Source of the DNA: Prochlorococcus marinus XMU1408
Lineage (GTDB): Bacteria > Cyanobacteriota > Cyanobacteriia > PCC-6307 > Cyanobiaceae
Direction: 5' to 3'
NCBI RefSeq assembly: GCF_003208055.1
Contig: NZ_QJUE01000006.1
Span: 62,001 to 126,000, forward strand
DNA: 64,000 bases
Position numbers and translations under genes: made by a program. Under the pieces are notes generated by a model that made no database searches, was not told the origin of the DNA, and saw only the letters and a program-made list of their open reading frames with translations. Below are positions 1 through 64,000 of this stretch, one piece after another. Within the stretch, counting starts at the first letter, position 1, and each line of letters starts with the position of its first letter.

Positions 1-42
1 AATTGAAATAGGCTCAAGACTATTATTTCGGTTGCTTTGCAT
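1..42 (-). CDS. pebB: Phycoerythrobilin:ferredoxin oxidoreductase PebB, N-terminal fragment
   Basis: On the minus strand an ATG at 42-40 opens a frame that stays open to the window edge (14 codons, beginning MQSNRNNSLE). It starts only 8 bases after the pebA stop codon at 50-52. In cyanobacteria pebB normally follows pebA and reduces 15,16-dihydrobiliverdin to phycoerythrobilin. The identification rests on position in the ho1-pebA-pebB order, because too little protein is visible to show any motif. The rest of the gene lies outside the window. Confidence 0.6.
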   Translation of the reverse strand, partial: MQSNRNNSLEPISI

Positions 43-49
43 TTAAAGA

Positions 50-772
50 CTAAAATAAAGAATTATTATTTTCTTGGCTTAATGGAAATAAAAACTCTTG
101 CATATATTTTTCAGACCATTCTTTACCAAAAAAACCAGAAAATAAACTATGAGCAGGATCTTTTTCAGAACTGTATTTATCATAATCTATATGCAATAAA
201 CTGACCTCTTTAGATTTAATATAATTTTTATTAGCTTTAGATAAATCAAGATTTACCCAATAACATTTAAGAAAAGAGCTAAAAACCTTTGGTAAAATAT
301 TCTCTACTTCAAAATTACCACCTTTGCAAAATAGAGCCCATGGAGAAAAGTATTTACTTGGATCATATATATTACTGTTCATATCATAATTAAATTCATT
401 AAAGTATTGTTTGAGGCTTTTTAAACCATCAAAGTATCTATCAAAATATTCTTTATCTTGTACAAGAGGCTGAAAATCAAGAATAGCAACTAGCTTTTTA
501 GTTTTTTCAAACCACAAAAGATCAATACCCATAATTGGCATATCATTTTGATCATTAGGATAAGCAACTGAATTTAATACTTGAAGACGATCCCCTGCGT
601 CCAATCTAGTCACTCTCCATCTTCGAAATTCTGGAACATCCCATAACCAGCTATTCAGTTTGCAATTACCGTTTTTAGAAACACGTTCACAAAATTCATT
701 CGGAACAATCAAGTTTTTACCACCATGTTCAAGAATATTTGTTGTTAATTCACTTAAAAGATCATCAAACAT
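50..772 (-). CDS. pebA: 15,16-dihydrobiliverdin:ferredoxin oxidoreductase PebA
   Basis: A ferredoxin-dependent bilin reductase of 240 aa, the usual PebA length. It converts biliverdin IXalpha to 15,16-dihydrobiliverdin, which PebB then reduces to phycoerythrobilin. The conserved GIDLLWF stretch places an aspartate at residue 84, the position known as the proton-donating residue of PebA. It is followed by the LDFQP motif near residue 98 and a KDPAHSLF motif near 204. A strong ribosome binding site (AAGGAG on the minus strand, about 781-789) precedes the ATG. It lies 136 bases downstream of ho1, with pebB directly after. PebS or PcyA are the alternatives, but the split pebA-pebB arrangement argues against both. 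Confidence 0.9.
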   Translation of the reverse strand: MFDDLLSELTTNILEHGGKNLIVPNEFCERVSKNGNCKLNSWLWDVPEFRRWRVTRLDAGDRLQVLNSVAYPNDQNDMPIMGIDLLWFEKTKKLVAILDFQPLVQDKEYFDRYFDGLKSLKQYFNEFNYDMNSNIYDPSKYFSPWALFCKGGNFEVENILPKVFSSFLKCYWVNLDLSKANKNYIKSKEVSLLHIDYDKYSSEKDPAHSLFSGFFGKEWSEKYMQEFLFPLSQENNNSLF

Positions 773-908
773 ATACTGTCATCTCCTTAGAAAATTTAAT
801 ACTTTACTCACACTTAAAGTGATGAAATCAGTTAAAAACAATAAATTCAAAACTTTTGCACTATCTTAATAGATATTGAGCAATGGCTTTGTCCAAGTAT
901 GGATTTCA

Positions 909-1616
909 TTACTCTGTACTACCTTTTCGCTTTTTGCTTGCAAAAAATCTAAATAAAACTTTTCCTATCGCTGCAATTAAATTTCCTTCCAATTCATTGA
1001 AAATATCCATATTATATTTAAAAGATCTATTAGCCTCTTCAATAATTGAATCTGCTATCTTTTGATCTATCGGAAGATTATCCAAAGTATTTCGATACTT
1101 AATTTTAAATTCTTTTTCATCTCTGATTTCCTCAAAAATATAAAAGCTCAGTCCCTCATCACCTGGAAGATTCATGGCTTTTTTAGTGATAGTTTTCAAA
1201 AGCTGTCCGCCAGACAAATCACCTATATATCTACTGTAATGATGCCCAATTAAAAGTTCAGGGTTATCTTTAGCAATTTCTCTAATTCTTGCTTCATATT
1301 CAACAGCTGGCTTAGAGGGTTTTACCAATTCAGACCACTGACTACCAAAGTAGAACGACAGGTCTTGTTCCAATTTTTCCTTCCTAAAAAGCTCTTTAAA
1401 TCCAATCGGAGAAATTATCGGATGTGAGTTTTCACAAAGTTTTTCTATCTCTTCCTCCATCGCAGAGTAAACAAAATATAAATCAGCTAATAAATTTCTG
1501 TATGAGGACTTATCAACTACTCCCTTGAGAAAACAACTTATAAAACCTGTATTTTCAGCCATCGTATGAGACTTTTTAGTCCCTTCACGAAGTTGCCTAG
1601 CCAAGGCTACTGCCAT
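909..1616 (-). CDS. ho1: Heme oxygenase (biliverdin-producing, ferredoxin-dependent)
   Basis: This 235-aa protein opens the heme ring to give biliverdin IXalpha, CO and iron, the entry step to bilin synthesis. The proximal heme ligand is His17 (KKSH), and the distal-helix signature GDLSGGQ is at residues 132-138, both typical of bacterial and plastid heme oxygenases. It is first in the ho1-pebA-pebB gene order and diverges from icd across a 79-base gap. In Prochlorococcus the product feeds phycoerythrobilin for a residual phycoerythrin, since phycobilisomes are absent. That last point is established knowledge of the group and not visible here. Confidence 0.93.
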   Translation of the reverse strand: MAVALARQLREGTKKSHTMAENTGFISCFLKGVVDKSSYRNLLADLYFVYSAMEEEIEKLCENSHPIISPIGFKELFRKEKLEQDLSFYFGSQWSELVKPSKPAVEYEARIREIAKDNPELLIGHHYSRYIGDLSGGQLLKTITKKAMNLPGDEGLSFYIFEEIRDEKEFKIKYRNTLDNLPIDQKIADSIIEEANRSFKYNMDIFNELEGNLIAAIGKVLFRFFASKKRKGSTE

Positions 1617-1695
1617 GAGTTCAAAATCATTTAATCAAAACTTACCACTTAGACATAAGCTCAACATTAGATCTATTAATCGCTGAATAAAAATT

Positions 1696-3120
1696 ATGGA
1701 AAATTTTGAAAAGCTTACTGCCCCATCCGAAGGCCAAAGAATTACTTTTGCTGATGGAAACCCAGTTGTTCCAGACCATCCAATTATTCCATTTATCAGA
1801 GGTGATGGAACAGGTATAGATATTTGGCCTGCTACACAATTAGTAATCGATAAAGCTATAGAAAAAGCTTATGGAAACAATCGATCCATTGAATGGTTCA
1901 AAATTTATGCAGGTGATGAAGCTTGCGACTTATATGGAACTTATCAATACTTACCGAACGATACTCTTGAGGCGATACGAACTTACGGGATAGCAATCAA
2001 AGGACCTTTAACCACACCTGTAGGGGGAGGAATTAGATCTTTAAACGTATCTCTAAGGCAAATTTTTGATTTATATTCATGCGTTAGACCATGCAAATAT
2101 TATGAAGGGACTCCAAGCCCTCATAAAAAGCCGCAAGATTTAGATGTAATTGTATATCGTGAAAATACTGAAGATATATACATGGGCATTGAATGGGAAT
2201 CTGATGATCCCGAATGCATAAAATTGATTGATCAACTCAATAATGAAATAATTCCAGCTAGCCAAAAATTAAAAAACAGGAAAATTCCTAACGGATCAGG
2301 AATAGGAATTAAACCAGTTAGCAAAAGTGGTAGTCAAAGACATATCAGACGAGCAATTAAACATGCTCTCAAGCTTGAGGGGAACAAAAGACATGTGACC
2401 TTGGTTCATAAGGGAAACATCATGAAATTTACTGAAGGAGCTTTTAGAGATTGGGGATACGATTTAGCAACCACGGAATTTAGGAATGAATGCGTAACCG
2501 AGAGAGAAAGTTGGATTTTAGATAATGTAGACAAAAATCCTCGAATCACACACGAGGAGAATGCTGAATTAATTGATCCAGGTTATGCCTCTTTAACGGA
2601 AGAAAAAAAGAAAGCTATTTGTGATGAGGTTTCTTCAGTTCTTACAAGCATTGGGAATAGTCATGGCAATGGAAAATGGAAAAGTATGGTGATGGTTGAT
2701 GACCGAATAGCAGATAGTATTTTTCAACAAATTCAAACTCGTCCTCAAGAGTATTCCATACTTGCAACTCTCAATCTAAATGGTGATTACATATCCGATG
2801 CGGCGGCGGCAATTGTTGGTGGTTTGGGGATGGCACCAGGAGCAAACATTGGAGATAAAGCGGCTATTTTCGAAGCCACTCATGGAACAGCTCCAAAGCA
2901 TGCAGGCTTGGACAGAATCAATCCAGGTTCAGTAATACTTAGTGGAGTAATGATGTTGGAATATTTAGGTTGGAATGAGGCAGCAAAATTAATTACAAAT
3001 GGATTGAGCAAATCTATTTCAGATAAACAAGTTACTTACGATCTGGCAAGATTAATGGAACCACGCGTAGAGCCGCTTAGTTGTAGTGATTTTGCTAAAT
3101 CAATTGTTGAAAGATTCTAA
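1696..3120 (+). CDS. icd: NADP-dependent isocitrate dehydrogenase
   Basis: At 474 aa this matches cyanobacterial NADP-isocitrate dehydrogenase, which makes 2-oxoglutarate, the carbon skeleton for ammonium assimilation and the nitrogen-status signal in cyanobacteria. Visible family features are the early FIRGDGTG motif (about residues 33-40), the YRENTEDIYMG substrate-binding loop (about 153-163) and the NLNGDYISDAAAAIVGGLGM segment near residue 360. It reads away from ho1 and converges with the acid-sugar kinase gene at 3149, with only 28 bases between stop codons. No strong ribosome binding site is seen before the ATG, as is common in this genome. Confidence 0.96.
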   Translation: MENFEKLTAPSEGQRITFADGNPVVPDHPIIPFIRGDGTGIDIWPATQLVIDKAIEKAYGNNRSIEWFKIYAGDEACDLYGTYQYLPNDTLEAIRTYGIAIKGPLTTPVGGGIRSLNVSLRQIFDLYSCVRPCKYYEGTPSPHKKPQDLDVIVYRENTEDIYMGIEWESDDPECIKLIDQLNNEIIPASQKLKNRKIPNGSGIGIKPVSKSGSQRHIRRAIKHALKLEGNKRHVTLVHKGNIMKFTEGAFRDWGYDLATTEFRNECVTERESWILDNVDKNPRITHEENAELIDPGYASLTEEKKKAICDEVSSVLTSIGNSHGNGKWKSMVMVDDRIADSIFQQIQTRPQEYSILATLNLNGDYISDAAAAIVGGLGMAPGANIGDKAAIFEATHGTAPKHAGLDRINPGSVILSGVMMLEYLGWNEAAKLITNGLSKSISDKQVTYDLARLMEPRVEPLSCSDFAKSIVERF

Positions 3121-3148
3121 TTAAATATTATTTAGAGTCTTTCAAAAA

Positions 3149-4501
3149 TTAAGAATTTGACTCCATTAATCTAAATGATTCTAAAAGTGTGTTCTCATTG
3201 CCTAGGTTACCTGGGAAAGTAACTACTGGTAAATTATATTGATCAGAATTACTTGTTACTATTGACAACCCTGGTAATATTTGGCCTTTTAAATCTACAT
3301 GATTAAAATTTAATCCTTTTTGTAGTAAAAGTTGTGTTGTAATACCTCCTTTACTAATAATGTAACCCAACTTACTAGTTTTTTTCCTAACTAGAATTGC
3401 CATAAACTCTGCAAGTTCAAGTCCAAACTTCATTCTTATAGAGTTAGATGAAAATTTTTTCTCTTCTCGAGTTGTATATAAAACAGGTATTTTTTTATTA
3501 TCAAAAATATTATCTATTTTGGATAATAAAATGGCCTCCAATTCTAAAATTTCCTGTTGACCATCTTTCATAGCAAATATATCCGCTAATTTGCTGACAG
3601 GTATTTCCAAACCTTCACAGGAATTATCTTTCAATAAAACCTCTAATTGATCTGTTGCTAATTGCACATGAGAACCAACAATTATCAAACCTGGCTTATA
3701 TTCAAACTCATTATTTTTTGATTTTAAAGATACTAAATCTGCAGGACTTTTATAATTAGGTGGTAAGCCTGATAGAGAATTGATAAAGCTTGCTGCTGTT
3801 CTAAAAAGAAATCTTTTTTCTTGAGAAACCACTTTAATAGCCTTAGCCAGTGTTTCTAAATGGCGGGGTAATTTAGCATCCACAACTACGGAAATATTGT
3901 TTTCTAATTTAGATAAAAAGCTTAAAAGAGATTTAAAACCGTCTTCATTATTAAAAGCCATATCTAATTGTTTGATTTCAACGTGCAAGATATTTTCAGC
4001 CTGTATCTCTCCCAAACTTTTTTCTTCAATCCATTTAGCTAAATCACTAGTAGAAAATCCAAAAATTTTATCACGGCCAAAATCAGTCTTATGAACTGGT
4101 ATTCCATTTAGATAATGAATACCGTTTTCAGTTGTTCTTCCACCTTCCAAAAAAGCTGGAATGTGAAATGTTGCATGAAATGGTCCTAATTCTTCCGCAA
4201 GAATTGCAGGCTCCAAAACGCCATGACCACGTAATGTTGAATCACCTCTACTAATATAAAAATAATCATCTTTGGAATATCCTTGTCTTAAAAAAAACTT
4301 CTTAATAGATGAGCATATTTCTCTCGTTTTCTTCACAGCCAAAACTGAAGATAAAGATCTTGTGTTCGCAAGGATAAATATTAAAGGCGAAGATTTTGTA
4401 AAAGCTTTCTCTAGAGTTTGTTCATCCCAGTTTAATAATAATGGGCATCCATAAACAGTTTGAGATCCAGTTGGATCATCATCAAAAATAATTATTTTCA
4501 T
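3149..4501 (-). CDS. Four-carbon acid-sugar kinase family protein (DUF1537 / OtnK-DtnK-like)
   Basis: The 450-aa protein begins IIFDDDPTGSQT, the hallmark of the DUF1537 family. The N-terminal half contains SRGDSTLRGH (about residue 84) and HIPAFLEGGRTTENG (about 113), and the C-terminal half contains the SKGGITT motif expected of the nucleotide-binding part. Characterised members phosphorylate D-threonate or D-erythronate to the 4-phosphate (OtnK, DtnK, DenK). The usual partners, a PdxA2-like dehydrogenase and a class II aldolase, are not in this window. Directly upstream on the same strand, 30 bases away, is an FMN alpha-hydroxyacid oxidase. The substrate here is therefore unknown; the family assignment is firm. 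Confidence 0.85.
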   Translation of the reverse strand: MKIIIFDDDPTGSQTVYGCPLLLNWDEQTLEKAFTKSSPLIFILANTRSLSSVLAVKKTREICSSIKKFFLRQGYSKDDYFYISRGDSTLRGHGVLEPAILAEELGPFHATFHIPAFLEGGRTTENGIHYLNGIPVHKTDFGRDKIFGFSTSDLAKWIEEKSLGEIQAENILHVEIKQLDMAFNNEDGFKSLLSFLSKLENNISVVVDAKLPRHLETLAKAIKVVSQEKRFLFRTAASFINSLSGLPPNYKSPADLVSLKSKNNEFEYKPGLIIVGSHVQLATDQLEVLLKDNSCEGLEIPVSKLADIFAMKDGQQEILELEAILLSKIDNIFDNKKIPVLYTTREEKKFSSNSIRMKFGLELAEFMAILVRKKTSKLGYIISKGGITTQLLLQKGLNFNHVDLKGQILPGLSIVTSNSDQYNLPVVTFPGNLGNENTLLESFRLMESNS

Positions 4502-4531
4502 GAAAAGTTAATCTATTGTTTTTTCAACTTT

Positions 4532-5716
4532 TTATTCGAATCTCTCCCAACTTTCAGGAACTTGAATATAAGATTTATTTAAATCGGCAACAGACGCACA
4601 TCCCAATAGTTTCATGGTTCTAACTATATCTGTTTGAAGAATTTCTATAGCTCTAGCAACGCCTTCCCCCCCTGCAGCAGCAAGTCCATATGCATAGGCT
4701 CTACCTATCAAAACTCCTTTCGCGCCAAGACATAATGCTTTAACGATATCACTACCCCTGCGAATACCTCCGTCTATCAAAACATCTATTTTCCCATCTA
4801 CTGCAGCTAAAATTTCGGGAAGAACACGTATCGTAGGAGCAACACTATCAAGTTGCCTTGCTCCATGGTTAGAAATAACGATCGCATCAGCTCCTAACTC
4901 TGCCGCTTTTTTGGCGTCATCACCTATATGTATACCCTTAACAATAATTTTTCCACCCCACGCCTCGCGTATCCATTGAAGATCCTCCCAAGTAACAACC
5001 GATTGTTCTAAAGCAGGTCCAATTGCCGTGTATCCCATAGGGCCATCATCAAGTTGAACATTTGGAAAACTCATTAAACCGCCATCACTTAACCATTGAG
5101 TCATCCAGCATGGTTTTACTAATATTTGGGGAATATAAGGAAGCATCTCAAAAGGATTCATAGATAAAAGCTGTTGAGTTCCTGATCGCATATCTCTTTC
5201 CCTTAAACCAGACACAGGCGTATCAATAGTTACAACTATTGCCGAGAATCCAGCTTCTTTAGCTCTAGCAATTGTTTTTAAGGCGACTTCTTTACCACCC
5301 AGTAAATAAAGCTGATACCAAGCTGGACCGGTAGTAGCAGCTTTAACATCTTCTAGCAAACAACCTGAGAGAGTCGACAAAGTATATCCAGTTCCTGCTT
5401 TCCCTGCCTCTCTAGCTGCAACCACTTCTCCCTGGGGATAAAACATTCTGCTGCTACCTACTGGTCCTAACAAAAAAGGAAGTTGAAATTTCTGATCTAA
5501 AATAGATATTCCAAGATCACACGAGGGAACAGAGACTGCACATCTAGGTCTAAATAAAATTTCATTATATGCGTTGCAATTTTGTGCAAGTGTTTGTTCT
5601 CTATCAGCACCACTATCTATATAGTTAAAAACCATTGCCGGTAGACGTTTTTGGGCTCTAGACCTGAGGTCATCAATATTTAGTACGCCTGGAGAGGAAA
5701 CATCTGCTCCTAACAT
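4532..5716 (-). CDS. FMN-dependent alpha-hydroxyacid oxidase/dehydrogenase (LldD/glycolate oxidase family)
   Basis: A 394-aa TIM-barrel flavoprotein that oxidises 2-hydroxy acids such as L-lactate or glycolate. Evidence includes the N-terminal YIDSGADRE motif, the catalytic histidine region VISNHGARQLD (about residues 280-290) with the arginine that binds the substrate carboxylate, and the FMN phosphate loop VLIDGGIRRGSDIVKAL. The stretch GTGYTLSTLSGC is closer to bacterial lactate/mandelate dehydrogenase-type members than to plant glycolate oxidase as I recall them, so the substrate should be left open. It likely forms a unit with the downstream DUF1537 kinase gene (30-base gap). Confidence 0.88.
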   Translation of the reverse strand: MLGADVSSPGVLNIDDLRSRAQKRLPAMVFNYIDSGADREQTLAQNCNAYNEILFRPRCAVSVPSCDLGISILDQKFQLPFLLGPVGSSRMFYPQGEVVAAREAGKAGTGYTLSTLSGCLLEDVKAATTGPAWYQLYLLGGKEVALKTIARAKEAGFSAIVVTIDTPVSGLRERDMRSGTQQLLSMNPFEMLPYIPQILVKPCWMTQWLSDGGLMSFPNVQLDDGPMGYTAIGPALEQSVVTWEDLQWIREAWGGKIIVKGIHIGDDAKKAAELGADAIVISNHGARQLDSVAPTIRVLPEILAAVDGKIDVLIDGGIRRGSDIVKALCLGAKGVLIGRAYAYGLAAAGGEGVARAIEILQTDIVRTMKLLGCASVADLNKSYIQVPESWERFE

Positions 5717-5862
5717 TATTCATCACAAATTCATGAATGATGAATCTATTATATATTGATCATAGATGCAAAAACGAACAAAATATTGAAATACTTGTAA
5801 TACAAAAAGTTATTAATTAAATTTAATTAGTTACAGATTATACTCATCAAAAACTTAAATAA

Positions 5863-6720
5863 CTAAAAAGAATTATGCTTAAAAGTGGTAAATAATTCTA
5901 CATATTCTTCTGATTTAATTTCAAGTTTTCTATCTCCAGTAACCAATGAATTCCTTGGGCTAGTCCAGGGCTCAAGACAAACCATTTGTCTAGGTGGATC
6001 AGTCCATATTACTGTTGTATCCATTGGCTCTTGATGAATTAATTCAATTAAATTTCTAGACAAACAATCGAAAAGTTTCACCGAACGAGAAGGGTAACAA
6101 AGAAAATCAACTCCTTTATCTAAAATTTTTATTTGGTCAGAGGCATTAGTAACTTTCATATTAGTTTGATCAATGCATTTTTCAGGCAACCCATCTATCT
6201 TTATTTTTTTTGTATTTGATACATGGAAATATGGATGCAAGCCAAAACTAAAAGGCATAGAATCTTGACTCTGATTATAAACCTTTACAGATATTTGAAG
6301 ACTTTTTTCTTTCAAGCAAACATCCATCAATAGAGTAAAGAAGAAAGGAAAACAAGAACGTGAATCTTTTGTATCACTTAGTTTTAGCCTAATTCCTAAT
6401 TCATCTTTTAATAAATCAATTGACCAAGGTAAATCTCTTGCGAAACCATGCTGTTTTAAAGAATGCTTCTTACCACCAATTAAATAGCTCTCAGATAAAT
6501 CACCGCATATGGGGAATAGGATAGGTATTCCACCTCTGACACTTTTATCTTTATCTAAAAAACGCTCTAAATCAAAGTACAACAGTTCTTTCCCTTCGCT
6601 TTGCCATTCAGTAATCAATCCACCTCTCTCAGGGACAATTCTTATTAGTGAATCGAAATCAGAGTCTGAATATTCCCAGTGAGGATAAGGGTTTGTTTTC
6701 TTTAAGAAACTGACAGTCAT
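5863..6720 (-). CDS. Aldose 1-epimerase family protein (probable hexose-6-phosphate mutarotase)
   Basis: A 285-aa galactose-mutarotase-fold protein. The catalytic histidine is in FGLHPYFHV (about residue 160) and the catalytic glutamate in CLEPWTSPRNS near residue 255. GGIPILFPICG near residue 63 is also typical. Family members interconvert alpha and beta anomers of glucose, galactose or glucose-6-phosphate. The short length and the absence of galactose genes nearby favour the hexose-phosphate type. It is 3 bases downstream of the alpha/beta hydrolase gene on the same strand, so the two are probably co-transcribed. Substrate specificity cannot be read from the sequence. Confidence 0.82.
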   Translation of the reverse strand: MTVSFLKKTNPYPHWEYSDSDFDSLIRIVPERGGLITEWQSEGKELLYFDLERFLDKDKSVRGGIPILFPICGDLSESYLIGGKKHSLKQHGFARDLPWSIDLLKDELGIRLKLSDTKDSRSCFPFFFTLLMDVCLKEKSLQISVKVYNQSQDSMPFSFGLHPYFHVSNTKKIKIDGLPEKCIDQTNMKVTNASDQIKILDKGVDFLCYPSRSVKLFDCLSRNLIELIHQEPMDTTVIWTDPPRQMVCLEPWTSPRNSLVTGDRKLEIKSEEYVELFTTFKHNSF

Positions 6721-6723
6721 TGA

Positions 6724-7635
6724 TCAAAGCTGATCAATCCATTCTAAAAGAGCGGAATTAACCTGATCAGGAACTTCATCATGTGGACAATGACCAGCAT
6801 CTAAAATAACTTCTTTTGTATTTTCAGGAGTGTGTTTTTTGTAAGTAGCTCTTTTACCAGGTGCATTCATCCAAGGATCTCGATTACCCCAAAGTAACAG
6901 CAATGGGGACTTCAACTGAGCGAATAACTCATCAAGTGGTCTTCCCTGGGGGCCAGCAGGATCAAAAACACTTTTGAAGACGTTAAAAGCACCTTTATCC
7001 AAAGAGGGTTTTCGGATGGCTTCCACTAGCTCATCATCAACGTTTGAGGTATCAATATAAACTTGATTCAAAGTACGTTTAATTGTTGAAGGCTGTCTAA
7101 GATTTTCAAAAATAATCCTTTGCAATAAAGCATTTTTTAGAAAGATTCCCGCAACAGTCTTTCTGGCTGTAGCCCAAAATCCTGTGGTTGTTTTTTTATC
7201 CTCACTAAAATAACCAGCAGCATTTAATAAAACAACACCTGCTGCATCAGCACCTAAATCAGCACCACTAGCAAGCGCGGCATATCCTCCTAGGGAGTTA
7301 CCAACAAGTATTGTTGGTCGCCCAATCTTCTCTTTAACATATGAGACAATCTGATCTTTCCACAGAGGACCTCCATAGGCAAGACCACCAGGTTTAGAAC
7401 TTTTACCAAAGCCAAGAAGATCTAGAGCATGAACTTCATACTGTTCTCCAAGTACTGGTAAGTTATGCCGCCAATGTGTTGTAGATGCACCAAAACCGTG
7501 AATTAAAAGAATTGCTGGTCCTTTTTCTTTATCAGTTTTATTTTTATGATCTTCGGGAATAATGCTCAAGCTATGAACAGAATGACCTAAGAATTTCCAA
7601 TCAGAAAGATTTTTTTCTATTACTGAGGAAACCAT
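6724..7635 (-). CDS. Alpha/beta-fold hydrolase
   Basis: A 303-aa soluble hydrolase with a complete catalytic set. It has the oxyanion-hole motif LIHGFGAS (about 43-50), nucleophile serine in VGNSLGG (about 111-117), acid aspartate in WGNRDPW and histidine in AGHCPHDEVP near the C-terminus. The sequence resembles cyanobacterial haloalkane-dehalogenase/epoxide-hydrolase-like proteins of unknown substrate. A clear paralogue lies at 38475-39374, sharing the HGFGA, GNS.GG and AGHCPHDE motifs. It is followed within 3 bases by the epimerase gene, suggesting one transcript. Confidence 0.85.
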   Translation of the reverse strand: MVSSVIEKNLSDWKFLGHSVHSLSIIPEDHKNKTDKEKGPAILLIHGFGASTTHWRHNLPVLGEQYEVHALDLLGFGKSSKPGGLAYGGPLWKDQIVSYVKEKIGRPTILVGNSLGGYAALASGADLGADAAGVVLLNAAGYFSEDKKTTTGFWATARKTVAGIFLKNALLQRIIFENLRQPSTIKRTLNQVYIDTSNVDDELVEAIRKPSLDKGAFNVFKSVFDPAGPQGRPLDELFAQLKSPLLLLWGNRDPWMNAPGKRATYKKHTPENTKEVILDAGHCPHDEVPDQVNSALLEWIDQL

Positions 7636-7753
7636 TTAAGAATAGACTGACATTGATAGATCCTAGTAAATCATTGATACAAATAGATTAGTGATTTTAT
7701 TTCGTTTTTTCGAAATTTCCTCACCTTTTTGAAAAAGAATTTTCAAATTTTTT

Positions 7754-9127
7754 CTAAACTAACCCAACTGGATCAGCTGCGACCTCGTCAGGAATAGAAT
7801 TTCCACCTGAAGGGGGTTTATCTTTCAAAACCACTCTAAGTAAAACAGGCGCTAAAAAAGTAGTTCCAATAACCATTAACAATATTGCTGCCTCTAGAGA
7901 AGGGGTAAGCAAACCAGCACTTGTCCCTAATCCTAAAAATATTAATCCGACCTCACCTCGAGGCATCATTCCCAAGCCAACTACCAATCGATTTGTTGGT
8001 TTATCAATGACAAAGGACCAACCAGCCGCAATCTTTCCAACAATTGCCACAATAAATAAGAACCCAGCAACAATAAGAGCAGATCGACTCTCAGGATCAA
8101 GAGGATTGATTACTGACAGATCCATACCTGCTCCAACAAGAACAAAGAAAATTGTTGCGAACAGCGATACCAAAGGCAAAACAGATTGTTGAATTGCATG
8201 ATTATTTTTTGAACTACTTAGTATCAATCCGGCTGCGAAAGCACCCAAAGCAGCTTCTAGACCAATAGCAGTAGCAACAAAACAGCTTAGAACTAAAATC
8301 ACGAACGAAGCTACAACAACAGCTCCAGGAGCTTTAAGTCTTTCAAGCAACCAATCAAAGGCTGGAGCTGCTGTTCTACTCAAAGCAATTGCAGCAATAA
8401 CAAAAACTGTTGCAGCTAGTACTAATTTGACAATGGGAGCAATTTGCAAAGATCCTCCCGTAGCAAGTGCAACTACAACGGCAAGAATTACAATTCCAAG
8501 TATGTCATCTAGTACTGCAGCGCCAATAACAATTTGACCCTCGCGAGTTTTTAAATATCCAAGTTCACCAAAGACACTCGCAGTAATACCTATACTTGTA
8601 GCAGTCATAGATGCACCAGCAAATATCGCAGGAATGATATCTACTTGGAAAATAAACATTAATCCAAAAGTTCCAAAAGCAAATGGCAAAATCACTCCTG
8701 CCATTGCAACAGTGAACGCCTGTGCTCCAACTGCTACAAGTTCCTCTAATTCACTTTCCAGACCGGTAAGAAATAACAACGCATAAAGCCCTAATGTTGC
8801 TACGGCTTGTAATGATGGAAAAGTTTCAAAATAAATATCTGGGACTGCTTCTTTAGGTACTGAAGCAAGAGTACTTATTAGAGATACAAAACCTTGATTT
8901 AATTCGGCATGAGCACTTGGTGGCAGTAATAGATGTAAACCTGAAGCACCAATTAAAACACCTGCAAGAAGCTCTCCGACAATTGTGGGTAAACTAAGCC
9001 GAACTAAGATTTCCGCCAAAGTCCTTGCAGCGACAAAAATCATCAAGAAATTAATGACACCTATTAAAGTTTCCGCGACCTCAACATCATGTGTATTTAG
9101 TGCTGAGACTAGAGGAGTTAATACCAT
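7754..9127 (-). CDS. Cation:proton antiporter (CPA2 family, NapA/KefB-like)
   Basis: A 457-aa integral membrane protein with about 12 hydrophobic segments and almost no soluble tail. The paired aspartates in AAVLDDILGIV (about residue 205) are the ion-binding motif of electrogenic Na+/H+ antiporters such as NapA, and GELLAGVLIG near residue 67 is another CPA2 motif. There is no C-terminal TrkA-N/C regulatory domain, unlike KefB/C, so Na+/H+ exchange is more likely than K+ efflux. Such exchangers maintain sodium and pH balance in marine cyanobacteria. It diverges from glgP with a 164-base shared upstream region. Confidence 0.88.
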   Translation of the reverse strand: MVLTPLVSALNTHDVEVAETLIGVINFLMIFVAARTLAEILVRLSLPTIVGELLAGVLIGASGLHLLLPPSAHAELNQGFVSLISTLASVPKEAVPDIYFETFPSLQAVATLGLYALLFLTGLESELEELVAVGAQAFTVAMAGVILPFAFGTFGLMFIFQVDIIPAIFAGASMTATSIGITASVFGELGYLKTREGQIVIGAAVLDDILGIVILAVVVALATGGSLQIAPIVKLVLAATVFVIAAIALSRTAAPAFDWLLERLKAPGAVVVASFVILVLSCFVATAIGLEAALGAFAAGLILSSSKNNHAIQQSVLPLVSLFATIFFVLVGAGMDLSVINPLDPESRSALIVAGFLFIVAIVGKIAAGWSFVIDKPTNRLVVGLGMMPRGEVGLIFLGLGTSAGLLTPSLEAAILLMVIGTTFLAPVLLRVVLKDKPPSGGNSIPDEVAADPVGLV

Positions 9128-9291
9128 CAGGTTTTTTAGAAAAGCCTTTTCTTTAAAACATAAATTACCTAATCACAGGGCATATTTGGCTTAAGTATCA
9201 AAGGTGACTTAATTAATATGGTGTGGATCTGAAGTTACTAACAGATTACTAAGAATATATTCGCTAGCGTCCAGAAACATTTGATGCCCTT

Positions 9292-11811
9292 ATGAGCAGC
9301 TCCCAGTCAATAGATCTGCGTCTGCCCACCCCAGGATGCTATGCCGATCCTGTTAGGGCTGGCATGGATGCCGATGCAGTCTTCGATGGAATGACTGAAC
9401 ATCTCTTTTTCACACTAGGAAAACTCGCTACATCAGCCAGTCTTAGAGATCTGTACATGGCTTTGAGCTTTGCTGTTAGAGATAGGTTGATGAGTAGATA
9501 TTTAACCAGTCAGGAAACAATTCGAGCTAGACCACAAAAAACCGTCGCTTACCTTTCTGCTGAATTTCTGATCGGACCACAACTAAACAATAACTTATTA
9601 AATCTAGGAATAAAAAAAGAAGCAGAAGAAGCTCTCAAAAGGTTTGGGATTGAATCTCTTAATGACTTATTGGAAGTAGAAGAAGAACCTGGGCTTGGTA
9701 ATGGAGGTTTAGGGAGACTCGCAGCCTGCTATATGGAATCACTTGCAAGTCTTCAGGTCCCTGCAGTGGGGTATGGAATAAGGTACGAATTTGGTATTTT
9801 CAACCAATTAATTAGAGATGGTTGGCAGGTAGAAGTTACTGATAAATGGCTAAAGGGAGGGTGGCCCTGGGAATTACCACAACCTGATGAAGCTTGCTTA
9901 GTCGGTTTTGGTGGACAAACAGAGAGTTATACCGATGACAACGGTAACTATCGCTCTCGATGGATCCCCAGCGAACATGCAATAGGTGTACCACATGATG
10001 TTCCTGTTCTTGGTTACAGAGTCAATAGCTGTGATCGCCTTCGATTATGGAGAGCTGATGCAACAGAAAGTTTTGATTTCTACGCTTTCAATATAGGAGA
10101 TTACTACGGTGCTGTTGAAGAGAAAGTAGCTTCAGAAACTCTCTCTAAAGTTCTTTATCCCAATGATGGAACTGATGAAGGAAGAAGATTGCGCTTAAAG
10201 CAACAACACTTCTTTGTAAGTTGTTCCTTACAGGATATGCTTCGAAGTTTAGAAAAGCGATCTATTGCTGTTGAGGAGTTTCCAAATCATTGGACAGTTC
10301 AACTTAATGACACTCATCCAGCAATTGCAGTAGCAGAGTTAATGAGACTATTAATTGATCAACATAGATTGGATTGGGATAAAGCCTGGGAAATCACCAA
10401 TAGATCTGTTGCCTATACAAATCACACTTTGTTACCCGAGGCTTTAGAAAAATGGGATCTGAGCCTATTTAGAAATTTATTACCTAGACATTTAGAACTT
10501 ATTTATGAAATCAATAGACGATTCTTGCAACAAGTAAGGCTTAAGTATCCAGGTAACGATGTGATTTTAAGGAAACTTTCAATTATTGATGAAGATGGTG
10601 GAAAAGCTATTCGAATGGCACATTTAGCGACAATTGGAGCTCATCATGTAAATGGAGTAGCTGCACTACATTCAGATTTAATCAAGAGACAATTATTACC
10701 TGAATTTGCAGAGCTTTGGCCTGAAAAATTTACTAACGTAACTAATGGAGTTACTCCACGCAGATGGGTTGCTTTAGCAAATCCTGAACTTTCTAAACTT
10801 CTTGACAAAGAAATTGGTCCTAATTGGATTACCAATATGGATCTATTACGTGAGTTAGAAAAAAAAGAAAATGATTCTAATTTTCTAGATCTTTTTGCTT
10901 CTGCGAAGCTTTCTGGCAAACGGAAATTAGCTGGTTATATTCACAGACAAACTGGAGTTCTTGTAGATCCATCGAGTTTATTTGATGTTCAAGTCAAAAG
11001 AATTCACCAATACAAAAGACAGCACTTAAATGCTTTGCAAGTTATTGCACAATATCTAAGAATAAAAAATGGAATAACCAAAAACATTGCACCACGCACG
11101 ATAATTTTTGGTGGCAAAGCTGCGCCAGGTTATTTCATGGCAAAGTTAATGATTAGATTTATTAATGGAATAGCAGATGTAGTGAATGCTGACCCTGATA
11201 TGGATGGATTACTAAGGGTTGTTTTTCTGCCTGACTACAATGTGAAATTGGGTGAACAAGTTTATCCCGCAACCGATCTTTCTGAGCAAATTTCAACAGC
11301 CGGTAAAGAAGCTTCAGGAACTGGAAATATGAAATTCGCCATGAATGGTGCTTTAACAATTGGAACACTTGATGGGGCAAACGTAGAAATCAGAGAAAGA
11401 GTGGGGGCAGAAAATTTCTTTTTGTTTGGAAAGACTGAATCAGAAATAATGGAATTAAGAGATCAAGGTTATTGCCCTAATAATTTTATTCAAGAATCCA
11501 ATGAACTTCAAGAAACTCTTAAATTAATAGAAGTTGGTCATTTTAGTAACGGTGATAGTGAGCTGTTTAAACCAATAATTAATATTTTGACAGGTAATGA
11601 TCCTTTCTTTGTTATGGCAGATTTTGATGACTACCTTCGTGCTCAAGATGAAGTTAGTCAAGCTTGGAAAAAGAGTCAGAAATGGAATCGCATGGCTTTA
11701 CTAAATACTGCAAGATCGGGCTTTTTCTCTTCGGACAGATCCATTAGAGAATATTGTCAATCTATATGGAAAGTTAAACCTTTACCTGTTGAAATAAGTT
11801 GTGAAAAATAA
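9292..11811 (+). CDS. glgP: Glycogen phosphorylase
   Basis: An 839-aa glycosyltransferase family 35 enzyme that releases glucose-1-phosphate from glycogen and so mobilises night-time carbon stores. N-terminal GLGNGGLGRLAACYMES (about 136-152) is the glucan phosphorylase signature. The pyridoxal-phosphate lysine lies in ASGTGNMKFAMNG (about 670-682). The ATG at 9292 gives the expected length, with a cyanobacterial N-terminal extension. The gene ends 4 bases before the convergent stop of the 152-aa protein gene, leaving no room for an independent terminator. Confidence 0.97.
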   Translation: MSSSQSIDLRLPTPGCYADPVRAGMDADAVFDGMTEHLFFTLGKLATSASLRDLYMALSFAVRDRLMSRYLTSQETIRARPQKTVAYLSAEFLIGPQLNNNLLNLGIKKEAEEALKRFGIESLNDLLEVEEEPGLGNGGLGRLAACYMESLASLQVPAVGYGIRYEFGIFNQLIRDGWQVEVTDKWLKGGWPWELPQPDEACLVGFGGQTESYTDDNGNYRSRWIPSEHAIGVPHDVPVLGYRVNSCDRLRLWRADATESFDFYAFNIGDYYGAVEEKVASETLSKVLYPNDGTDEGRRLRLKQQHFFVSCSLQDMLRSLEKRSIAVEEFPNHWTVQLNDTHPAIAVAELMRLLIDQHRLDWDKAWEITNRSVAYTNHTLLPEALEKWDLSLFRNLLPRHLELIYEINRRFLQQVRLKYPGNDVILRKLSIIDEDGGKAIRMAHLATIGAHHVNGVAALHSDLIKRQLLPEFAELWPEKFTNVTNGVTPRRWVALANPELSKLLDKEIGPNWITNMDLLRELEKKENDSNFLDLFASAKLSGKRKLAGYIHRQTGVLVDPSSLFDVQVKRIHQYKRQHLNALQVIAQYLRIKNGITKNIAPRTIIFGGKAAPGYFMAKLMIRFINGIADVVNADPDMDGLLRVVFLPDYNVKLGEQVYPATDLSEQISTAGKEASGTGNMKFAMNGALTIGTLDGANVEIRERVGAENFFLFGKTESEIMELRDQGYCPNNFIQESNELQETLKLIEVGHFSNGDSELFKPIINILTGNDPFFVMADFDDYLRAQDEVSQAWKKSQKWNRMALLNTARSGFFSSDRSIREYCQSIWKVKPLPVEISCEK

Positions 11812-11815
11812 GTTT

Positions 11816-12274
11816 CTATTTGTCAGGCAAATCTGGTGTTTGATGCAATAATCTATTCAATCTTAATCGATCAATATTTAATGGGTCTGGAGCTAATTCT
11901 CCAGAAATTTCTCTAAATTTATCTTCAATTTCTTCAGGAACTTTGACATCAAATATTCTTTCCATTAGAGCTTCAACCGAATATAGATGAGCATTAATAT
12001 TCTCCAGATCAGAAATTACTTTTGTAAGAGATTTTTCTTTTTTCTCAATAGTTACCTGTCTAACAATTTCTTCAGGTTTATTGGATGAATTTGAATTCAG
12101 TTGCTTTTGTAAATCCTCTAAGACCCTGCCACATAAAGTTCTAAAAGACTGAAGAGCCGCCCAATTAATTTCTTGCTGTTGTCGCAGTGTTGGGAACTCT
12201 CGAATTAAACGGTCGTGTTCTCTATAAAACCTGAGGCAATCTGGACATTGGCATGGTTCTTCAGACACCTTCAT
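11816..12274 (-). CDS. Conserved hypothetical protein with N-terminal CxCxxC
   Basis: I do not recognise this 152-aa protein. It starts with a small cysteine cluster (CQCPDC at residues 8-13), which could bind a metal. A mostly helical charged region follows, with possible coiled coil between about 45 and 110 and a leucine-rich tail. There is no signal peptide or membrane segment. It lies 30 bases downstream of the 112-aa protein gene on the same strand, so the two may be one unit. It converges with glgP with almost no spacing. Function cannot be assigned. Confidence 0.7.
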   Translation of the reverse strand: MKVSEEPCQCPDCLRFYREHDRLIREFPTLRQQQEINWAALQSFRTLCGRVLEDLQKQLNSNSSNKPEEIVRQVTIEKKEKSLTKVISDLENINAHLYSVEALMERIFDVKVPEEIEDKFREISGELAPDPLNIDRLRLNRLLHQTPDLPDK

Positions 12275-12304
12275 TAAGGCAGCTTAAACCCATCATTGCA
12301 TCTA

Positions 12305-12643
12305 TTAGGCCGTCATAGGAGGCTCATCCTTAAAAGAGTCTTCTCCAGCATCATTTCCACCTAAATCAGAGCTTTCAGGTAAAGGTATTTCAATGCTCGA
12401 AACTACTTGAATTACATCACGCAATCTCATTGAATCCGCGAACCATCCCATTGCTTGTTCAGTATCACGCCTTCCCTCAGCATCATTAGCCTGATCCTCA
12501 TGCGCCTCAGCTAGAAGTGTTAACCAACATAAACATCTAGCTTGCACAACTGATAAATCTAAATCATTTGGTTGCGATTCAGATATGTGTTCACTCTCTT
12601 GTTGAACAAGTAACCTTAAGCGAAGATCGTGAAGCTGGGCCAT
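12305..12643 (-). CDS. Conserved hypothetical cyanobacterial protein
   Basis: A 112-aa soluble, acidic protein with no recognised motif. The central part (about 30-85) is helical with conserved-looking tryptophans and cysteines (ARCLCWLTLLAEAH), and the C-terminal 30 residues are acidic and probably disordered. It follows tRNA-Arg on the same strand after about 100 bases that include the palindrome CGCTAGCG (12666-12673). It precedes the CxCxxC protein by 30 bases. The composition and the clean ATG suggest a real gene, but no function is proposed. Confidence 0.65.
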   Translation of the reverse strand: MAQLHDLRLRLLVQQESEHISESQPNDLDLSVVQARCLCWLTLLAEAHEDQANDAEGRRDTEQAMGWFADSMRLRDVIQVVSSIEIPLPESSDLGGNDAGEDSFKDEPPMTA

Positions 12644-12743
12644 GTTGACTGATTCACTACACCAACGCTAGCGAGAGAGTAAGGATTTTGCACACCCACT
12701 ACATATAGGACTAGATATTTTTATTTTTAATTCGCATTTAACA

Positions 12744-12817
12744 CGGGGCTGGCGGGACTTGAACCCACGACCTACGGTTTAGGAAACCGTCGCTCTATCC
12801 AACTGAGCTACAGCCCC
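12744..12817 (-). tRNA. tRNA-Arg (anticodon CCU)
   Basis: The reverse strand folds into a full cloverleaf. The acceptor GGGGCTG pairs with CAGCCCC, the D arm contains AGCTCAGTTGGATAGAGC, and the T arm contains GTGGGTTCAAGTCCCGC. The anticodon stem ACGGT/ACCGT encloses the loop TTCCTAA, giving anticodon CCT (arginine, reading AGG). The CCA end is not encoded. It diverges from the RNase P RNA gene, about 32 bases away. Confidence 0.97.
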
Positions 12818-12849
12818 CTTTAATTAATTATGCCTTGAGGCATGATGGA

Positions 12850-13253
12850 GTTGAAAGCAGGGGAGGTAATCGCAATTGAACTTCAGCAAAAGCTGAAGAA
12901 TTCTATTGAGGAAAGTCCGGGCTCCTATTTGGCCAAGCTTGCTGGGTAATTCCCAGTGCGGGTGACCGTGAGGATAGTGCCACAGAAATACACCGCCTAA
13001 TGCTTCATGGGGAAATCCCAACAAGCATGGCAAGGGTGCAAAGGTGCGGTAAGAGCGCACCAGCAGCATCGAGAGGTGCTGGCTAGGTAAACCCCGGCCA
13101 GGAGCAAGGCGAGGAACATTGGATGGCCATAGACCAAGTTCCTAATGAGAGCCGCTTGAGGCTATCGGTAACGATAGTCCCAGATAGATGATTACCCATT
13201 CACTTTTTAAATAAAGAAGAATGAACAGAACCCGGCTTATGACCTGCTTTCAC
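12850..13253 (+). ncRNA. rnpB: RNase P RNA (bacterial type A)
   Basis: This is the catalytic RNA of ribonuclease P, which trims tRNA 5' ends. The conserved core GAGGAAAGTCCGGGCTCC is at about 12907-12924. The opposite core elements AGATAGATGATTACC and ACAGAACCCGGCTTAT are near 13182-13240. The ends are set by the P1 helix: GTTGAAAGCAGG at the 5' end pairs with CCTGCTTTCAC at the 3' end. Ends are accurate to a few bases. The length of about 404 is usual for Prochlorococcus-type RNase P RNA. Confidence 0.95.
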
Positions 13254-13329
13254 TTTCTTAATGTTCAATAAAGAAACTAGACTCAGAATTTTATTAATTT
13301 GTCAATTAAATCGTACGCCTTGAATAATT

Positions 13330-14073
13330 ATGGAAATTTCAAATCAAAGAGTAGAAGAAATAATCAATTTTATCAAAAATTTAAATTTAGATAAAAAGTA
13401 TCAAAAAGAATTTACTCATGAAAAAATCAAAAATCTTTCATACATTAATGAATCACTTACTCATAGTTCAGCAAATAATAAATTTAATTATGAAAATCTT
13501 GAATTTCTTGGTGATGCCGTCTTAAGACTCATTGCATCAGACTTCATAAAAAATCAATATCCTCATATGCAAGTTGGAGAAAGATCTGAACTTAGATCTC
13601 ATCTTGTGAGTGACAAATGGCTAGAGCAGGTTGGGGAAAAAATAAATATTAAAAGCGTATTAATTATTGGCCCAAAAGCTCTTAGAGATAAATCAGCAAG
13701 CGCAACTATTCAAGCAGAAGCAACTGAGGCATTAATAGGAGCGTTATATGAAAGTATCAAAATTTTAGATCCTATTAAAAATTGGCTTAATCCATTCTGG
13801 GTAGATAAAAGTAAAAAAGTTTTAGCTGATCCTCACAAGCAAAACTACAAATCAGCCCTTCAGGAATGGACTCAAGCGAAAGGATTATCAATTCCCACTT
13901 ACAAAACAATTGAAATCAATAAAAAGCACAATAATCCTAAGAGATTCTTTTGCACTGTTTACATTCAAAACATTTCAATAGCTGAAGGTTGGGGAAAGTC
14001 GATGAAACAAGCAGAGAAAGAAGCAGCTAATGAAGCATTAACTGCTGTAGAAAAGAATGTACTCAAGCTATAG
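13330..14073 (+). CDS. rnc: Ribonuclease III
   Basis: A 247-aa double-strand-specific endoribonuclease for rRNA and mRNA processing. The catalytic signature NYENLEFLGDAVLRL is at about residues 54-68 and matches the RNase III consensus, with the key Glu and Asp. The second acidic cluster is TEALIGALYES (about 137-147). The C-terminal part (about 175-245) is the dsRNA-binding domain, with the GWGKSMKQAEKEAANEAL motif. The N-terminus is extended by about 20 lysine-rich residues relative to E. coli. It is the first protein gene after rnpB, placing two RNA-processing functions together. Confidence 0.95.
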   Translation: MEISNQRVEEIINFIKNLNLDKKYQKEFTHEKIKNLSYINESLTHSSANNKFNYENLEFLGDAVLRLIASDFIKNQYPHMQVGERSELRSHLVSDKWLEQVGEKINIKSVLIIGPKALRDKSASATIQAEATEALIGALYESIKILDPIKNWLNPFWVDKSKKVLADPHKQNYKSALQEWTQAKGLSIPTYKTIEINKKHNNPKRFFCTVYIQNISIAEGWGKSMKQAEKEAANEALTAVEKNVLKL

Positions 14074-14083
14074 TTAATGTCTC

Positions 14084-14108
14084 TTGAAAATAGTGATTAG
14101 CTTTTCAA
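14084..14108. terminator. Inverted repeat between rnc and ndhS
   Basis: Convergent stop codons (14073 and 14097) are bridged by TTGAAAA (14084-14090) and TTTTCAA (14102-14108), a 7-bp stem with an 11-base loop overlapping the 3' end of ndhS. It is AT-rich and only a weak candidate for a bidirectional terminator. Confidence 0.3.
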
Positions 14109-14282
14109 AAGATCTTTCAAAGGTAAGGTGAGCAACTTATCCCAATTGCCTCCTTCAAAAAGCACTGCTGCTTTATCTCCACTTATTCTTTGAACAAATC
14201 CTACATAACCGTTATAAATTGACTCTTGATTGTTAACAGTGACTGTTGTACCAGGGAGAATCGGTTCTTTTAAATCAGTCAT
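14097..14282 (-). CDS. ndhS: NAD(P)H dehydrogenase-like complex subunit NdhS
   Basis: A 61-aa SH3-like protein with the pattern PGTTVTV...GYVGFVQRISGDKAAVLFEGGNWDKL, which matches cyanobacterial NdhS (DUF3252) as I recall it. NdhS sits on the stromal arm of the photosynthetic NDH-1 complex and forms part of the ferredoxin docking site for cyclic electron flow. The PsaE-like fold is consistent with that. It stands alone, converging with rnc and diverging from rimM across 47 bases. Recognition is from memory of the family. Confidence 0.78.
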   Translation of the reverse strand: MTDLKEPILPGTTVTVNNQESIYNGYVGFVQRISGDKAAVLFEGGNWDKLLTLPLKDLLKS

Positions 14283-14329
14283 AATTGAGAATATTGAAAT
14301 AAACTACTAGAAAAATTGTAATCATAAAA

Positions 14330-14860
14330 ATGAACGAAAAAGATAAGTGGATTTCAATAGGTGAAATTGTTGCTCCCCAAGGTTTAAAAGGTGATGTTCG
14401 AATTAAACCTAGCAGCGACTTTCCAGAACGGTTTACCAAACCTGGAAAACGTTGGATTCAAAAAGCCAACGAATTGCCTATAGAAATCAAATTAATTAAA
14501 GGAACACTTATTCCCGGTAAAGCAATCTACGTAATTTCTATTGAAGGTGTATCAAGCAGGAGTTCAGCAGAAGAAATTATTGGTTGGAATTTAGTCGTCC
14601 CAGTTGATAGTAGACCATCTTTGAGAAATGATGAGTATCATTATTTCGATTTGATTGGTTTGGAAGCAAGAGAAGGGCCACAAAAGTCTTTAATTGGTCA
14701 TGTCACTGACTTGATTAAAGGGGGTAATGACCTGCTAGAGATAGAGTTAGTAGAAGGTAAAAAAGTTTTGGTACCGTTTGTTAAAGAAATTGTGCCAGAA
14801 ATAGAAATCAAAGAAAAATGGCTACTAATCAATCCACCTCCAGGTCTATTGGAACTTTAA
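14330..14860 (+). CDS. rimM: 16S rRNA maturation factor RimM
   Basis: A 176-aa protein with the N-terminal motif GEIVAPQGLKGDVRIKP (about 10-26), characteristic of the RimM beta-barrel domain. A PRC-barrel C-terminal half follows, with YHYFDLIGLEA and LVPFVKEIVPEI. RimM assists 30S head assembly and binds S19. The ATG at 14330 is the only start that keeps the conserved N-terminus. It is followed after 57 bases by the mannose-1-phosphate guanylyltransferase gene on the same strand. Confidence 0.95.
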   Translation: MNEKDKWISIGEIVAPQGLKGDVRIKPSSDFPERFTKPGKRWIQKANELPIEIKLIKGTLIPGKAIYVISIEGVSSRSSAEEIIGWNLVVPVDSRPSLRNDEYHYFDLIGLEAREGPQKSLIGHVTDLIKGGNDLLEIELVEGKKVLVPFVKEIVPEIEIKEKWLLINPPPGLLEL

Positions 14861-14917
14861 ATTCATCAAGATCTTTAATCTAATATACAAATATGAACAA
14901 AATTGTTCTTCAATGAG

Positions 14918-16363
14918 ATGACTGATAACCCAATAATCCCAGTAATTCTTAGTGGTGGATCAGGAACAAGACTTTGGCCACTTTCAAGAGAAAGTTACCC
15001 AAAACAATTTTTAGCACTTGATTCAAGAACCAATAAAACTCTTTTGCAGAAAACATATGAAAGGCTTATTGGAATAGAGGGATTACAAAAGCCAATATTG
15101 ATATGCAATGAAGATCACAGGTTTATAGTTGCAGAACAATTCAGAGAAATAAAAACAGATCCACAATCAATAATACTCGAACCCATTGGAAGAAATACTG
15201 CTCCAGCGATAGCAGTTGCAGCTCTTAAAGCAATTTCTTTAGGTAAAGATCCTTTACTATTAATTTTAGCGGCTGATCATTTAATAGAAAATATAATTGA
15301 ATTTAAAAGAGTAATTCAATCCGCAAAAACTTATGCAAAACAGGGAAGATTAGTCACTTTTGGTATTGTGCCAACATGCGCAGAAACTGGTTACGGTTAT
15401 ATCGAAGCAAAAGAATCTACTCATGAAAAAGATACAATAAATGGTCTTGACATAAAAAATTTTATCGAGAAGCCAAATAAAGCTAAAGCTGAAGAATTAA
15501 TCAAAGATGCACGTTATACATGGAATAGCGGTATGTTTCTTTTCAAAGCAAGTACTATAATCAATGAATTAGAGAAATTTGCACCAGAAATAATTAATTA
15601 TTGCAAAATTTCTATTGAAAAAAATATAGTTGATCTTGATTTTCTACGATTAGAAGAAGAATCATTCAAAAAGTGTCCAAAGTTATCAATTGATATAGCT
15701 GTAATGGAAAAAACAAAATTAGGTACCGTTCTTCCTTTAAATGTTGGATGGAGCGATATTGGAAGTTGGAAATCATTATGGGATATTAGTCAAAAAAATA
15801 ACGATGGAAATTATATAAATGGAAGAGTAGTAGCTGAAAAAAGTAAAAATTGTTATTTAAAAAGTGAACAGCGCTTAATAGTAGGTTTAGGGATAGAAAA
15901 TCTAATAGTTGTAGATACAAATGATGCTATCTTAGTTGCAAATAGAGAACATTCTCAAAATATTGGAAATATCATTAAAAGTCTAGATTCATCTAATTTT
16001 CCAGAAGGTAAAATGCATAAAAAAATCTTTCGACCATGGGGGAATTACACTACAATTAGTGAAGGAAGTAGATGGCAAGTTAAGCTAATCGAAGTCAAGC
16101 CGAATGCTTCTCTTTCTTTACAAATGCATCATCATAGAGCAGAGCATTGGATTATAGTTAATGGAACTGCCTTAATTGAAAAGGATGGTGAAAAAGAACT
16201 TTTAAGTGAAAATCAAAGTACATTTATTCCCTTAGGTTGTAAGCACAGGTTAAGTAACCCAGGGTTAATGAAACTTGAACTTATAGAAGTACAAAGTGGT
16301 ACTTATCTAGATGAAGATGATATCATTCGTTTTGAGGATTCTTATGGCAGAATAAAAAACTAA
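14918..16363 (+). CDS. manC: Mannose-1-phosphate guanylyltransferase / mannose-6-phosphate isomerase (two-domain)
   Basis: A bifunctional type II enzyme making GDP-mannose. The nucleotidyltransferase domain (about 1-290) has the LSGGSGTRLWPLSRESYPKQF signature at the N-terminus and FIEKPN near 170. The cupin-type isomerase domain (about 365-480) has FRPWGNYT and the metal-binding region LSLQMHHHRAEHWI. The frame also opens at a TTG at 14903, but the ATG at 14918 places the nucleotide-binding loop at the normal distance from the N-terminus, so it is preferred. GDP-mannose is the substrate of the Gmd enzyme encoded at 54293. Confidence 0.93.
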   Translation: MTDNPIIPVILSGGSGTRLWPLSRESYPKQFLALDSRTNKTLLQKTYERLIGIEGLQKPILICNEDHRFIVAEQFREIKTDPQSIILEPIGRNTAPAIAVAALKAISLGKDPLLLILAADHLIENIIEFKRVIQSAKTYAKQGRLVTFGIVPTCAETGYGYIEAKESTHEKDTINGLDIKNFIEKPNKAKAEELIKDARYTWNSGMFLFKASTIINELEKFAPEIINYCKISIEKNIVDLDFLRLEEESFKKCPKLSIDIAVMEKTKLGTVLPLNVGWSDIGSWKSLWDISQKNNDGNYINGRVVAEKSKNCYLKSEQRLIVGLGIENLIVVDTNDAILVANREHSQNIGNIIKSLDSSNFPEGKMHKKIFRPWGNYTTISEGSRWQVKLIEVKPNASLSLQMHHHRAEHWIIVNGTALIEKDGEKELLSENQSTFIPLGCKHRLSNPGLMKLELIEVQSGTYLDEDDIIRFEDSYGRIKN

Positions 16364-16434
16364 ACTAATAATAAGTTCAAAGTTTAGTTATACAAAATTT
16401 CTAAAATTTTATTAGATATTTTTTAATTTTAGTT

Positions 16435-18339
16435 CTACTCAACAGTGACACTTTTAGCTAAATTTCTAGGCTGATCAACATCAAGGCCTTTATGCGCAGC
16501 TATGTGATAACTAAATAACTGTAAAGGTACAACGGTTAACAAAGGACTCACCCATTCACTAACTTTAGGAATAGAAAATAATTCATCAAACATTTCTGAT
16601 TCTGGTCCACACGGCGCAACTCCTATTAGACGAGCATCTCTCGCCTTGGCCTCTTGTGAGTTACTCAGAACTTTTTCATAAACCACTCCTGGAACAGCAA
16701 TTGATATTACTGGTACATGTTGATCTAACAGTGCTATGGGTCCATGCTTTAGCTCTCCAGCGGGATATCCTTGAGCATGGATATAACTTATTTCCTTAAG
16801 TTTGAGAGCACCTTCAAGAGCAATTGGGTAATTTATTCCTCGACCTAAGAAAATTACATCTTTTGTTTCAGCAAATAAATGTGCTATTTGCTTCGATAAA
16901 GCATCATGTTTTTTGATGAGGTCTGTTAATTGTTGAGGTACTAATCTCAAATCATTAGAAAGAGCTAGGATTTCTTGACTACTTCTTTTGTGATTATTAG
17001 ACGCAAATAAAAGAGTCAATCCATAAAAAGAAAGCATCTGGCCTAGAAAAGTTTTTGTTGCAGCAACTCCTATTTCAATACCTGATCCGATATCAATAAC
17101 ATTCTCTAATTCACGAGCTAATGAGCTATCAAGTCTGTTAGTAATTCCCAATTGATGAAAAGAAAAATTAGCATCCTTAAAAGAATTTCTTCTTTCCTTT
17201 TCCATTCTCAATGCCGCTAAAGTGTCTGCTGTTTCTCCTGACTGACTAATTCCTATTGTCAAAGTATTAGGAGAAACTGGAGGGGGGGCATAACGAAATT
17301 CACTTGCGAAATAAACTTTAGTAGGAACTCCTGCAAACTGTTCCAGCAAATAGGCTCCAACCATCCCAGCATGTCTACTAGTACCACAGGCAAGAATTTG
17401 GATTTGCTCTATCTTCTCTACTAAAGATTTATCAATTGGCAAAGGAAATGAATTCTCCGATGACAAGTCCATAGGCAAATATCTATCTATCCATAATTGA
17501 GCTGTTTCTGGCTGCTCATAAATTTCTTTAAGCATAAAATGACGAAAATTTCTTTTATCCGCAAAAAGTTCAGTACCCTTTAAAAGCGATGGTGCTCTAT
17601 GTTGTCTCATACCATCAGCATCATAAAGTTCAATTCCTAATGGAGTTAATAGAGCTATTTCATGATCTTTTAAAGGCAAAAATGTACGCGTAAATCCAAC
17701 TAAAGCAGGGGTATCACTAGCACAAAAAAACTCGCCTTCACCAAAACCAAGAACTAATGGAGCTTGTCTTCTAGCAACTACCAAAGCATCAGGTGCCTTA
17801 GACCAAATTACTGCTATGGCATAAATACCCTCTAGTAAACAGAGAACCTTTTGAACAGCTTTTAATAATGTTTGTCCATTAGCATCCTGTCCTTTTTCTA
17901 AAAGATTTTCTATTTCTAAACCAATTAAATGTGGAATTATCTCCGTATCGGTTTCTGAGATAAATTTAATTCCCTTAGATTGAAGGCTTTTAGACAAATC
18001 CCTATGATTTTCGATAATACCGTTTTGAACTGCAGCAATTTGGCCTGTAAAATCAACATGAGGGTGAGCATTGATCTCATTAGGCTTTCCATGAGTAGCC
18101 CATCTAGTATGTCCAATCCCTAGGTGACCTTGTATTGGTTTTTTTTTAATTGAATTTGAAAGATTGATTAGCTTTCCTTTCGATTTTCTAACACTAAGTT
18201 TTCCAAATTGATCGTTCTTTGAATTTTGAATTGTTGCTAATCCAGCCGAATCATAACCTCTATATTCAAGTTTTCTTAGTCCATCAATAAGAATAGAGGA
18301 AACTTCTCTTGTTCCAATAACGCCAAATATTCCACACAT
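16435..18339 (-). CDS. glmS: Glutamine--fructose-6-phosphate aminotransferase (isomerizing)
   Basis: A 634-aa enzyme of amino-sugar synthesis that makes glucosamine-6-phosphate for peptidoglycan and lipopolysaccharide. The N-terminal glutaminase starts with Cys2 (MCGIFGVIG) and contains the glutamine-binding GHTRWATHG (about 76-84). Two SIS isomerase domains follow, with ISQSGETADT near 360 and EGALKLKEISYIHAQGYPAGELKHGP near 520. It ends with the conserved RNLAKSVTVE tail. It is downstream of psaC on the same strand, 72 bases away. No glmS ribozyme-like element was recognised in that gap. Confidence 0.97.
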   Translation of the reverse strand: MCGIFGVIGTREVSSILIDGLRKLEYRGYDSAGLATIQNSKNDQFGKLSVRKSKGKLINLSNSIKKKPIQGHLGIGHTRWATHGKPNEINAHPHVDFTGQIAAVQNGIIENHRDLSKSLQSKGIKFISETDTEIIPHLIGLEIENLLEKGQDANGQTLLKAVQKVLCLLEGIYAIAVIWSKAPDALVVARRQAPLVLGFGEGEFFCASDTPALVGFTRTFLPLKDHEIALLTPLGIELYDADGMRQHRAPSLLKGTELFADKRNFRHFMLKEIYEQPETAQLWIDRYLPMDLSSENSFPLPIDKSLVEKIEQIQILACGTSRHAGMVGAYLLEQFAGVPTKVYFASEFRYAPPPVSPNTLTIGISQSGETADTLAALRMEKERRNSFKDANFSFHQLGITNRLDSSLARELENVIDIGSGIEIGVAATKTFLGQMLSFYGLTLLFASNNHKRSSQEILALSNDLRLVPQQLTDLIKKHDALSKQIAHLFAETKDVIFLGRGINYPIALEGALKLKEISYIHAQGYPAGELKHGPIALLDQHVPVISIAVPGVVYEKVLSNSQEAKARDARLIGVAPCGPESEMFDELFSIPKVSEWVSPLLTVVPLQLFSYHIAAHKGLDVDQPRNLAKSVTVE

Positions 18340-18411
18340 GGTTTTAAATTGTTATCCCAAAATTATTTATATTTAACAATAAACCTTCGTTAAGAATAAT
18401 AATAATTTTAT

Positions 18412-18705
<294 letters not shown>

Positions 18706-18792
18706 CTACATAAAAAAAAATAGTTGCAATGCCGTCACTTTTGTTAACTCGACACTTGACCCCGTAGGATTGGAAGTCAGGTCTAAAAGGTT

Positions 18793-19035
18793 ATGTCCCA
18801 GGAAGCAATCCTTGAAAAAGTTCGTTCTATCGTCGCAGAACAACTTAGCGTTGAAGCCGGTGAAGTAAAACCGGAATCAAATTTCCAAAACGATCTCGGA
18901 GCCGACTCTCTCGACACTGTCGAACTAGTCATGGCTCTCGAAGAAGCATTTGACATAGAGATCCCTGACGAGGCTGCAGAAGGCATTGCCACTGTCGGAG
19001 ATGCAGTCAAATACATCGAAGACAAACAGTCTTGA
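18793..19035 (+). CDS. acpP: Acyl carrier protein
   Basis: An 80-aa acidic protein that carries growing acyl chains on a 4'-phosphopantetheine arm. The attachment serine is in [12 protein letters not shown] (serine at about residue 39). A ribosome binding site (AAAAGG) lies 4-5 bases before the ATG. The acpP stop TGA (19033-19035) overlaps the GAGG that serves the next gene, fabF, whose start is 8 bases later, so the two are translationally linked. Confidence 0.98.
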
Positions 19036-19042
19036 GGTTTAC

Positions 19043-20290
19043 ATGATGGAGAAACTCCATCGAGTTGTTATTACTGGTCTTGGAGCCATAACACCAATTG
19101 GCAACGACCTCGAAAGTTACCTCGAAGGGCTTCAAAATGGGCGCAATGGGGTAGATCAAATAACACTCTTTGATGCATCATCTCATGCATGCAGATTTGC
19201 AGCAGAGGTGAAAAGTTTTGACCCAACTGGCAAATTAGAACCAAAAGAATCCAAAAGATGGGATCGTTTCTCAAAATTTGGTGTTATCGCAGCTAAAGAA
19301 GCCCTGAGAAATTCAGGTCTAAAGATTGACGATTCAAATTCTGCAAGAATTGGAGTAATTATTGGTTCTGGAGTTGGCGGTTTGCTGACTATGGAAACTC
19401 AAGCTCATGTTTTGAACAACAAAGGAGCTAGTCGAGTTAGTCCATTTACTGTTCCCATGATGATCCCCAACATGGCTACAGGCCTTGCTGCGATTGCACT
19501 GGGTGCCAAAGGGCCAAGTTCAGCAGTTTCAACTGCTTGTGCTGCGGGATCAAATGCAATTGGTGATGCTTTTAGACTTTTGCAATTAGGTAAAGCCGAC
19601 GCAATGGTTTGCGGTGGAGCGGAAGCAAGTATCACGCCTTTAGGAGTTGCAGGTTTTGCAAGTGCTAAGGCGCTATCTTTTAGAAATGAAGATCCATCTA
19701 CAGCTAGTAGACCATTTGATTCTCAAAGAGATGGGTTCGTAATTGGAGAAGGAGCTGGAGTATTAATTTTAGAAACTCTTGACCATGCATTAAAAAGAGA
19801 CGCAACAATACATGCAGAAATAATTGGTTATGGAACCACATGTGATGCTCATCACATCACATCTCCTACCCCAGGTGGACTAGGAGGTGCAGAAGCCATG
19901 AAACTTGCATTAAATGATGGAAAAATCAATCCTGATCAAGTCGATTACATCAATGCTCATGGAACAAGTACTCCAGCAAATGACAGTAATGAAACTTCGG
20001 CAATTAAAACTGCATTAGGGAATCATGCATACCAAGTTCCCACTAGCTCAACAAAATCAATGACTGGTCATTTATTGGGAGGTTCAGGAGGAATAGAAGC
20101 CGTTGCTTGTGTTTTAGCAATAAAACATGAAATAATTCCGCCAACAATTAACTATTCCAATCCCGACCCAAATTGTGATCTTGATTATGTTCCCAACAAA
20201 GCAAGAGAAAAGAGATTAGGCGTCGTACTATCTAACTCTTTCGGGTTTGGCGGTCACAATGTCTGTCTAGCTTTTAGACAAATGATCTAA
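19043..20290 (+). CDS. fabF: 3-oxoacyl-[acyl-carrier-protein] synthase II (KAS II)
   Basis: A condensing enzyme of fatty acid elongation, 415 aa from the chosen start. The catalytic triad is visible: Cys in VSTACAAGSNAIGDA (about 166), His in NAHGTSTPANDSNE (about 307) and His in STKSMTGHLLGGSGG (about 343). The frame is open further upstream into acpP (an ATG at 18986). The MMEKLHRVVITGLG start at 19043 has a GAGG ribosome binding site 5 bases before it and matches the family N-terminus. Either of the two adjacent ATGs could be used. It follows acpP by 7 bases. Confidence 0.97.
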   Translation: MMEKLHRVVITGLGAITPIGNDLESYLEGLQNGRNGVDQITLFDASSHACRFAAEVKSFDPTGKLEPKESKRWDRFSKFGVIAAKEALRNSGLKIDDSNSARIGVIIGSGVGGLLTMETQAHVLNNKGASRVSPFTVPMMIPNMATGLAAIALGAKGPSSAVSTACAAGSNAIGDAFRLLQLGKADAMVCGGAEASITPLGVAGFASAKALSFRNEDPSTASRPFDSQRDGFVIGEGAGVLILETLDHALKRDATIHAEIIGYGTTCDAHHITSPTPGGLGGAEAMKLALNDGKINPDQVDYINAHGTSTPANDSNETSAIKTALGNHAYQVPTSSTKSMTGHLLGGSGGIEAVACVLAIKHEIIPPTINYSNPDPNCDLDYVPNKAREKRLGVVLSNSFGFGGHNVCLAFRQMI

Positions 20291-20338
20291 TCAATTTCGT
20301 CTTAATTGTCCACTCAAAAATCTTTCCACTAAATAAAA

Positions 20339-22351
20339 ATGGTTGCTCTGACTAATTCTCTAGACACGCTATGCATCAATAGCATCAGAATGCTCGCAGT
20401 TGACGCAGTTAATAAATCAAATAGTGGTCACCCAGGGCTTCCCATGGGGTGTGCACCTATGGGTTACGCATTATGGGACAAACATCTTCGTCATAATCCA
20501 AAAAATCCAAAATGGTTTAACCGAGACAGATTCGTTCTTTCTGCTGGACATGGGTGCATGTTGTTGTATGCCCTTTTGCATTTAACTGGCTATGACTCTG
20601 TAACGATGGAGGACATAAAACAATTTCGACAATGGGGTGCTAAAACTCCTGGTCATCCAGAAACTTTCGAGACACCAGGAGTAGAAGTAACTGCTGGACC
20701 ATTGGGAGCTGGAATTTCAAATGCAGTGGGACTCGCAATAGCAGAAGCGCATTTATCAGCCAAATTCAATAAGCCTGATTCAACAGTTGTAGATCATTAC
20801 ACATACGTAATTATGGGTGATGGATGCAATCAAGAAGGAATAGCTTCAGAAGCCTGTTCTCTTGCTGGTCATCTAAAGCTTGGAAAATTAATCGCTCTAT
20901 ACGATGACAACAGCATCACAATTGATGGCAGAACAGATGTATCTTTTACAGAAGATGTATTAAAAAGATATGAAGCTTATGGTTGGCATGTTCAAGAAAT
21001 ACCTGAAGGAAATACAGATGTCGAAGGCATTTCTAAAGCTATAGAAAAAGCAAAAGCAATTACCGATAAGCCATCAATTATAAAAATTACTACAACCATT
21101 GGATTCGGATCTCCAAATAAAAGTGATACAGCTGGGGTACATGGAGCAGCTCTTGGAGCAGAAGAAGCAGAACTTACAAGAAAAGAACTTGGTTGGTCAC
21201 ATGAACCTTTTAAAATTCCTCAAGATGTATACGACCAATACCGTCAAGCTATTGAGAGAGGAGCCCAACTTGAGTCAGACTGGAATCAAACACTTGCTGA
21301 TTACAGAGAAAAGTATCCTAATGAAGCATCTGAATTTGAACGAATGCTTCGAGGGGAGCTCCCTCAAGGCTGGGACAAAGATTTGCCTAAATATACAGCG
21401 GATGACAAGGGCCTTGCTACAAGAAAACATTCTCAAATATGTTTAGGTGCTTTGGGACCTAATGTTCCTGAATTAATAGGGGGTTCTGCGGATTTAACTC
21501 ATTCAAATTACACAGATATCAAAGGTGAGACTGGGTCTTTTCAATATGAAAGTCCTGAAAAACGTTATTTACATTTTGGCGTAAGAGAACATGCTATGGC
21601 AGCCATCTTGAATGGTATTGCATACCACGATAGTGGTCTAATCCCATATGGTGGAACCTTTTTAGTTTTCGCTGACTACATGCGAGGTTCGATGCGTCTT
21701 TCCGCGCTAAGTGAGCTAGGTGTTATTTATGTTTTAACTCACGATTCTATAGGTGTTGGCGAGGATGGACCAACACATCAACCAATAGAAACCATTCCAT
21801 CATTAAGAGCAATGCCAAATATGCTGGTTTTCCGTCCAGGAGATGGCAATGAAACTAGTGGAGCATATAAAGTTGCAATTAAAAATCGTAAAAGACCAAG
21901 TTCTTTATGCCTAAGTAGACAGGGCATGGCCAATCAGCAAAATTCATCAGTAGAAAAAGTTGCTTTAGGTGGATACGTACTTGAAGATTGCGATGGTAAT
22001 CCTGATCTAATACTGATTGGTACTGGTACTGAACTTGATTTATGCGTGCAAGCAGCGAAAAAACTAACTTCAGAAGGTAAAAAAGTGCGCGTTGTTTCTA
22101 TGCCATGTGTAGAACTTTTCGAAGAACAAAGCGAAAGTTATAAAGAAGAAGTTTTACCTTCTAACATCAGAAAACGCCTAGTAGTTGAAGCTGCAGAAAG
22201 CTTTGGATGGCATAAATACATTGGACTTGATGGTGACAGCGTTACTATGAATAGCTTTGGAGCATCAGCTCCAGGAGGAATATGTTTGGAGAAATTTGGA
22301 TTTACAGTTGAGAACGTACTAGAAAAATCTAGAAATCTTCTCAATAAATAA
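20339..22351 (+). CDS. tktA: Transketolase
   Basis: A 670-aa thiamine-diphosphate enzyme of the Calvin cycle and pentose phosphate pathway. The cofactor motif [19 protein letters not shown] (about 160-178) ends in the YDDN metal-binding element. The transketolase signature GHPGLPMG is near residue 29. The C-terminal pyrimidine-binding domain has the catalytic glutamate in FGVREHAM near 418 and [12 protein letters not shown]. It is 48 bases after fabF on the same strand. It faces the thiamine-synthesis gene thiC, whose product ultimately supplies its cofactor; the linkage is suggestive only. Confidence 0.98.
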
Positions 22352-22389
22352 TATTCAATTTAACTACCATCAATTAATCGAAATATAAC

Positions 22390-23809
<1,420 letters not shown>

Positions 23810-23860
23810 CTAAAAAGCTATTGAATAAACCAAGGGAGCAATATGCAAAAGATCACAAGA

Positions 23861-23948
23861 TTTCACTTTCCTTACGCTGGTTCAAACCAGATCAGGTTCA
23901 GAGGGTGTGATCTCAGCCATAAAGCAAAGCGATATGGCACCCCTAGTG
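23861..23948 (-). promoter_or_regulatory. TPP (THI-box) riboswitch upstream of thiC
   Basis: The minus strand carries the two sensor arms of the thiamine-diphosphate riboswitch: GGGGTGCC with GCTGAGATCACACCC on the pyrimidine side, and GAACCTGATCTGGTT with ACCAGCGTAAGGAAAGTG on the pyrophosphate side. CACT and AGTG close the P1 helix. It is 54 bases before the thiC ATG. The region between does not show an obvious terminator, so I cannot say whether control is by transcription or translation. Confidence 0.96.
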
Positions 23949-24024
23949 ATACATACAAATTAGCTCGAAATAGCGAACTAAACCCTAAAGTTTTTATTGA
24001 TAAAAACTTTGCTCATTAAAATTT

Positions 24025-24237
24025 TTATTCATTCATATCTTTTTTGATTTCTTGAAGTAACATTCTTCTCCTTCTAAGTCTTCTAACTGTTCCATTCACA
24101 ACCAATCCACCTCCAACTACTAAAGCAGGTATCGCTTGAATTTTATCTTTGCCCTCTCTATGTAAAAATCCTGTGATTGCTAATAAAATAAGCAAAGGTG
24201 CTGAAATCGAAATGAGAGGGTTACCTAGTCTTTTCAT
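24025..24237 (-). CDS. Small membrane protein (DUF3188-like)
   Basis: A 70-aa protein with two hydrophobic stretches (about 7-24 and 34-48), a strongly basic RRLRRRRM segment at 52-59 and a charged tail. This is a topology with both ends probably cytoplasmic. It resembles the cyanobacterial DUF3188 family as I recall it; no function is known. It sits between the M20 hydrolase gene upstream (22-base gap, same strand) and thiC with its riboswitch downstream. Confidence 0.72.
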   Translation of the reverse strand: MKRLGNPLISISAPLLILLAITGFLHREGKDKIQAIPALVVGGGLVVNGTVRRLRRRRMLLQEIKKDMNE

Positions 24238-24259
24238 AGAAATAAATCAACTAAATGTT

Positions 24260-25435
24260 TTAAGAACTTTCAGTAGACATAATTATCGCTTGAGACAAAA
24301 TTTTTATTCCTAATTCAAGGCTTCTTTCATCCAAAGAAAAATAACTGCTATGCAATGGAGCGCAACCTTTCTCTCCAGCCACTCCCAAGCGAAACATTGT
24401 TCCTGGAACATCTTGCAAATAGAAAGCAAAATCTTCAGCTCCTAATGAAGGATTTTCTAAATAAACAATATTTTCTTCATCGATAAAGGTCTTCGCACAA
24501 GAAGATAATAAATTAGTCAACTCTGGATCGTTATAGACTGGAGGTGCGATCGACTTAAAATTCATATGTACTTCAGCTCCGTAATTAGAAGCGATATTTT
24601 TTACTATTTTCTCAATCCATTGAGGCAATTGTTCATATAAATTACTATCAAGACACCTTACTGTTCCTAAAAGTTTTACCCTCTCAGCAATAACATTAAA
24701 AGCATTTCCACCTGAAATTTTTCCAAAACTAATAACTACTGGTTTAAGCGCATCTAAACGTCTACTAATAGCCTCTTGAATTCCACTAATAACTTTTGCA
24801 GCGACCCAAATGGAGTCAACGCCTTCATGAGGCCTGGCTCCATGCCCTCCTTGACCAATAATATCTATCTCCAATTCAGCAGCGGCGGCAGTAAAAGTAC
24901 CACTTTTTATTCCGATTTTCCCAACTGACAAATCAGGATAAACATGCACGCCAAATAAAGCTTTTACATCTTCAAGAACCTTTTCAGCTCTCATCCAATT
25001 GGCTCCTTTAGCAATCTCTTCAGCAGGTTGAAAAATAATTCGGATTCTTGAATTTGTAAATTTTTTGTTTGCTAAAACTTTTGCCACTCCCAAACCGATA
25101 CAAGTATGCAGATCATGTCCACATGCATGCATCAAGCCTTGTATTGAAGAGGTGTAATCTAAACCTGTTCTCTCCTCTATTGGCAAGGCATCCATATCAA
25201 CTCTTAAGGCAACAACTGGTCTGTTTTTCTGCCCCATTTCAGCAACTACTCCAGTCCTACCAACTGCTTCTTTGACTTCCCAACCTGATTTTCTAAGCTC
25301 CCCTGCAACTAAAGCAGCAGTTTGATATTCCTGACCACTTAGCTCAGGATGAGCATGAAGATGACGCCGTAATTCAATCAAATCAGGCAGTATCTCTTTA
25401 GAAGAGACATGTATTTTTTCGCCTAAATCCTTCAT
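24260..25435 (-). CDS. M20 family metallo-amidohydrolase
   Basis: A 391-aa zinc aminoacylase of the M20D group (IAA-amino-acid hydrolase / hippurate hydrolase type). Metal ligands are visible in HACGHDLHTCIG (about 103-114), the catalytic glutamate pair in FQPAEEIAKG (about 136-145) and the late histidine region in GAEDFAFYLQ near 343. GGHGARPHEGVDSI is the lid/dimerisation motif. These enzymes cleave N-acyl amino acids; the substrate is not determined. The ATG overlaps the stop of the upstream TPR gene by 4 bases, implying translational coupling. Confidence 0.9.
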   Translation of the reverse strand: MKDLGEKIHVSSKEILPDLIELRRHLHAHPELSGQEYQTAALVAGELRKSGWEVKEAVGRTGVVAEMGQKNRPVVALRVDMDALPIEERTGLDYTSSIQGLMHACGHDLHTCIGLGVAKVLANKKFTNSRIRIIFQPAEEIAKGANWMRAEKVLEDVKALFGVHVYPDLSVGKIGIKSGTFTAAAAELEIDIIGQGGHGARPHEGVDSIWVAAKVISGIQEAISRRLDALKPVVISFGKISGGNAFNVIAERVKLLGTVRCLDSNLYEQLPQWIEKIVKNIASNYGAEVHMNFKSIAPPVYNDPELTNLLSSCAKTFIDEENIVYLENPSLGAEDFAFYLQDVPGTMFRLGVAGEKGCAPLHSSYFSLDERSLELGIKILSQAIIMSTESS

Positions 25436-26226
25436 TTATCCTCTAAAGCAAGAAATGAGATCAAATCATTTGTCGGACCTGGAGGCCAGCGGCGAATATT
25501 CAACAGCCATTTTTTGTCACGGTATCTTATATCTAGTCCAGCCGTTGCTGCCCAATTACTTTCAGCTTCACCTATAAAACCTTTTCGCCATAGAAGCGCT
25601 GTAAGTGCTGCTCTTGCATCTGCGAATAATGGGTATTTACGAATTAATATTCGAATTTTTTTTTCTGCAAGTTCTAGATCATCTAATTGATAGATTGCCA
25701 GTGCCTCACTCGACTTAGCCATCGCAACTCCATTGTTTGAAGAAGCAGCTTTAGAAAACAATCTCTTCGCTTCAATCCAATTATCCATAGATCCCATAAC
25801 GTTGCCTAGGTTATATAGAGCTGAAACATCTTTAGGATTCTTCTTTAAAATGTAGTTGTAATCACTACTAGCCTCCTCCCAAAGCTTCAAGGCTTCCTCC
25901 GCAATTCCACGATTTAAGTATGGGTCCAAATCATTAGGAGAAATTTCTATAGCTTTGCTCTGATCTCTAATGGCACCTTCCGGATCTCCAAGAGCAAGAA
26001 GAATATTACCTCTGTTACTCAGAGCAGCCGCATCATTGGGATTTCTATTTAAAAATAAATTCCAATCTTTTTCAGCTTGAATAAAATCACCATCTTTACT
26101 TTCTTGAAGGGCTTTCTCAAATAAAAATTCAGGAAGTTCCTCAGCCTGAATTGCCAAAGGTTTAAATATCAAAAAACTCACTGTAAAAAATAAAATGAAA
26201 GCTTTACCGATACTTTTTTTGCTCAT
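25432..26226 (-). CDS. TPR-repeat protein with signal peptide
   Basis: A 264-aa protein starting with a basic residue cluster and a hydrophobic segment (about 9-27) ending AIQAEE, consistent with export to the periplasm or thylakoid lumen. Residues about 35-200 consist of tetratricopeptide repeats (for example [23 protein letters not shown] and [16 protein letters not shown]). TPR proteins of this kind in cyanobacteria often act in complex assembly, but no specific role is visible. It overlaps ruvB upstream by 4 bases and the M20 hydrolase downstream by 4 bases, so ruvB, this gene and the hydrolase form one unit. Confidence 0.88.
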
Positions 26227-27293
26227 TTATCTATCTTTTTGGATGAAGTTAACAAGTAATGTTTTTCAGCTGCAGGAGTAACGACCCTGCCTCTAGAGGT
26301 TCTTTGTAAAAAGCCAATTTGCATTAAGTATGGCTCAACGACAGTTTCAAGAGTAGTTACATCTTCCCTAAGCGCAGCTGCTAAAGTTTCAACTCCTACT
26401 GGTCCTCCTCCATAGTCATTCACTAATAGGCCCAGATAAGATCTATCAGTAGCATCTAATCCTCTTTGATCTACGCGATACAAATCAAGTGAATCGTTCA
26501 CAACTTTTACATCAATTAAGTTTGAGGAAGAATAAACTTCTGCAAAATCTCTAACTCGTCTTATAAGTCTATTAGCAATTCTGGGTGTTCCTCTACTCCT
26601 TCTAGCCAATTGCTTAGATGCATCTTCTGTAATTGATAAATTCATCAAACTTGAAGATCTTTTAATAATATTTTCTAGATCGAAATAGTTATAAAAATCT
26701 AATCTTTGTGTAATCCCAAAGCGATCTCGCATTGGAGAACTCAAAGCAGCTGGCTTAGTAGTAGCACCAACCAAGGTGAAGGGAGGAATTTCGATCGATC
26801 TCATTCTCGAAGAAGCACCTTTACCTACTGTTAGATCCAACCTTCTATCTTCCATCGCTGGATACAAAAGTTCCTGTGAAATTCGATTAAGTCTATGAAT
26901 CTCATCAACAAAAATTAATTCACGCGGTTTCAAATTTATCAATAATCCAACAATGTCACGTGGTCTTTCCAATGCAGGTGCACTTGTAACCCTAGCTTTG
27001 ACCCCTAATTCCTCAGCAATAACTAAAGCCATAGTAGTTTTCCCAAGCCCAGGTGGTCCATAGAGCATCAAATGATCAAGTGCTTCTCCTCTAGATAATG
27101 CTGCTTTGACTGAAATACTAAGAACTTTCTTCAATTCTGTTTGTCCGATAAAATCTTTAAAATATTTAGGTCTGAATGAATCTAGCTTCGAGAATTTTTT
27201 CTCCTCCTTTAAAAGACTTGAACCAACCAATCTTTCTTCTCTCTTATCATTAGGAAGAGAAGAATCATTAGTAGTTGAAGACACAATTGCCAT
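26223..27293 (-). CDS. ruvB: Holliday junction branch migration helicase RuvB
   Basis: A 356-aa AAA+ motor that drives branch migration with RuvA. Walker A is [11 protein letters not shown] (about 78-88), Walker B is [10 protein letters not shown] (about 129-138), and the sensor region is [18 protein letters not shown]. The C-terminal winged helix has [17 protein letters not shown]. An N-terminal extension of about 40 residues precedes [11 protein letters not shown], as is usual in marine picocyanobacteria. It diverges from smpB. Confidence 0.97.
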
Positions 27294-27340
27294 GAATGAA
27301 GGTTAGTGGCATCTCAACAAAAATGGAGCTAAATAGAAAA

Positions 27341-27838
27341 ATGAGCAAAAAAGGAAAAAAAAAATCCAAAAAAAATTCATCAATTGATGGAAATCGTCGC
27401 TTAGCTGAAAATCGACAAGCCAGATATGAGTACGAAATCCTAGAGACACTTGAAACTGGTTTAGAGCTGCTTGGAACCGAAGTTAAATCAATTAGAGCAG
27501 GGAAAGTAAACTTAAAAGATGGTTTTTGTCTAATTAAAAAAAATCAAATTCAACTTCATAATGTACATATATCACCACATAACCATGCAGGTAAATTCTT
27601 CAACCATGAACCTCTACGTATCAAAAAACTTCTTGCACATAAAAAAGAAATCGAGAAATTAAAAGTCTATATAGATAGAAAAGGATTAGCACTAATACCC
27701 TTAAATCTTTACCTAAAAGGCTCTTGGATTAAATTAAAGATAGGGGTTGGGAAAGGCAGAAAGCTTCATGACAAAAGAGATCGAGAGAAAATAAATGACT
27801 CCAAGAGAGATGCAGCTAACGCTCTCAAACGTTTATAA
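27341..27838 (+). CDS. smpB: SsrA-binding protein SmpB
   Basis: A 165-aa (from the chosen start) partner of tmRNA in rescuing stalled ribosomes. Conserved are [50 protein letters not shown] and the basic tail with [15 protein letters not shown]. The frame also opens at an ATG at 27296, 3 bases from the ruvB start, adding 15 residues. The ATG at 27341, giving [11 protein letters not shown], fits the family better. No tmRNA gene was found in this window. Confidence 0.95.
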
Positions 27839-27904
27839 CATTGCAAATATTAAATATTTTCCTAATCAAAATTCATATAAATATTATTACTTTTAAAATA
27901 TTTA

Positions 27905-28156
27905 TCAAGAAGGATCCAAGCTAACATTTTCAGGAGGAGGAGTTGGATCTGGGTCAGCAATTAGCATGTGTTGTAAAACAATTTCAGGTCGTTCACTATC
28001 TCTCCATCTAATTCGATAAGCAGGCATTTTTGTGCCCCTACTTGTCGTTTGCTCAACAGGTTCCATTACCCAGCCGCGTCTTGAACGCCCCTGGGGATTT
28101 CGCTTCACAACCGCATCTGCGTGTTTGAATCGAAATCCAACTCTCTCGCCACTCAT
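27905..28156 (-). CDS. Conserved hypothetical basic protein
   Basis: An 83-aa protein I do not recognise by function. It looks like a small beta-rich domain (GFRFKHADAVVKR, GWVMEPVEQTT, AYRIRWRDSERPEIVLQHML), with a proline-rich acidic tail. There is no signal peptide or membrane segment. It lies 41 bases downstream of nothing on its strand except lysS beyond 28198, in the order lysS then this gene, so it may be the second gene of a lysS transcript. Codon use and the regular beta pattern suggest a real gene. Confidence 0.65.
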   Translation of the reverse strand: MSGERVGFRFKHADAVVKRNPQGRSRRGWVMEPVEQTTSRGTKMPAYRIRWRDSERPEIVLQHMLIADPDPTPPPENVSLDPS

Positions 28157-28197
28157 CTGAACAAAATTCTTACTCGCCTATTATCCACTGTGAAGGG

Positions 28198-29718
28198 TCA
28201 CTTTCCAGTTTGTTTTAAATTTGATTCTGGCCTTAGCAATGGAAAAGCTATTACATCCCTTATTGAAGGACTGTCAGTTAATAACATGACGAACCTATCA
28301 ATTCCTATTCCAAGTCCTCCTGTTGGAGGCATCCCGACCTCAAGAGCATTAATAAAATCTTCATCTATGCTATGTGCTTCAAGGTCTCCTGCATCTTTTT
28401 TTTCTTGCTGCAAAAGTAAACGTTCTTTTTGATCTATTGGATCGATTAATTCACTAAAGGCATTAGCAGTCTCTCTTCCCACAATGAAAAGTTCAAATCT
28501 TTCAACCAAGCCTTTCTTAGTTCTATGTTTTCTAGCTAATGGAGAAATCTCAATTGGGTAATCAAGAACAAATGTTGGTTGGACAAGCTTTGGCTCAACG
28601 ACTTGCTCAAAAGCTTCATTTAAAAGTCTCCCTACACTATTAGCCTTATCTGGCACTTGAAGCCCTTCACGAAGCATTGCAGCTTTAGCATCTAAAACTT
28701 TGTCTCCAAAGACATTAAAGTCAATTCCAGTAAACTCTTGAACTAATTGGTGCATAGTGGCCCTTCTCCAAGGAGGTTTAAGATCTATTTCTTCCTGTTG
28801 ATAGATAATTTTGGTCGATCCACAAATCTTTTCGCAAACTGAAGAAAGTAATTTTTCTGTTAAGTCCATCATGTCAAAATAATCTGCAAAAGCCTCATAA
28901 ATTTCCACGGATGTAAATTCTGGATTATGACGAGTGCTAATTCCCTCATTTCTAAAAATTCTTCCTAATTCATAAACTCTTTGGAATCCTCCGACCACCA
29001 ATCTTTTTAGATGTAATTCTGTTGCAATCCTCAAATACAAAGGCAAATCAAGTGTGTTGTGATGAGTAATAAAAGGCCTTGCATCAGCCCCACCAGACTC
29101 AGACTGTAGAACTGGTGTCTCGATTTCTAGAAAGTCTTTTTCATCTAGCCATCTTCGAATTGAACTAACCAATAAAGCCCTAGTTTTAAAAGTTTTTCTT
29201 GTATTCGGATTAACAATTAAATCTAAATATCTTTGTCTATATCGCTTCTCTACATCTGCAAGTCCATGCCATTTGTCTGGTAGAGGTTGAAGAGATTTAG
29301 ACAGCACTGTCCATTCTAAAACCTTTATGGAAAGTTCACCTCTATCAGTTCTTCTTAATATTCCACTAACACCTATCCAATCCCCTGAGTCAACGAGGGA
29401 GGTAAGATTTTCAAAATTTTTTTCTTCGTTCGGGCAATTTTCATATTGATTTAACGTGGCCTTTTCTAAAAAAAGTTGAATTGTTCCTGTTTCATCGGAA
29501 AGGGTAAAAAAAGCAAGCTTTCCCATCACTCTGCGAGAAGTTACACGGCCAGCAATTGAAACTTCATCTTTATTTTCTTCACCTTTTGGTAAGTCCTCAT
29601 ATTTTTTCTGTAAAACAATGGCAGTGTGACTAGGTCTGAAATTCAAACCATAAGGACCTTTTCCAATGCTTTGAAGTGCTTTTGCCTTTTCAAGGCGGGT
29701 ATCTCTTAATTCAGACAA
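28198..29718 (-). CDS. lysS: Lysyl-tRNA synthetase (class II)
   Basis: A 506-aa class II aminoacyl-tRNA synthetase. The N-terminal OB-fold anticodon-binding domain (about 50-160) contains [19 protein letters not shown]. The catalytic core has motif 1 around [21 protein letters not shown] (about 197-217), motif 2 as [20 protein letters not shown] (about 260) and motif 3 as [15 protein letters not shown] (about 468-482). It is downstream of the response regulator gene on the same strand, with a 65-base gap. Confidence 0.97.
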
Positions 29719-29783
29719 GGCGATTCATACATACGGCAAGAACGAGATTTAAAGAAAACCTATCAATATTTAACTATTAATCT

Positions 29784-30524
29784 CTAACTGGCAATAGCAG
29801 TAGGAAATTCTCCCATTCTTTGAGAAGCATAGCCAATACCCCTAACGGTTAAAATTAGCTCTGGATTTCTTGGATCTGGTTCCAGTTTGCCTCTTAAACG
29901 AGCTACATAAACATCTACTACTCTTAAATCTGCCGCTCTTCTCGGTGGATACCCCCATAGTTGTTCAAGAATTTCTGCTCTTGGGACTACACGACCAGGG
30001 TCACGAAAAAGCAATTCAAGTAAACTAAACTCAGTGTAAGTTAGGCCTATTCTTTCCCCTCCTCTACTTACTTGCCTTCTATTGGTATCTACCACAAGAT
30101 CACCAAGCTTCATTACCCCTTGCCCCGATGGCACCTCTCTAGGCTCATCAACAGTTGGCGCAGGTCCAACTCTTCTCAATATCGTAGCAATTCTTGCCTC
30201 TAGCTCTTTTGGACTAAATGGCTTAGCTAAGTAATCATCTGCTCCTAAATCCAAGCCCGCAACTCTCTCAGAAATCGCCTCAAGCGCAGTCAAGAATATT
30301 ATTGGTACACAAGATTCTGCTCTTATTCTTCTACAAACTGCAAAGCCATCCATCTTTGGAAGCATTACATCAAGTACAACCAAATCTGGTGCTTCTTTGT
30401 GAAAAACTTCGAGTGCTTGCTCTCCATCCTGTGCAGATAAAACCTGATAGCCAGCAAGATTTAGCCTTGTAACCAAGACTTTCAATACTGCTGGTTCATC
30501 ATCTACAACCAAAATACAGGTCAT
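29784..30524 (-). CDS. OmpR/PhoB-family response regulator (RpaB-like)
   Basis: A 246-aa two-domain regulator. The receiver domain has the acidic pair DD at 8-9, phosphoacceptor Asp52 (VVLDVMLP) and Lys101 in AKPFSPKELEARI. The last stretch is shared with RpaB, the high-light-responsive regulator essential in cyanobacteria. The winged-helix DNA-binding domain spans about 145-235 with TYTEFSLLELLF, WGYPP and VDVYVARLRGKLEPDPRNPELILTVRGIGY. It is closer to RpaB than to RpaA, but marine cyanobacteria have several paralogues (RpaB, SrrA and others), so no symbol is given. No sensor kinase gene is nearby. Confidence 0.88.
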   Translation of the reverse strand: MTCILVVDDEPAVLKVLVTRLNLAGYQVLSAQDGEQALEVFHKEAPDLVVLDVMLPKMDGFAVCRRIRAESCVPIIFLTALEAISERVAGLDLGADDYLAKPFSPKELEARIATILRRVGPAPTVDEPREVPSGQGVMKLGDLVVDTNRRQVSRGGERIGLTYTEFSLLELLFRDPGRVVPRAEILEQLWGYPPRRAADLRVVDVYVARLRGKLEPDPRNPELILTVRGIGYASQRMGEFPTAIAS

Positions 30525-30703
30525 GAGATTAGTTGTTGCCTTAGTGACAGGGCCATCAAAATCTTATGTCAAAAAGGGCTCTTTGTTAAATGAAGATATC
30601 ATCTTCGAGCTATGTAAATTGTTAATTTTGCTAATTTAAGTGATTCAGTCCCCACTAATAAATAAGTATTTATTCTATTTTTTAAGATTTAAAAACTTTC
30701 TCA

Positions 30704-31204
30704 TTAGTTTTTTTTATAAGCAATGAGAAGCCAAGATGAAAAGAATGGGGCAACTAATCCAGTAATTATCGCATTGGATATCAACACATAAATTGACCAA
30801 GAGTGAAACCAATTATTTCTCAAAACACTATGTAATATTATTTTTTGAATCCAAATAGATATATCAACCAAAGCAGTTCCAAAGATAGCCATTAAACCAA
30901 GACCTAGAAATAATTCGATCTTCTTATGACGTAAACCATATTGACTCCAAAATAAAGATAAGATTAACAAAGAGGGGATATAAGAAACCTCACTAATTAT
31001 AAATGAGTCCATATAAAATCCCAAAAAAATAGAAGCAATAACAGCTCTCCAAGGTCTATTCTCAAGAGAAAATGGCAATAAAAAAATGACAGGCCAGCAT
31101 GGAGATATTCCATTTATTTTAAGCCAATCTGGAGATATAACTATCAAAGCTGGTAAACAGATTGAAGTGAAAAATATTAATATTTTTTTTTTATTTCTAA
31201 TCAT
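30704..31204 (-). CDS. mreD: Rod-shape-determining membrane protein MreD (putative)
   Basis: A hydrophobic protein of about 166 aa with roughly five transmembrane stretches, in the MreD position of an mreB-mreC-mreD cluster. Sequence conservation in MreD is low, so the call rests mainly on topology, size and order. The frame opens at 31231, but the ATG at 31204 gives an 8-base overlap with the mreC stop and a sensible MIRNKKK start. MreD helps link the MreB filaments to the wall-synthesis complex. Confidence 0.8.
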   Translation of the reverse strand: MIRNKKKILIFFTSICLPALIVISPDWLKINGISPCWPVIFLLPFSLENRPWRAVIASIFLGFYMDSFIISEVSYIPSLLILSLFWSQYGLRHKKIELFLGLGLMAIFGTALVDISIWIQKIILHSVLRNNWFHSWSIYVLISNAIITGLVAPFFSSWLLIAYKKN

Positions 31205-31946
31205 TATTTTTAAAAACTTGAACCCAATCAATAGCCTCAGGAGATGCAGTTAACTGAACTATTGCGTATGGCGCAGGTAGAGCTTTTTCATCAACAAATT
31301 GAACAATTCCTACTATTAAATTTGGGGGCAATAATGTACTGGCTGGAGATGTAGTTACAGCATCTCCAACATTAGCCAAACTATTTTTATTTAAAAAAAT
31401 TAGTTTTGGTCTATTTGTACCCATACCAGTCAAAATGCCATGACGCTTAGTTCGACCAATCCAAGCCCCTACTTGATGTCCAGGATCAGTAAGCAACCTA
31501 ACTCTTGCTGTAAAAAGGGTTGTGCTATCTATTAAGCCAATTAAACCTCCTGGGCCAATAACGGCTTGTCCTTTCGAAATCCCATCTTTTGCTCCCTTAT
31601 TAATTTCAAGCTGTTGCCACCAACTTTTAGAAGATCTAGAAACGACTGCTGCTGAAACTCTTTTATCGGTATTAAACTCTTTTAAAGACAGCGCTCTTCT
31701 TAAACGAACATTATCCTCTTCAAGTAATTTCAATCGAATATTTTTTTCAATATTATGTCCCTCTTGAATCCACTCTTTTTGTGATTTACCAGGCAAGATT
31801 GGTTTAACTAGAAGAGAGTAGAAATCTAAATACCCTGCTCCTTTTGTCCAACGAATACCAAATATTAAAGAGCACAGTAAAAATATTCCCCAAAACCCAC
31901 TTTTAAAAAACAAATGAAACCCTATGTTTCGTCGGGCTTTAATCAT
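31197..31946 (-). CDS. mreC: Rod-shape-determining protein MreC
   Basis: A 249-aa single-pass protein: one membrane segment near residues 13-31, a coiled-coil-like stretch (about 55-90, LLEEDNVRLRRALSLKE), then the periplasmic beta domain with AAVVSRSSKSWWQQLEINKGAKDGISKGQAVIGPGGLIG. That sequence is the MreC hallmark region. It scaffolds elongasome proteins outside MreB. It is 3 bases downstream of mreB. Confidence 0.94.
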   Translation of the reverse strand: MIKARRNIGFHLFFKSGFWGIFLLCSLIFGIRWTKGAGYLDFYSLLVKPILPGKSQKEWIQEGHNIEKNIRLKLLEEDNVRLRRALSLKEFNTDKRVSAAVVSRSSKSWWQQLEINKGAKDGISKGQAVIGPGGLIGLIDSTTLFTARVRLLTDPGHQVGAWIGRTKRHGILTGMGTNRPKLIFLNKNSLANVGDAVTTSPASTLLPPNLIVGIVQFVDEKALPAPYAIVQLTASPEAIDWVQVFKNND

Positions 31947-31949
31947 TGT

Positions 31950-33011
31950 TTAATCTCTAATTACATTTCTAGCAAAATCAGGGGTGTCTAAAACTCTTCG
32001 CATTGTTTTAAATTCGTCTAAAACCTTACCGCATCCATTTACTACGCATAACAAGGGATCCTCAGCAACGTGAGTAAAAATGCCTGTTTCGTGACTTAAA
32101 AGATCGCTAATTCCTCTAACTAATGCCCCTCCACCTGCAAGCATTATCCCTCTATCAACAATATCTGCAGCAAGCTCAGGAGGAGTTCTCTCTAATGTTC
32201 TTTTGACAGCATCAACAATCTTATTTAAAGGCTCAGACATTGCTTCACGTAAATCACCTGCTTTTAAATTTATAGAACGAGGCAAACCAGAAAGTAAATG
32301 CAAACCCCTTACATCTATAGAGAGCAAATCAAATTCATTAGATGGAAAAGCTGATCCAATTTTAATTTTTATCTCTTCAGCTGTTCTTTCACCAACGACT
32401 AAATTATGTACTTTCTTCAAAAACATAGCTATAGACTCATTAATTTCATCACCCGCAACTCTGACAGATTCACTTAATACTGTTCCACCAAGACTTAGAA
32501 CAGCTACTTCCGTGGTGCCACCACCAATATCAACAATCATTGTCCCAATAGGCTCTGTCACTGGCAAAGATGCTCCAATTGCAGCAGCTACAGGTTCATC
32601 AATCAAATGTACCTCTCTAGCACCAGCAAGACCAGCTTCTCGAACTGCGCGCCTCTCTACACCAGTAACTCCACTAGGAATACCAACAACTAATCGAGGA
32701 GCAATAATCCCGCGGCCCTCATTACACTTTTGAATAAATGTCTTCAACATTTGTTCGGCTGCATCAAAATCTGCAATAACACCATCCCTCAGAGGCCTGA
32801 CGGCGCGAATATTACCGGGTGTCCGACCTAACATTAGTTTTGCATCATTGCCTACAGCTAAAGGAACACCCTCCTCTAAGTCCATTGCTACGACTGAAGG
32901 TTCTTGAAGTACTATTCCCTTGCCAGAAACATAAATCAAGGTATTAGCTGTACCTAAATCAATCCCAATATCCCGGGAAAATTTGAAACGGTTAAAAAAC
33001 ACGGATTTCAA
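31950..33011 (-). CDS. mreB: Rod-shape-determining actin homologue MreB
   Basis: A 353-aa actin-fold ATPase forming membrane-associated filaments that position cell wall synthesis. The phosphate-1 loop is DIGIDLGTANTLIY (about 14-27), phosphate-2 is MIVDIGGGTTEVAVLSLGG (about 158-176) and the adenosine motif is GIMLAGGGALVRG (about 289-301). It begins the mreBCD cluster and diverges from ssb over 76 bases. Confidence 0.98.
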   Translation of the reverse strand: MKSVFFNRFKFSRDIGIDLGTANTLIYVSGKGIVLQEPSVVAMDLEEGVPLAVGNDAKLMLGRTPGNIRAVRPLRDGVIADFDAAEQMLKTFIQKCNEGRGIIAPRLVVGIPSGVTGVERRAVREAGLAGAREVHLIDEPVAAAIGASLPVTEPIGTMIVDIGGGTTEVAVLSLGGTVLSESVRVAGDEINESIAMFLKKVHNLVVGERTAEEIKIKIGSAFPSNEFDLLSIDVRGLHLLSGLPRSINLKAGDLREAMSEPLNKIVDAVKRTLERTPPELAADIVDRGIMLAGGGALVRGISDLLSHETGIFTHVAEDPLLCVVNGCGKVLDEFKTMRRVLDTPDFARNVIRD

Positions 33012-33087
33012 TCATTTGAGCAATCATAAAGAGAGTTGAACTAAGATAAGTACATTATTTACCAACCAATAAACAAAAGAGGCAATA

Positions 33088-33477
33088 ATGGCAATAAATT
33101 CAGTCACTCTTGTAGGCAGAGCAGGAAGAGATCCTGAAGTTCGATATTTTGAATCTGGAACAGTAGTAGCGAATCTCACAATGGCTGTAAATAGAAGAAA
33201 TCGAGATGATGAACCAGATTGGTTTAATCTTGAAATTTGGGGCAAGCAAGCTCAAGTTGCAGCAGATTATGTAAAAAAAGGTTCTTTAATCGGTATAACT
33301 GGAAGCTTTAAATTGGATAGTTGGAAGGATCGAAATACAGGAGAAGATAGAAACAAACCAGTAGTTAGAGTTGATCGCCTTGACTTATTAGGTTCAAAAA
33401 GAGATTCAGAAAATAGTAATTTCCAAAGAAACAATTCATTTAATCAGCAACCCAATAATGACGAAATCCCTTTTTAA
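33088..33477 (+). CDS. ssb: Single-stranded DNA-binding protein
   Basis: A 129-aa OB-fold protein protecting single-stranded DNA. The N-terminus AINSVTLVGRAGRDPEVRYFESG and the VRVDRLDLLGSK strand are typical. The C-terminus is a short Asn/Gln-rich linker ending DEIPF, the acidic phenylalanine tip that recruits partner proteins. The length is short, as usual for cyanobacteria. It converges with the DedA gene with 9 bases between stops. Confidence 0.96.
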   Translation: MAINSVTLVGRAGRDPEVRYFESGTVVANLTMAVNRRNRDDEPDWFNLEIWGKQAQVAADYVKKGSLIGITGSFKLDSWKDRNTGEDRNKPVVRVDRLDLLGSKRDSENSNFQRNNSFNQQPNNDEIPF

Positions 33478-33486
33478 ATACTCTTT

Positions 33487-34143
33487 TTAATTGATAATTA
33501 GTTTACGGAGAGTCTTATAAATCAAAATTATAAAAGCTAAAAATATAATTAAAATAATCATTGTCTTAAATACACTGGAAAAAGGACTAATCCATTTTTC
33601 AATATTTCTATAACTATCTCCTAAATAAAAACCTGTAATTGTTAAGAACAAAGTCCAAATCATGCTGCCTGCAGTAGTCCAAATGAGAAAGGGTGTGATG
33701 GGCATCAACTCCACCCCTGCAGGTACTGAAATCAAAGTTCGTATTCCTGGTACTAATCTTCCCCAAAAAACCAAAGATACTCCATACTTATTAAACCATT
33801 TACGACTTCGAGCAAGATCTTGAGGGTTAATTCCAATCCAACGTCCATTTTTTTCAAGCCATTGTTCAATTCTCTCTTCATTAACTAATCTTCCAATTCC
33901 ATACCAAGGCAAAGCCCCTATTACAGTTCCTACTAAACCTGCTAAAACAACTGGTAAAAAATCTAATTGGCCTTGGTGCACATAATAGCCACCAAGTGGC
34001 ATTATTAATTCCGAAGGAATTGGTGGAATTAAATTTTCTAAAAACATTGCCAATAAAATTGCTCCATACCCTATCCATTGATTAGCTTCGACTGCATTTC
34101 CTATTAGTACTGGTAGAGAAGATATAAATTCTGAGATTTCCAT
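33487..34143 (-). CDS. DedA family membrane protein
   Basis: A 218-aa SNARE-associated/DedA protein with about five hydrophobic segments. The family motifs are MFLENLIPPIPSELIMPLGG (about 33-52) and FWGRLVPGIRTLISVPAGVELMP (about 125-147), including the conserved Glu and Arg residues. DedA proteins are thought to act as lipid scramblases or flippases, for example for undecaprenyl phosphate or phosphatidylethanolamine in other bacteria; the substrate here is unknown. It lies 25 bases downstream of ahcY on the same strand. Confidence 0.92.
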   Translation of the reverse strand: MEISEFISSLPVLIGNAVEANQWIGYGAILLAMFLENLIPPIPSELIMPLGGYYVHQGQLDFLPVVLAGLVGTVIGALPWYGIGRLVNEERIEQWLEKNGRWIGINPQDLARSRKWFNKYGVSLVFWGRLVPGIRTLISVPAGVELMPITPFLIWTTAGSMIWTLFLTITGFYLGDSYRNIEKWISPFSSVFKTMIILIIFLAFIILIYKTLRKLIIN

Positions 34144-34168
34144 TTTCTTTTGAATAGTTTAAATAACG

Positions 34169-35602
34169 TTAGTAGCGATAATGTTCTGTTTTATAAGGAC
34201 CTTCAATTGGAACGTTGATATATTGGGCTTGTTTTTCAGTTAACTTAGTTAACTTTGCTCCTATCTTCTCTAAGTGAAGAATGGCAACCATTTCATCTAA
34301 ATGCTTTGGCAAAACATAAACTTTATTCAAATATTTAACTCCATATTTAAATAATTCAATTTGAGCTAATACTTGATTAGTAAAGGAATTACTCATTACA
34401 AAACTAGGATGACCAGTCGCACATCCAAGGTTAACTAATCTTCCCTCTGCTAAAAGAATAATCTTGTTGCCGCTTGGAAGAGTGATGTGATCAACTTGAG
34501 GTTTGATATTTTCCCACTCATAAGACTTTAAAGAAGAAACTTCTATTTCATTATCAAAATGGCCAATATTACAAACTATCGCCTCATTTTTCATCCTAAT
34601 CAAATCGTCATGACAAATAACTTGAAAGTTTCCAGTCGCAGTAACAAAAATATCAACATCTTCAACCACTTCATCAAGTCTAACGACTCTAAAACCTTCC
34701 ATTGCTGCTTGAAGAGCACATATTGGATCTATCTCCGAAATCATCACTGTAGCCCCTAAACCTCTCAAAGATTGAGCAGATCCTTTCCCAACATCTCCAT
34801 ACCCCATAACAAGCGCAACCTTTCCGGCTACCATTACATCTGTGGCTCTTTTAATCCCGTCGACCAGTGATTCCCTGCAACCATAAAGGTTGTCAAACTT
34901 ACTTTTGGTAACGGAATCATTTACATTAATTGCAGGAAATACTAGTTCTCCACTTTTTTCCATTTGATATAGACGAGCAACGCCGGTTGTAGTTTCCTCA
35001 GTAACCCCCTTTATAAAAGATTTAGCTTTGGAGTAAAAAGTGGGATCTTGAGAAAGTTTTTTCTTAATAGAAGCGAATAATGCTATTTCCTCTTCATTTG
35101 AAGGATTATCAAGGACTGATATATCCTCTTCAGCTTTACTCCCCAAAACAACTAATCCAGTCGCATCACCTCCATCATCAAGAATCATATTCGCAAATTT
35201 CCCATCACCCCATTCAAAAATCTTATGCGTATATTGCCAGTATTCATCAAGTGTTTCACCCTTCTTAGCAAAGACTGAAACACCTGATTTTGCTATCGCT
35301 GCTGCTGCATGATCTTGAGTAGAGAAAATATTACAAGAAGCCCATCTCACTTCTGCACCAAGCTCAACCAAGGTCTCAATAAGGACTCCTGTTTGAATAG
35401 TCATATGAAGACTCCCAGCAATAAAAGCTCCTTTTAATGGCTTTTCCGATCTGTATTTTTTTCTCAATGCCATTAGTCCTGGCATTTCCGTTTCAGCTAT
35501 GGAAAGTTCTTTGCGTCCGAACTCGGCCTCTGATATATCGTTAACTATATAATCAGCATTTTTATCAATACTGTTGAGATTTGATTTGGTTGCTGCAAAC
35601 AT
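34169..35602 (-). CDS. ahcY: S-adenosylhomocysteine hydrolase
   Basis: A 477-aa NAD-dependent enzyme splitting S-adenosylhomocysteine to adenosine and homocysteine, relieving inhibition of methyltransferases. Visible are [15 protein letters not shown] (about 64-78), the NAD-binding [15 protein letters not shown] (about 266-280), and the C-terminal TEHYRY tail that completes the neighbour's active site. An insert of about 40 residues after DDGGDATGL is typical of the bacterial and plant type. It diverges from tsaE across only 23 bases. Confidence 0.97.
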
Positions 35603-35625
35603 GAATTTAAACTTTATGGGAGATT

Positions 35626-36150
35626 GTGAAAAAAGATTCTGAAGAAAAATTCGAGGTTTTTAATTCGTTTAAACAGCAAACAAATAATTTCTGCTGGACT
35701 TTAGAGAAACCTGAATCAACAATGTCATTAGGTTCAAGATTAACAAAAAAATTTCCAAAAATAAGAATTCTCCTTTTAAATGGTCCACTTGGAGCTGGAA
35801 AGACCACATTAGTTAAAGGAATTGCAAAAAGTTTAAAAATTAAAGAACCAATAACTTCTCCCACTTTTCCTTTATCCCAACATTATCCATTGGGGTCCCC
35901 TCCATTAATTCATCTAGATCTTTATCGAATTGATGAACCAAGTACAGCAAATGAATTTTTTCTACAAGAAGAAGAAGAAGCCAAAGCCATGGGTGCATTA
36001 ATGGTAGTTGAATGGCCAGAAAGATTATCTTTACCAATGAATGATGCCTGGAGAGGGAAATTAGAATATTGTTCTGAAAATAAATCCCGGTTTTTTCAGC
36101 TCATCCCTCCATTGGAAAAGGATAGTAATTTATCAATATCTTCTATGTAA
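35626..36150 (+). CDS. tsaE: tRNA threonylcarbamoyladenosine biosynthesis ATPase TsaE
   Basis: A 174-aa P-loop protein. Walker A is [15 protein letters not shown] (about 52-66), [10 protein letters not shown] is the switch-like motif (about 80-89), and [10 protein letters not shown] with MVVEWPER completes the TsaE pattern. TsaE powers the TsaB-TsaD complex that makes t6A37 on ANN-decoding tRNAs. The start is a GTG at 35626; the next ATG (35722) would cut into the conserved region. Its 3' end overlaps the convergent sugar-kinase gene by 55 bases. Confidence 0.92.
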
Positions 36151-37112
36151 GGTTGTGGATCTATTGCTCCTGCTCCTTTGCATACATGTGCACCACATGC
36201 AATAGCAAATTGAATTATTTCTTCAGCCATTTGTTTACTTATTTTGTCCAACTCAACAGATAAGAGTTTATAAATTAATCCTGCCATAAATGCATCTCCA
36301 GCTCCAGTAGTATCCACTACATTGGAGAGAGCCATCGGTAATGATTTACCAATATGATTGTTGATTAACCAAGAAATAGGATTTGATCCATCAGTAATAA
36401 TTACAGATGGTCTATTAGTCAAAGATAGTGAGACTTCAATTGGATTAGAAGTATTAAAAAAATATTCTGCCTCCTCTTTCGCAAGTTTTATTAATGAAAC
36501 GTTTTTTAAAATAGAAATTATTTCATTTTTTTCTTTAATAGAAGGTTCCAATACATTAGAAACTTTGTTTCGCCAAAAAGTTGGGCGCCAATTTAAATCC
36601 AGAGCAATCTTTATTCCTGAATACAAAGCATTTTCAATACACCATAAAAGAGCTTTAGATGAGATTTCTGAGGCGAGTGGAATAGTTCCAATAACTAACC
36701 ACTTGGTATTTTCTGCAACTGCAGGCCAGTCATTGATAATCTGATCACGTGATATCGCTTGATCGGCAAATCCCATTCCTCTGTCTCCATCAAATCCCTC
36801 AAAAAATCTTTCTCCAAAATTATCTCTTCGAACCAATACAACCCTTGTAGGGCGTAAATTATCTTGCTGTAGTCCAGCTGTATTTATTCCTCTACGAATT
36901 AATAAACTCTTAAAGTTTTCACCAAAAATATCATTTCCAAGAGATCCAACAAAAGAAACATTTGCTCCCAAACGACTTAATCCACAAGCGACATTAGCCG
37001 GAGCACCACCAAAACAATCAATTACTGGCATATCGACAGAAGGATCTCCTCCAGGAGGACCAAGTCGATCTATCAAAGCTTCTCCTATTGCTATTACATT
37101 GGCAGATTTCAT
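36096..37112 (-). CDS. PfkB-family sugar kinase (fructokinase-like)
   Basis: A 338-aa ribokinase-fold kinase. The N-terminal motif is GGAPANVACGLSRLGANVSFVG (about 35-56, with the glycine-rich sugar-binding turn). The catalytic C-terminal motif is VVDTTGAGDAFMAGLIYKL (about 262-280), in which the Asp is the base. It is most like fructokinases, which make fructose-6-phosphate from sucrose-derived fructose; this is likely but not proven. The last 55 bases overlap tsaE on the opposite strand, and it is followed upstream, on the same strand, by mutY with a 42-base gap. Confidence 0.88.
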   Translation of the reverse strand: MKSANVIAIGEALIDRLGPPGGDPSVDMPVIDCFGGAPANVACGLSRLGANVSFVGSLGNDIFGENFKSLLIRRGINTAGLQQDNLRPTRVVLVRRDNFGERFFEGFDGDRGMGFADQAISRDQIINDWPAVAENTKWLVIGTIPLASEISSKALLWCIENALYSGIKIALDLNWRPTFWRNKVSNVLEPSIKEKNEIISILKNVSLIKLAKEEAEYFFNTSNPIEVSLSLTNRPSVIITDGSNPISWLINNHIGKSLPMALSNVVDTTGAGDAFMAGLIYKLLSVELDKISKQMAEEIIQFAIACGAHVCKGAGAIDPQPYIEDIDKLLSFSNGGMS

Positions 37113-37154
37113 TTTTGCTTATTTATATATAAATTTATTATCAGTGATTTAAAG

Positions 37155-38306
37155 TTATTTATTTCCTATACCAAGATGTTTGTGTAACTCAGAAATAATT
37201 TTAGTATTTGCAGCAGGAAAAGGAAAATTCCAAAGTTTTTCTGGAGAAACCCAAAGCAAGTTTTGACTAGCTAAAGGTTTAGGCAAACCTGATTTCCATT
37301 CACATAAGTGAACAGTAAAATAAAGTTTCATATGGGAATATGCGTGCTCAAAAGATAAAAGCTTTGCTCCAACTTTTACAAAAATTCCAAGTTCCTCTTG
37401 TATTTCTCTCTCAATAGTCTGCTCTATAGATTCGTCAGGAGTTTTTTTCCCTCCTGGAAACTCCCACATTCCTCCCATACTAGAATTTTCTAGACGCTGA
37501 TCAATAAGTAATTCTCCATCTTCGTTAAAAACAAGACCAATCCCTATTTCTTGCAAAGGATTTATTTTTTTCATCTCTCTTTTTGGAAAGTCTTTTGGAT
37601 CGTACTTTATATAAGCAATACAAAACTTTTTGAGAGGGCAAAAAGAACAATTTGGTTTTTGAGGCGTACATACAATTGATCCAAAATCCATCAAAGCTTG
37701 ATTGAAATCCCTAGGACGATCAACTGAAAGCAACACAGCGCTAAGTTCCCATAATTTTTTCTCATATTTTCTGGATGTTTGTTCACTTGCTAACAACCTA
37801 GAAAAAATTCTTTTTACATTTCCATCTAATATTGGAGCAGGTAAATCAAAAGCAGATGAAATAATACTGCCTGCAGTACTTCTACCAATCCCTGGAAGAG
37901 CCATCCATTCATCTATTCCAATAGGCCAAGAGTATGGGTCATAAACTCTATTTTTCCCAATATATTCAAGTAAAATTTTTGAAGATTGATGTATTCGTTT
38001 TGCACGAGAGTAATAGCCTAGACCCTGCCATATCAAAAGGACATTCTGTAAATCAGCCTCTGCAAGATGACTCAAATAAGGGAAAGTCTCCATCCATTTT
38101 TCCCAGTAAGGAATGACCACCTTCAACTGAGTTTGCTGAAGCATTACCTCTGCAATCCAAATTTCATACGGCGGTAGCCTTTCGCCCTGATTTGGAATGG
38201 AACCATCTTTCTTTAATTTCCAAGGTATCCAATGTCTTCCATTTTCACTAAACCATAAAAGAAGTATCTTTTGGATATCTTGAGAAAAATCAATTATATC
38301 CATCAA
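37155..38306 (-). CDS. mutY: A/G-specific adenine glycosylase MutY (with C-terminal NUDIX-like domain)
   Basis: A 383-aa DNA repair enzyme that removes adenine opposite 8-oxoguanine. The catalytic glutamate is in AEVMLQQTQ (about 52), the helix-hairpin-helix is ALPGIGRSTAGSI (about 133-145) with the following Asp in PILDGNVKRIF. The iron-sulfur loop CTPQKPNCSFCPLKKFC shows the C-x6-C-x2-C-x5-C spacing (about 213-229). Residues about 250-375 form the 8-oxoG-recognising NUDIX-like domain with GGMWEFPGGKK and REIQEELG. The frame starts with two adjacent ATGs. Confidence 0.96.
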   Translation of the reverse strand: MMDIIDFSQDIQKILLLWFSENGRHWIPWKLKKDGSIPNQGERLPPYEIWIAEVMLQQTQLKVVIPYWEKWMETFPYLSHLAEADLQNVLLIWQGLGYYSRAKRIHQSSKILLEYIGKNRVYDPYSWPIGIDEWMALPGIGRSTAGSIISSAFDLPAPILDGNVKRIFSRLLASEQTSRKYEKKLWELSAVLLSVDRPRDFNQALMDFGSIVCTPQKPNCSFCPLKKFCIAYIKYDPKDFPKREMKKINPLQEIGIGLVFNEDGELLIDQRLENSSMGGMWEFPGGKKTPDESIEQTIEREIQEELGIFVKVGAKLLSFEHAYSHMKLYFTVHLCEWKSGLPKPLASQNLLWVSPEKLWNFPFPAANTKIISELHKHLGIGNK

Positions 38307-38474
38307 AATTAATCAATATTTTTAGAAAAAATTTATTAAATAATATCATGATTTTTATCTATACAAATTAAAACTTTTTAAAGAACTATTTAATATAATA
38401 ATATAAATAAAAATAATTTACTTTACCAAAGATATGCCTTTAAATAAAAATAATTTATGTTCTTCTATAAAATT

Positions 38475-39374
38475 ATGAAGCAATTCTGGAATTGGGAGAA
38501 TTATCAAATTGCATGGCAAGTTGAGGAGGAAAAAAATAATACCGACATAGCAATCGTTTTAATTCATGGTTTTGGAGCATGCAAAGATCATTGGAGATTC
38601 AATCAAAAAAATTTGAGCTCCATAGCACCATGCTATGCATTAGATTTAATAGGATTTGGAGACAGCAGTCAACCAGATTCACAGCTATTGTATGAGAAAA
38701 AAACGTCTAAAAATTTTAATTACTGTTTCGATAATTGGAGTCAACAAGTTTTTGATTTCTGTAACGAAATAGTTAAAAGACCTGTCTTATTAATAGGAAA
38801 TTCGATTGGCGGAGTTATTGCATTAAATACATCAAAAAAATTATCGAAAAAATGCTTAGGGATAATATTAATTGATTGCGCTCAGAGAACAATGGATGAT
38901 AAAAGATTAGTCGAGCAATCCTTATTAATGCGCTTTCTAAGACCAGTCATAAAAACATTAGTAAGACAAAGATTTTTAAGCTCAAACCTTTTCAAAAATG
39001 CAGCTAATCCAAATTTTATTAGTAAAATTTTAGAAGTAGCTTATCCAAGTGGTGGAAATATTGATGAAGAATTGATAGATATACTTTTTAAACCAACTCA
39101 AAGGTTAGGAGCACCAGAAGCTTTTCGAGGGTTTATTAATTTATTTGATGATTATCTCGCCCCAGATTTACTGAAAGATTTAAGCAAACCCGTTCATTTA
39201 ATATGGGGAGAAAAAGATCCATGGGAGCCTGTACTAGAGGCAAAAAAATGGTTTGATTCTTTTGAATGCGTAAAAAGTTTAAAAATAATTCCAAACGCTG
39301 GTCATTGTCCTCACGATGAAATGCCTGAAAAAGTTAATCCGATTATAAAAAAAATTATTCAAGATGCCATATAG
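38475..39374 (+). CDS. Alpha/beta-fold hydrolase (paralogue)
   Basis: A 299-aa hydrolase (from the chosen ATG) with LIHGFGACKDHW (about 32), nucleophile serine in LIGNSIGG (about 112), the acid aspartate in WGEKDPWEP and the catalytic histidine in NAGHCPHDEMPE near the end. It is related to the hydrolase at 6724-7635, but AT-richer and lysine/asparagine-rich. The frame opens at 38457, but the MKQFWNW start at 38475 better fits the paralogue. The last 16 bases overlap the convergent sigma factor gene. Substrate unknown. Confidence 0.84.
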   Translation: MKQFWNWENYQIAWQVEEEKNNTDIAIVLIHGFGACKDHWRFNQKNLSSIAPCYALDLIGFGDSSQPDSQLLYEKKTSKNFNYCFDNWSQQVFDFCNEIVKRPVLLIGNSIGGVIALNTSKKLSKKCLGIILIDCAQRTMDDKRLVEQSLLMRFLRPVIKTLVRQRFLSSNLFKNAANPNFISKILEVAYPSGGNIDEELIDILFKPTQRLGAPEAFRGFINLFDDYLAPDLLKDLSKPVHLIWGEKDPWEPVLEAKKWFDSFECVKSLKIIPNAGHCPHDEMPEKVNPIIKKIIQDAI

Positions 39375-40366
39375 GCCACGACTGATTCACCTGCTTTTCT
39401 AAGACCTCTCAATCCATCCCTTTCTAAATTTCTTACTCTATCTCTGCTAATACCAAGAACTCTACCAATACCTGTAAGGCTCATTGGATCATCACCATCC
39501 ATGCCATAACGCATTCTCAAAACACGATTTTGCAGTTCAGGTAATTGCTCAAGCAAAGTCTCCAAATCGCCTTTCATACAATCACTCTCTATTTGCTCAG
39601 AGGGCATATCAATTTCATTAGAAAGTAAATCTAACAGAATAGTATCTTCACCATCACCAATTTTTGTTTCCAAGCTAACTGGCTGTCCAGCTCTACTCAT
39701 TAAATCTTTAACATCTTCTTCAGGCATATCAACATAATCAGACAACTCTTTTATAGTTGGAGTTCTGGAAAGTTCTTGACTAAGTTCTCTCTGACCTTTT
39801 TTTAATTTATTTAGCATTTCTGTGATGTGGATAGGAAGTCTTATGGATCTACTTTTTTCGGCAATAGCGCGAGTAATTCCCTGGCGAATCCACCAGTATG
39901 CATAAGTTGAGAATTTATATCCGCGAGTTGGATCAAATTTTTCAACTCCTCGAACTAAACCAATAGTTCCTTCTTGTATTAGATCTAATAATTCCATATT
40001 CCTTTTTGTATATTTCTTAGCAACACTTACAACCAATCGAAGGTTTGCAGCAACCATTCGTTCTTTTGCTCTCCTTCCGCTTTTCAACTTTTTTCTCAAT
40101 TGATTTACTGATATTCCAGCTTTTTCAGCAAATAAATCAATATCCGGCTTTTCTCCAAGATCACTTTGAAGTTGAGATTCAATAGACTCTAGAATCATTA
40201 AATCTTGCACCTGTCTACCTAGAGTTATCTCTTGCTCATGAGACAACAAAGGTACTCTTCCAATATCTCTCAAATAGGAACGAACTAAGTCAATATCCGA
40301 TAGTGACCTAGCAGTATTTACAGCAGATGAATTACTGATCTGAGGAACCTCTACTGCCGTTGTCAT
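39359..40366 (-). CDS. Group 2 RNA polymerase sigma-70 factor
   Basis: A 335-aa RpoD-like factor lacking region 1.1. Region 1.2 is DLVRSYLRDIGRVPLLSHEQEI (about 25-46). Region 2 has NLRLVVSVAKKYTKRNMELLDLIQEGTIGL and FSTYAYWWIRQGI. Region 4.2 ends in SRDRVRNLERDGLRGLRK. Group 2 factors in cyanobacteria are non-essential and adapt transcription to light, nutrients and day/night. The exact member cannot be told from sequence alone, so no symbol is given. It follows mgtE on the same strand after 100 bases. Confidence 0.94.
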   Translation of the reverse strand: MTTAVEVPQISNSSAVNTARSLSDIDLVRSYLRDIGRVPLLSHEQEITLGRQVQDLMILESIESQLQSDLGEKPDIDLFAEKAGISVNQLRKKLKSGRRAKERMVAANLRLVVSVAKKYTKRNMELLDLIQEGTIGLVRGVEKFDPTRGYKFSTYAYWWIRQGITRAIAEKSRSIRLPIHITEMLNKLKKGQRELSQELSRTPTIKELSDYVDMPEEDVKDLMSRAGQPVSLETKIGDGEDTILLDLLSNEIDMPSEQIESDCMKGDLETLLEQLPELQNRVLRMRYGMDGDDPMSLTGIGRVLGISRDRVRNLERDGLRGLRKAGESVVAYMAS

Positions 40367-40466
40367 AAGTTTGTTGAGTTTTGTAAAGCTTACTACTAAG
40401 AATTGTAAAGATCAATTAAGTAGAGCTCGGCTTTCCTCACTTTGAGTAAAAACACTCATTCGGCTT

Positions 40467-41876
40467 CTACGCCAGACTTCCGAGGAGCCAAGAAGCTGTT
40501 TTCAAATAAATCAATACTCCTGCAACATCAGTAGCTGTAGTTATAAAAGGAGCTGACATTAACGCAGGGTCTAATCCCATGCGATCAAAAAGCAATGGTA
40601 ATGAGGCTCCAGCAGTTGCAGCCAAGGTTGTAATAGACATCAAACTTATACCCACAGCTGTTGCAACCAAAGGTCCCTCACCTTGCCACCAAGCAAAAGG
40701 TACAACAAATACAGCCATCAAAATACCTAGCAAACATCCTGCTAATGCTTCACGCGCAATTGCTCTGAATAGGCCAAGTCGTTGTATTCGTTGAGTACTC
40801 AAACCTCGAATAACAACCGTTGAGCTTTGTGCCCCGACATTACCCCCTGCACCAATAAGTAATGGGATAAAAGCAGCCAACAAAACTACTTGTTTTAGAA
40901 CCTCATCATTCCTTGCGATCACTTGAGTTGTTAATCCATTAGCCAAAACCAAAACAGCAAGCCATACAATGCGACGTCTAGCTACGACAAATAAATTACT
41001 TTGAAAATAATCATCCTCGTCTCCTGCTTGAACTGCACCAGCTGCATAAATATCCCTTGTAGCCTCTTGCTCAATAACATCTATAACATCATCCACAGTA
41101 ACAATACCCACTAGTCTTTTTTCAAGGTCGACTACTGGTAGAGCTAAAAAATCATATCTTTGAATTGCTCTTGCAACCTCTTCTTGATCAGTATCTGTTC
41201 GGACATTTACAACCTCTCTTGTCATAACCTCTCCAATTAGAGATTCAGGATCAGCCACCACTAAGTCCCTCAAAGACAAAATTCCGGTTAGATGCCTTTC
41301 TTTATCAGTTACATAAAGGCTATAAATAGTTTCGGAAAACTTGGCTCTTTGTCGGACTAATTTCAATGCTTGAGAGACGCTAAGAAATTCTTTAAGATCT
41401 ATAAATTCCGTGGTCATCAATCTGCCAGCTGTTTCAGATTCATACCCCAACAGTTGAGCAGTTACGCGTCTTTCTTCAGGACTTAGTTCTGAAAGCAAAC
41501 GCCTAACTACTTTTGCAGGCAACTCATCAAAAAGACGGACACGATCATCAGGAGACATCTCCTCCACCAAGTCGAGTACTTCATTTGATCTAAGGCGATC
41601 TAAAAGATTTTGTTGAACTAATGGATCTAAATATTCATAAACCTCAATCGCTTCATTTTTATTTAGCAGCCTAAACGCTAAAGCTTGCAAAATCATAGGC
41701 AAAGTACCAATAGCTTGAGCTATATCGACTGGCTGAACAGGGGTGAGCAGTGATTTAACACCGTCATAATTCCCTGCAGAAAGCATTGCTTCTAATTGCT
41801 GAGCAACTGCCTCAGCAACTAAACTGCCATTTGCTAAAGATTGAGTATCACTAGATGCCCCTAATTTTTCTTCCAT
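40467..41876 (-). CDS. mgtE: Magnesium transporter MgtE
   Basis: A 469-aa magnesium channel. The cytoplasmic N domain (about 30-140) has the typical LLNKNEAIEVYEYLDPLVQQNLLDRL helical repeats. The paired CBS domains (about 145-270) include MTTEFIDLK and FLALPVVDLEKRLVGIVTVDDVIDVIE. Five membrane segments follow (about 300-465), with GAGGNVGAQSSTVVIRGL as the pore signature and a late Asp-containing segment. The N and CBS domains sense Mg2+ and close the pore. The identification is secure. Confidence 0.95.
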   Translation of the reverse strand: MEEKLGASSDTQSLANGSLVAEAVAQQLEAMLSAGNYDGVKSLLTPVQPVDIAQAIGTLPMILQALAFRLLNKNEAIEVYEYLDPLVQQNLLDRLRSNEVLDLVEEMSPDDRVRLFDELPAKVVRRLLSELSPEERRVTAQLLGYESETAGRLMTTEFIDLKEFLSVSQALKLVRQRAKFSETIYSLYVTDKERHLTGILSLRDLVVADPESLIGEVMTREVVNVRTDTDQEEVARAIQRYDFLALPVVDLEKRLVGIVTVDDVIDVIEQEATRDIYAAGAVQAGDEDDYFQSNLFVVARRRIVWLAVLVLANGLTTQVIARNDEVLKQVVLLAAFIPLLIGAGGNVGAQSSTVVIRGLSTQRIQRLGLFRAIAREALAGCLLGILMAVFVVPFAWWQGEGPLVATAVGISLMSITTLAATAGASLPLLFDRMGLDPALMSAPFITTATDVAGVLIYLKTASWLLGSLA

Positions 41877-41940
41877 TTTCGGAGCAGCAAGCCTTTATTA
41901 TTTTATGACTAACATCCATTTTTGTTACCCCCCCATATCC

Positions 41941-42417
41941 ATGTCCGTAAATATCAGCAAAGTTGAAGTCTTCACTTTCGAAAATCAAAAAATAACTCTT
42001 GATCATTTCAAAGGAAAGGTCTTATTGATTGTCAATGTAGCCAGCAAGTGCGGATTTACTAAGCAATACAAAGCTCTTCAAAATCTTCAAGACACTTATG
42101 AATCACAAGGCTTCCGTGTTTTAGGCTTTCCTTGCAATGACTTTGGGAACCAAGAACCAGGCGAATTAGAAGAAATAAAAGAATTCTGTTCAGTATCTTT
42201 TGGAGCAAGTTTTCAACTTTTCCAAAAAATTCATGCAAAAGGTAATACAACAGAACCATTTTCAACACTGAATAAAGTCAGTCCTGCTGGTGACGTTGAG
42301 TGGAACTTTGAGAAATTTCTAATTGATAGAAAAGGAGACGCTGTAGCAAGATTTAAAAGTTCAATAGAGCCAGAAAGTATTGAAATTAAACAAGAAATAG
42401 AAAGGTTACTCAACTAA
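41941..42417 (+). CDS. Glutathione peroxidase family protein (cysteine type)
   Basis: A 158-aa thioredoxin-fold peroxidase. The peroxidatic residue is cysteine, not selenocysteine, in NVASKCGFTKQY (about 37), with FPCNDFGNQEPG (about 65-76) and the WNFEKFL tryptophan-asparagine motif near 123. Cyanobacterial members usually use NADPH or thioredoxin to reduce lipid peroxides. The frame opens at 41905, but MSVNISKVEVF at 41941 is the likelier start. Its stop overlaps that of the convergent crcB gene. Confidence 0.92.
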   Translation: MSVNISKVEVFTFENQKITLDHFKGKVLLIVNVASKCGFTKQYKALQNLQDTYESQGFRVLGFPCNDFGNQEPGELEEIKEFCSVSFGASFQLFQKIHAKGNTTEPFSTLNKVSPAGDVEWNFEKFLIDRKGDAVARFKSSIEPESIEIKQEIERLLN

Positions 42418-42758
42418 TTTATTATTTTCTTGGCAAGAAAATGTCCTATTGCAACACTAAATAGTCCAAATATCACAATTAATATTGAATTAAAAAAAAA
42501 TAGTTTATAAAAACCTTGATTTATTAATTGAACTAATTTTAAAGACCATCCACTAAAAGTAGTTAAAGATCCACAAAATCCAAATCCAAAAATTAATTTA
42601 TATCTCTTTGCAATAGGTAATGAATTAATAAACCCTAATAGGAAACATCCAATTATATTTACTATAAGAATATTATCTATTTGCCATCGTATTATTGCAG
42701 AAGGCACAGCACCAATCGAAATCAAAAAGAAACTATTTTTTTTTAAAAGTTCAATCAT
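42414..42758 (-). CDS. crcB: Fluoride channel subunit CrcB (second of a pair)
   Basis: A 114-aa four-pass membrane protein of the Fluc/CrcB family. The first segment carries the ISIGAVPSAIIRW motif. The central pore motif is GFCGSLTTFSGWS (about 78-90), and CFLLGFINSLP is also typical. The gene abuts the other crcB with no spacer (42758/42759), a tandem arrangement that in other bacteria gives a heterodimeric Fluc channel that exports toxic fluoride. It converges with the glutathione peroxidase gene, the two stop codons overlapping. Confidence 0.9.
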   Translation of the reverse strand: MIELLKKNSFFLISIGAVPSAIIRWQIDNILIVNIIGCFLLGFINSLPIAKRYKLIFGFGFCGSLTTFSGWSLKLVQLINQGFYKLFFFNSILIVIFGLFSVAIGHFLAKKIIN

Positions 42759-43115
42759 TTATTGTTTCCCTAATAATAATCCAAATACCAAACCAGCCAT
42801 TCCCATGGTCAGGGAAATAATAAATATATTGAATGATCTATTAAATTTGGATTGTGTAAAAAGCTCAAAGAGATCATAAATGAACGTAGAAAAAGTGCTT
42901 AAGCTTCCAATAAAACCGATTGAAAAAAATAAGCCAAATTGATAATAATCCGTTGCAAAGCTAATATCTGGTAAAATCGAGAAAAACAACCCAAGCAAAA
43001 ACGAAGAAAAAATATTAATTAATAAAATTATTAAATCTTTTTTTAATTGTATTTTTTCAAGTTTTCTATAAATTAAAAACCTCAAATTAGCTCCTAAAAT
43101 AGCACCAATTGACAC
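42759..43115 (-). CDS. crcB: Fluoride channel subunit CrcB (first of a pair)
   Basis: A Fluc/CrcB membrane protein of at least 118 aa. IGAILGANLRFLIYRKL is the N-terminal motif and GFIGSLSTFSTFIYDLFEL the pore motif (about 70-88). The only conventional start is a GTG at 43115, which would begin inside the expected first membrane helix. The frame stays open upstream and encodes hydrophobic residues (IENLLDIILV, from an ATT at 43142). The true start may therefore be non-canonical and lie further upstream. No ATG or TTG is available in that stretch. Confidence 0.87.
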   Translation of the reverse strand: MSIGAILGANLRFLIYRKLEKIQLKKDLIILLINIFSSFLLGLFFSILPDISFATDYYQFGLFFSIGFIGSLSTFSTFIYDLFELFTQSKFNRSFNIFIISLTMGMAGLVFGLLLGKQ

Positions 43116-43146
43116 TAATATTATGTCTAGTAAATTTTCAATTAAT

Positions 43147-43475
43147 CTAAATATTAACCCATCCTCTCTTATAAAATAATTGACAAAAATTTTGAGTTAT
43201 TACACTAACTAATAACCATTTACCATTTTCTTTGCCATCCCAAACTTTCAGAATATTTACAGGGGTTCCAGGTTTGACACTTGTTAAAATAGATGAATTA
43301 TAAGAGGCTGAAGAAAGTAAGTTAAATTCTCTTAAAGAAATTAATGGCGATCCCAAGTTGTTTTCACTTTGCTGAATGATTGATTTTTGAGCACCTCCAG
43401 CAGGCAATGTAGTTGGAACTACCAAAGAAATCCCTAAAAGCCAGGTCCAAACAATAAAAGTACTAATTAAATTCA

Positions 43476-43476
<1 letters not shown>
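43147..43476 (-). CDS. Secreted SH3-domain-like protein
   Basis: A 109-aa protein with an N-terminal signal peptide or anchor (about 5-25, ending LPAGGAQ) and a C-terminal bacterial SH3-like stretch (NLLSSASYNSSILTSVKPGTPVNILKVW...KWLLVSV...KRGWVNI). Such domains bind peptidoglycan or peptides in the periplasm. The ATG overlaps the final base of the gyrB stop, so it is probably translated from the gyrB transcript. No specific function can be given. Confidence 0.8.
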
Positions 43477-45485
<2,009 letters not shown>

Positions 45486-45615
45486 TTAGTCGAAACCGTT
45501 CCTGAAATTTCAATTTAACATTGGTATAAAAGAAAGTCTTAGGAAAATTTCAAAACCAAATCAAAAAAATTAATTGTCATGCAATTACTGCTAATAAACC
45601 TTCTGAAAGCGAATT

Positions 45616-46515
45616 ATGCAACCCAATAAGCCTCTTGTAATAGCTCTTATGGGTCCAACTGCAAGTGGAAAAACGGAACTTGGAATTGAGATCGCTGACA
45701 AAATCAATACTGAAATTCACAATGTTGATTCTCGACAGGTATATATCGATATGAATATTGGTACTGCAAAACCAACTCTAGAACAACAAAAACAAGTTCA
45801 TCATTTTTTGATTGATTTGTGCTTACCTTCAAAACCAATCAATATCCATGATTTTCAACTGATCGCAAGTACTTCAATTAAGAAAGAATTAAAAAAACGA
45901 AAAATAATATTACTTGTTGGGGGAAGTGGACTGTACCTTCAAGCTTTGGTTAGAGGACTTACGCCCCCACCCGTATCACCTCAAAAATTCTTAAGAGATC
46001 AACTTATCAAAATGGAAAAGAACGAAAGACATAATTTATTAAAAACTTGCGATCCTAATGCTGCAAAAAAAATACATCCAGCAGACTCGACTAGAACAAT
46101 ACGTGCTTTAGAGGTTTTTTATGCAACAGGAAAGATGTTTTCTCAACAAAAAAACTTTACGGCTCCTCCTTGGAGCGTTTTGGAACTTGGATTGAACCCA
46201 GGCAATTTAATCTCAAGAATCAAGCATAGAACTGAGAAAATGTATAAAAATGGGTTAATTGAAGAAACAGAAAATTTGATTAATAAATATGGAAATGATT
46301 TACAGTTACTTAAAACTATTGGATATGGTGAAGCAACGTCTATTATTAATGGAAAGATTAATTCTGAGGAGGCTTTAGAAATAACTATCAAAAGAACATG
46401 CCAATTTGCCAAAAGACAAAAGACTTGGTTTAGAAATAAGCATAATTCTAAATGGTTAAATTATGAGAACGCACTATCGGAAGCTTTATCTTGCATATAT
46501 GAGGTTCTAGGTTGA
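45616..46515 (+). CDS. miaA: tRNA dimethylallyltransferase MiaA
   Basis: A 299-aa enzyme that prenylates adenosine-37 of tRNAs reading U-starting codons. The P-loop is [13 protein letters not shown] (about 12-24), then [16 protein letters not shown] (about 38-53), and [14 protein letters not shown] near 98. [10 protein letters not shown] (about 235) and the [15 protein letters not shown] motif near the C-terminus are also diagnostic. It precedes infC by 59 bases on the same strand, so two translation genes lie together. Confidence 0.96.
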
Positions 46516-46574
46516 TTACTTCAGATATGCTTAGAATTAACCCAAAAGTTACTTTCCACATAAATTATCACTGA

Positions 46575-47183
46575 ATGCCACCACGTCCCCGTTTTGATCG
46601 TCGCGCTCCAGAAAGAGAGCTGCCCAACATTAATGAAAGAATCAACTATGCCAGCTTGAGAGTTGTTGATTCAGATGGCACTCAGCTTGGTGTCATAAGT
46701 AGAGAAGAAGCTCTTGAAGTTGCCAAAGACAGGGAGCTAGATCTTGTTTTAGTAAGCGAAAAGGCCACTCCGCCAGTATGTCGAATAATGAATTATGGAA
46801 AATTTAAATTTGAACAAGAAAAAAAAGCTAAGGAAGCCAAGAAAAAATCTCATCAAACTGAGGTTAAAGAAGTAAAAATGAGATATAAAATTGATCAACA
46901 CGATTATCAAGTAAGGATTAGCCAAGCGACTCGCTTCCTAAAAGCTGGAGATAAAGTGAAGTGCACCGTTATTTTTAGAGGTCGTGAAATTCAACATACT
47001 GCTCTTGCTGAAACTCTTTTGAAAAGAATGGCAAAAGATCTAGAAGAAAAATCAGAAGTTCAGCAATCCCCAAAAAGAGAGGGAAGAAATATGATTATGT
47101 TTTTAACTCCTCGTAAAACTCCTTTAATAAAAAAAGAAGCAGATTCAACTGAACCTAAAAAAGCGTTGAGAACAATCGATTAA
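46575..47183 (+). CDS. infC: Translation initiation factor IF-3
   Basis: A 202-aa factor that keeps ribosomal subunits apart and checks start codons. The N-domain has [23 protein letters not shown] (about 18-40) and [17 protein letters not shown]. The C-domain has [42 protein letters not shown]. The start is ATG, not the rare AUU that autoregulates E. coli infC. The lysine/glutamate-rich linker (about 85-98) and a charged 20-residue tail are visible. Confidence 0.97.
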
Positions 47184-47195
47184 ATTAAACAAAGT

Positions 47196-47222
47196 TGACA
47201 ATGGACAAAGATTTAATTGTCA
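47196..47222. promoter_or_regulatory. Inverted repeat upstream of the GntR-type regulator (possible operator)
   Basis: TGACAAT (47196-47202) and ATTGTCA (47216-47222) form a perfect 7-bp inverted repeat with a 13-base centre, in the 90-base gap between infC and the regulator gene. GntR-family proteins often bind such symmetric sites near their own promoter. It could equally be a weak hairpin ending the infC transcript. Confidence 0.3.
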
Positions 47223-47273
47223 CTAGCCATTCTATTTATTAATGTAGCCTCATAAAGCCTGGCCTAATAGAGC

Positions 47274-48263
47274 GTGCGATTCCATATTCAACAAGATAGT
47301 GAAATACCTGCATCTAGTCAGCTATACAACCAGATTTGTTTTGCTATTGCGGCTAGGCACTATCCTCCTGGTCATAGGTTGCCTAGTACCAGACAATTAG
47401 CTATGCAAACTGGATTACATCGAAACACAATAAGTAAAGTTTATAGGCAACTTGAAACTGATGGGGTAGTAGAAGCTATTGCGGGATCAGGAATTTATGT
47501 TCGAGATCAACAAAAGCAAAAAGATTTAAGAAGTGGATCTCCCTCTTTGCGAAAAAAAATCATTAAAGATGTAGACCTTGAAGTTCGCAAAAGTATTGAT
47601 GAACTTTTAAATTCAGGATGCACATTACAGCAAACTAGAGAATTATTCACACGTGAAATTGACTGGAGACTAAGGTGTGGTGCTCGTTTATTAGTTAGTA
47701 CTCCAAGAGAAGATATTGGAGCATCATTATTGATAGCTGAAGAGTTGGCGCCTCATCTAGACGTTCCTGTTGAAGTTGTGCCTATGGAAGAACTAGAAAG
47801 TGTTTTAGAAAATTCAAGTCAAGGCACTGTTGTTACGAGTAGATATTTCTTACAACCTCTAGAAGAATTAGCCAGGCGTCATGAAGTCAGGGCAGTAGCG
47901 GTAGATTTAAGTGATTTCCAAAAAGAGTTAACTATTTTAAAAAAGCTTCGTTCAGGAAGTTGTGTAGGAATTGTCAGTATAAGCCCAGGGATACTAAGGG
48001 CAGCAGAGGTAATATTACATAGTATGCGAGGTAATGAAATTCTTTTGATGACCGCAAATCCTGATGTGGGAAGCAGATTAATTACATTGCTAAGAACAGC
48101 AAGTCATGTCATTTGTGATAATCCTAGTCTGCCTGTGATTGAGCATACTTTGAGGCAAAATAGATCTCAATTAATGAGAATGCCCCAAATTCATTGCGCA
48201 CAAAAGTATCTAAGTGACTCTACAATTGAAGAGTTGAGTAAAGAGATTGGCCTTCAAGAATAA
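47274..48263 (+). CDS. GntR-family transcriptional regulator
   Basis: A 329-aa regulator. Residues about 1-75 form the GntR winged helix (SQLYNQICFAIAARHYPPGHRLPSTRQLAMQTGLHRNTISKVYRQLETDGVVEAIAGSGIYV). The remaining 250 residues are alpha/beta and not the FadR, HutC or full-length aminotransferase (MocR) type, so the effector is unclear. The start is GTG at 47274; no upstream ATG preserves the HTH. It is 18 bases upstream of cysE, and probably shares its transcript. A role linked to sulfur or amino acid supply is possible but only by position. Confidence 0.87.
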   Translation: MRFHIQQDSEIPASSQLYNQICFAIAARHYPPGHRLPSTRQLAMQTGLHRNTISKVYRQLETDGVVEAIAGSGIYVRDQQKQKDLRSGSPSLRKKIIKDVDLEVRKSIDELLNSGCTLQQTRELFTREIDWRLRCGARLLVSTPREDIGASLLIAEELAPHLDVPVEVVPMEELESVLENSSQGTVVTSRYFLQPLEELARRHEVRAVAVDLSDFQKELTILKKLRSGSCVGIVSISPGILRAAEVILHSMRGNEILLMTANPDVGSRLITLLRTASHVICDNPSLPVIEHTLRQNRSQLMRMPQIHCAQKYLSDSTIEELSKEIGLQE

Positions 48264-48281
48264 ATATTGCATTAGGAATCA

Positions 48282-49034
48282 ATGTTTCGATCACTAAGAT
48301 CTGATTTCTCAATAATCAAAGAAAGAGATCCAGCTGCTAGGAACGTTTGGGAAATTATTTTTTGTTATCCAGGCTTTCAAGCTTTGGCTATTCATAGACT
48401 TAGCCACAAACTTTGGAAATATAAGCTTCCACTTTTGCCAAGGTTACTGAGTCACATAACAAGATTTTTAACAGGTGTAGAGATTCATCCTGGTGCAAAG
48501 ATTGGTAGAGGTGTTTTTATCGATCATGGGATGGGAGTAGTGATAGGAGAAACAAGTGAAATAGGAGATAGATGCTTGCTTTACCAAGGTGTAACTTTAG
48601 GAGGCACTGGAAAAGAAAGTGGAAAAAGACACCCTACCCTTGAATCAAATGTCGTTGTAGGTGCTGGAGCGAAAGTACTGGGGGGTATTCGTGTAGGAAC
48701 TAACACAAGAATTGGAGCAGGATCAGTTGTTGTTAAACATGTAGAAGCAAACAGTACAGTTGTTGGGATCCCAGGAAGAGTAGTTCACCAAAGTGGAGAA
48801 AAAATCAATCCCCTAGCACATTCTGCTTTGCCAGATACAGAAGCCAATGTTCTTCGTAATCTTATGGAAAGAATTGATCAATTAGAAAGTGATATTTTAG
48901 GCTTGCAAGATCTAGTCATTAAGATACAGACGAAACGAAAAAAAGAAGATATTATATTTGGTGAATCACAGAGTCTAAGAGATAAAGAAATTATTGAATT
49001 TATAGGAGATGAAATAAACGAAACAAATAGTTAA
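48282..49034 (+). CDS. cysE: Serine O-acetyltransferase
   Basis: A 250-aa enzyme making O-acetylserine for cysteine synthesis. The N-terminal helical domain (about 1-65) includes [26 protein letters not shown]. The left-handed beta-helix has [46 protein letters not shown] (about 66-111), with the catalytic Asp-His pair in IDHGMG. About 70 additional C-terminal residues, charged and possibly coiled, extend beyond the usual CysE core. It follows the GntR-type regulator by 18 bases. Confidence 0.96.
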
Positions 49035-49046
49035 GTTATAACTTTT

Positions 49047-49078
49047 AAAGACTATTTACAGCAAAAAAGGTAGTCTTT
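49047..49078. terminator. Inverted repeat at the cysE / ABC permease convergent junction
   Basis: AAAGACTA (49047-49054) and TAGTCTTT (49071-49078) form an 8-bp stem around a 16-base loop, after the cysE stop and across the end of the permease gene. It is followed by a short T run on the plus strand. A modest candidate for a terminator serving one or both genes. Confidence 0.4.
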
Positions 49079-49835
49079 TACTCTCCAAATCAAGCAATCT
49101 AAAAGTAATAAAAAGACCGACAAAATTAAAACTTAAAATTAAAATTGAATTCTGGTAGTTAATTGAACCATTAATAATACTTAGCCTTAAAGGATCTAAA
49201 ATCTGATAAATAAAATTTAAATTTGTAATCCAAGATAAAGAACCTAAACTTTCTTTTGTATACAAAATTGGAGAAGTCAGAAAAACCAACTGAAGAACAA
49301 TAGGAACTAATTGAGCGATATCAGTAAAACGAACACTAATAAGGCAAACAATTACAGGGAACCAGTATATGAAAATTAAAAAATTAAAAAATGGTATCCA
49401 TGAATAAATTAATAGATTACTTATTAATGATAATTTGAAGAAAAGAAATACCAAAAAAACTAATATAAATGACTGAATGAAAGTTTGTACTTGAAAAGAC
49501 CATTCCTCTAAAGTATAAAAAATAGGCTTAAGATTCATATTCTTTATATTTGATGAATTATGTACAAATAAATTAGGTGAATTAGAAATTGATGAACTAA
49601 TTGTATTCCATATAACTAAGCCAAATCCTAGGTATATAAAGTAAGAACTAAAATTATCTACTGAAAAAACAGTACCATAAACAACTCCTAAAGTTCCTAT
49701 GGATAATAAATTAGATAAACCTAACCAAAAGCTACCAAGGGTAGTTCTAGCAAACCTTGCTCTAGACCTAGAGGTGGCTGTATACCACCAAGCCTTTCTA
49801 GTCTTAAAGGCAAATTTAAAATTATCCAATAACAT
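49056..49835 (-). CDS. ABC-2 type polysaccharide export permease (Wzm/KpsM-like)
   Basis: A membrane protein of about 259 aa with six hydrophobic segments and a short cytoplasmic N-terminus. The features RFARTTLGSFWLGLSNLL (about 26-43) and the late NLNFIYQILDPLRLSIING (near 215) match ABC-2 exporters for O-antigen or capsule. The frame opens at 49853 (MIIIVK); the second ATG at 49835 is equally likely and gives a 14-base overlap with the ATPase gene. The pair should export a lipid-linked or other complex glycan; the glycan itself is unknown. Confidence 0.88.
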   Translation of the reverse strand: MLLDNFKFAFKTRKAWWYTATSRSRARFARTTLGSFWLGLSNLLSIGTLGVVYGTVFSVDNFSSYFIYLGFGLVIWNTISSSISNSPNLFVHNSSNIKNMNLKPIFYTLEEWSFQVQTFIQSFILVFLVFLFFKLSLISNLLIYSWIPFFNFLIFIYWFPVIVCLISVRFTDIAQLVPIVLQLVFLTSPILYTKESLGSLSWITNLNFIYQILDPLRLSIINGSINYQNSILILSFNFVGLFITFRLLDLESKRLPFLL

Positions 49836-51198
49836 TTTTACGATAATAATCATGTGTATGATAATAATTCAAAGCAGCATCTAAAGGACCATCATATGCA
49901 ATTGAACCATGACTAAAAACAATACCTCTATTACAAAACTGTTTTAAAAGTTCTTCAGAATGACTTGCTAAAAACAATGTTGCTGCTGATTCCATAAATT
50001 GTTTCATTCTTTCTTCAGCGCGATCACAAAAATCGGCATCACCAGTACCAAAACCTTCATCTATTGCTAAACAATCATGCGGACTGGAAGTCAGAATTGA
50101 AAAAATTAATCTTGCAGACATACCCTCACTATAGGTTTTAATTGGTAAAGAGATATATGATCCGAGTCCTGAAAATTCTATTATTTCATTTAAGAAAGTT
50201 TCAAAACCTTTTAAGGTATGGTTTTTCAATAAATAGTGTGCTTTACAAGCATCGATTCCTGAAAGTTCTGAACTAGTTAGAAAAGTCTTTTGCAGCATCG
50301 GATAAACATCTACTAGAATTTTTATTTTTCCACTAGTAGGTAAATATATGCCAGAAATAAGTCTTAGAAAACTACTTTTACCAGAGCCATTATGACCAAT
50401 CAATGCAACTCTCTCTCCTTTCATAATCTTTAAGTTAATATTATTTAAAGCAATAATATTAGTCCTATTCTTTGATTGATCTAAGGCCCCACCTGTAATA
50501 TTAATAACCTTCTTTGCAACTCTCTTTGTTAAAGATCTATTCTCTAAATAATAAATAGGAATAGAAAGAGAAACACCTTTAATTTCAATTGCCGACTTAG
50601 TAAGTATATTTAACGAATCATCAGATAAAGAACTTATAAAGTCTTTTACATTTTCGTAAGAAACCTTTTCATGCGTAATATTAGCAAGAAAATTAGATAC
50701 TCTAATAAATGATTTTCCCGAGAGCCAAGGAGTAATTGAATCAGGTTTATACAAATTAATCAAAGTAATACTTTTACTTATTTGTTTAGTGAATATTTCT
50801 GAAGCAGAAGTTTTATTTTGGATAATATTAATATCTTTTTCCTCTTGATTGATATCAATTGAATAAGGTTTATTTTTAACGTATAATAAGTTATAGACAA
50901 TATCAGAAATTTGATAGTCTTTATTATTAACCATATCAATCCAATAATTCAAACCATCAAAATCAGCTTTCCTATTAAATAAATTTAAATATATTTTATT
51001 GATCTTAAATTCAAGAGATTTTTCATGAGCAACATACTTTGTATATTCATCTTGCCTAGATAATTCATTAGATATCTCTCTTAATGTAATTGATTCATTA
51101 GATCGTGAGAGCCAATAATTGATTCCAGATGGATCTCCAGGTCTTCCAAAATATGCTATGTATAATTTTTGCAAATCATTGGTATCAACATTGATCAT
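49822..51198 (-). CDS. ABC exporter ATPase (Wzt/KpsT-like) with N-terminal DUF4214-like repeats
   Basis: A 458-aa fusion. Residues about 8-110 contain two copies of the DUF4214 pattern, LYIAYFGRPGDPSGINYW (12-29) and IYLNLFNRKADFDGLNYW (69-86). A linker of about 100 residues follows. The ATPase of polysaccharide exporters spans about 205-450, with Walker A GHNGSGKS (268-275), signature YSEGMSARL (356-364), Walker B CLAIDEGFG (376-384) and H-loop ASHS. DUF4214 is otherwise known mainly from secreted surface proteins, so its place on a cytoplasmic ATPase is unusual. The gene overlaps the permease and follows secA on the same strand. Confidence 0.88.
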   Translation of the reverse strand: MINVDTNDLQKLYIAYFGRPGDPSGINYWLSRSNESITLREISNELSRQDEYTKYVAHEKSLEFKINKIYLNLFNRKADFDGLNYWIDMVNNKDYQISDIVYNLLYVKNKPYSIDINQEEKDINIIQNKTSASEIFTKQISKSITLINLYKPDSITPWLSGKSFIRVSNFLANITHEKVSYENVKDFISSLSDDSLNILTKSAIEIKGVSLSIPIYYLENRSLTKRVAKKVINITGGALDQSKNRTNIIALNNINLKIMKGERVALIGHNGSGKSSFLRLISGIYLPTSGKIKILVDVYPMLQKTFLTSSELSGIDACKAHYLLKNHTLKGFETFLNEIIEFSGLGSYISLPIKTYSEGMSARLIFSILTSSPHDCLAIDEGFGTGDADFCDRAEERMKQFMESAATLFLASHSEELLKQFCNRGIVFSHGSIAYDGPLDAALNYYHTHDYYRKNVIG

Positions 51199-51219
51199 AA
51201 AAAAAATTAATTATTTAAT

Positions 51220-54054
51220 TTATACTTCTACTTTTTTTTGAGCTGGCTGAAACATAAACATCGAATAAATTACATTCCTTCTCATATTTATCATCATATC
51301 TAAGAACATATCATATCCTTCATTTTTATATTCTATCAATGGATCTTTTTGACCATATCCTCTTAAGCCAACTGATTCTCTCAATGAATCCATTGACTGT
51401 AAATGATCTCTCCAAAGAGTATCTAATTGTTGAAGTATAAAGAATCTTTCAGCTTGCCTCATTATTCCTGGATGAGTTTGCTCTACTTGAGCTTCTTTAA
51501 TATCATAGGCATTTCTTAACTGTTCTTTTAAAAAATCTTTTAATTCATTTTTATTTAATCCAAGTAATTCTTCAGATTTGAGATCACTTAATAAATAAAT
51601 AAATTCTTTCACTTTAGAGACTAAATTGACCAAGTCCCATTCCTCAGGTGGTAAATCTTCATTAACATATGCTTCAACTATTTCTTCCATAGTTCTCTGA
51701 CCGTATCCGATGACTTGAAGTTTCAACTCTTTACCATCTAATACTCTTCTTCTTTCTGAATAAACCGCTTTTCTTTGATTATTCATTACTTCATCATATT
51801 CAAATATTTGTTTTCTAATATCATAATAATAAGTCTCTACTTTTTTTTGGGCTCCCTCTAAAGAGCGAGTAAGCATTCCAGACTCAATAGGCATATCTTC
51901 TTCAACCCTAAAAGCATTCATTAAACCTGCCACTCTATCTCCTCCAAAAATACGTAGAAGGTTATCTTCCAACGACAAGAAAAAACGTGTGCTTCCTAAA
52001 TCACCTTGCCTCCCAGATCTACCTCTCAATTGATTATCAACTCTTCTAGATTCATGACGTTCAGTTCCAATTACATGTAACCCGCCTGCTTGACGAACAT
52101 TTGTTTCTTCTTGATTTAAAACTACTTCATATTCTTTTTTTATTAATTGTATTGCGTTTCTTAATTCCTCGATATTTTTATCCTGTGTTGGTGTTTTCTC
52201 GGCAGCAGTAGCAATATAATCATCTAGCTCAATTGAACTAAGAGCTCTGTCACCCCATTCTTTGACTAATTTTGAGGCTAATGAAACTAGCTTTTGTTCA
52301 GTTTCTTCACTCAGCAATACAGGAAAAATATTTTTCAGCGATACAGATTGGATTTTTTTTGACCTTTTAGATTGTTGTTTCTCACTTTCACTAAAACCGA
52401 CTGACTCAGAGTTTCGTTGAAGAGGAATTGGAGGCTTATGACCTTCCTCAGGTTTTATTAAACGAGAACTAAGAATTTCTTTGATTTTCAATCTTGACAT
52501 ATAGTCGCTATTGCCTCCAAGAATTATATCCGTCCCCCTTCCAGCCATATTAGTAGCAATAGTCACAGCTCCTGAACGACCGGCTTGAGCAACTATTTCA
52601 GCTTCTCTTTCAACATTTTCAGGTTTTGCATTTAATAGATTATGAGGTATTTGTTGCTCCGACAAAAGAGTGCTTAACAGCTCACTCTTTTCAACACTTG
52701 TCGTACCTACTAGAACCGGCCTTCCTTGATTATGAATATCAGCTGTTTCTTTTGCTACTGCTCTCCATTTACCCGATTCAGTTTTAAAAACTTGATCAAC
52801 CCAATCTTCTCTTGAAATTCTGCGGTTGGTTGGCACAACAGTAGTTTCCAATTTATATGTTTTTTCAAATTCAACTTCTTCAGTCTTTGCAGTTCCTGTC
52901 ATACCTGACAGTCTGGGATATAGGAGAAAGAAATTTTGGTAAGTAATTGAAGCCAAAGTTTGAGTCTCTGGCTGAATAGGAAGATTTTCTTTAGCTTCAA
53001 TGGCTTGATGCTGCCCATCACTCCATCGTCTTCCAGGCATGACTCTACCTGTAAATTCATCTACGATTACCGCTTCTTTATCACGAACGATGTAATTAAC
53101 ATCTTTAACAAAAAGTTCTTTGGCCTTAAGAGCATTAGTTACATAATGAGCCCAAGGATCTTTTGGATCAAATAAATCTTTAACCTTTAAAAGCTCCTCA
53201 GTTTTAGCAAATCCTTCGTCCGTAAGGATACAACTCCTTTGTTTCTCATCTACTTCATAATCCCCCTCTGGATCAATTCCATCTTTACTGGTATCAATCG
53301 CCCTTTTTAAATTCTCTACAACTGCAGCAGCTTTTTGGTATTTTTCTTGCGGACGCTCAACTTGTCCAGAGATAATTAAAGGTGTTCTAGCCTCGTCTAT
53401 CAAAATCGAATCAACTTCATCAATTACACAAAATTGAAAATCTCTTTGAACAATTTCAGATTTATCAGCTGCCATATTATCTCGCAAATAATCAAATCCC
53501 AACTCAGAGTTCGTTGCATATGTAATGTCACAGGAATAGTTCTTTTTTCTTTCTGGAGGGGCCATAGATTGTTGAACTAATCCAACGCTAAGTCCAAGAA
53601 AGCGATGGATTTGCCCCATCCATTCAGCATCTCTTCTTGCTAAGTAATCGTTGACCGTGACCACGTGAACTCCTCTTCCTGTCAAAGCATTCAAATAACT
53701 GGGCAAAGTAGCAACCAATGTTTTACCCTCCCCTGTTTTCATCTCAGCAATTTGCCCTTCATGAAGAACCATTCCTCCAATCAATTGAACATCAAAATGC
53801 CTCATACCTAAAACTCTTTTCGAAGCTTCTCGAACTACAGCAAAAGCTTCGGGAAGCAAATTATCAAGCAAAGCAAGCTGTTCATCAAAAGAAGAAGTCT
53901 TTTCAAGCTTTATTCGAAAATTAGATGTTCGAGTTCTTAAATCTTCATCACTAATATTCAATAAATCCTCTTCCAAAATATTGATGTCTGTGACTAGTGG
54001 AGAATATCGCTTAAGTTTTCTCCCATTTGGATCTCCTAATAACTTTGCAAACAT
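51220..54054 (-). CDS. secA: Protein translocase ATPase SecA
   Basis: A 944-aa motor of the Sec pathway. The DEAD-type nucleotide site is [21 protein letters not shown] (about 101-121), Walker B is [21 protein letters not shown] (about 205-225), and [15 protein letters not shown] (about 513-527) is motif VI. The second nucleotide domain has [25 protein letters not shown]. The C-terminal zinc finger of many SecA proteins is missing; the protein ends [10 protein letters not shown], as in cyanobacteria. An insert of about 60 residues rich in Ser and Lys lies near 540-600. Confidence 0.98.
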
Positions 54055-54292
54055 TTATGTTTATATCAGTTCAATTATTATATTATATTGTTTATGAGAG
54101 TTGCAATGCTTAAAGATTAAATATTTTAAATATACAAATTATTATTAATTAATTGTTTATAAACTTTAAATAAAAAAGAATATAGCACAAAGATTTAATC
54201 GCTATATAATAAAATTTTTCAGGATTTCTAATCTTTTTTATAGTTAAGAATGCTCAGTACAGTAGGATTCTAAAAAGCGTCAAGAAACAAGG

Positions 54293-55345
54293 GTGAGTCA
54301 AAACAAAACCGCTCTGATCACAGGCATAACAGGGCAAGATGGAAGCTACCTTGCAAAACTTCTACTTGAAAAAGGCTATGAAGTTCATGGAATGATAAGA
54401 CGATCTAGCCAAAAGAATACACAACTGATAGACAATCTCTCTCATTATGATCACAATCAAAAGCTTCAATTACACTATGGCGATTTAACACATAGCACTA
54501 ATATCCTTCGCATTATTCATGATGCCCAGCCTGATGAAATCTATAATTTAGGTGCCCAAAGTCATGTTCACGTCAGCTTCGATACCCCTGAATATACTGC
54601 CCAAACAGATGCACTTGGACCTTTACGGATACTTGAAGCTGTCAGAATACTTGGACTAACAAAAAAAACTAAGGTTTACCAGGCTAGTACATCTGAGCTG
54701 TACGGTCTAGTTAAAGAAACACCTCAAAACGAAAAAACACCGTTTCATCCAAGAAGTCCTTATGGAGTAGCAAAATTATATGCTTACTGGATAGTTGTTA
54801 ACTATAGAGAGGCATATGGAATGTTTGCTTGTAATGGCATACTTTTTAATCACGAATCACCAAGAAGAGGAGAGACTTTTGTTACGAGAAAAATCACTAA
54901 AAGTTTATCCAGAATAGAGTTGGGTCTTCAAGAATATTTAGATATTGGAAATCTTGAATCTTTACGTGATTGGGGGCATGCGAAAGACTATGTTGAAATG
55001 CAGTGGTTAATGCTCCAACAAAAAGAACCAAGAGATTATGTAATTGCGACTGGACAACAAATCTCTGTAAGAAAATTCATTGAACTTTCTGCACAAGAGC
55101 TCCAATGGGGAGATATCATTTGGGAAGGAAAAGGATCAGATGAAATTGGAAAAAGATCAGATAATAATAAAATCGTGATCAGAGTAAATAAAAAGTATTA
55201 TCGTCCTTCTGAAGTTCAAACATTAGTTGGAGATGCTAGTAAAGCTAGGCAAGAGCTTGGTTGGCTCCCTAAAATCTCTTTAAAAGAAATGATCTCAGAA
55301 ATGATAAAAAATGATTTAAATGAAGCAAAAAAAGAATTAAACTAA
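54293..55345 (+). CDS. gmd: GDP-mannose 4,6-dehydratase
   Basis: A 350-aa short-chain dehydrogenase making GDP-4-keto-6-deoxymannose, the precursor of GDP-fucose, GDP-rhamnose and related sugars. The NAD-binding motif [18 protein letters not shown] (about 9-26) and the active-site [10 protein letters not shown] (Tyr at about 157) are intact. [17 protein letters not shown] near 187 is specific to Gmd. The start is a GTG at 54293. It is separated from secA by 238 AT-rich bases, and followed by a 332-base gap. No GDP-fucose synthase is present in this window. Confidence 0.95.
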
Positions 55346-55677
55346 AAAATTAGATTTTGTTTTTCATATGAATACCTAATAAACAAACATATATGTAGAT
55401 TTCATGAAAATTAGATATTCTAATATTAATTTATCAACTTAAGGTATTAATAAAATTCATAATAATAAAAAGTGAAGTCTCAATACAATTCTAAGAATCT
55501 CGAAGAATTATAAAACTATTTACAAATTCAACTAACGTTTCAAGAAGTTAGGTTTATATGAAATTAATTCCACTAATCAATCTTTAAGAAATTCAAATCG
55601 AAACATATTTCGTCGGGTAACCGAACTAGACATAGTCTTCATTCAAAGAGTATAAATAATTAGTTTTTAATAAAAAA
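55346..55677. other. 332-base AT-rich intergenic region upstream of the secretion operon
   Basis: This is the longest gene-free gap in the window. It contains only very short reading frames (the best is 9 codons) and no rho-independent hairpin for gmd. Near its right end lie a small imperfect stem (CTAAC...GTTAG, about 55533-55552) and a promoter-like pair. It probably holds the regulatory region of the secretion operon. Confidence 0.5.
55627..55656 (+). promoter_or_regulatory. Candidate sigma-70 promoter of the secretion operon
   Basis: TAGACA (55627-55632) and TATAAA (55651-55656), 18 bases apart, each differ from the consensus at one position. They lie just upstream of the DUF6447-like gene at 55678. 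The implied leader would be very short, with no clear ribosome binding site, so the true start of transcription may lie elsewhere. Confidence 0.35.
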
Positions 55678-55863
55678 ATGGCTAAAATTACTATTGATGG
55701 AAAAGATTATGATACTGATTCATTTTCTGATGATGCAAAGAAAAATTTTGCAAGTCTTCAATTTGTTCAGACCGAAATCAATAGACTTCAATCACTTTTG
55801 GCAGTAGCAAAAACAGCTCAAGTTGCATACTCCACAGCACTTAAAAATGCTGTTGAATCTTAA
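55678..55863 (+). CDS. Small DUF6447-like protein
   Basis: A 61-aa protein with the pattern KITIDGKDYDTDSFSDDAKK (beta hairpin) and then a long amphipathic helix pair (LQFVQTEINRLQSLLAVAKTAQVAYSTALKNAVES). It fits a family I recall as DUF6447, for which no function is known to me. There is no signal peptide, no cysteine and no double-glycine leader, so it is unlikely to be a bacteriocin-type cargo. It is the first gene of the secretion operon, 13 bases before the prolyl isomerase, so a role as an assembly or chaperone factor for the secretion system is an inference from position. Confidence 0.75.
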   Translation: MAKITIDGKDYDTDSFSDDAKKNFASLQFVQTEINRLQSLLAVAKTAQVAYSTALKNAVES

Positions 55864-55876
55864 AAGTTTTTAACTA

Positions 55877-56605
55877 ATGTTAGAGACTTTAGATTGTCTA
55901 TCCAATAAATCTATTTTATTACTTGAAAAAAATAGACTTTTATTCCCTTTGATAAAAACTGAGCTAATAAAAAGCGAGCTAGATAATTTAACTATAGAGA
56001 AAGAGATAGAAAAAAAAAATATTGAGAAAATTAAAGAAAAATATGGATTAACTGATGATGAAAAGTTTGAAGAATGGCTAAAGTCTCAAAATTTGCAAAA
56101 AATTGAATTTGAGCATGCAGCTCTTCAAAATTTAAAGCTCCAAGAATTTTACCAACAGAATTTTTCAAACAAGTTAGATGCCAGATTTCTTAAAAGGAAA
56201 TCTCAATTAGATATCATCATTTACAGTATTATTAGAGTTAAAGATCCTTATAAAGCTCAAGAACTATATCAAAGGATTATCGAAAAAGAAGCTTGCTTCG
56301 AAGACCTTGCGGCCAAGTATTCAGAGGGGATAGAAAAGAGAACTAGAGGTATTGTTGGCCCAATTGAGGCAGCAAAAACACATCCTGGTGTTCTACAGAT
56401 TTTAAGAACAAGTGAGCCAGGCTTCATTAATCAACCACTGCAAGTACAAGGTTTCTATGTAGTGACCAGACTAGAATCTTATGATGCAGCTGAATTAGAT
56501 GAATTTATGCGAAAAAAAATGGGAGAAGAACTATTTAACGACTATATAGAAACTAAGTCTGAAGAGCTCAGACAAAATATCCTCAATAAAAACCCTGAAA
56601 AATAA
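55877..56605 (+). CDS. Parvulin-type peptidyl-prolyl cis-trans isomerase (SurA/PpiC-like)
   Basis: A 242-aa protein. Residues about 1-110 are helical, with the LKLQEFYQQNFSNKLDARFLKRKSQLD arrangement seen in SurA-like chaperone domains. About 113-205 form the rotamase domain (IIYSIIRVKDPYKAQELYQRIIEKEACFEDLAAKYSEGIEKRTRGIVGPIE). There is no signal peptide, so it should act in the cytoplasm. It sits 14 bases before the ABC transporter, consistent with a chaperone keeping a type I secretion substrate unfolded or competent. Parvulin genes occur next to type I secretion operons elsewhere, as I recall; the specific role here is inferred. Confidence 0.85.
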   Translation: MLETLDCLSNKSILLLEKNRLLFPLIKTELIKSELDNLTIEKEIEKKNIEKIKEKYGLTDDEKFEEWLKSQNLQKIEFEHAALQNLKLQEFYQQNFSNKLDARFLKRKSQLDIIIYSIIRVKDPYKAQELYQRIIEKEACFEDLAAKYSEGIEKRTRGIVGPIEAAKTHPGVLQILRTSEPGFINQPLQVQGFYVVTRLESYDAAELDEFMRKKMGEELFNDYIETKSEELRQNILNKNPEK

Positions 56606-56619
56606 TATAACTAATACAC

Positions 56620-59562
56620 ATGAATATTAATTTTAGAGAAATAGAAGCTTTTAAAAATATCGATGCAGCTAACATTGAAAAGTTAAAAGCAGATGCTCAA
56701 TTAATAAAATTCTCTCTTGGGCAGCCACTCTGCAAAAAAGAAATAATACCAAATAAAGTTTTTATTATTCTTCAAGGACAAGCAAGATTTCTTCATGATA
56801 ATGGTATGAGTTCTGAGACCATTGTCAAACTTAAACCAATTACTTTTGTTGGTCTTTCATCAATTTTAAGAGCTCATGGTTGCGAAGAAATCATGGCAGT
56901 TAATGAATTAATTGCCATAGGTTTATCTGATACAATTATTTTAGATTTATATGAAAATGATTTAAATTTTAGAGACTGGTGTCAAAGCAAAATTCAATTT
57001 CCTGAGATATATTCAATTGCGAATCATTTAAACGAAAATCTCCCGAAAAAAATATTTAATTTAAAAGAATTAATCAATATCTTAATAAAAAATATTAGAT
57101 TAAAATCAATTGTAGACGAAGAAATATTAGAACCAAAAGAAGATTACGTTAGCATTGCTGGAAGCGATAATATAGATGGATACAGACTTTATGATTTAAT
57201 TAATGTTAGAAAAAAAATTAGTATTAGGGGCAAACTGGATGGGAGAGTTTTTGAAATTCCTAAAGAGATTTATGAAAAAATATCTCAATTATCTAGTTCA
57301 ATAGATTCAAACAATGATACATTAAATAATGGGGATTTCTCAGTTTCAGATTCCGAATATACTAACCCTGATATTTATGAAACTGTTGAAGATATGGGTC
57401 AATATAAGAATAATAAGAATTTCAAAATTATACGTGCTAAAGGTGAATTAAGAGAAACAATTGCATGCTTACAAATGTTGGCGTCAGAATTAAATCTACC
57501 CTATAGAGTAGATGCAATTGATAAGATACTTCGCGACAATTTAACAAGTGGGAAGAAGCCAACTATACAACTTTTAGGAAGTATTACCTCTATGATGGGT
57601 CTCCGGAGTTTTGCAACAAAATTACCTGCAAAATTTGCAAATAGGCTTCCATCTCCATCATTAATTGTCTGGAAGGAAGCCTTTGCTGTTGTTAAAGAAA
57701 GCCGATCAGATTTTCTAGAAATAATTTCACCTAGTGAGGGTTCTATTAAAATTCAGCCTGAACACTTTAATGAATCTTTTCCTGAAGGATTTATTGAATT
57801 ATTGTCTGTAGAAAAGCACGAGCAAACACCTGAAGTAAAGTTTGGAATTCAATGGCTACTACCATCAATTAATAAATATAAAGGTGTTCTATCTCAAGTT
57901 TTGCTTGCCTCATTTGTTGTACAACTTTTTGGTTTAGCTAATCCATTAATGATTCAAATAATTATAGACAAAGTAATTAATCAAAGAAGCATGGATACTT
58001 TACAAATTCTAGGATTAGCATTAGTAGTTATAACTATACTTGGAGGAATCATAGGAAGTTTAAGAACATTTTTATTTACTGAAACTACCAATAGAATAGA
58101 TACAAGGCTTGGAGCAGAGGTTATAGATCATTTACTTCGTTTACCTCTAAATTATTTTGATCGAAGACCTGTAGGAGAATTAGGAAGTAGGGTTGCAGAA
58201 TTAGAAAAAATTAGAAATTTTTTAACTGGTCAAGCTTTAACAACAATTTTAGATGCAGCCTTTTCGCTCATATACATAATTGTAATGCTATTTTATAGCT
58301 GGTTACTTACACTACTTGCTTTAGGTGTAGTTCCTATTCAAATACTAATAACTTTAGTAGGGACTCCATTAATTCGAAGGCAAATAAGAGAGATTGCCCA
58401 AGAAAATGCAAAAACACAAAGTCATCTTGTTGAAATCTTAACAGGGATACAAACTGTTAAAGCTCAAAATGTAGAGAGAGTTAGTAGATGGAAATGGCAA
58501 GAGCTTTATAACACATATATTGCTAAATCTTTTCAGAAAACTATTACTGGAACAGCCCTTGGAGAGACTAGTCAAGTGCTTCAACAAATTTCGCAGCTTG
58601 TAGTGCTTTGGGCTGGAGCTTCTCTTGTTCTCAAAGGTGAGTTAACACTTGGGCAACTAATTGCATTTAGGATTATTTCTTCTTACGTGACTCAACCACT
58701 ACTAAGACTTAGTACCATATGGCAAAATATACAAGAACTAAGAGTATCCTTTGAAAGATTAGGAGATATTATTGATACTCCTGAAGAGACCTCAGATAAA
58801 GATAAAGAAAAAATTCCTTTACCAAGTATTACTGGTAATGTTGAATTTAAAAATATCTTTTTTACTTTTAACGATGATAAAGATGTAATTCTAAAAAATA
58901 TAAATTTAAAAATAAAATCTGGCCAGTTTGTCGGAGTTGTTGGGCAAAGTGGTAGTGGAAAAAGTACATTAATGAAATTACTACCGAGGCTTTATAAGCC
59001 TCAAGGTGGCAAAGTGCTGATTGATAATTACGATGTCAATAAAGTTGAACTTTATTCATTAAGAAGGCAGATAGGAATTGTCCCTCAAGAACCACTTCTA
59101 TTTGCTGGAAGTATCAATAGTAATATTGCTCTTACTGATCCAGAGGCACCAAGCGAGGAAATTGTTAAAGCCGCAAGAATTGCCAATGCTCATGATTTTA
59201 TTATGGATTTAAATGATGGCTATAGCACAAACATAGGAGAAAGAGGATCTGGACTATCGGGAGGACAGAAACAAAGAATAGCAATAGCAAGGACTCTCTT
59301 GAGCAATCCAAAGTTGTTAATAATGGATGAAGCTACAAGTGCACTTGATTATGAAACGGAAAGAAAAGTTTGCGAAGGACTTAGATCATCAAGTAAGGGT
59401 AGAACTGTATTTTTTATAACTCATAGATTAAGTACAGTAAAAAATTCAGATTTAATTTTAATGCTACATGAAGGCACTATTGTAGAAACTGGTACTCATG
59501 AAGAACTGATGAATCTCAAAGGAAGATATTTTGCTCTCTATTGCCAACAAGAGTCAAATTAA
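56620..59562 (+). CDS. Type I secretion ABC transporter with CNB-like and degenerate C39-like domains
   Basis: A 980-aa HlyB-type exporter. Residues about 12-125 resemble a cyclic-nucleotide-binding fold (FIILQGQARFLHDN). A linker follows, then a C39-peptidase-like domain at about 280-410 (AKGELRETIACLQMLASELNLPYR), in which the catalytic Cys and His positions are not conserved. It should therefore dock substrate without cleaving it. Six membrane helices lie at about 430-700. The ATPase has Walker A VGQSGSGKST (about 775), signature LSGGQKQR (about 878) and Walker B LLIMDEATSALD (about 900). The HlyD gene starts 5 bases after its stop. The most likely cargo is a large RTX- or adhesin-like protein. 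Confidence 0.93.
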   Translation: MNINFREIEAFKNIDAANIEKLKADAQLIKFSLGQPLCKKEIIPNKVFIILQGQARFLHDNGMSSETIVKLKPITFVGLSSILRAHGCEEIMAVNELIAIGLSDTIILDLYENDLNFRDWCQSKIQFPEIYSIANHLNENLPKKIFNLKELINILIKNIRLKSIVDEEILEPKEDYVSIAGSDNIDGYRLYDLINVRKKISIRGKLDGRVFEIPKEIYEKISQLSSSIDSNNDTLNNGDFSVSDSEYTNPDIYETVEDMGQYKNNKNFKIIRAKGELRETIACLQMLASELNLPYRVDAIDKILRDNLTSGKKPTIQLLGSITSMMGLRSFATKLPAKFANRLPSPSLIVWKEAFAVVKESRSDFLEIISPSEGSIKIQPEHFNESFPEGFIELLSVEKHEQTPEVKFGIQWLLPSINKYKGVLSQVLLASFVVQLFGLANPLMIQIIIDKVINQRSMDTLQILGLALVVITILGGIIGSLRTFLFTETTNRIDTRLGAEVIDHLLRLPLNYFDRRPVGELGSRVAELEKIRNFLTGQALTTILDAAFSLIYIIVMLFYSWLLTLLALGVVPIQILITLVGTPLIRRQIREIAQENAKTQSHLVEILTGIQTVKAQNVERVSRWKWQELYNTYIAKSFQKTITGTALGETSQVLQQISQLVVLWAGASLVLKGELTLGQLIAFRIISSYVTQPLLRLSTIWQNIQELRVSFERLGDIIDTPEETSDKDKEKIPLPSITGNVEFKNIFFTFNDDKDVILKNINLKIKSGQFVGVVGQSGSGKSTLMKLLPRLYKPQGGKVLIDNYDVNKVELYSLRRQIGIVPQEPLLFAGSINSNIALTDPEAPSEEIVKAARIANAHDFIMDLNDGYSTNIGERGSGLSGGQKQRIAIARTLLSNPKLLIMDEATSALDYETERKVCEGLRSSSKGRTVFFITHRLSTVKNSDLILMLHEGTIVETGTHEELMNLKGRYFALYCQQESN

Positions 59563-59566
59563 AATT

Positions 59567-60685
59567 ATGGATAATAAATTATTAAAAAAAATCTCAAAAA
59601 TCAACAAAAATTTTATTGTTAAAATAAATCCTAATCAGTTCATTACAAGTTTTAAGGGAAAGGTTAATTCAAAACACTTAATACAAAAATTCAATGGGAA
59701 ATTTAACTCTAATTTATTCGATCCAATACTCTTATTTCAGTTACTCCAGGATAAAGTAAATAATTTTGGACGCATTTCAAATAATAACCATGTAATTCTA
59801 TCTCAATCAAAATTCTGGGCCAGGACAATTACTTGGTTCATCATGGGAAGTGCAGGTTTTGCGGTAACTTGGCTTGCTGTTGCAGAGACTGATGAAGTGG
59901 TCATCGCTGCAGGAAAACTTCAACCTAAAGGTGGTGTAATTGACGTCCAAATGCCTATTGAAGGTGTAACGAGTAAAGTTTTAGTTAATGAAGGAGATTC
60001 TGTAAAAAAAGATCAAATATTAATTCTTTTAGATACTCAAATTACCGAATCCAGAAATAATTCTCTTCAAAAAAATCTTGAACTAAATAATATCATTGCA
60101 AAAAAATTAAGTTTGCTTGTTAAAGAAGGAGCAGTTTCAGAACTTCAATACTTACAACAACAAGAAAAGATAGAAGATATTAAACAACGTATTGCAACTA
60201 ATAGAGTGCAAATGAGTTATCAAGAAATCATTTCTCCAATTGATGGAATAGTATTTGATTTAAAGCCTAAGGGTCCAGGATACGTTGCAAGCACCAGCGA
60301 ACCTGTTTTAAAAATTGTGCCTAAAGATAATCTCCTAGCTAAAATTGATATTGATCCAAGAAAAATTGGCTTTGTAAAAGTAGGAAAAAATGCTGATATT
60401 AGTATTGACTCTTTTCCTGCATCGGATTTTGGCGTTATAGAGGGAACAGTGACGAGTATAGGATCAGATGCATTGCCTCCTAACCCAACAGAAAGAAAAG
60501 GATTTCGCTTTCCAGCAAAGATAACATTAAAGAATCAAGTTTTAAAACTTAAATCAGGAAAAACTCTTCCTCTTCAAGCAGGAATGAGTTTAACTGCAAA
60601 TATCAAACTAAGAAAAGTCACTTATTTGCAATTACTACTAAAGAAATTTAGTGATAAAGCAGATTCATTAAAATCTCTTAATTAG
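59567..60685 (+). CDS. HlyD-family membrane fusion protein
   Basis: A periplasmic adaptor of about 372 aa linking the ABC transporter to an outer-membrane TolC-type channel. A single membrane anchor is at about residues 83-105 (ITWFIMGSAGFAVTWLAVAE). Next comes a biotinyl-lipoyl half-motif (MPIEGVTSKVLVNEGDSVKKDQIL), a short helical hairpin of only about 60 residues, and a second half with IISPIDGIVFDLKP. The C-terminal barrel has FPAKITL and LQAGMSLTANIKLR. The hairpin is much shorter than in E. coli HlyD. The frame opens earlier at 59531, but the ATG at 59567 avoids overlap with the transporter gene. No TolC gene is in the window. Confidence 0.9.
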   Translation: MDNKLLKKISKINKNFIVKINPNQFITSFKGKVNSKHLIQKFNGKFNSNLFDPILLFQLLQDKVNNFGRISNNNHVILSQSKFWARTITWFIMGSAGFAVTWLAVAETDEVVIAAGKLQPKGGVIDVQMPIEGVTSKVLVNEGDSVKKDQILILLDTQITESRNNSLQKNLELNNIIAKKLSLLVKEGAVSELQYLQQQEKIEDIKQRIATNRVQMSYQEIISPIDGIVFDLKPKGPGYVASTSEPVLKIVPKDNLLAKIDIDPRKIGFVKVGKNADISIDSFPASDFGVIEGTVTSIGSDALPPNPTERKGFRFPAKITLKNQVLKLKSGKTLPLQAGMSLTANIKLRKVTYLQLLLKKFSDKADSLKSLN

Positions 60686-60692
60686 TCAATTT

Positions 60693-61925
60693 TTAGTTTA
60701 ATAATCTCTCAACCCATTCTATTTGTTTAGGCAAACAAATATTCTTTAAATCATAATTCTCTTTAGCATAATCTCTTGCATTATTACCTAGTCGTTCTCT
60801 ATCTTCAGGACTATCAAGAAGATGACAAACTTGATTAACCAAATTCTCAATATCAAAAAAATTAACTAATTTCCCAGTTTGATTATTTGCAATAACTTCA
60901 TGTAAAGGTTTCGTATCACTTGCCACAATTGCACAACCACAACTCATCGCCTCAATCAAACTCCATGAAAGAACAAATGGATAGGTCAGATAAATATGGA
61001 CAGTGGATAATTGAAGAAGAGGTAAAAATTTTTTATATTCGATATTTCCAAGGAAATGCACTCTTCCCCAATCGACGCTATCAATATGAGGCCGAACCTC
61101 TGCTGCAAAAATGTTTTTCCAGGTTTCTCCATTTTCAGGCCTTGTACCATAACTAACATCATCTCCACCAACTATAAGAATTCTTGCTTTGGGCCTCCGT
61201 TTAAGCAACTCCGGCAATGATCTCATGAAAATGTGATATCCCCTATATGGTTCCAAATTTCGATTCACAAAGGTAATCACCTCATCATTTTTAGTCAGTA
61301 CATGGTTTTGATTAATAGTCATTTGCACATTTTTATTAGGTATAACTTTTTGAGTATCAATACCATCGTGAATAACACTTATCTTTGATCTAAAGGATTC
61401 TGGGAAAGTACTAGCTTGCCAATGAGTTGGAGAAATTCCAGCATCCGCATCCTCAAATTGCAAAAGATGTTGCAAGTTCTTTAAACGCAATCTACAGACA
61501 TTCCCAACATCAAGAACTGGAAATTCTGGATCAAAATCAGTATCTGCTCCATTATTTAAATAAAAAAATTCACAATAGATACCAAGCTTCGCTTTAGGCC
61601 ATACTTCCTTCAAAAATAAACTTTCCCCCCACCCATGATGAGCAATGATTAAATCGGGATAAAATCCCTCTTTTCGCATAACTATTGCTTTCCTAAAACA
61701 AGCCTCACCTCTAATAATTTTGGTTTCAAAGTCAGTAACCCAAGGATGAATATTAGGCGTAGAAAAACGTTCGGCTTTATATTGAATAATTTCGATACCT
61801 TGCCACTTGTTTCCAAGACTAGGATTCATTGACATGGCAAATAAAGTATGACCTTTACTTAGTAAAAAGGGAGCTAAATGTCTAAACTGCCCAGGGAACC
61901 ATTGATGAATAAAAAGAATTTTCAT
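60693..61925 (-). CDS. Glycosyltransferase family 4-like protein
   Basis: A 410-aa GT-B glycosyltransferase. The N-terminal half begins KILFIHQWFPGQFRHLAPFL. The C-terminal half has FVNRNLEPYRGYHIFMRSLPELL (about 215-237) and the nucleotide-sugar motif SLIEAMSCGCAIVASDTKPLHEVI (about 323-346), with the E-x7-E-like pair. It is probably cytoplasmic, with no signal or membrane segment. The start overlaps the stop of the other glycosyltransferase gene by 4 bases, so they are co-translated. It converges with hlyD with 7 bases between stops. Donor and acceptor are unknown. Confidence 0.9.
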   Translation of the reverse strand: MKILFIHQWFPGQFRHLAPFLLSKGHTLFAMSMNPSLGNKWQGIEIIQYKAERFSTPNIHPWVTDFETKIIRGEACFRKAIVMRKEGFYPDLIIAHHGWGESLFLKEVWPKAKLGIYCEFFYLNNGADTDFDPEFPVLDVGNVCRLRLKNLQHLLQFEDADAGISPTHWQASTFPESFRSKISVIHDGIDTQKVIPNKNVQMTINQNHVLTKNDEVITFVNRNLEPYRGYHIFMRSLPELLKRRPKARILIVGGDDVSYGTRPENGETWKNIFAAEVRPHIDSVDWGRVHFLGNIEYKKFLPLLQLSTVHIYLTYPFVLSWSLIEAMSCGCAIVASDTKPLHEVIANNQTGKLVNFFDIENLVNQVCHLLDSPEDRERLGNNARDYAKENYDLKNICLPKQIEWVERLLN

Positions 61926-63619
61926 ATCAATTTATCTTCAACAACATTACCAAAATTATTTGGTTGATCTAATTTCATCAAAATGCCAATTTTGAGAAAC
62001 CAAGTCAAACTCCTAAAAATAAAAGATTGACGTTTTTCAGGAAATCTACTGATTATCTCTAGTGCTGATTGAGGAGCACTTTCTACTGCTTTCAAGATTT
62101 GATATATTTCATCATAACTTGGTAGTATATCTTTCGTAAAATTGACCATATCTAATTTAAAGTAGCTATCTAATCTTTGCATAGCTACTTGAAGGTCATT
62201 ATCAAGCAGGGAAAATAGTGTGTCTGTTGAAAGATTATATGTTGAATAATGTGAGAAAGAATGAAAAGGATCCATACGAGCAGGCCATGGATACTTCAAA
62301 GGTTTTAATTCTTTTACATGAGTCTCTCTGATATCTCTTAAACGCAACCAAAGCGATTCATATTTGGAAATTATCACTCTCCAATCATATGAATCTATTG
62401 CACGTTTTCTACCTGCCTTACCCATTTGACGTATTAAATCAGGTGAATCAAATAATTTGATAAATGCATTAGTAGCCTCTTTTACATCAACGGCAACTAA
62501 AGAAGAGGTTTTCCCACAATACATATCGTAAGTATCCAGTCCTAATGCATGGCGATATGATAAATCATTTCCCAAGCCAGCTGAAGGCATAGTTGTAGGA
62601 ATACGAAAACCATCTATTCCATCTCGCACTGTATCTTTATAGCCATCCCAATCAGAAACCACAACAGGAAGCCCTGCAGCCATGGCCTCAATAGGAGTAA
62701 TACCAAAAGTCTCCTGAATATTGTCGGAAAAAGAGCAGAAAATATCTGCACTCGCCCAAGCTAAATCTCTATTACTTTTATTCCGACCATCTAAATTTAA
62801 AACAGATATATTAGGACAACTCGTTTTAGCTGCTTCAACAAAAGCTTTCGCAATGTATTCATTTGCATGCCATCCACATTCAACAAGGACAACATTTTTA
62901 TTTGTAGCTTGAACTGCGGCTTCTAACGCTTGATACATCACCAAAGGATGGGCCTTAGCATGAAAAGACAATCGCCCCATAAAGAGAACAACAATTGCAT
63001 CGGATGATATTTGAAGTTCTTTGCGAGCAGAATCTTTTTGAAAAGGAGTAAATACGAAATCATCTGTGTGAATACCAAGAGGTATAACTGGTAGTTGAGG
63101 TAAAACAAATGTTGTAATTCCAAGTCTATTCCTAAGAAAATCAACCTGTGCTTGTAAGATATTTTCCACATTTGCTTTAGATGCATTACTAGTACAAATA
63201 AGACAATCCCAAGGGTAAATTGGACTTGAAATTAAATCAACAATCGCATCCATTGCTCTGATTGAAGATGTCGTATGTGTTATTCCACAAAGGCTCCATG
63301 ATCCATGTCGTTCAAGTGAAGCACGTCTAAAAGAATATTTAGAAATATCAGGACCTGGATAGAAGACTAAGCCAGATTCAGAGAGTGCGTTAAGAGAATT
63401 ATTGAAAATAGCTTTAACGGGTTCAGACCTTCCGAAAGAAAGTACTTTTTCTAAATATTCTTTTGCATACTTAGGATCATCTACAAGAACCCAAAATTCA
63501 TCAGTATTACTATGAGTTAAATATCCACGAAGAAATGATTCGCCAGCTGCATTTCTCCCCATTAATTTTGAACCAGAGGTGCTGTAGGCTTCAGGATGAT
63601 AAAAAATTGTTGAAATCAT
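61922..63619 (-). CDS. Glycosyltransferase (GT4-like) with long C-terminal extension
   Basis: A 565-aa GT-B protein. VVLFMGRLSFHAKAHPLVMYQALEAA (about 212-237) and ETFGITPIEAMAAGLPVVVSDWDGYKDTVRDGIDGF (about 305-340) are the acceptor-face and donor-binding motifs. After the core, about 130 residues (from about 425) form an extra helical domain I do not recognise. There is no membrane segment. It lies between the secreted-protein gene's terminator and the second glycosyltransferase, and both may modify that secreted protein or another surface glycan. The link is inferred from position only. Confidence 0.88.
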   Translation of the reverse strand: MISTIFYHPEAYSTSGSKLMGRNAAGESFLRGYLTHSNTDEFWVLVDDPKYAKEYLEKVLSFGRSEPVKAIFNNSLNALSESGLVFYPGPDISKYSFRRASLERHGSWSLCGITHTTSSIRAMDAIVDLISSPIYPWDCLICTSNASKANVENILQAQVDFLRNRLGITTFVLPQLPVIPLGIHTDDFVFTPFQKDSARKELQISSDAIVVLFMGRLSFHAKAHPLVMYQALEAAVQATNKNVVLVECGWHANEYIAKAFVEAAKTSCPNISVLNLDGRNKSNRDLAWASADIFCSFSDNIQETFGITPIEAMAAGLPVVVSDWDGYKDTVRDGIDGFRIPTTMPSAGLGNDLSYRHALGLDTYDMYCGKTSSLVAVDVKEATNAFIKLFDSPDLIRQMGKAGRKRAIDSYDWRVIISKYESLWLRLRDIRETHVKELKPLKYPWPARMDPFHSFSHYSTYNLSTDTLFSLLDNDLQVAMQRLDSYFKLDMVNFTKDILPSYDEIYQILKAVESAPQSALEIISRFPEKRQSFIFRSLTWFLKIGILMKLDQPNNFGNVVEDKLI

Positions 63620-63686
63620 CTATGTTATTAAAAAATAAAAGAATTAAGTCTCAACAAAAATAAGAAAAAATAAAAATAGTTAAAAA

Positions 63687-63710
63687 AAAAGCCACTATGT
63701 AGTGGCTTTT
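63687..63710 (-). terminator. Rho-independent terminator for the edge surface-protein gene (distal hairpin)
   Basis: On the minus strand GCCACT and AGTGGC pair around a 4-base loop, flanked by AAAA before and a run of nine T after. This is a textbook intrinsic terminator, the clearest in the window. It separates the surface-protein gene from the glycosyltransferase genes downstream. Confidence 0.85.
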
Positions 63711-63720
63711 AAAAAAATTA

Positions 63721-63739
63721 CCCCCTCCAAAGGAGGGGG
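63721..63739 (-). terminator. GC-rich hairpin just after the edge surface-protein gene (proximal hairpin)
   Basis: CCCCCTCC and GGAGGGGG form a perfect 8-bp stem with a 3-base loop, 15 bases after the stop codon, followed by TAATTTTTTT on the minus strand. With the distal hairpin it makes a double terminator, or it protects the mRNA 3' end. Confidence 0.7.
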
Positions 63740-63754
63740 AGGTTAACTAAATAG

Positions 63755-64000
63755 TTATGCTCTAAATGTAGTCAAGTTAGCACTAACGATTGATGTCGCA
63801 TCAGTAACACCGGTGAAGGTAGCTATATCAGCAACAACCCAGTCAGTTAGGACTGCGTTTCCACCACCACCAGCTGTAGTTGCAATAGCAGCTGTAGTGT
63901 TTGTTCCATCATCATAGAAAACAAGGATACCGTCACCAGCAATAAAGGTAGCTGCAACAGTTAAGTTTGATCTCATATCTGCTTGTAACTCTGAAGCACT
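63755..64000 (-). CDS. C-terminal end of a probable large secreted surface protein
   Basis: The frame is open to the window edge and 81 codons are visible. The sequence is rich in Ala, Thr, Gly, Val and Asp, has no Cys, Met-poor and Lys-free over long stretches, and ends in VSANLTTFRA. The pattern VAATFIAGDGILVFYDDGTNTTAAI with a following ADIATFTGV resembles the C-terminal domain of cyanobacterial beta-strand-repeat surface proteins that I recall being called bluetail. An ATG at 63976 would give only 73 residues, and I do not take it as the start because the frame continues upstream without a stop. Uncleaved C-terminal signals are typical of type I secreted proteins, such as the nearby system would export. 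Confidence 0.72.
   Translation of the reverse strand, partial: SASELQADMRSNLTVAATFIAGDGILVFYDDGTNTTAAIATTAGGGGNAVLTDWVVADIATFTGVTDATSIVSANLTTFRA

Follow-up and report, generated by a model that had tools for sequence, protein, structure and literature searches.

A DUF4214 module of large surface-type proteins at the N-terminus of a Prochlorococcus Wzt-type export ATPase

The ATPase of a Wzm/Wzt polysaccharide exporter of Prochlorococcus, an abundant ocean phototroph, carries at its N-terminus a helical module of about 175 residues. By sequence comparison the module is homologous to the N-termini of large surface-type proteins, one of which is encoded in the same gene cluster; we regard this architecture as firm and its history as well supported. 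The fusion was restricted to one genus in the genomes searched. On analogy, our best explanation, held tentatively and at somewhat less than even confidence, is that the module was captured from a large surface protein and would read the polysaccharide of the cluster at the cytosolic face of the exporter. No report of a Wzt-DUF4214 fusion was found in the open-licence literature, judged mostly by titles. The features of the window, that is, the whole 64,000-nucleotide stretch that was analysed, are listed in Table 1.

Table 1. Features of the exporter gene, its N-terminal module and the surrounding cluster (window coordinates)
Feature	Position	Strand	Basis or remark
Wzm-type permease (ABC2_membrane)	49056..49853	-	Start overlaps the end of the ATPase gene; Pfam, NCBIfam
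Wzt-type ABC ATPase with N-terminal DUF4214 module	49822..51198	-	458 aa; Pfam, NCBIfam, alignment, fold search
ABC ATPase domain, residues 204-449	49852..50589	-	Conserved Walker A, signature and H-loop; not followed by a C-terminal sugar-binding domain
N-terminal module, residues 1-175	50674..51198	-	Aligns throughout with the homologous N-termini of large surface-type proteins
Third helical segment, Y-P-S-PW-G stretch, residues 116-175	50674..50853	-	Common to the N-termini of the large proteins
DUF4214 repeat 2, residues 62-107	50878..51015	-	Best Pfam stretch 66-93, predicted helices
DUF4214 repeat 1, residues 6-57	51028..51183	-	Motif, predicted helices, two Pfam stretches
secA	51220..54054	-	21 nt before the start of the ATPase gene; also next to wzt in G062, G298 and G243 (other genera)
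GDP-mannose 4,6-dehydratase	54293..55345	+	539.6 bits, cut-off 415
PpiC-type rotamase, adjoins the secretion genes	55877..56605	+	Pfam
HlyB-type type I secretion ATPase/permease	56620..59562	+	Pfam, NCBIfam
HlyD-type periplasmic adaptor	59531..60685	+	Pfam, NCBIfam
Glycosyltransferase (Glyco_trans_4_3, Glycos_transf_1)	60693..61925	-	Pfam
Glycosyltransferase (Glycos_transf_1)	61922..63619	-	Pfam
RTX protein gene, 3' end (1213 aa; start outside the window, at 67396 in window numbering; L057:14756-18397)	63755..64000	-	N-terminus with the same module

The exporter ATPase and its N-terminal module

The protein, translated from an ATG at 51198, is the ATPase of a Wzm/Wzt exporter. Pfam ABC_tran (PF00005) matched residues 251-381 with 56.1 bits (cut-off 25), and in an alignment of 27 rows, counting that of the window itself, the ATPase motif columns G268-K274, S357-M360, D380-E381 and H413 were invariant. 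The best curated model for residues 204-449 was NF050108 (galactan Wzt), at 190.5 bits; its cut-off of 400 bits was not reached and galactan export is thus not established for this Wzt. The permease encoded next to it passed PF01061 (34.3 bits, cut-off 26.9), and its best NCBIfam model, NF050109 (Wzm), gave 87.9 bits, below the cut-off of 380. A fold search with the full model returned ABC ATPases in all of the best 50 Foldseek rows, and the nearest solved structures, at ranks 1-25, were TagH/TarGH/teichoic acid, Wzm-Wzt or KpsMT entries. The cargo is probably a polysaccharide whose synthesis needs the neighbouring GDP-mannose dehydratase.

The O-antigen exporter of Aquifex aeolicus is likewise built from a Wzt ATPase and a Wzm permease, and its structures 8dne_C, 8dku_A and 7k2t_C were among the nearest folds. 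In that system a methylated cap is read by a jelly-roll domain at the C-terminus of Wzt (PMC9445017). The Prochlorococcus Wzt, in contrast, is without the C-terminal domain and has the helical N-terminal module: Wzt_C was absent from the ATPase in a Pfam scan at E up to 1, and only 9 residues of the protein remain beyond the end of the ATPase match. The protein is closer to the Wzt/TagH kind that has no C-terminal reader, as judged from its best curated model and from its nearest folds, 9a4o_B (a TagH model) and 9qhx_C (M. abscessus Wzm-Wzt), although these fold matches are limited to the ATPase part, about 250 columns. In an earlier cyanobacterial survey of export genes, KpsT/Wzt is listed by Pfam ABC_tran and Wzt_C (PMC4594306).

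The module matched Pfam DUF4214 (PF13946) in two stretches; the whole protein scored 32.0 bits (E 1.3e-7, against a gathering cut-off of 23.2) and residues 1-196 alone scored 35.3 bits. A score above the cut-off rules out a chance occurrence of the motif, and, together with the ABC_tran match, it bears out the sequence-only reading of the gene as a polysaccharide-export ATPase with DUF4214-like repeats at its N-terminus. That reading had allowed for the lack of a DUF4214 match; the match is significant. It had also noticed two N-terminal copies of a motif, which are indeed present, as Y13-x3-F17-x-R19-x2-D22-x2-G25-x-N-Y-W29 and Y70-x3-F74-x-R76-x2-D79-x2-G82-x-N-Y-W86, but the spacing it gave, Y-x(4)-F, has to be corrected to Y-x(3)-F. 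In the same way, the N-terminal unit stands but not its limit, placed at residues 1-115; in alignments with relatives the conserved unit reaches approximately residue 175, taking in the stretch Y-x-P-x-S-x2-P-W-x2-G at 150-161. Since the rows found with the full model were all ABC ATPases, the module was predicted and searched alone. The structure prediction, which had been proposed as a check, gave a compact helical domain for residues 1-196 (pLDDT 91.8, pTM 0.90). Six residues, Y13, F17, R19, E51, N72 and D122, were invariant in 37 copies of the module (27 from ATPases and 10 from large ORFs).

The ATPases of other genera match the protein only from residue 175-203 onward, as they would if the N-terminus were a start-codon artefact and the true protein began near residue 200, an outcome for which the sequence-only reading had also allowed. 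We reject this explanation as very improbable, because the open frame is kept across the genus, the module is under purifying selection and the ATG lies 21 nt past the secA stop codon; moreover, the fused form was found in 21 of the 24 genus genomes examined, with no unfused ATPase in the other 3. Among the 25 closest of 315 usable pairs, the median dN/dS was 0.255 for the module, well below 1; the ATPase gave 0.077 and the permease 0.088. The module thus evolves about three times faster than the ATPase. For the N-terminal module of the large ORF, the median was 0.186 (21 of the 25 closest pairs). All 26 aligned relatives have the module, but they were chosen by module match and their count is not independent.

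Distribution of the fusion and the surrounding gene cluster

A survey of Wzt-like proteins had been suggested as a further check; in a sample of 300 family genomes, 21 had the fused form, and all 21 belong to one genus. With the full-length profile, 72 genomes of this sample were matched at E 1e-70. The 21 with the full-length form were all among the 24 genomes of the own genus, and in the remaining 3 an unfused ATPase was not found with the same profile and threshold. In the other 51 genomes, from 31 other genera, the match to the ATPase began past the module, which means that the ATPase is wider spread than the module. Within the genus, the N-terminal module was matched at 1e-12 in 33 of 41 genomes. 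The fused frame was present in 30 (cut in one, G310, by a contig end), broken in G206 and missing from 10, all of them drafts of 51-87% completeness, two of which (G290 and G314) had the large-ORF module only. When only genus genomes at least 90% complete are considered, 17 of 17 had the match and 16 of 17 an intact fused frame.

These counts bear on whether the module does anything at all on the ATPase. A captured passenger, a spacer kept after a chance fusion that need only fold and does little, could change about three times faster than the ATPase, as the module does, and could lose the motif from its first repeat, as in G056; yet the fused frame in 30 of 41 genus genomes, the lack of an unfused ATPase in the 24 examined, a dN/dS well below 1 and the six residues invariant in 37 copies make this unlikely.

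In a scan of genome contigs, the fused protein was matched nearly full length in 15 loci (L006-L020; L008 and L009 are two orientations of one contig), all Prochlorococcus records, and 5 further loci in the same scan matched the ATPase part only. When 244 genomes of the phylum were searched with A1, the match was full length at E 1e-60 in two of them: the own genome and G056, which belongs to the same genus. A plasmid search with P0001 returned 861 records, of which 0 covered 80% of the query. A Wzt-DUF4214 fusion as a common feature of Wzt was not seen in the plasmids, the 244 phylum genomes or the genome contigs; genomes outside the cyanobacteria were covered by the plasmid and contig searches only.

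Ten unfused orthologues were scanned, and all had ABC_tran and neither DUF4214 nor Wzt_C. Judging from these sequences, this kind of Wzt is without a C-terminal sugar reader even when unfused, so that the module was added, not moved. The contrast drawn in the sequence-only reading with the usual C-terminal glycan domain therefore holds in so far as this Wzt has none, but not as a displacement of that domain. In the unfused orthologue of G037, the ATPase match is preceded by about 110 residues that are peculiar to this protein and unassigned. In three genomes of other genera (G062, G298 and G243), secA, a wzt of 254-255 aa and wzm lie in a row, followed in G062 by cysE, as in the window. This is most simply explained by an insertion of the module between secA and wzt in the line that led to this Prochlorococcus genus.

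The large ORF lies near the HlyB/HlyD and glycosyltransferase genes. In the own genome, the glycosyltransferases are followed by the RTX gene and by another dehydratase-like gene (237.3 bits, cut-off 415); the RTX gene, with its calcium-binding nonapeptide repeats and its position near HlyB/HlyD, has the marks of type I secretion. A 1217-aa glycosyltransferase follows in the cluster of G130. Wherever both modules were on one contig, they were 14.0-34.6 kb apart (21 of 21 genus genomes); in 6 more, they were on different contigs. Exporter, dehydratase, secretion system and large protein are linked. In G037, G062 and G298, which belong to other genera and have a clear N-terminal module, an unfused wzt is found 22-43 kb away, suggesting that the linkage of exporter and module is older than the fusion; the marginal match in G058 (E 1.5e-4) was not linked to wzt. 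Conversely, no N-terminal module was found in 47 of the 51 unfused genomes, and the exporter therefore does not require it.

Two genomes have lost parts of the cluster, with the proviso that drafts may miss genes. In G206 (95% complete), both wzt and wzm are interrupted by stops, a dehydratase was not matched at 1e-30, the large-ORF module is missing and DUF4214 is left as one C-terminal fragment; the best HlyB of this genome is 45% identical, compared with 61-68% in G056, G161 and G146. These losses support one functional unit. G272 (87% complete) has no DUF4214 and no Wzm and yet retains, in other locations, a dehydratase (69%) and an HlyB that has diverged (51%), which shows that parts of the cluster can persist without the exporter. 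The joint absence from G206 of a working exporter and of the large-ORF module, and the presence of an RTX gene, two glycosyltransferases and an exporter in one cluster, would also fit an exporter that carries a lipid-linked glycan for the large surface protein, as in S-layer type glycosylation, with the module marking or recruiting the protein acceptor. We consider this improbable, as no oligosaccharyltransferase was found among the scanned proteins, and a type I secretion substrate exits the cytosol before folding, so that protein and exporter would meet only briefly.

Relation of the module to large surface-type proteins

Residues 1-175 matched the N-termini of the large ORFs with E values down to 2e-42 within the genus, and shared with them the arrangement of two DUF4214 repeats and a third segment. 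The RTX protein of the own genome scored 91.4 bits with PF00353, in six stretches. It was the only one of four large ORFs of the genus scanned with RTX repeats above the cut-off; they were below it in two (L060 and L064) and unseen in one (L059:14161-18309). Outside the genus, RTX repeats were present in 2 of 3 large ORFs scanned. We also scanned 15 other carriers of DUF4214. A partner domain at or above cut-off was present in 10, always of a kind that exported proteins commonly carry (RTX repeats, trypsin with cadherin, metalloprotease, esterase, or cyclophilin with cadherin), while 3 had only sub-threshold matches, to the same exported kinds (L071, L060:15156-18269 and L064:4021-8721), and in 2 nothing but DUF4214 was seen (L075 and L059:14161-18309). 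In some carriers DUF4214 is C-terminal or internal, beside trypsin, cadherin, metalloprotease, esterase or cyclophilin domains. These counts agree with the earlier statement that DUF4214 is otherwise typical of exported proteins. Thus, the other carriers examined look exported, whereas here DUF4214 sits on a cytosolic ATPase.

In a midpoint-rooted tree of 89 modules, which included 28 of the 29 Wzt modules (G310 was omitted for coverage), the 28 Wzt copies formed one group (98/90). This group joined one type of large-ORF N-terminal module of the same genus (80/91), and copies from other cyanobacteria were placed elsewhere. A single capture of the module by Wzt is the simplest reading. The Wzt copies of G056 and G302 formed long branches; in that of G056, the motif is lost from the first repeat. 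Phages and viruses were rejected as the source of the module: the sole phage record was EBPR siphovirus 2, at E 4e-10, and no relative was found in viral contigs in a close-relative search. A viral fold library gave one match, at 3.3e-6, to an unnamed protein and weaker ones to viral DUF4214 proteins. With the RTX module, 76 plasmid records were matched; of the 60 listed, nearly all were annotated as DUF4214 proteins and none was an exporter.

If a variable sugar were the shared ligand, distances among the Wzt modules should track those among the large-ORF modules more closely than the species tree alone would make them. Several types can be told apart among the large-ORF modules, and these are discordant with the genome tree. 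In 25 of the 29 genomes (4 were dropped for low coverage or a missing partner), the partial Mantel r was 0.25 (p 0.04), or 0.29 (p 0.02) against the ATPase; without the outlier G056 (24 genomes), it was -0.03, and -0.02 against the ATPase. The signal comes from this one outlier, and co-divergence was rejected. Its lack argues against a common ligand that varies; a common ligand that is invariant would be compatible with it.

What the module may bind

RsaA was named as the fold to test ahead of the fold search, since its N-terminus anchors the S-layer of Caulobacter to O-antigen. The N-terminus of the Caulobacter crescentus protein binds O-antigen (PMC6978808). Searched alone with Foldseek, the module had no PDB match at E 0.001 or better. 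In a second fold comparison, two families stood above the rest, phycobilisome linkers and RsaA, the best unrelated structure having a Z of 2.3; all values are weak, as a Z under 8 (13 for helical folds) may reflect a common arrangement. The N-terminal domain of RsaA aligned collinearly with the module model, with Z 4.6 and rmsd 4.1 over 135 residues for 6z7p_A (1-170 to 53-240) and Z 4.4 and rmsd 4.2 over 139 residues for 6t72_A. The fold match to RsaA covers module residues 1-173, and the two rmsd values are the lowest in the list. The phycobilisome linkers (PF00427; 2ky4, 3ohw, 2l3w and 3pru) had a higher Z, 5.5-5.7, but also a higher rmsd, 4.7-6.4, over 110-117 residues; for one linker, 142 residues aligned at rmsd 5.9.

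The Pfam domain of RsaA starts at residue 57, about where the fold match starts (the RsaA piece used ends at 239). It is a family of its own, RsaA_NTD (PF19198), separate from DUF4214, and four approaches found no sequence link to it. In Pfam scans at E up to 10, RsaA_NTD was not hit by either the Wzt or the RTX module; hhalign of the module with RsaA gave P 0.36; the cut-off of PF19198 was passed in 0 of 121 genomes, with a positive Caulobacter control; and module-RsaA profile scores were no better than those of shuffles, of which 160 of 1975 and 755 of 1801 were as high. A search for RsaA homologues on plasmids gave no match. The likeness is to a helical domain, N-terminal on a surface protein, with a weak collinear fold match to the module, in the face of no significant likeness in sequence; and RsaA, unlike the Wzt module, is not part of an exporter.

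Phycobilisome linkers join proteins and bind phycobiliproteins, and their place at the top of the fold list, with Z up to 5.7, is what would be expected if the module docked to a protein, such as a glycosyltransferase, another DUF4214 module or the large surface protein, and so tethered the exporter to the machinery of synthesis or secretion. The module also has a faint sequence similarity to the linker ApcE (E 0.012), which points the same way, although PF00427 was not among the Pfam matches of residues 1-196 at E up to 10, and the faster evolution of the module relative to the ATPase fits a varying partner. However, there is no known partner and no co-divergence with the large-ORF module, and DUF4214, found beside many different exported domains, would need many partners or one in common. 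Protein docking is a possibility of lower rank, if a close rival, and our best guess favours the reading of a sugar.

In the sugar-reading explanation, a Wzt in the ancestor of this Prochlorococcus genus would have gained, most simply once, the N-terminal module of the large surface protein of the same cluster, and the module would bind sugar. Outside the cell, it may fasten the large protein to the polysaccharide that the cell itself makes, much as the S-layer of Caulobacter is tied to O-antigen by the N-terminus of RsaA. On Wzt, placed at the cytosolic mouth of the channel, it would grip the same polymer and so start or pace export, serving a transporter without a C-terminal cap reader. The weak fold likeness to the O-antigen-binding domain of RsaA supports this explanation, and with it the role in glycan recognition and cargo selection that the sequence-only reading had put forward as plausible. 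It is weakened by the lack of an RsaA sequence link and of co-divergence with the surface-protein module, by the linkers scoring above RsaA, by the 47 of 51 unfused genomes without an N-terminal module and by G272. A bolder form, which we regard as rather doubtful, is that a single lectin-like domain recognises one and the same polymer at either face of the envelope, pinning the surface protein outside and certifying the polymer for export inside, a reader-less Wzt having taken the anchor of the surface protein.

To our knowledge, there is no settled view of how a polymer is chosen, and its export paced, by ABC exporters that lack a C-terminal cap reader. Here, an exporter of this kind acquired a candidate reader through a domain capture that can be traced, and unfused orthologues beside secA are at hand for comparison. 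The finding suggests that the module may help the exporter to recognise its cargo, and with it a role for DUF4214, a domain of unknown function. The cluster as a whole points to a surface coat of polysaccharide plus RTX protein in Prochlorococcus.

A diverged copy and an apparent duplicate of the fused gene

In genome G056, the fused Wzt, an exporter ATPase with an N-terminal DUF4214 module (N-module), has lost the DP-G-YW motif from its first DUF4214 repeat, and its module sits on a very long branch; this genome also carries a 3900-aa frame with an N-module. The fused gene was seen twice, in opposite orientations and with identical scores, in contig C31 of genome G301 (loci L008 and L009), and the two copies are likely an assembly palindrome.

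Other N-module carriers and the secretion genes

Another contig of the XMU1408 genome encodes an 882-aa protein that combines trypsin and cadherin domains and has DUF4214 in two stretches; one of these belongs to the full N-module type. The N-module of the RTX protein was matched (E 4e-10) by a protein of EBPR siphovirus 2, annotated as a protease. Several NCBIfam RTX models, some of toxin families, matched the repeat-rich part of the RTX protein, all far under their cut-offs (best toxin-family score 84 bits against a cut-off of 1000); these matches gave no indication of toxin identity. In the HlyB-type protein, a C39-peptidase-like domain precedes the transporter part, and a sub-threshold cyclic-nucleotide-binding match was found at the N-terminus.

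Coordinates of the features discussed
Feature	Coordinates	Domain scan
Fused Wzt of G056	L066:2242-3600	
882-aa protein	L058:5972-8620	
EBPR siphovirus 2 protein	JF412297.1:3921-4301	
RTX protein	L057:14756-18397	
HlyB-type protein	window 56620-59562	
~390-aa protein	L059:7426-8604	metalloprotease-like
~390-aa protein	L060:6562-7740	
~390-aa protein	L063:6996-8144	
~390-aa protein	L099:13116-14294	
~390-aa protein	L198:6488-7663	

DUF4214 at the C-terminus

Between the dehydratase and type I secretion genes, five relatives encode a protein of roughly 390 aa that ends in a DUF4214 domain; the corresponding interval of the window is without this gene. Its metalloprotease likeness comes from a scan of the L059 copy. 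An S-layer-associated protease exists in Caulobacter, and the relatives' protein is reminiscent of it.

Grouped ORFs ending in DUF4214 were also observed at six loci (L061, L062, L065, L068, L072 and L073), where the domain occupies the expected position of a type I secretion signal; of the two ORFs scanned, one encodes an esterase and the other a serralysin-like protein. A second role is conceivable for DUF4214, either in tethering proteins to the surface or in aiding their secretion.
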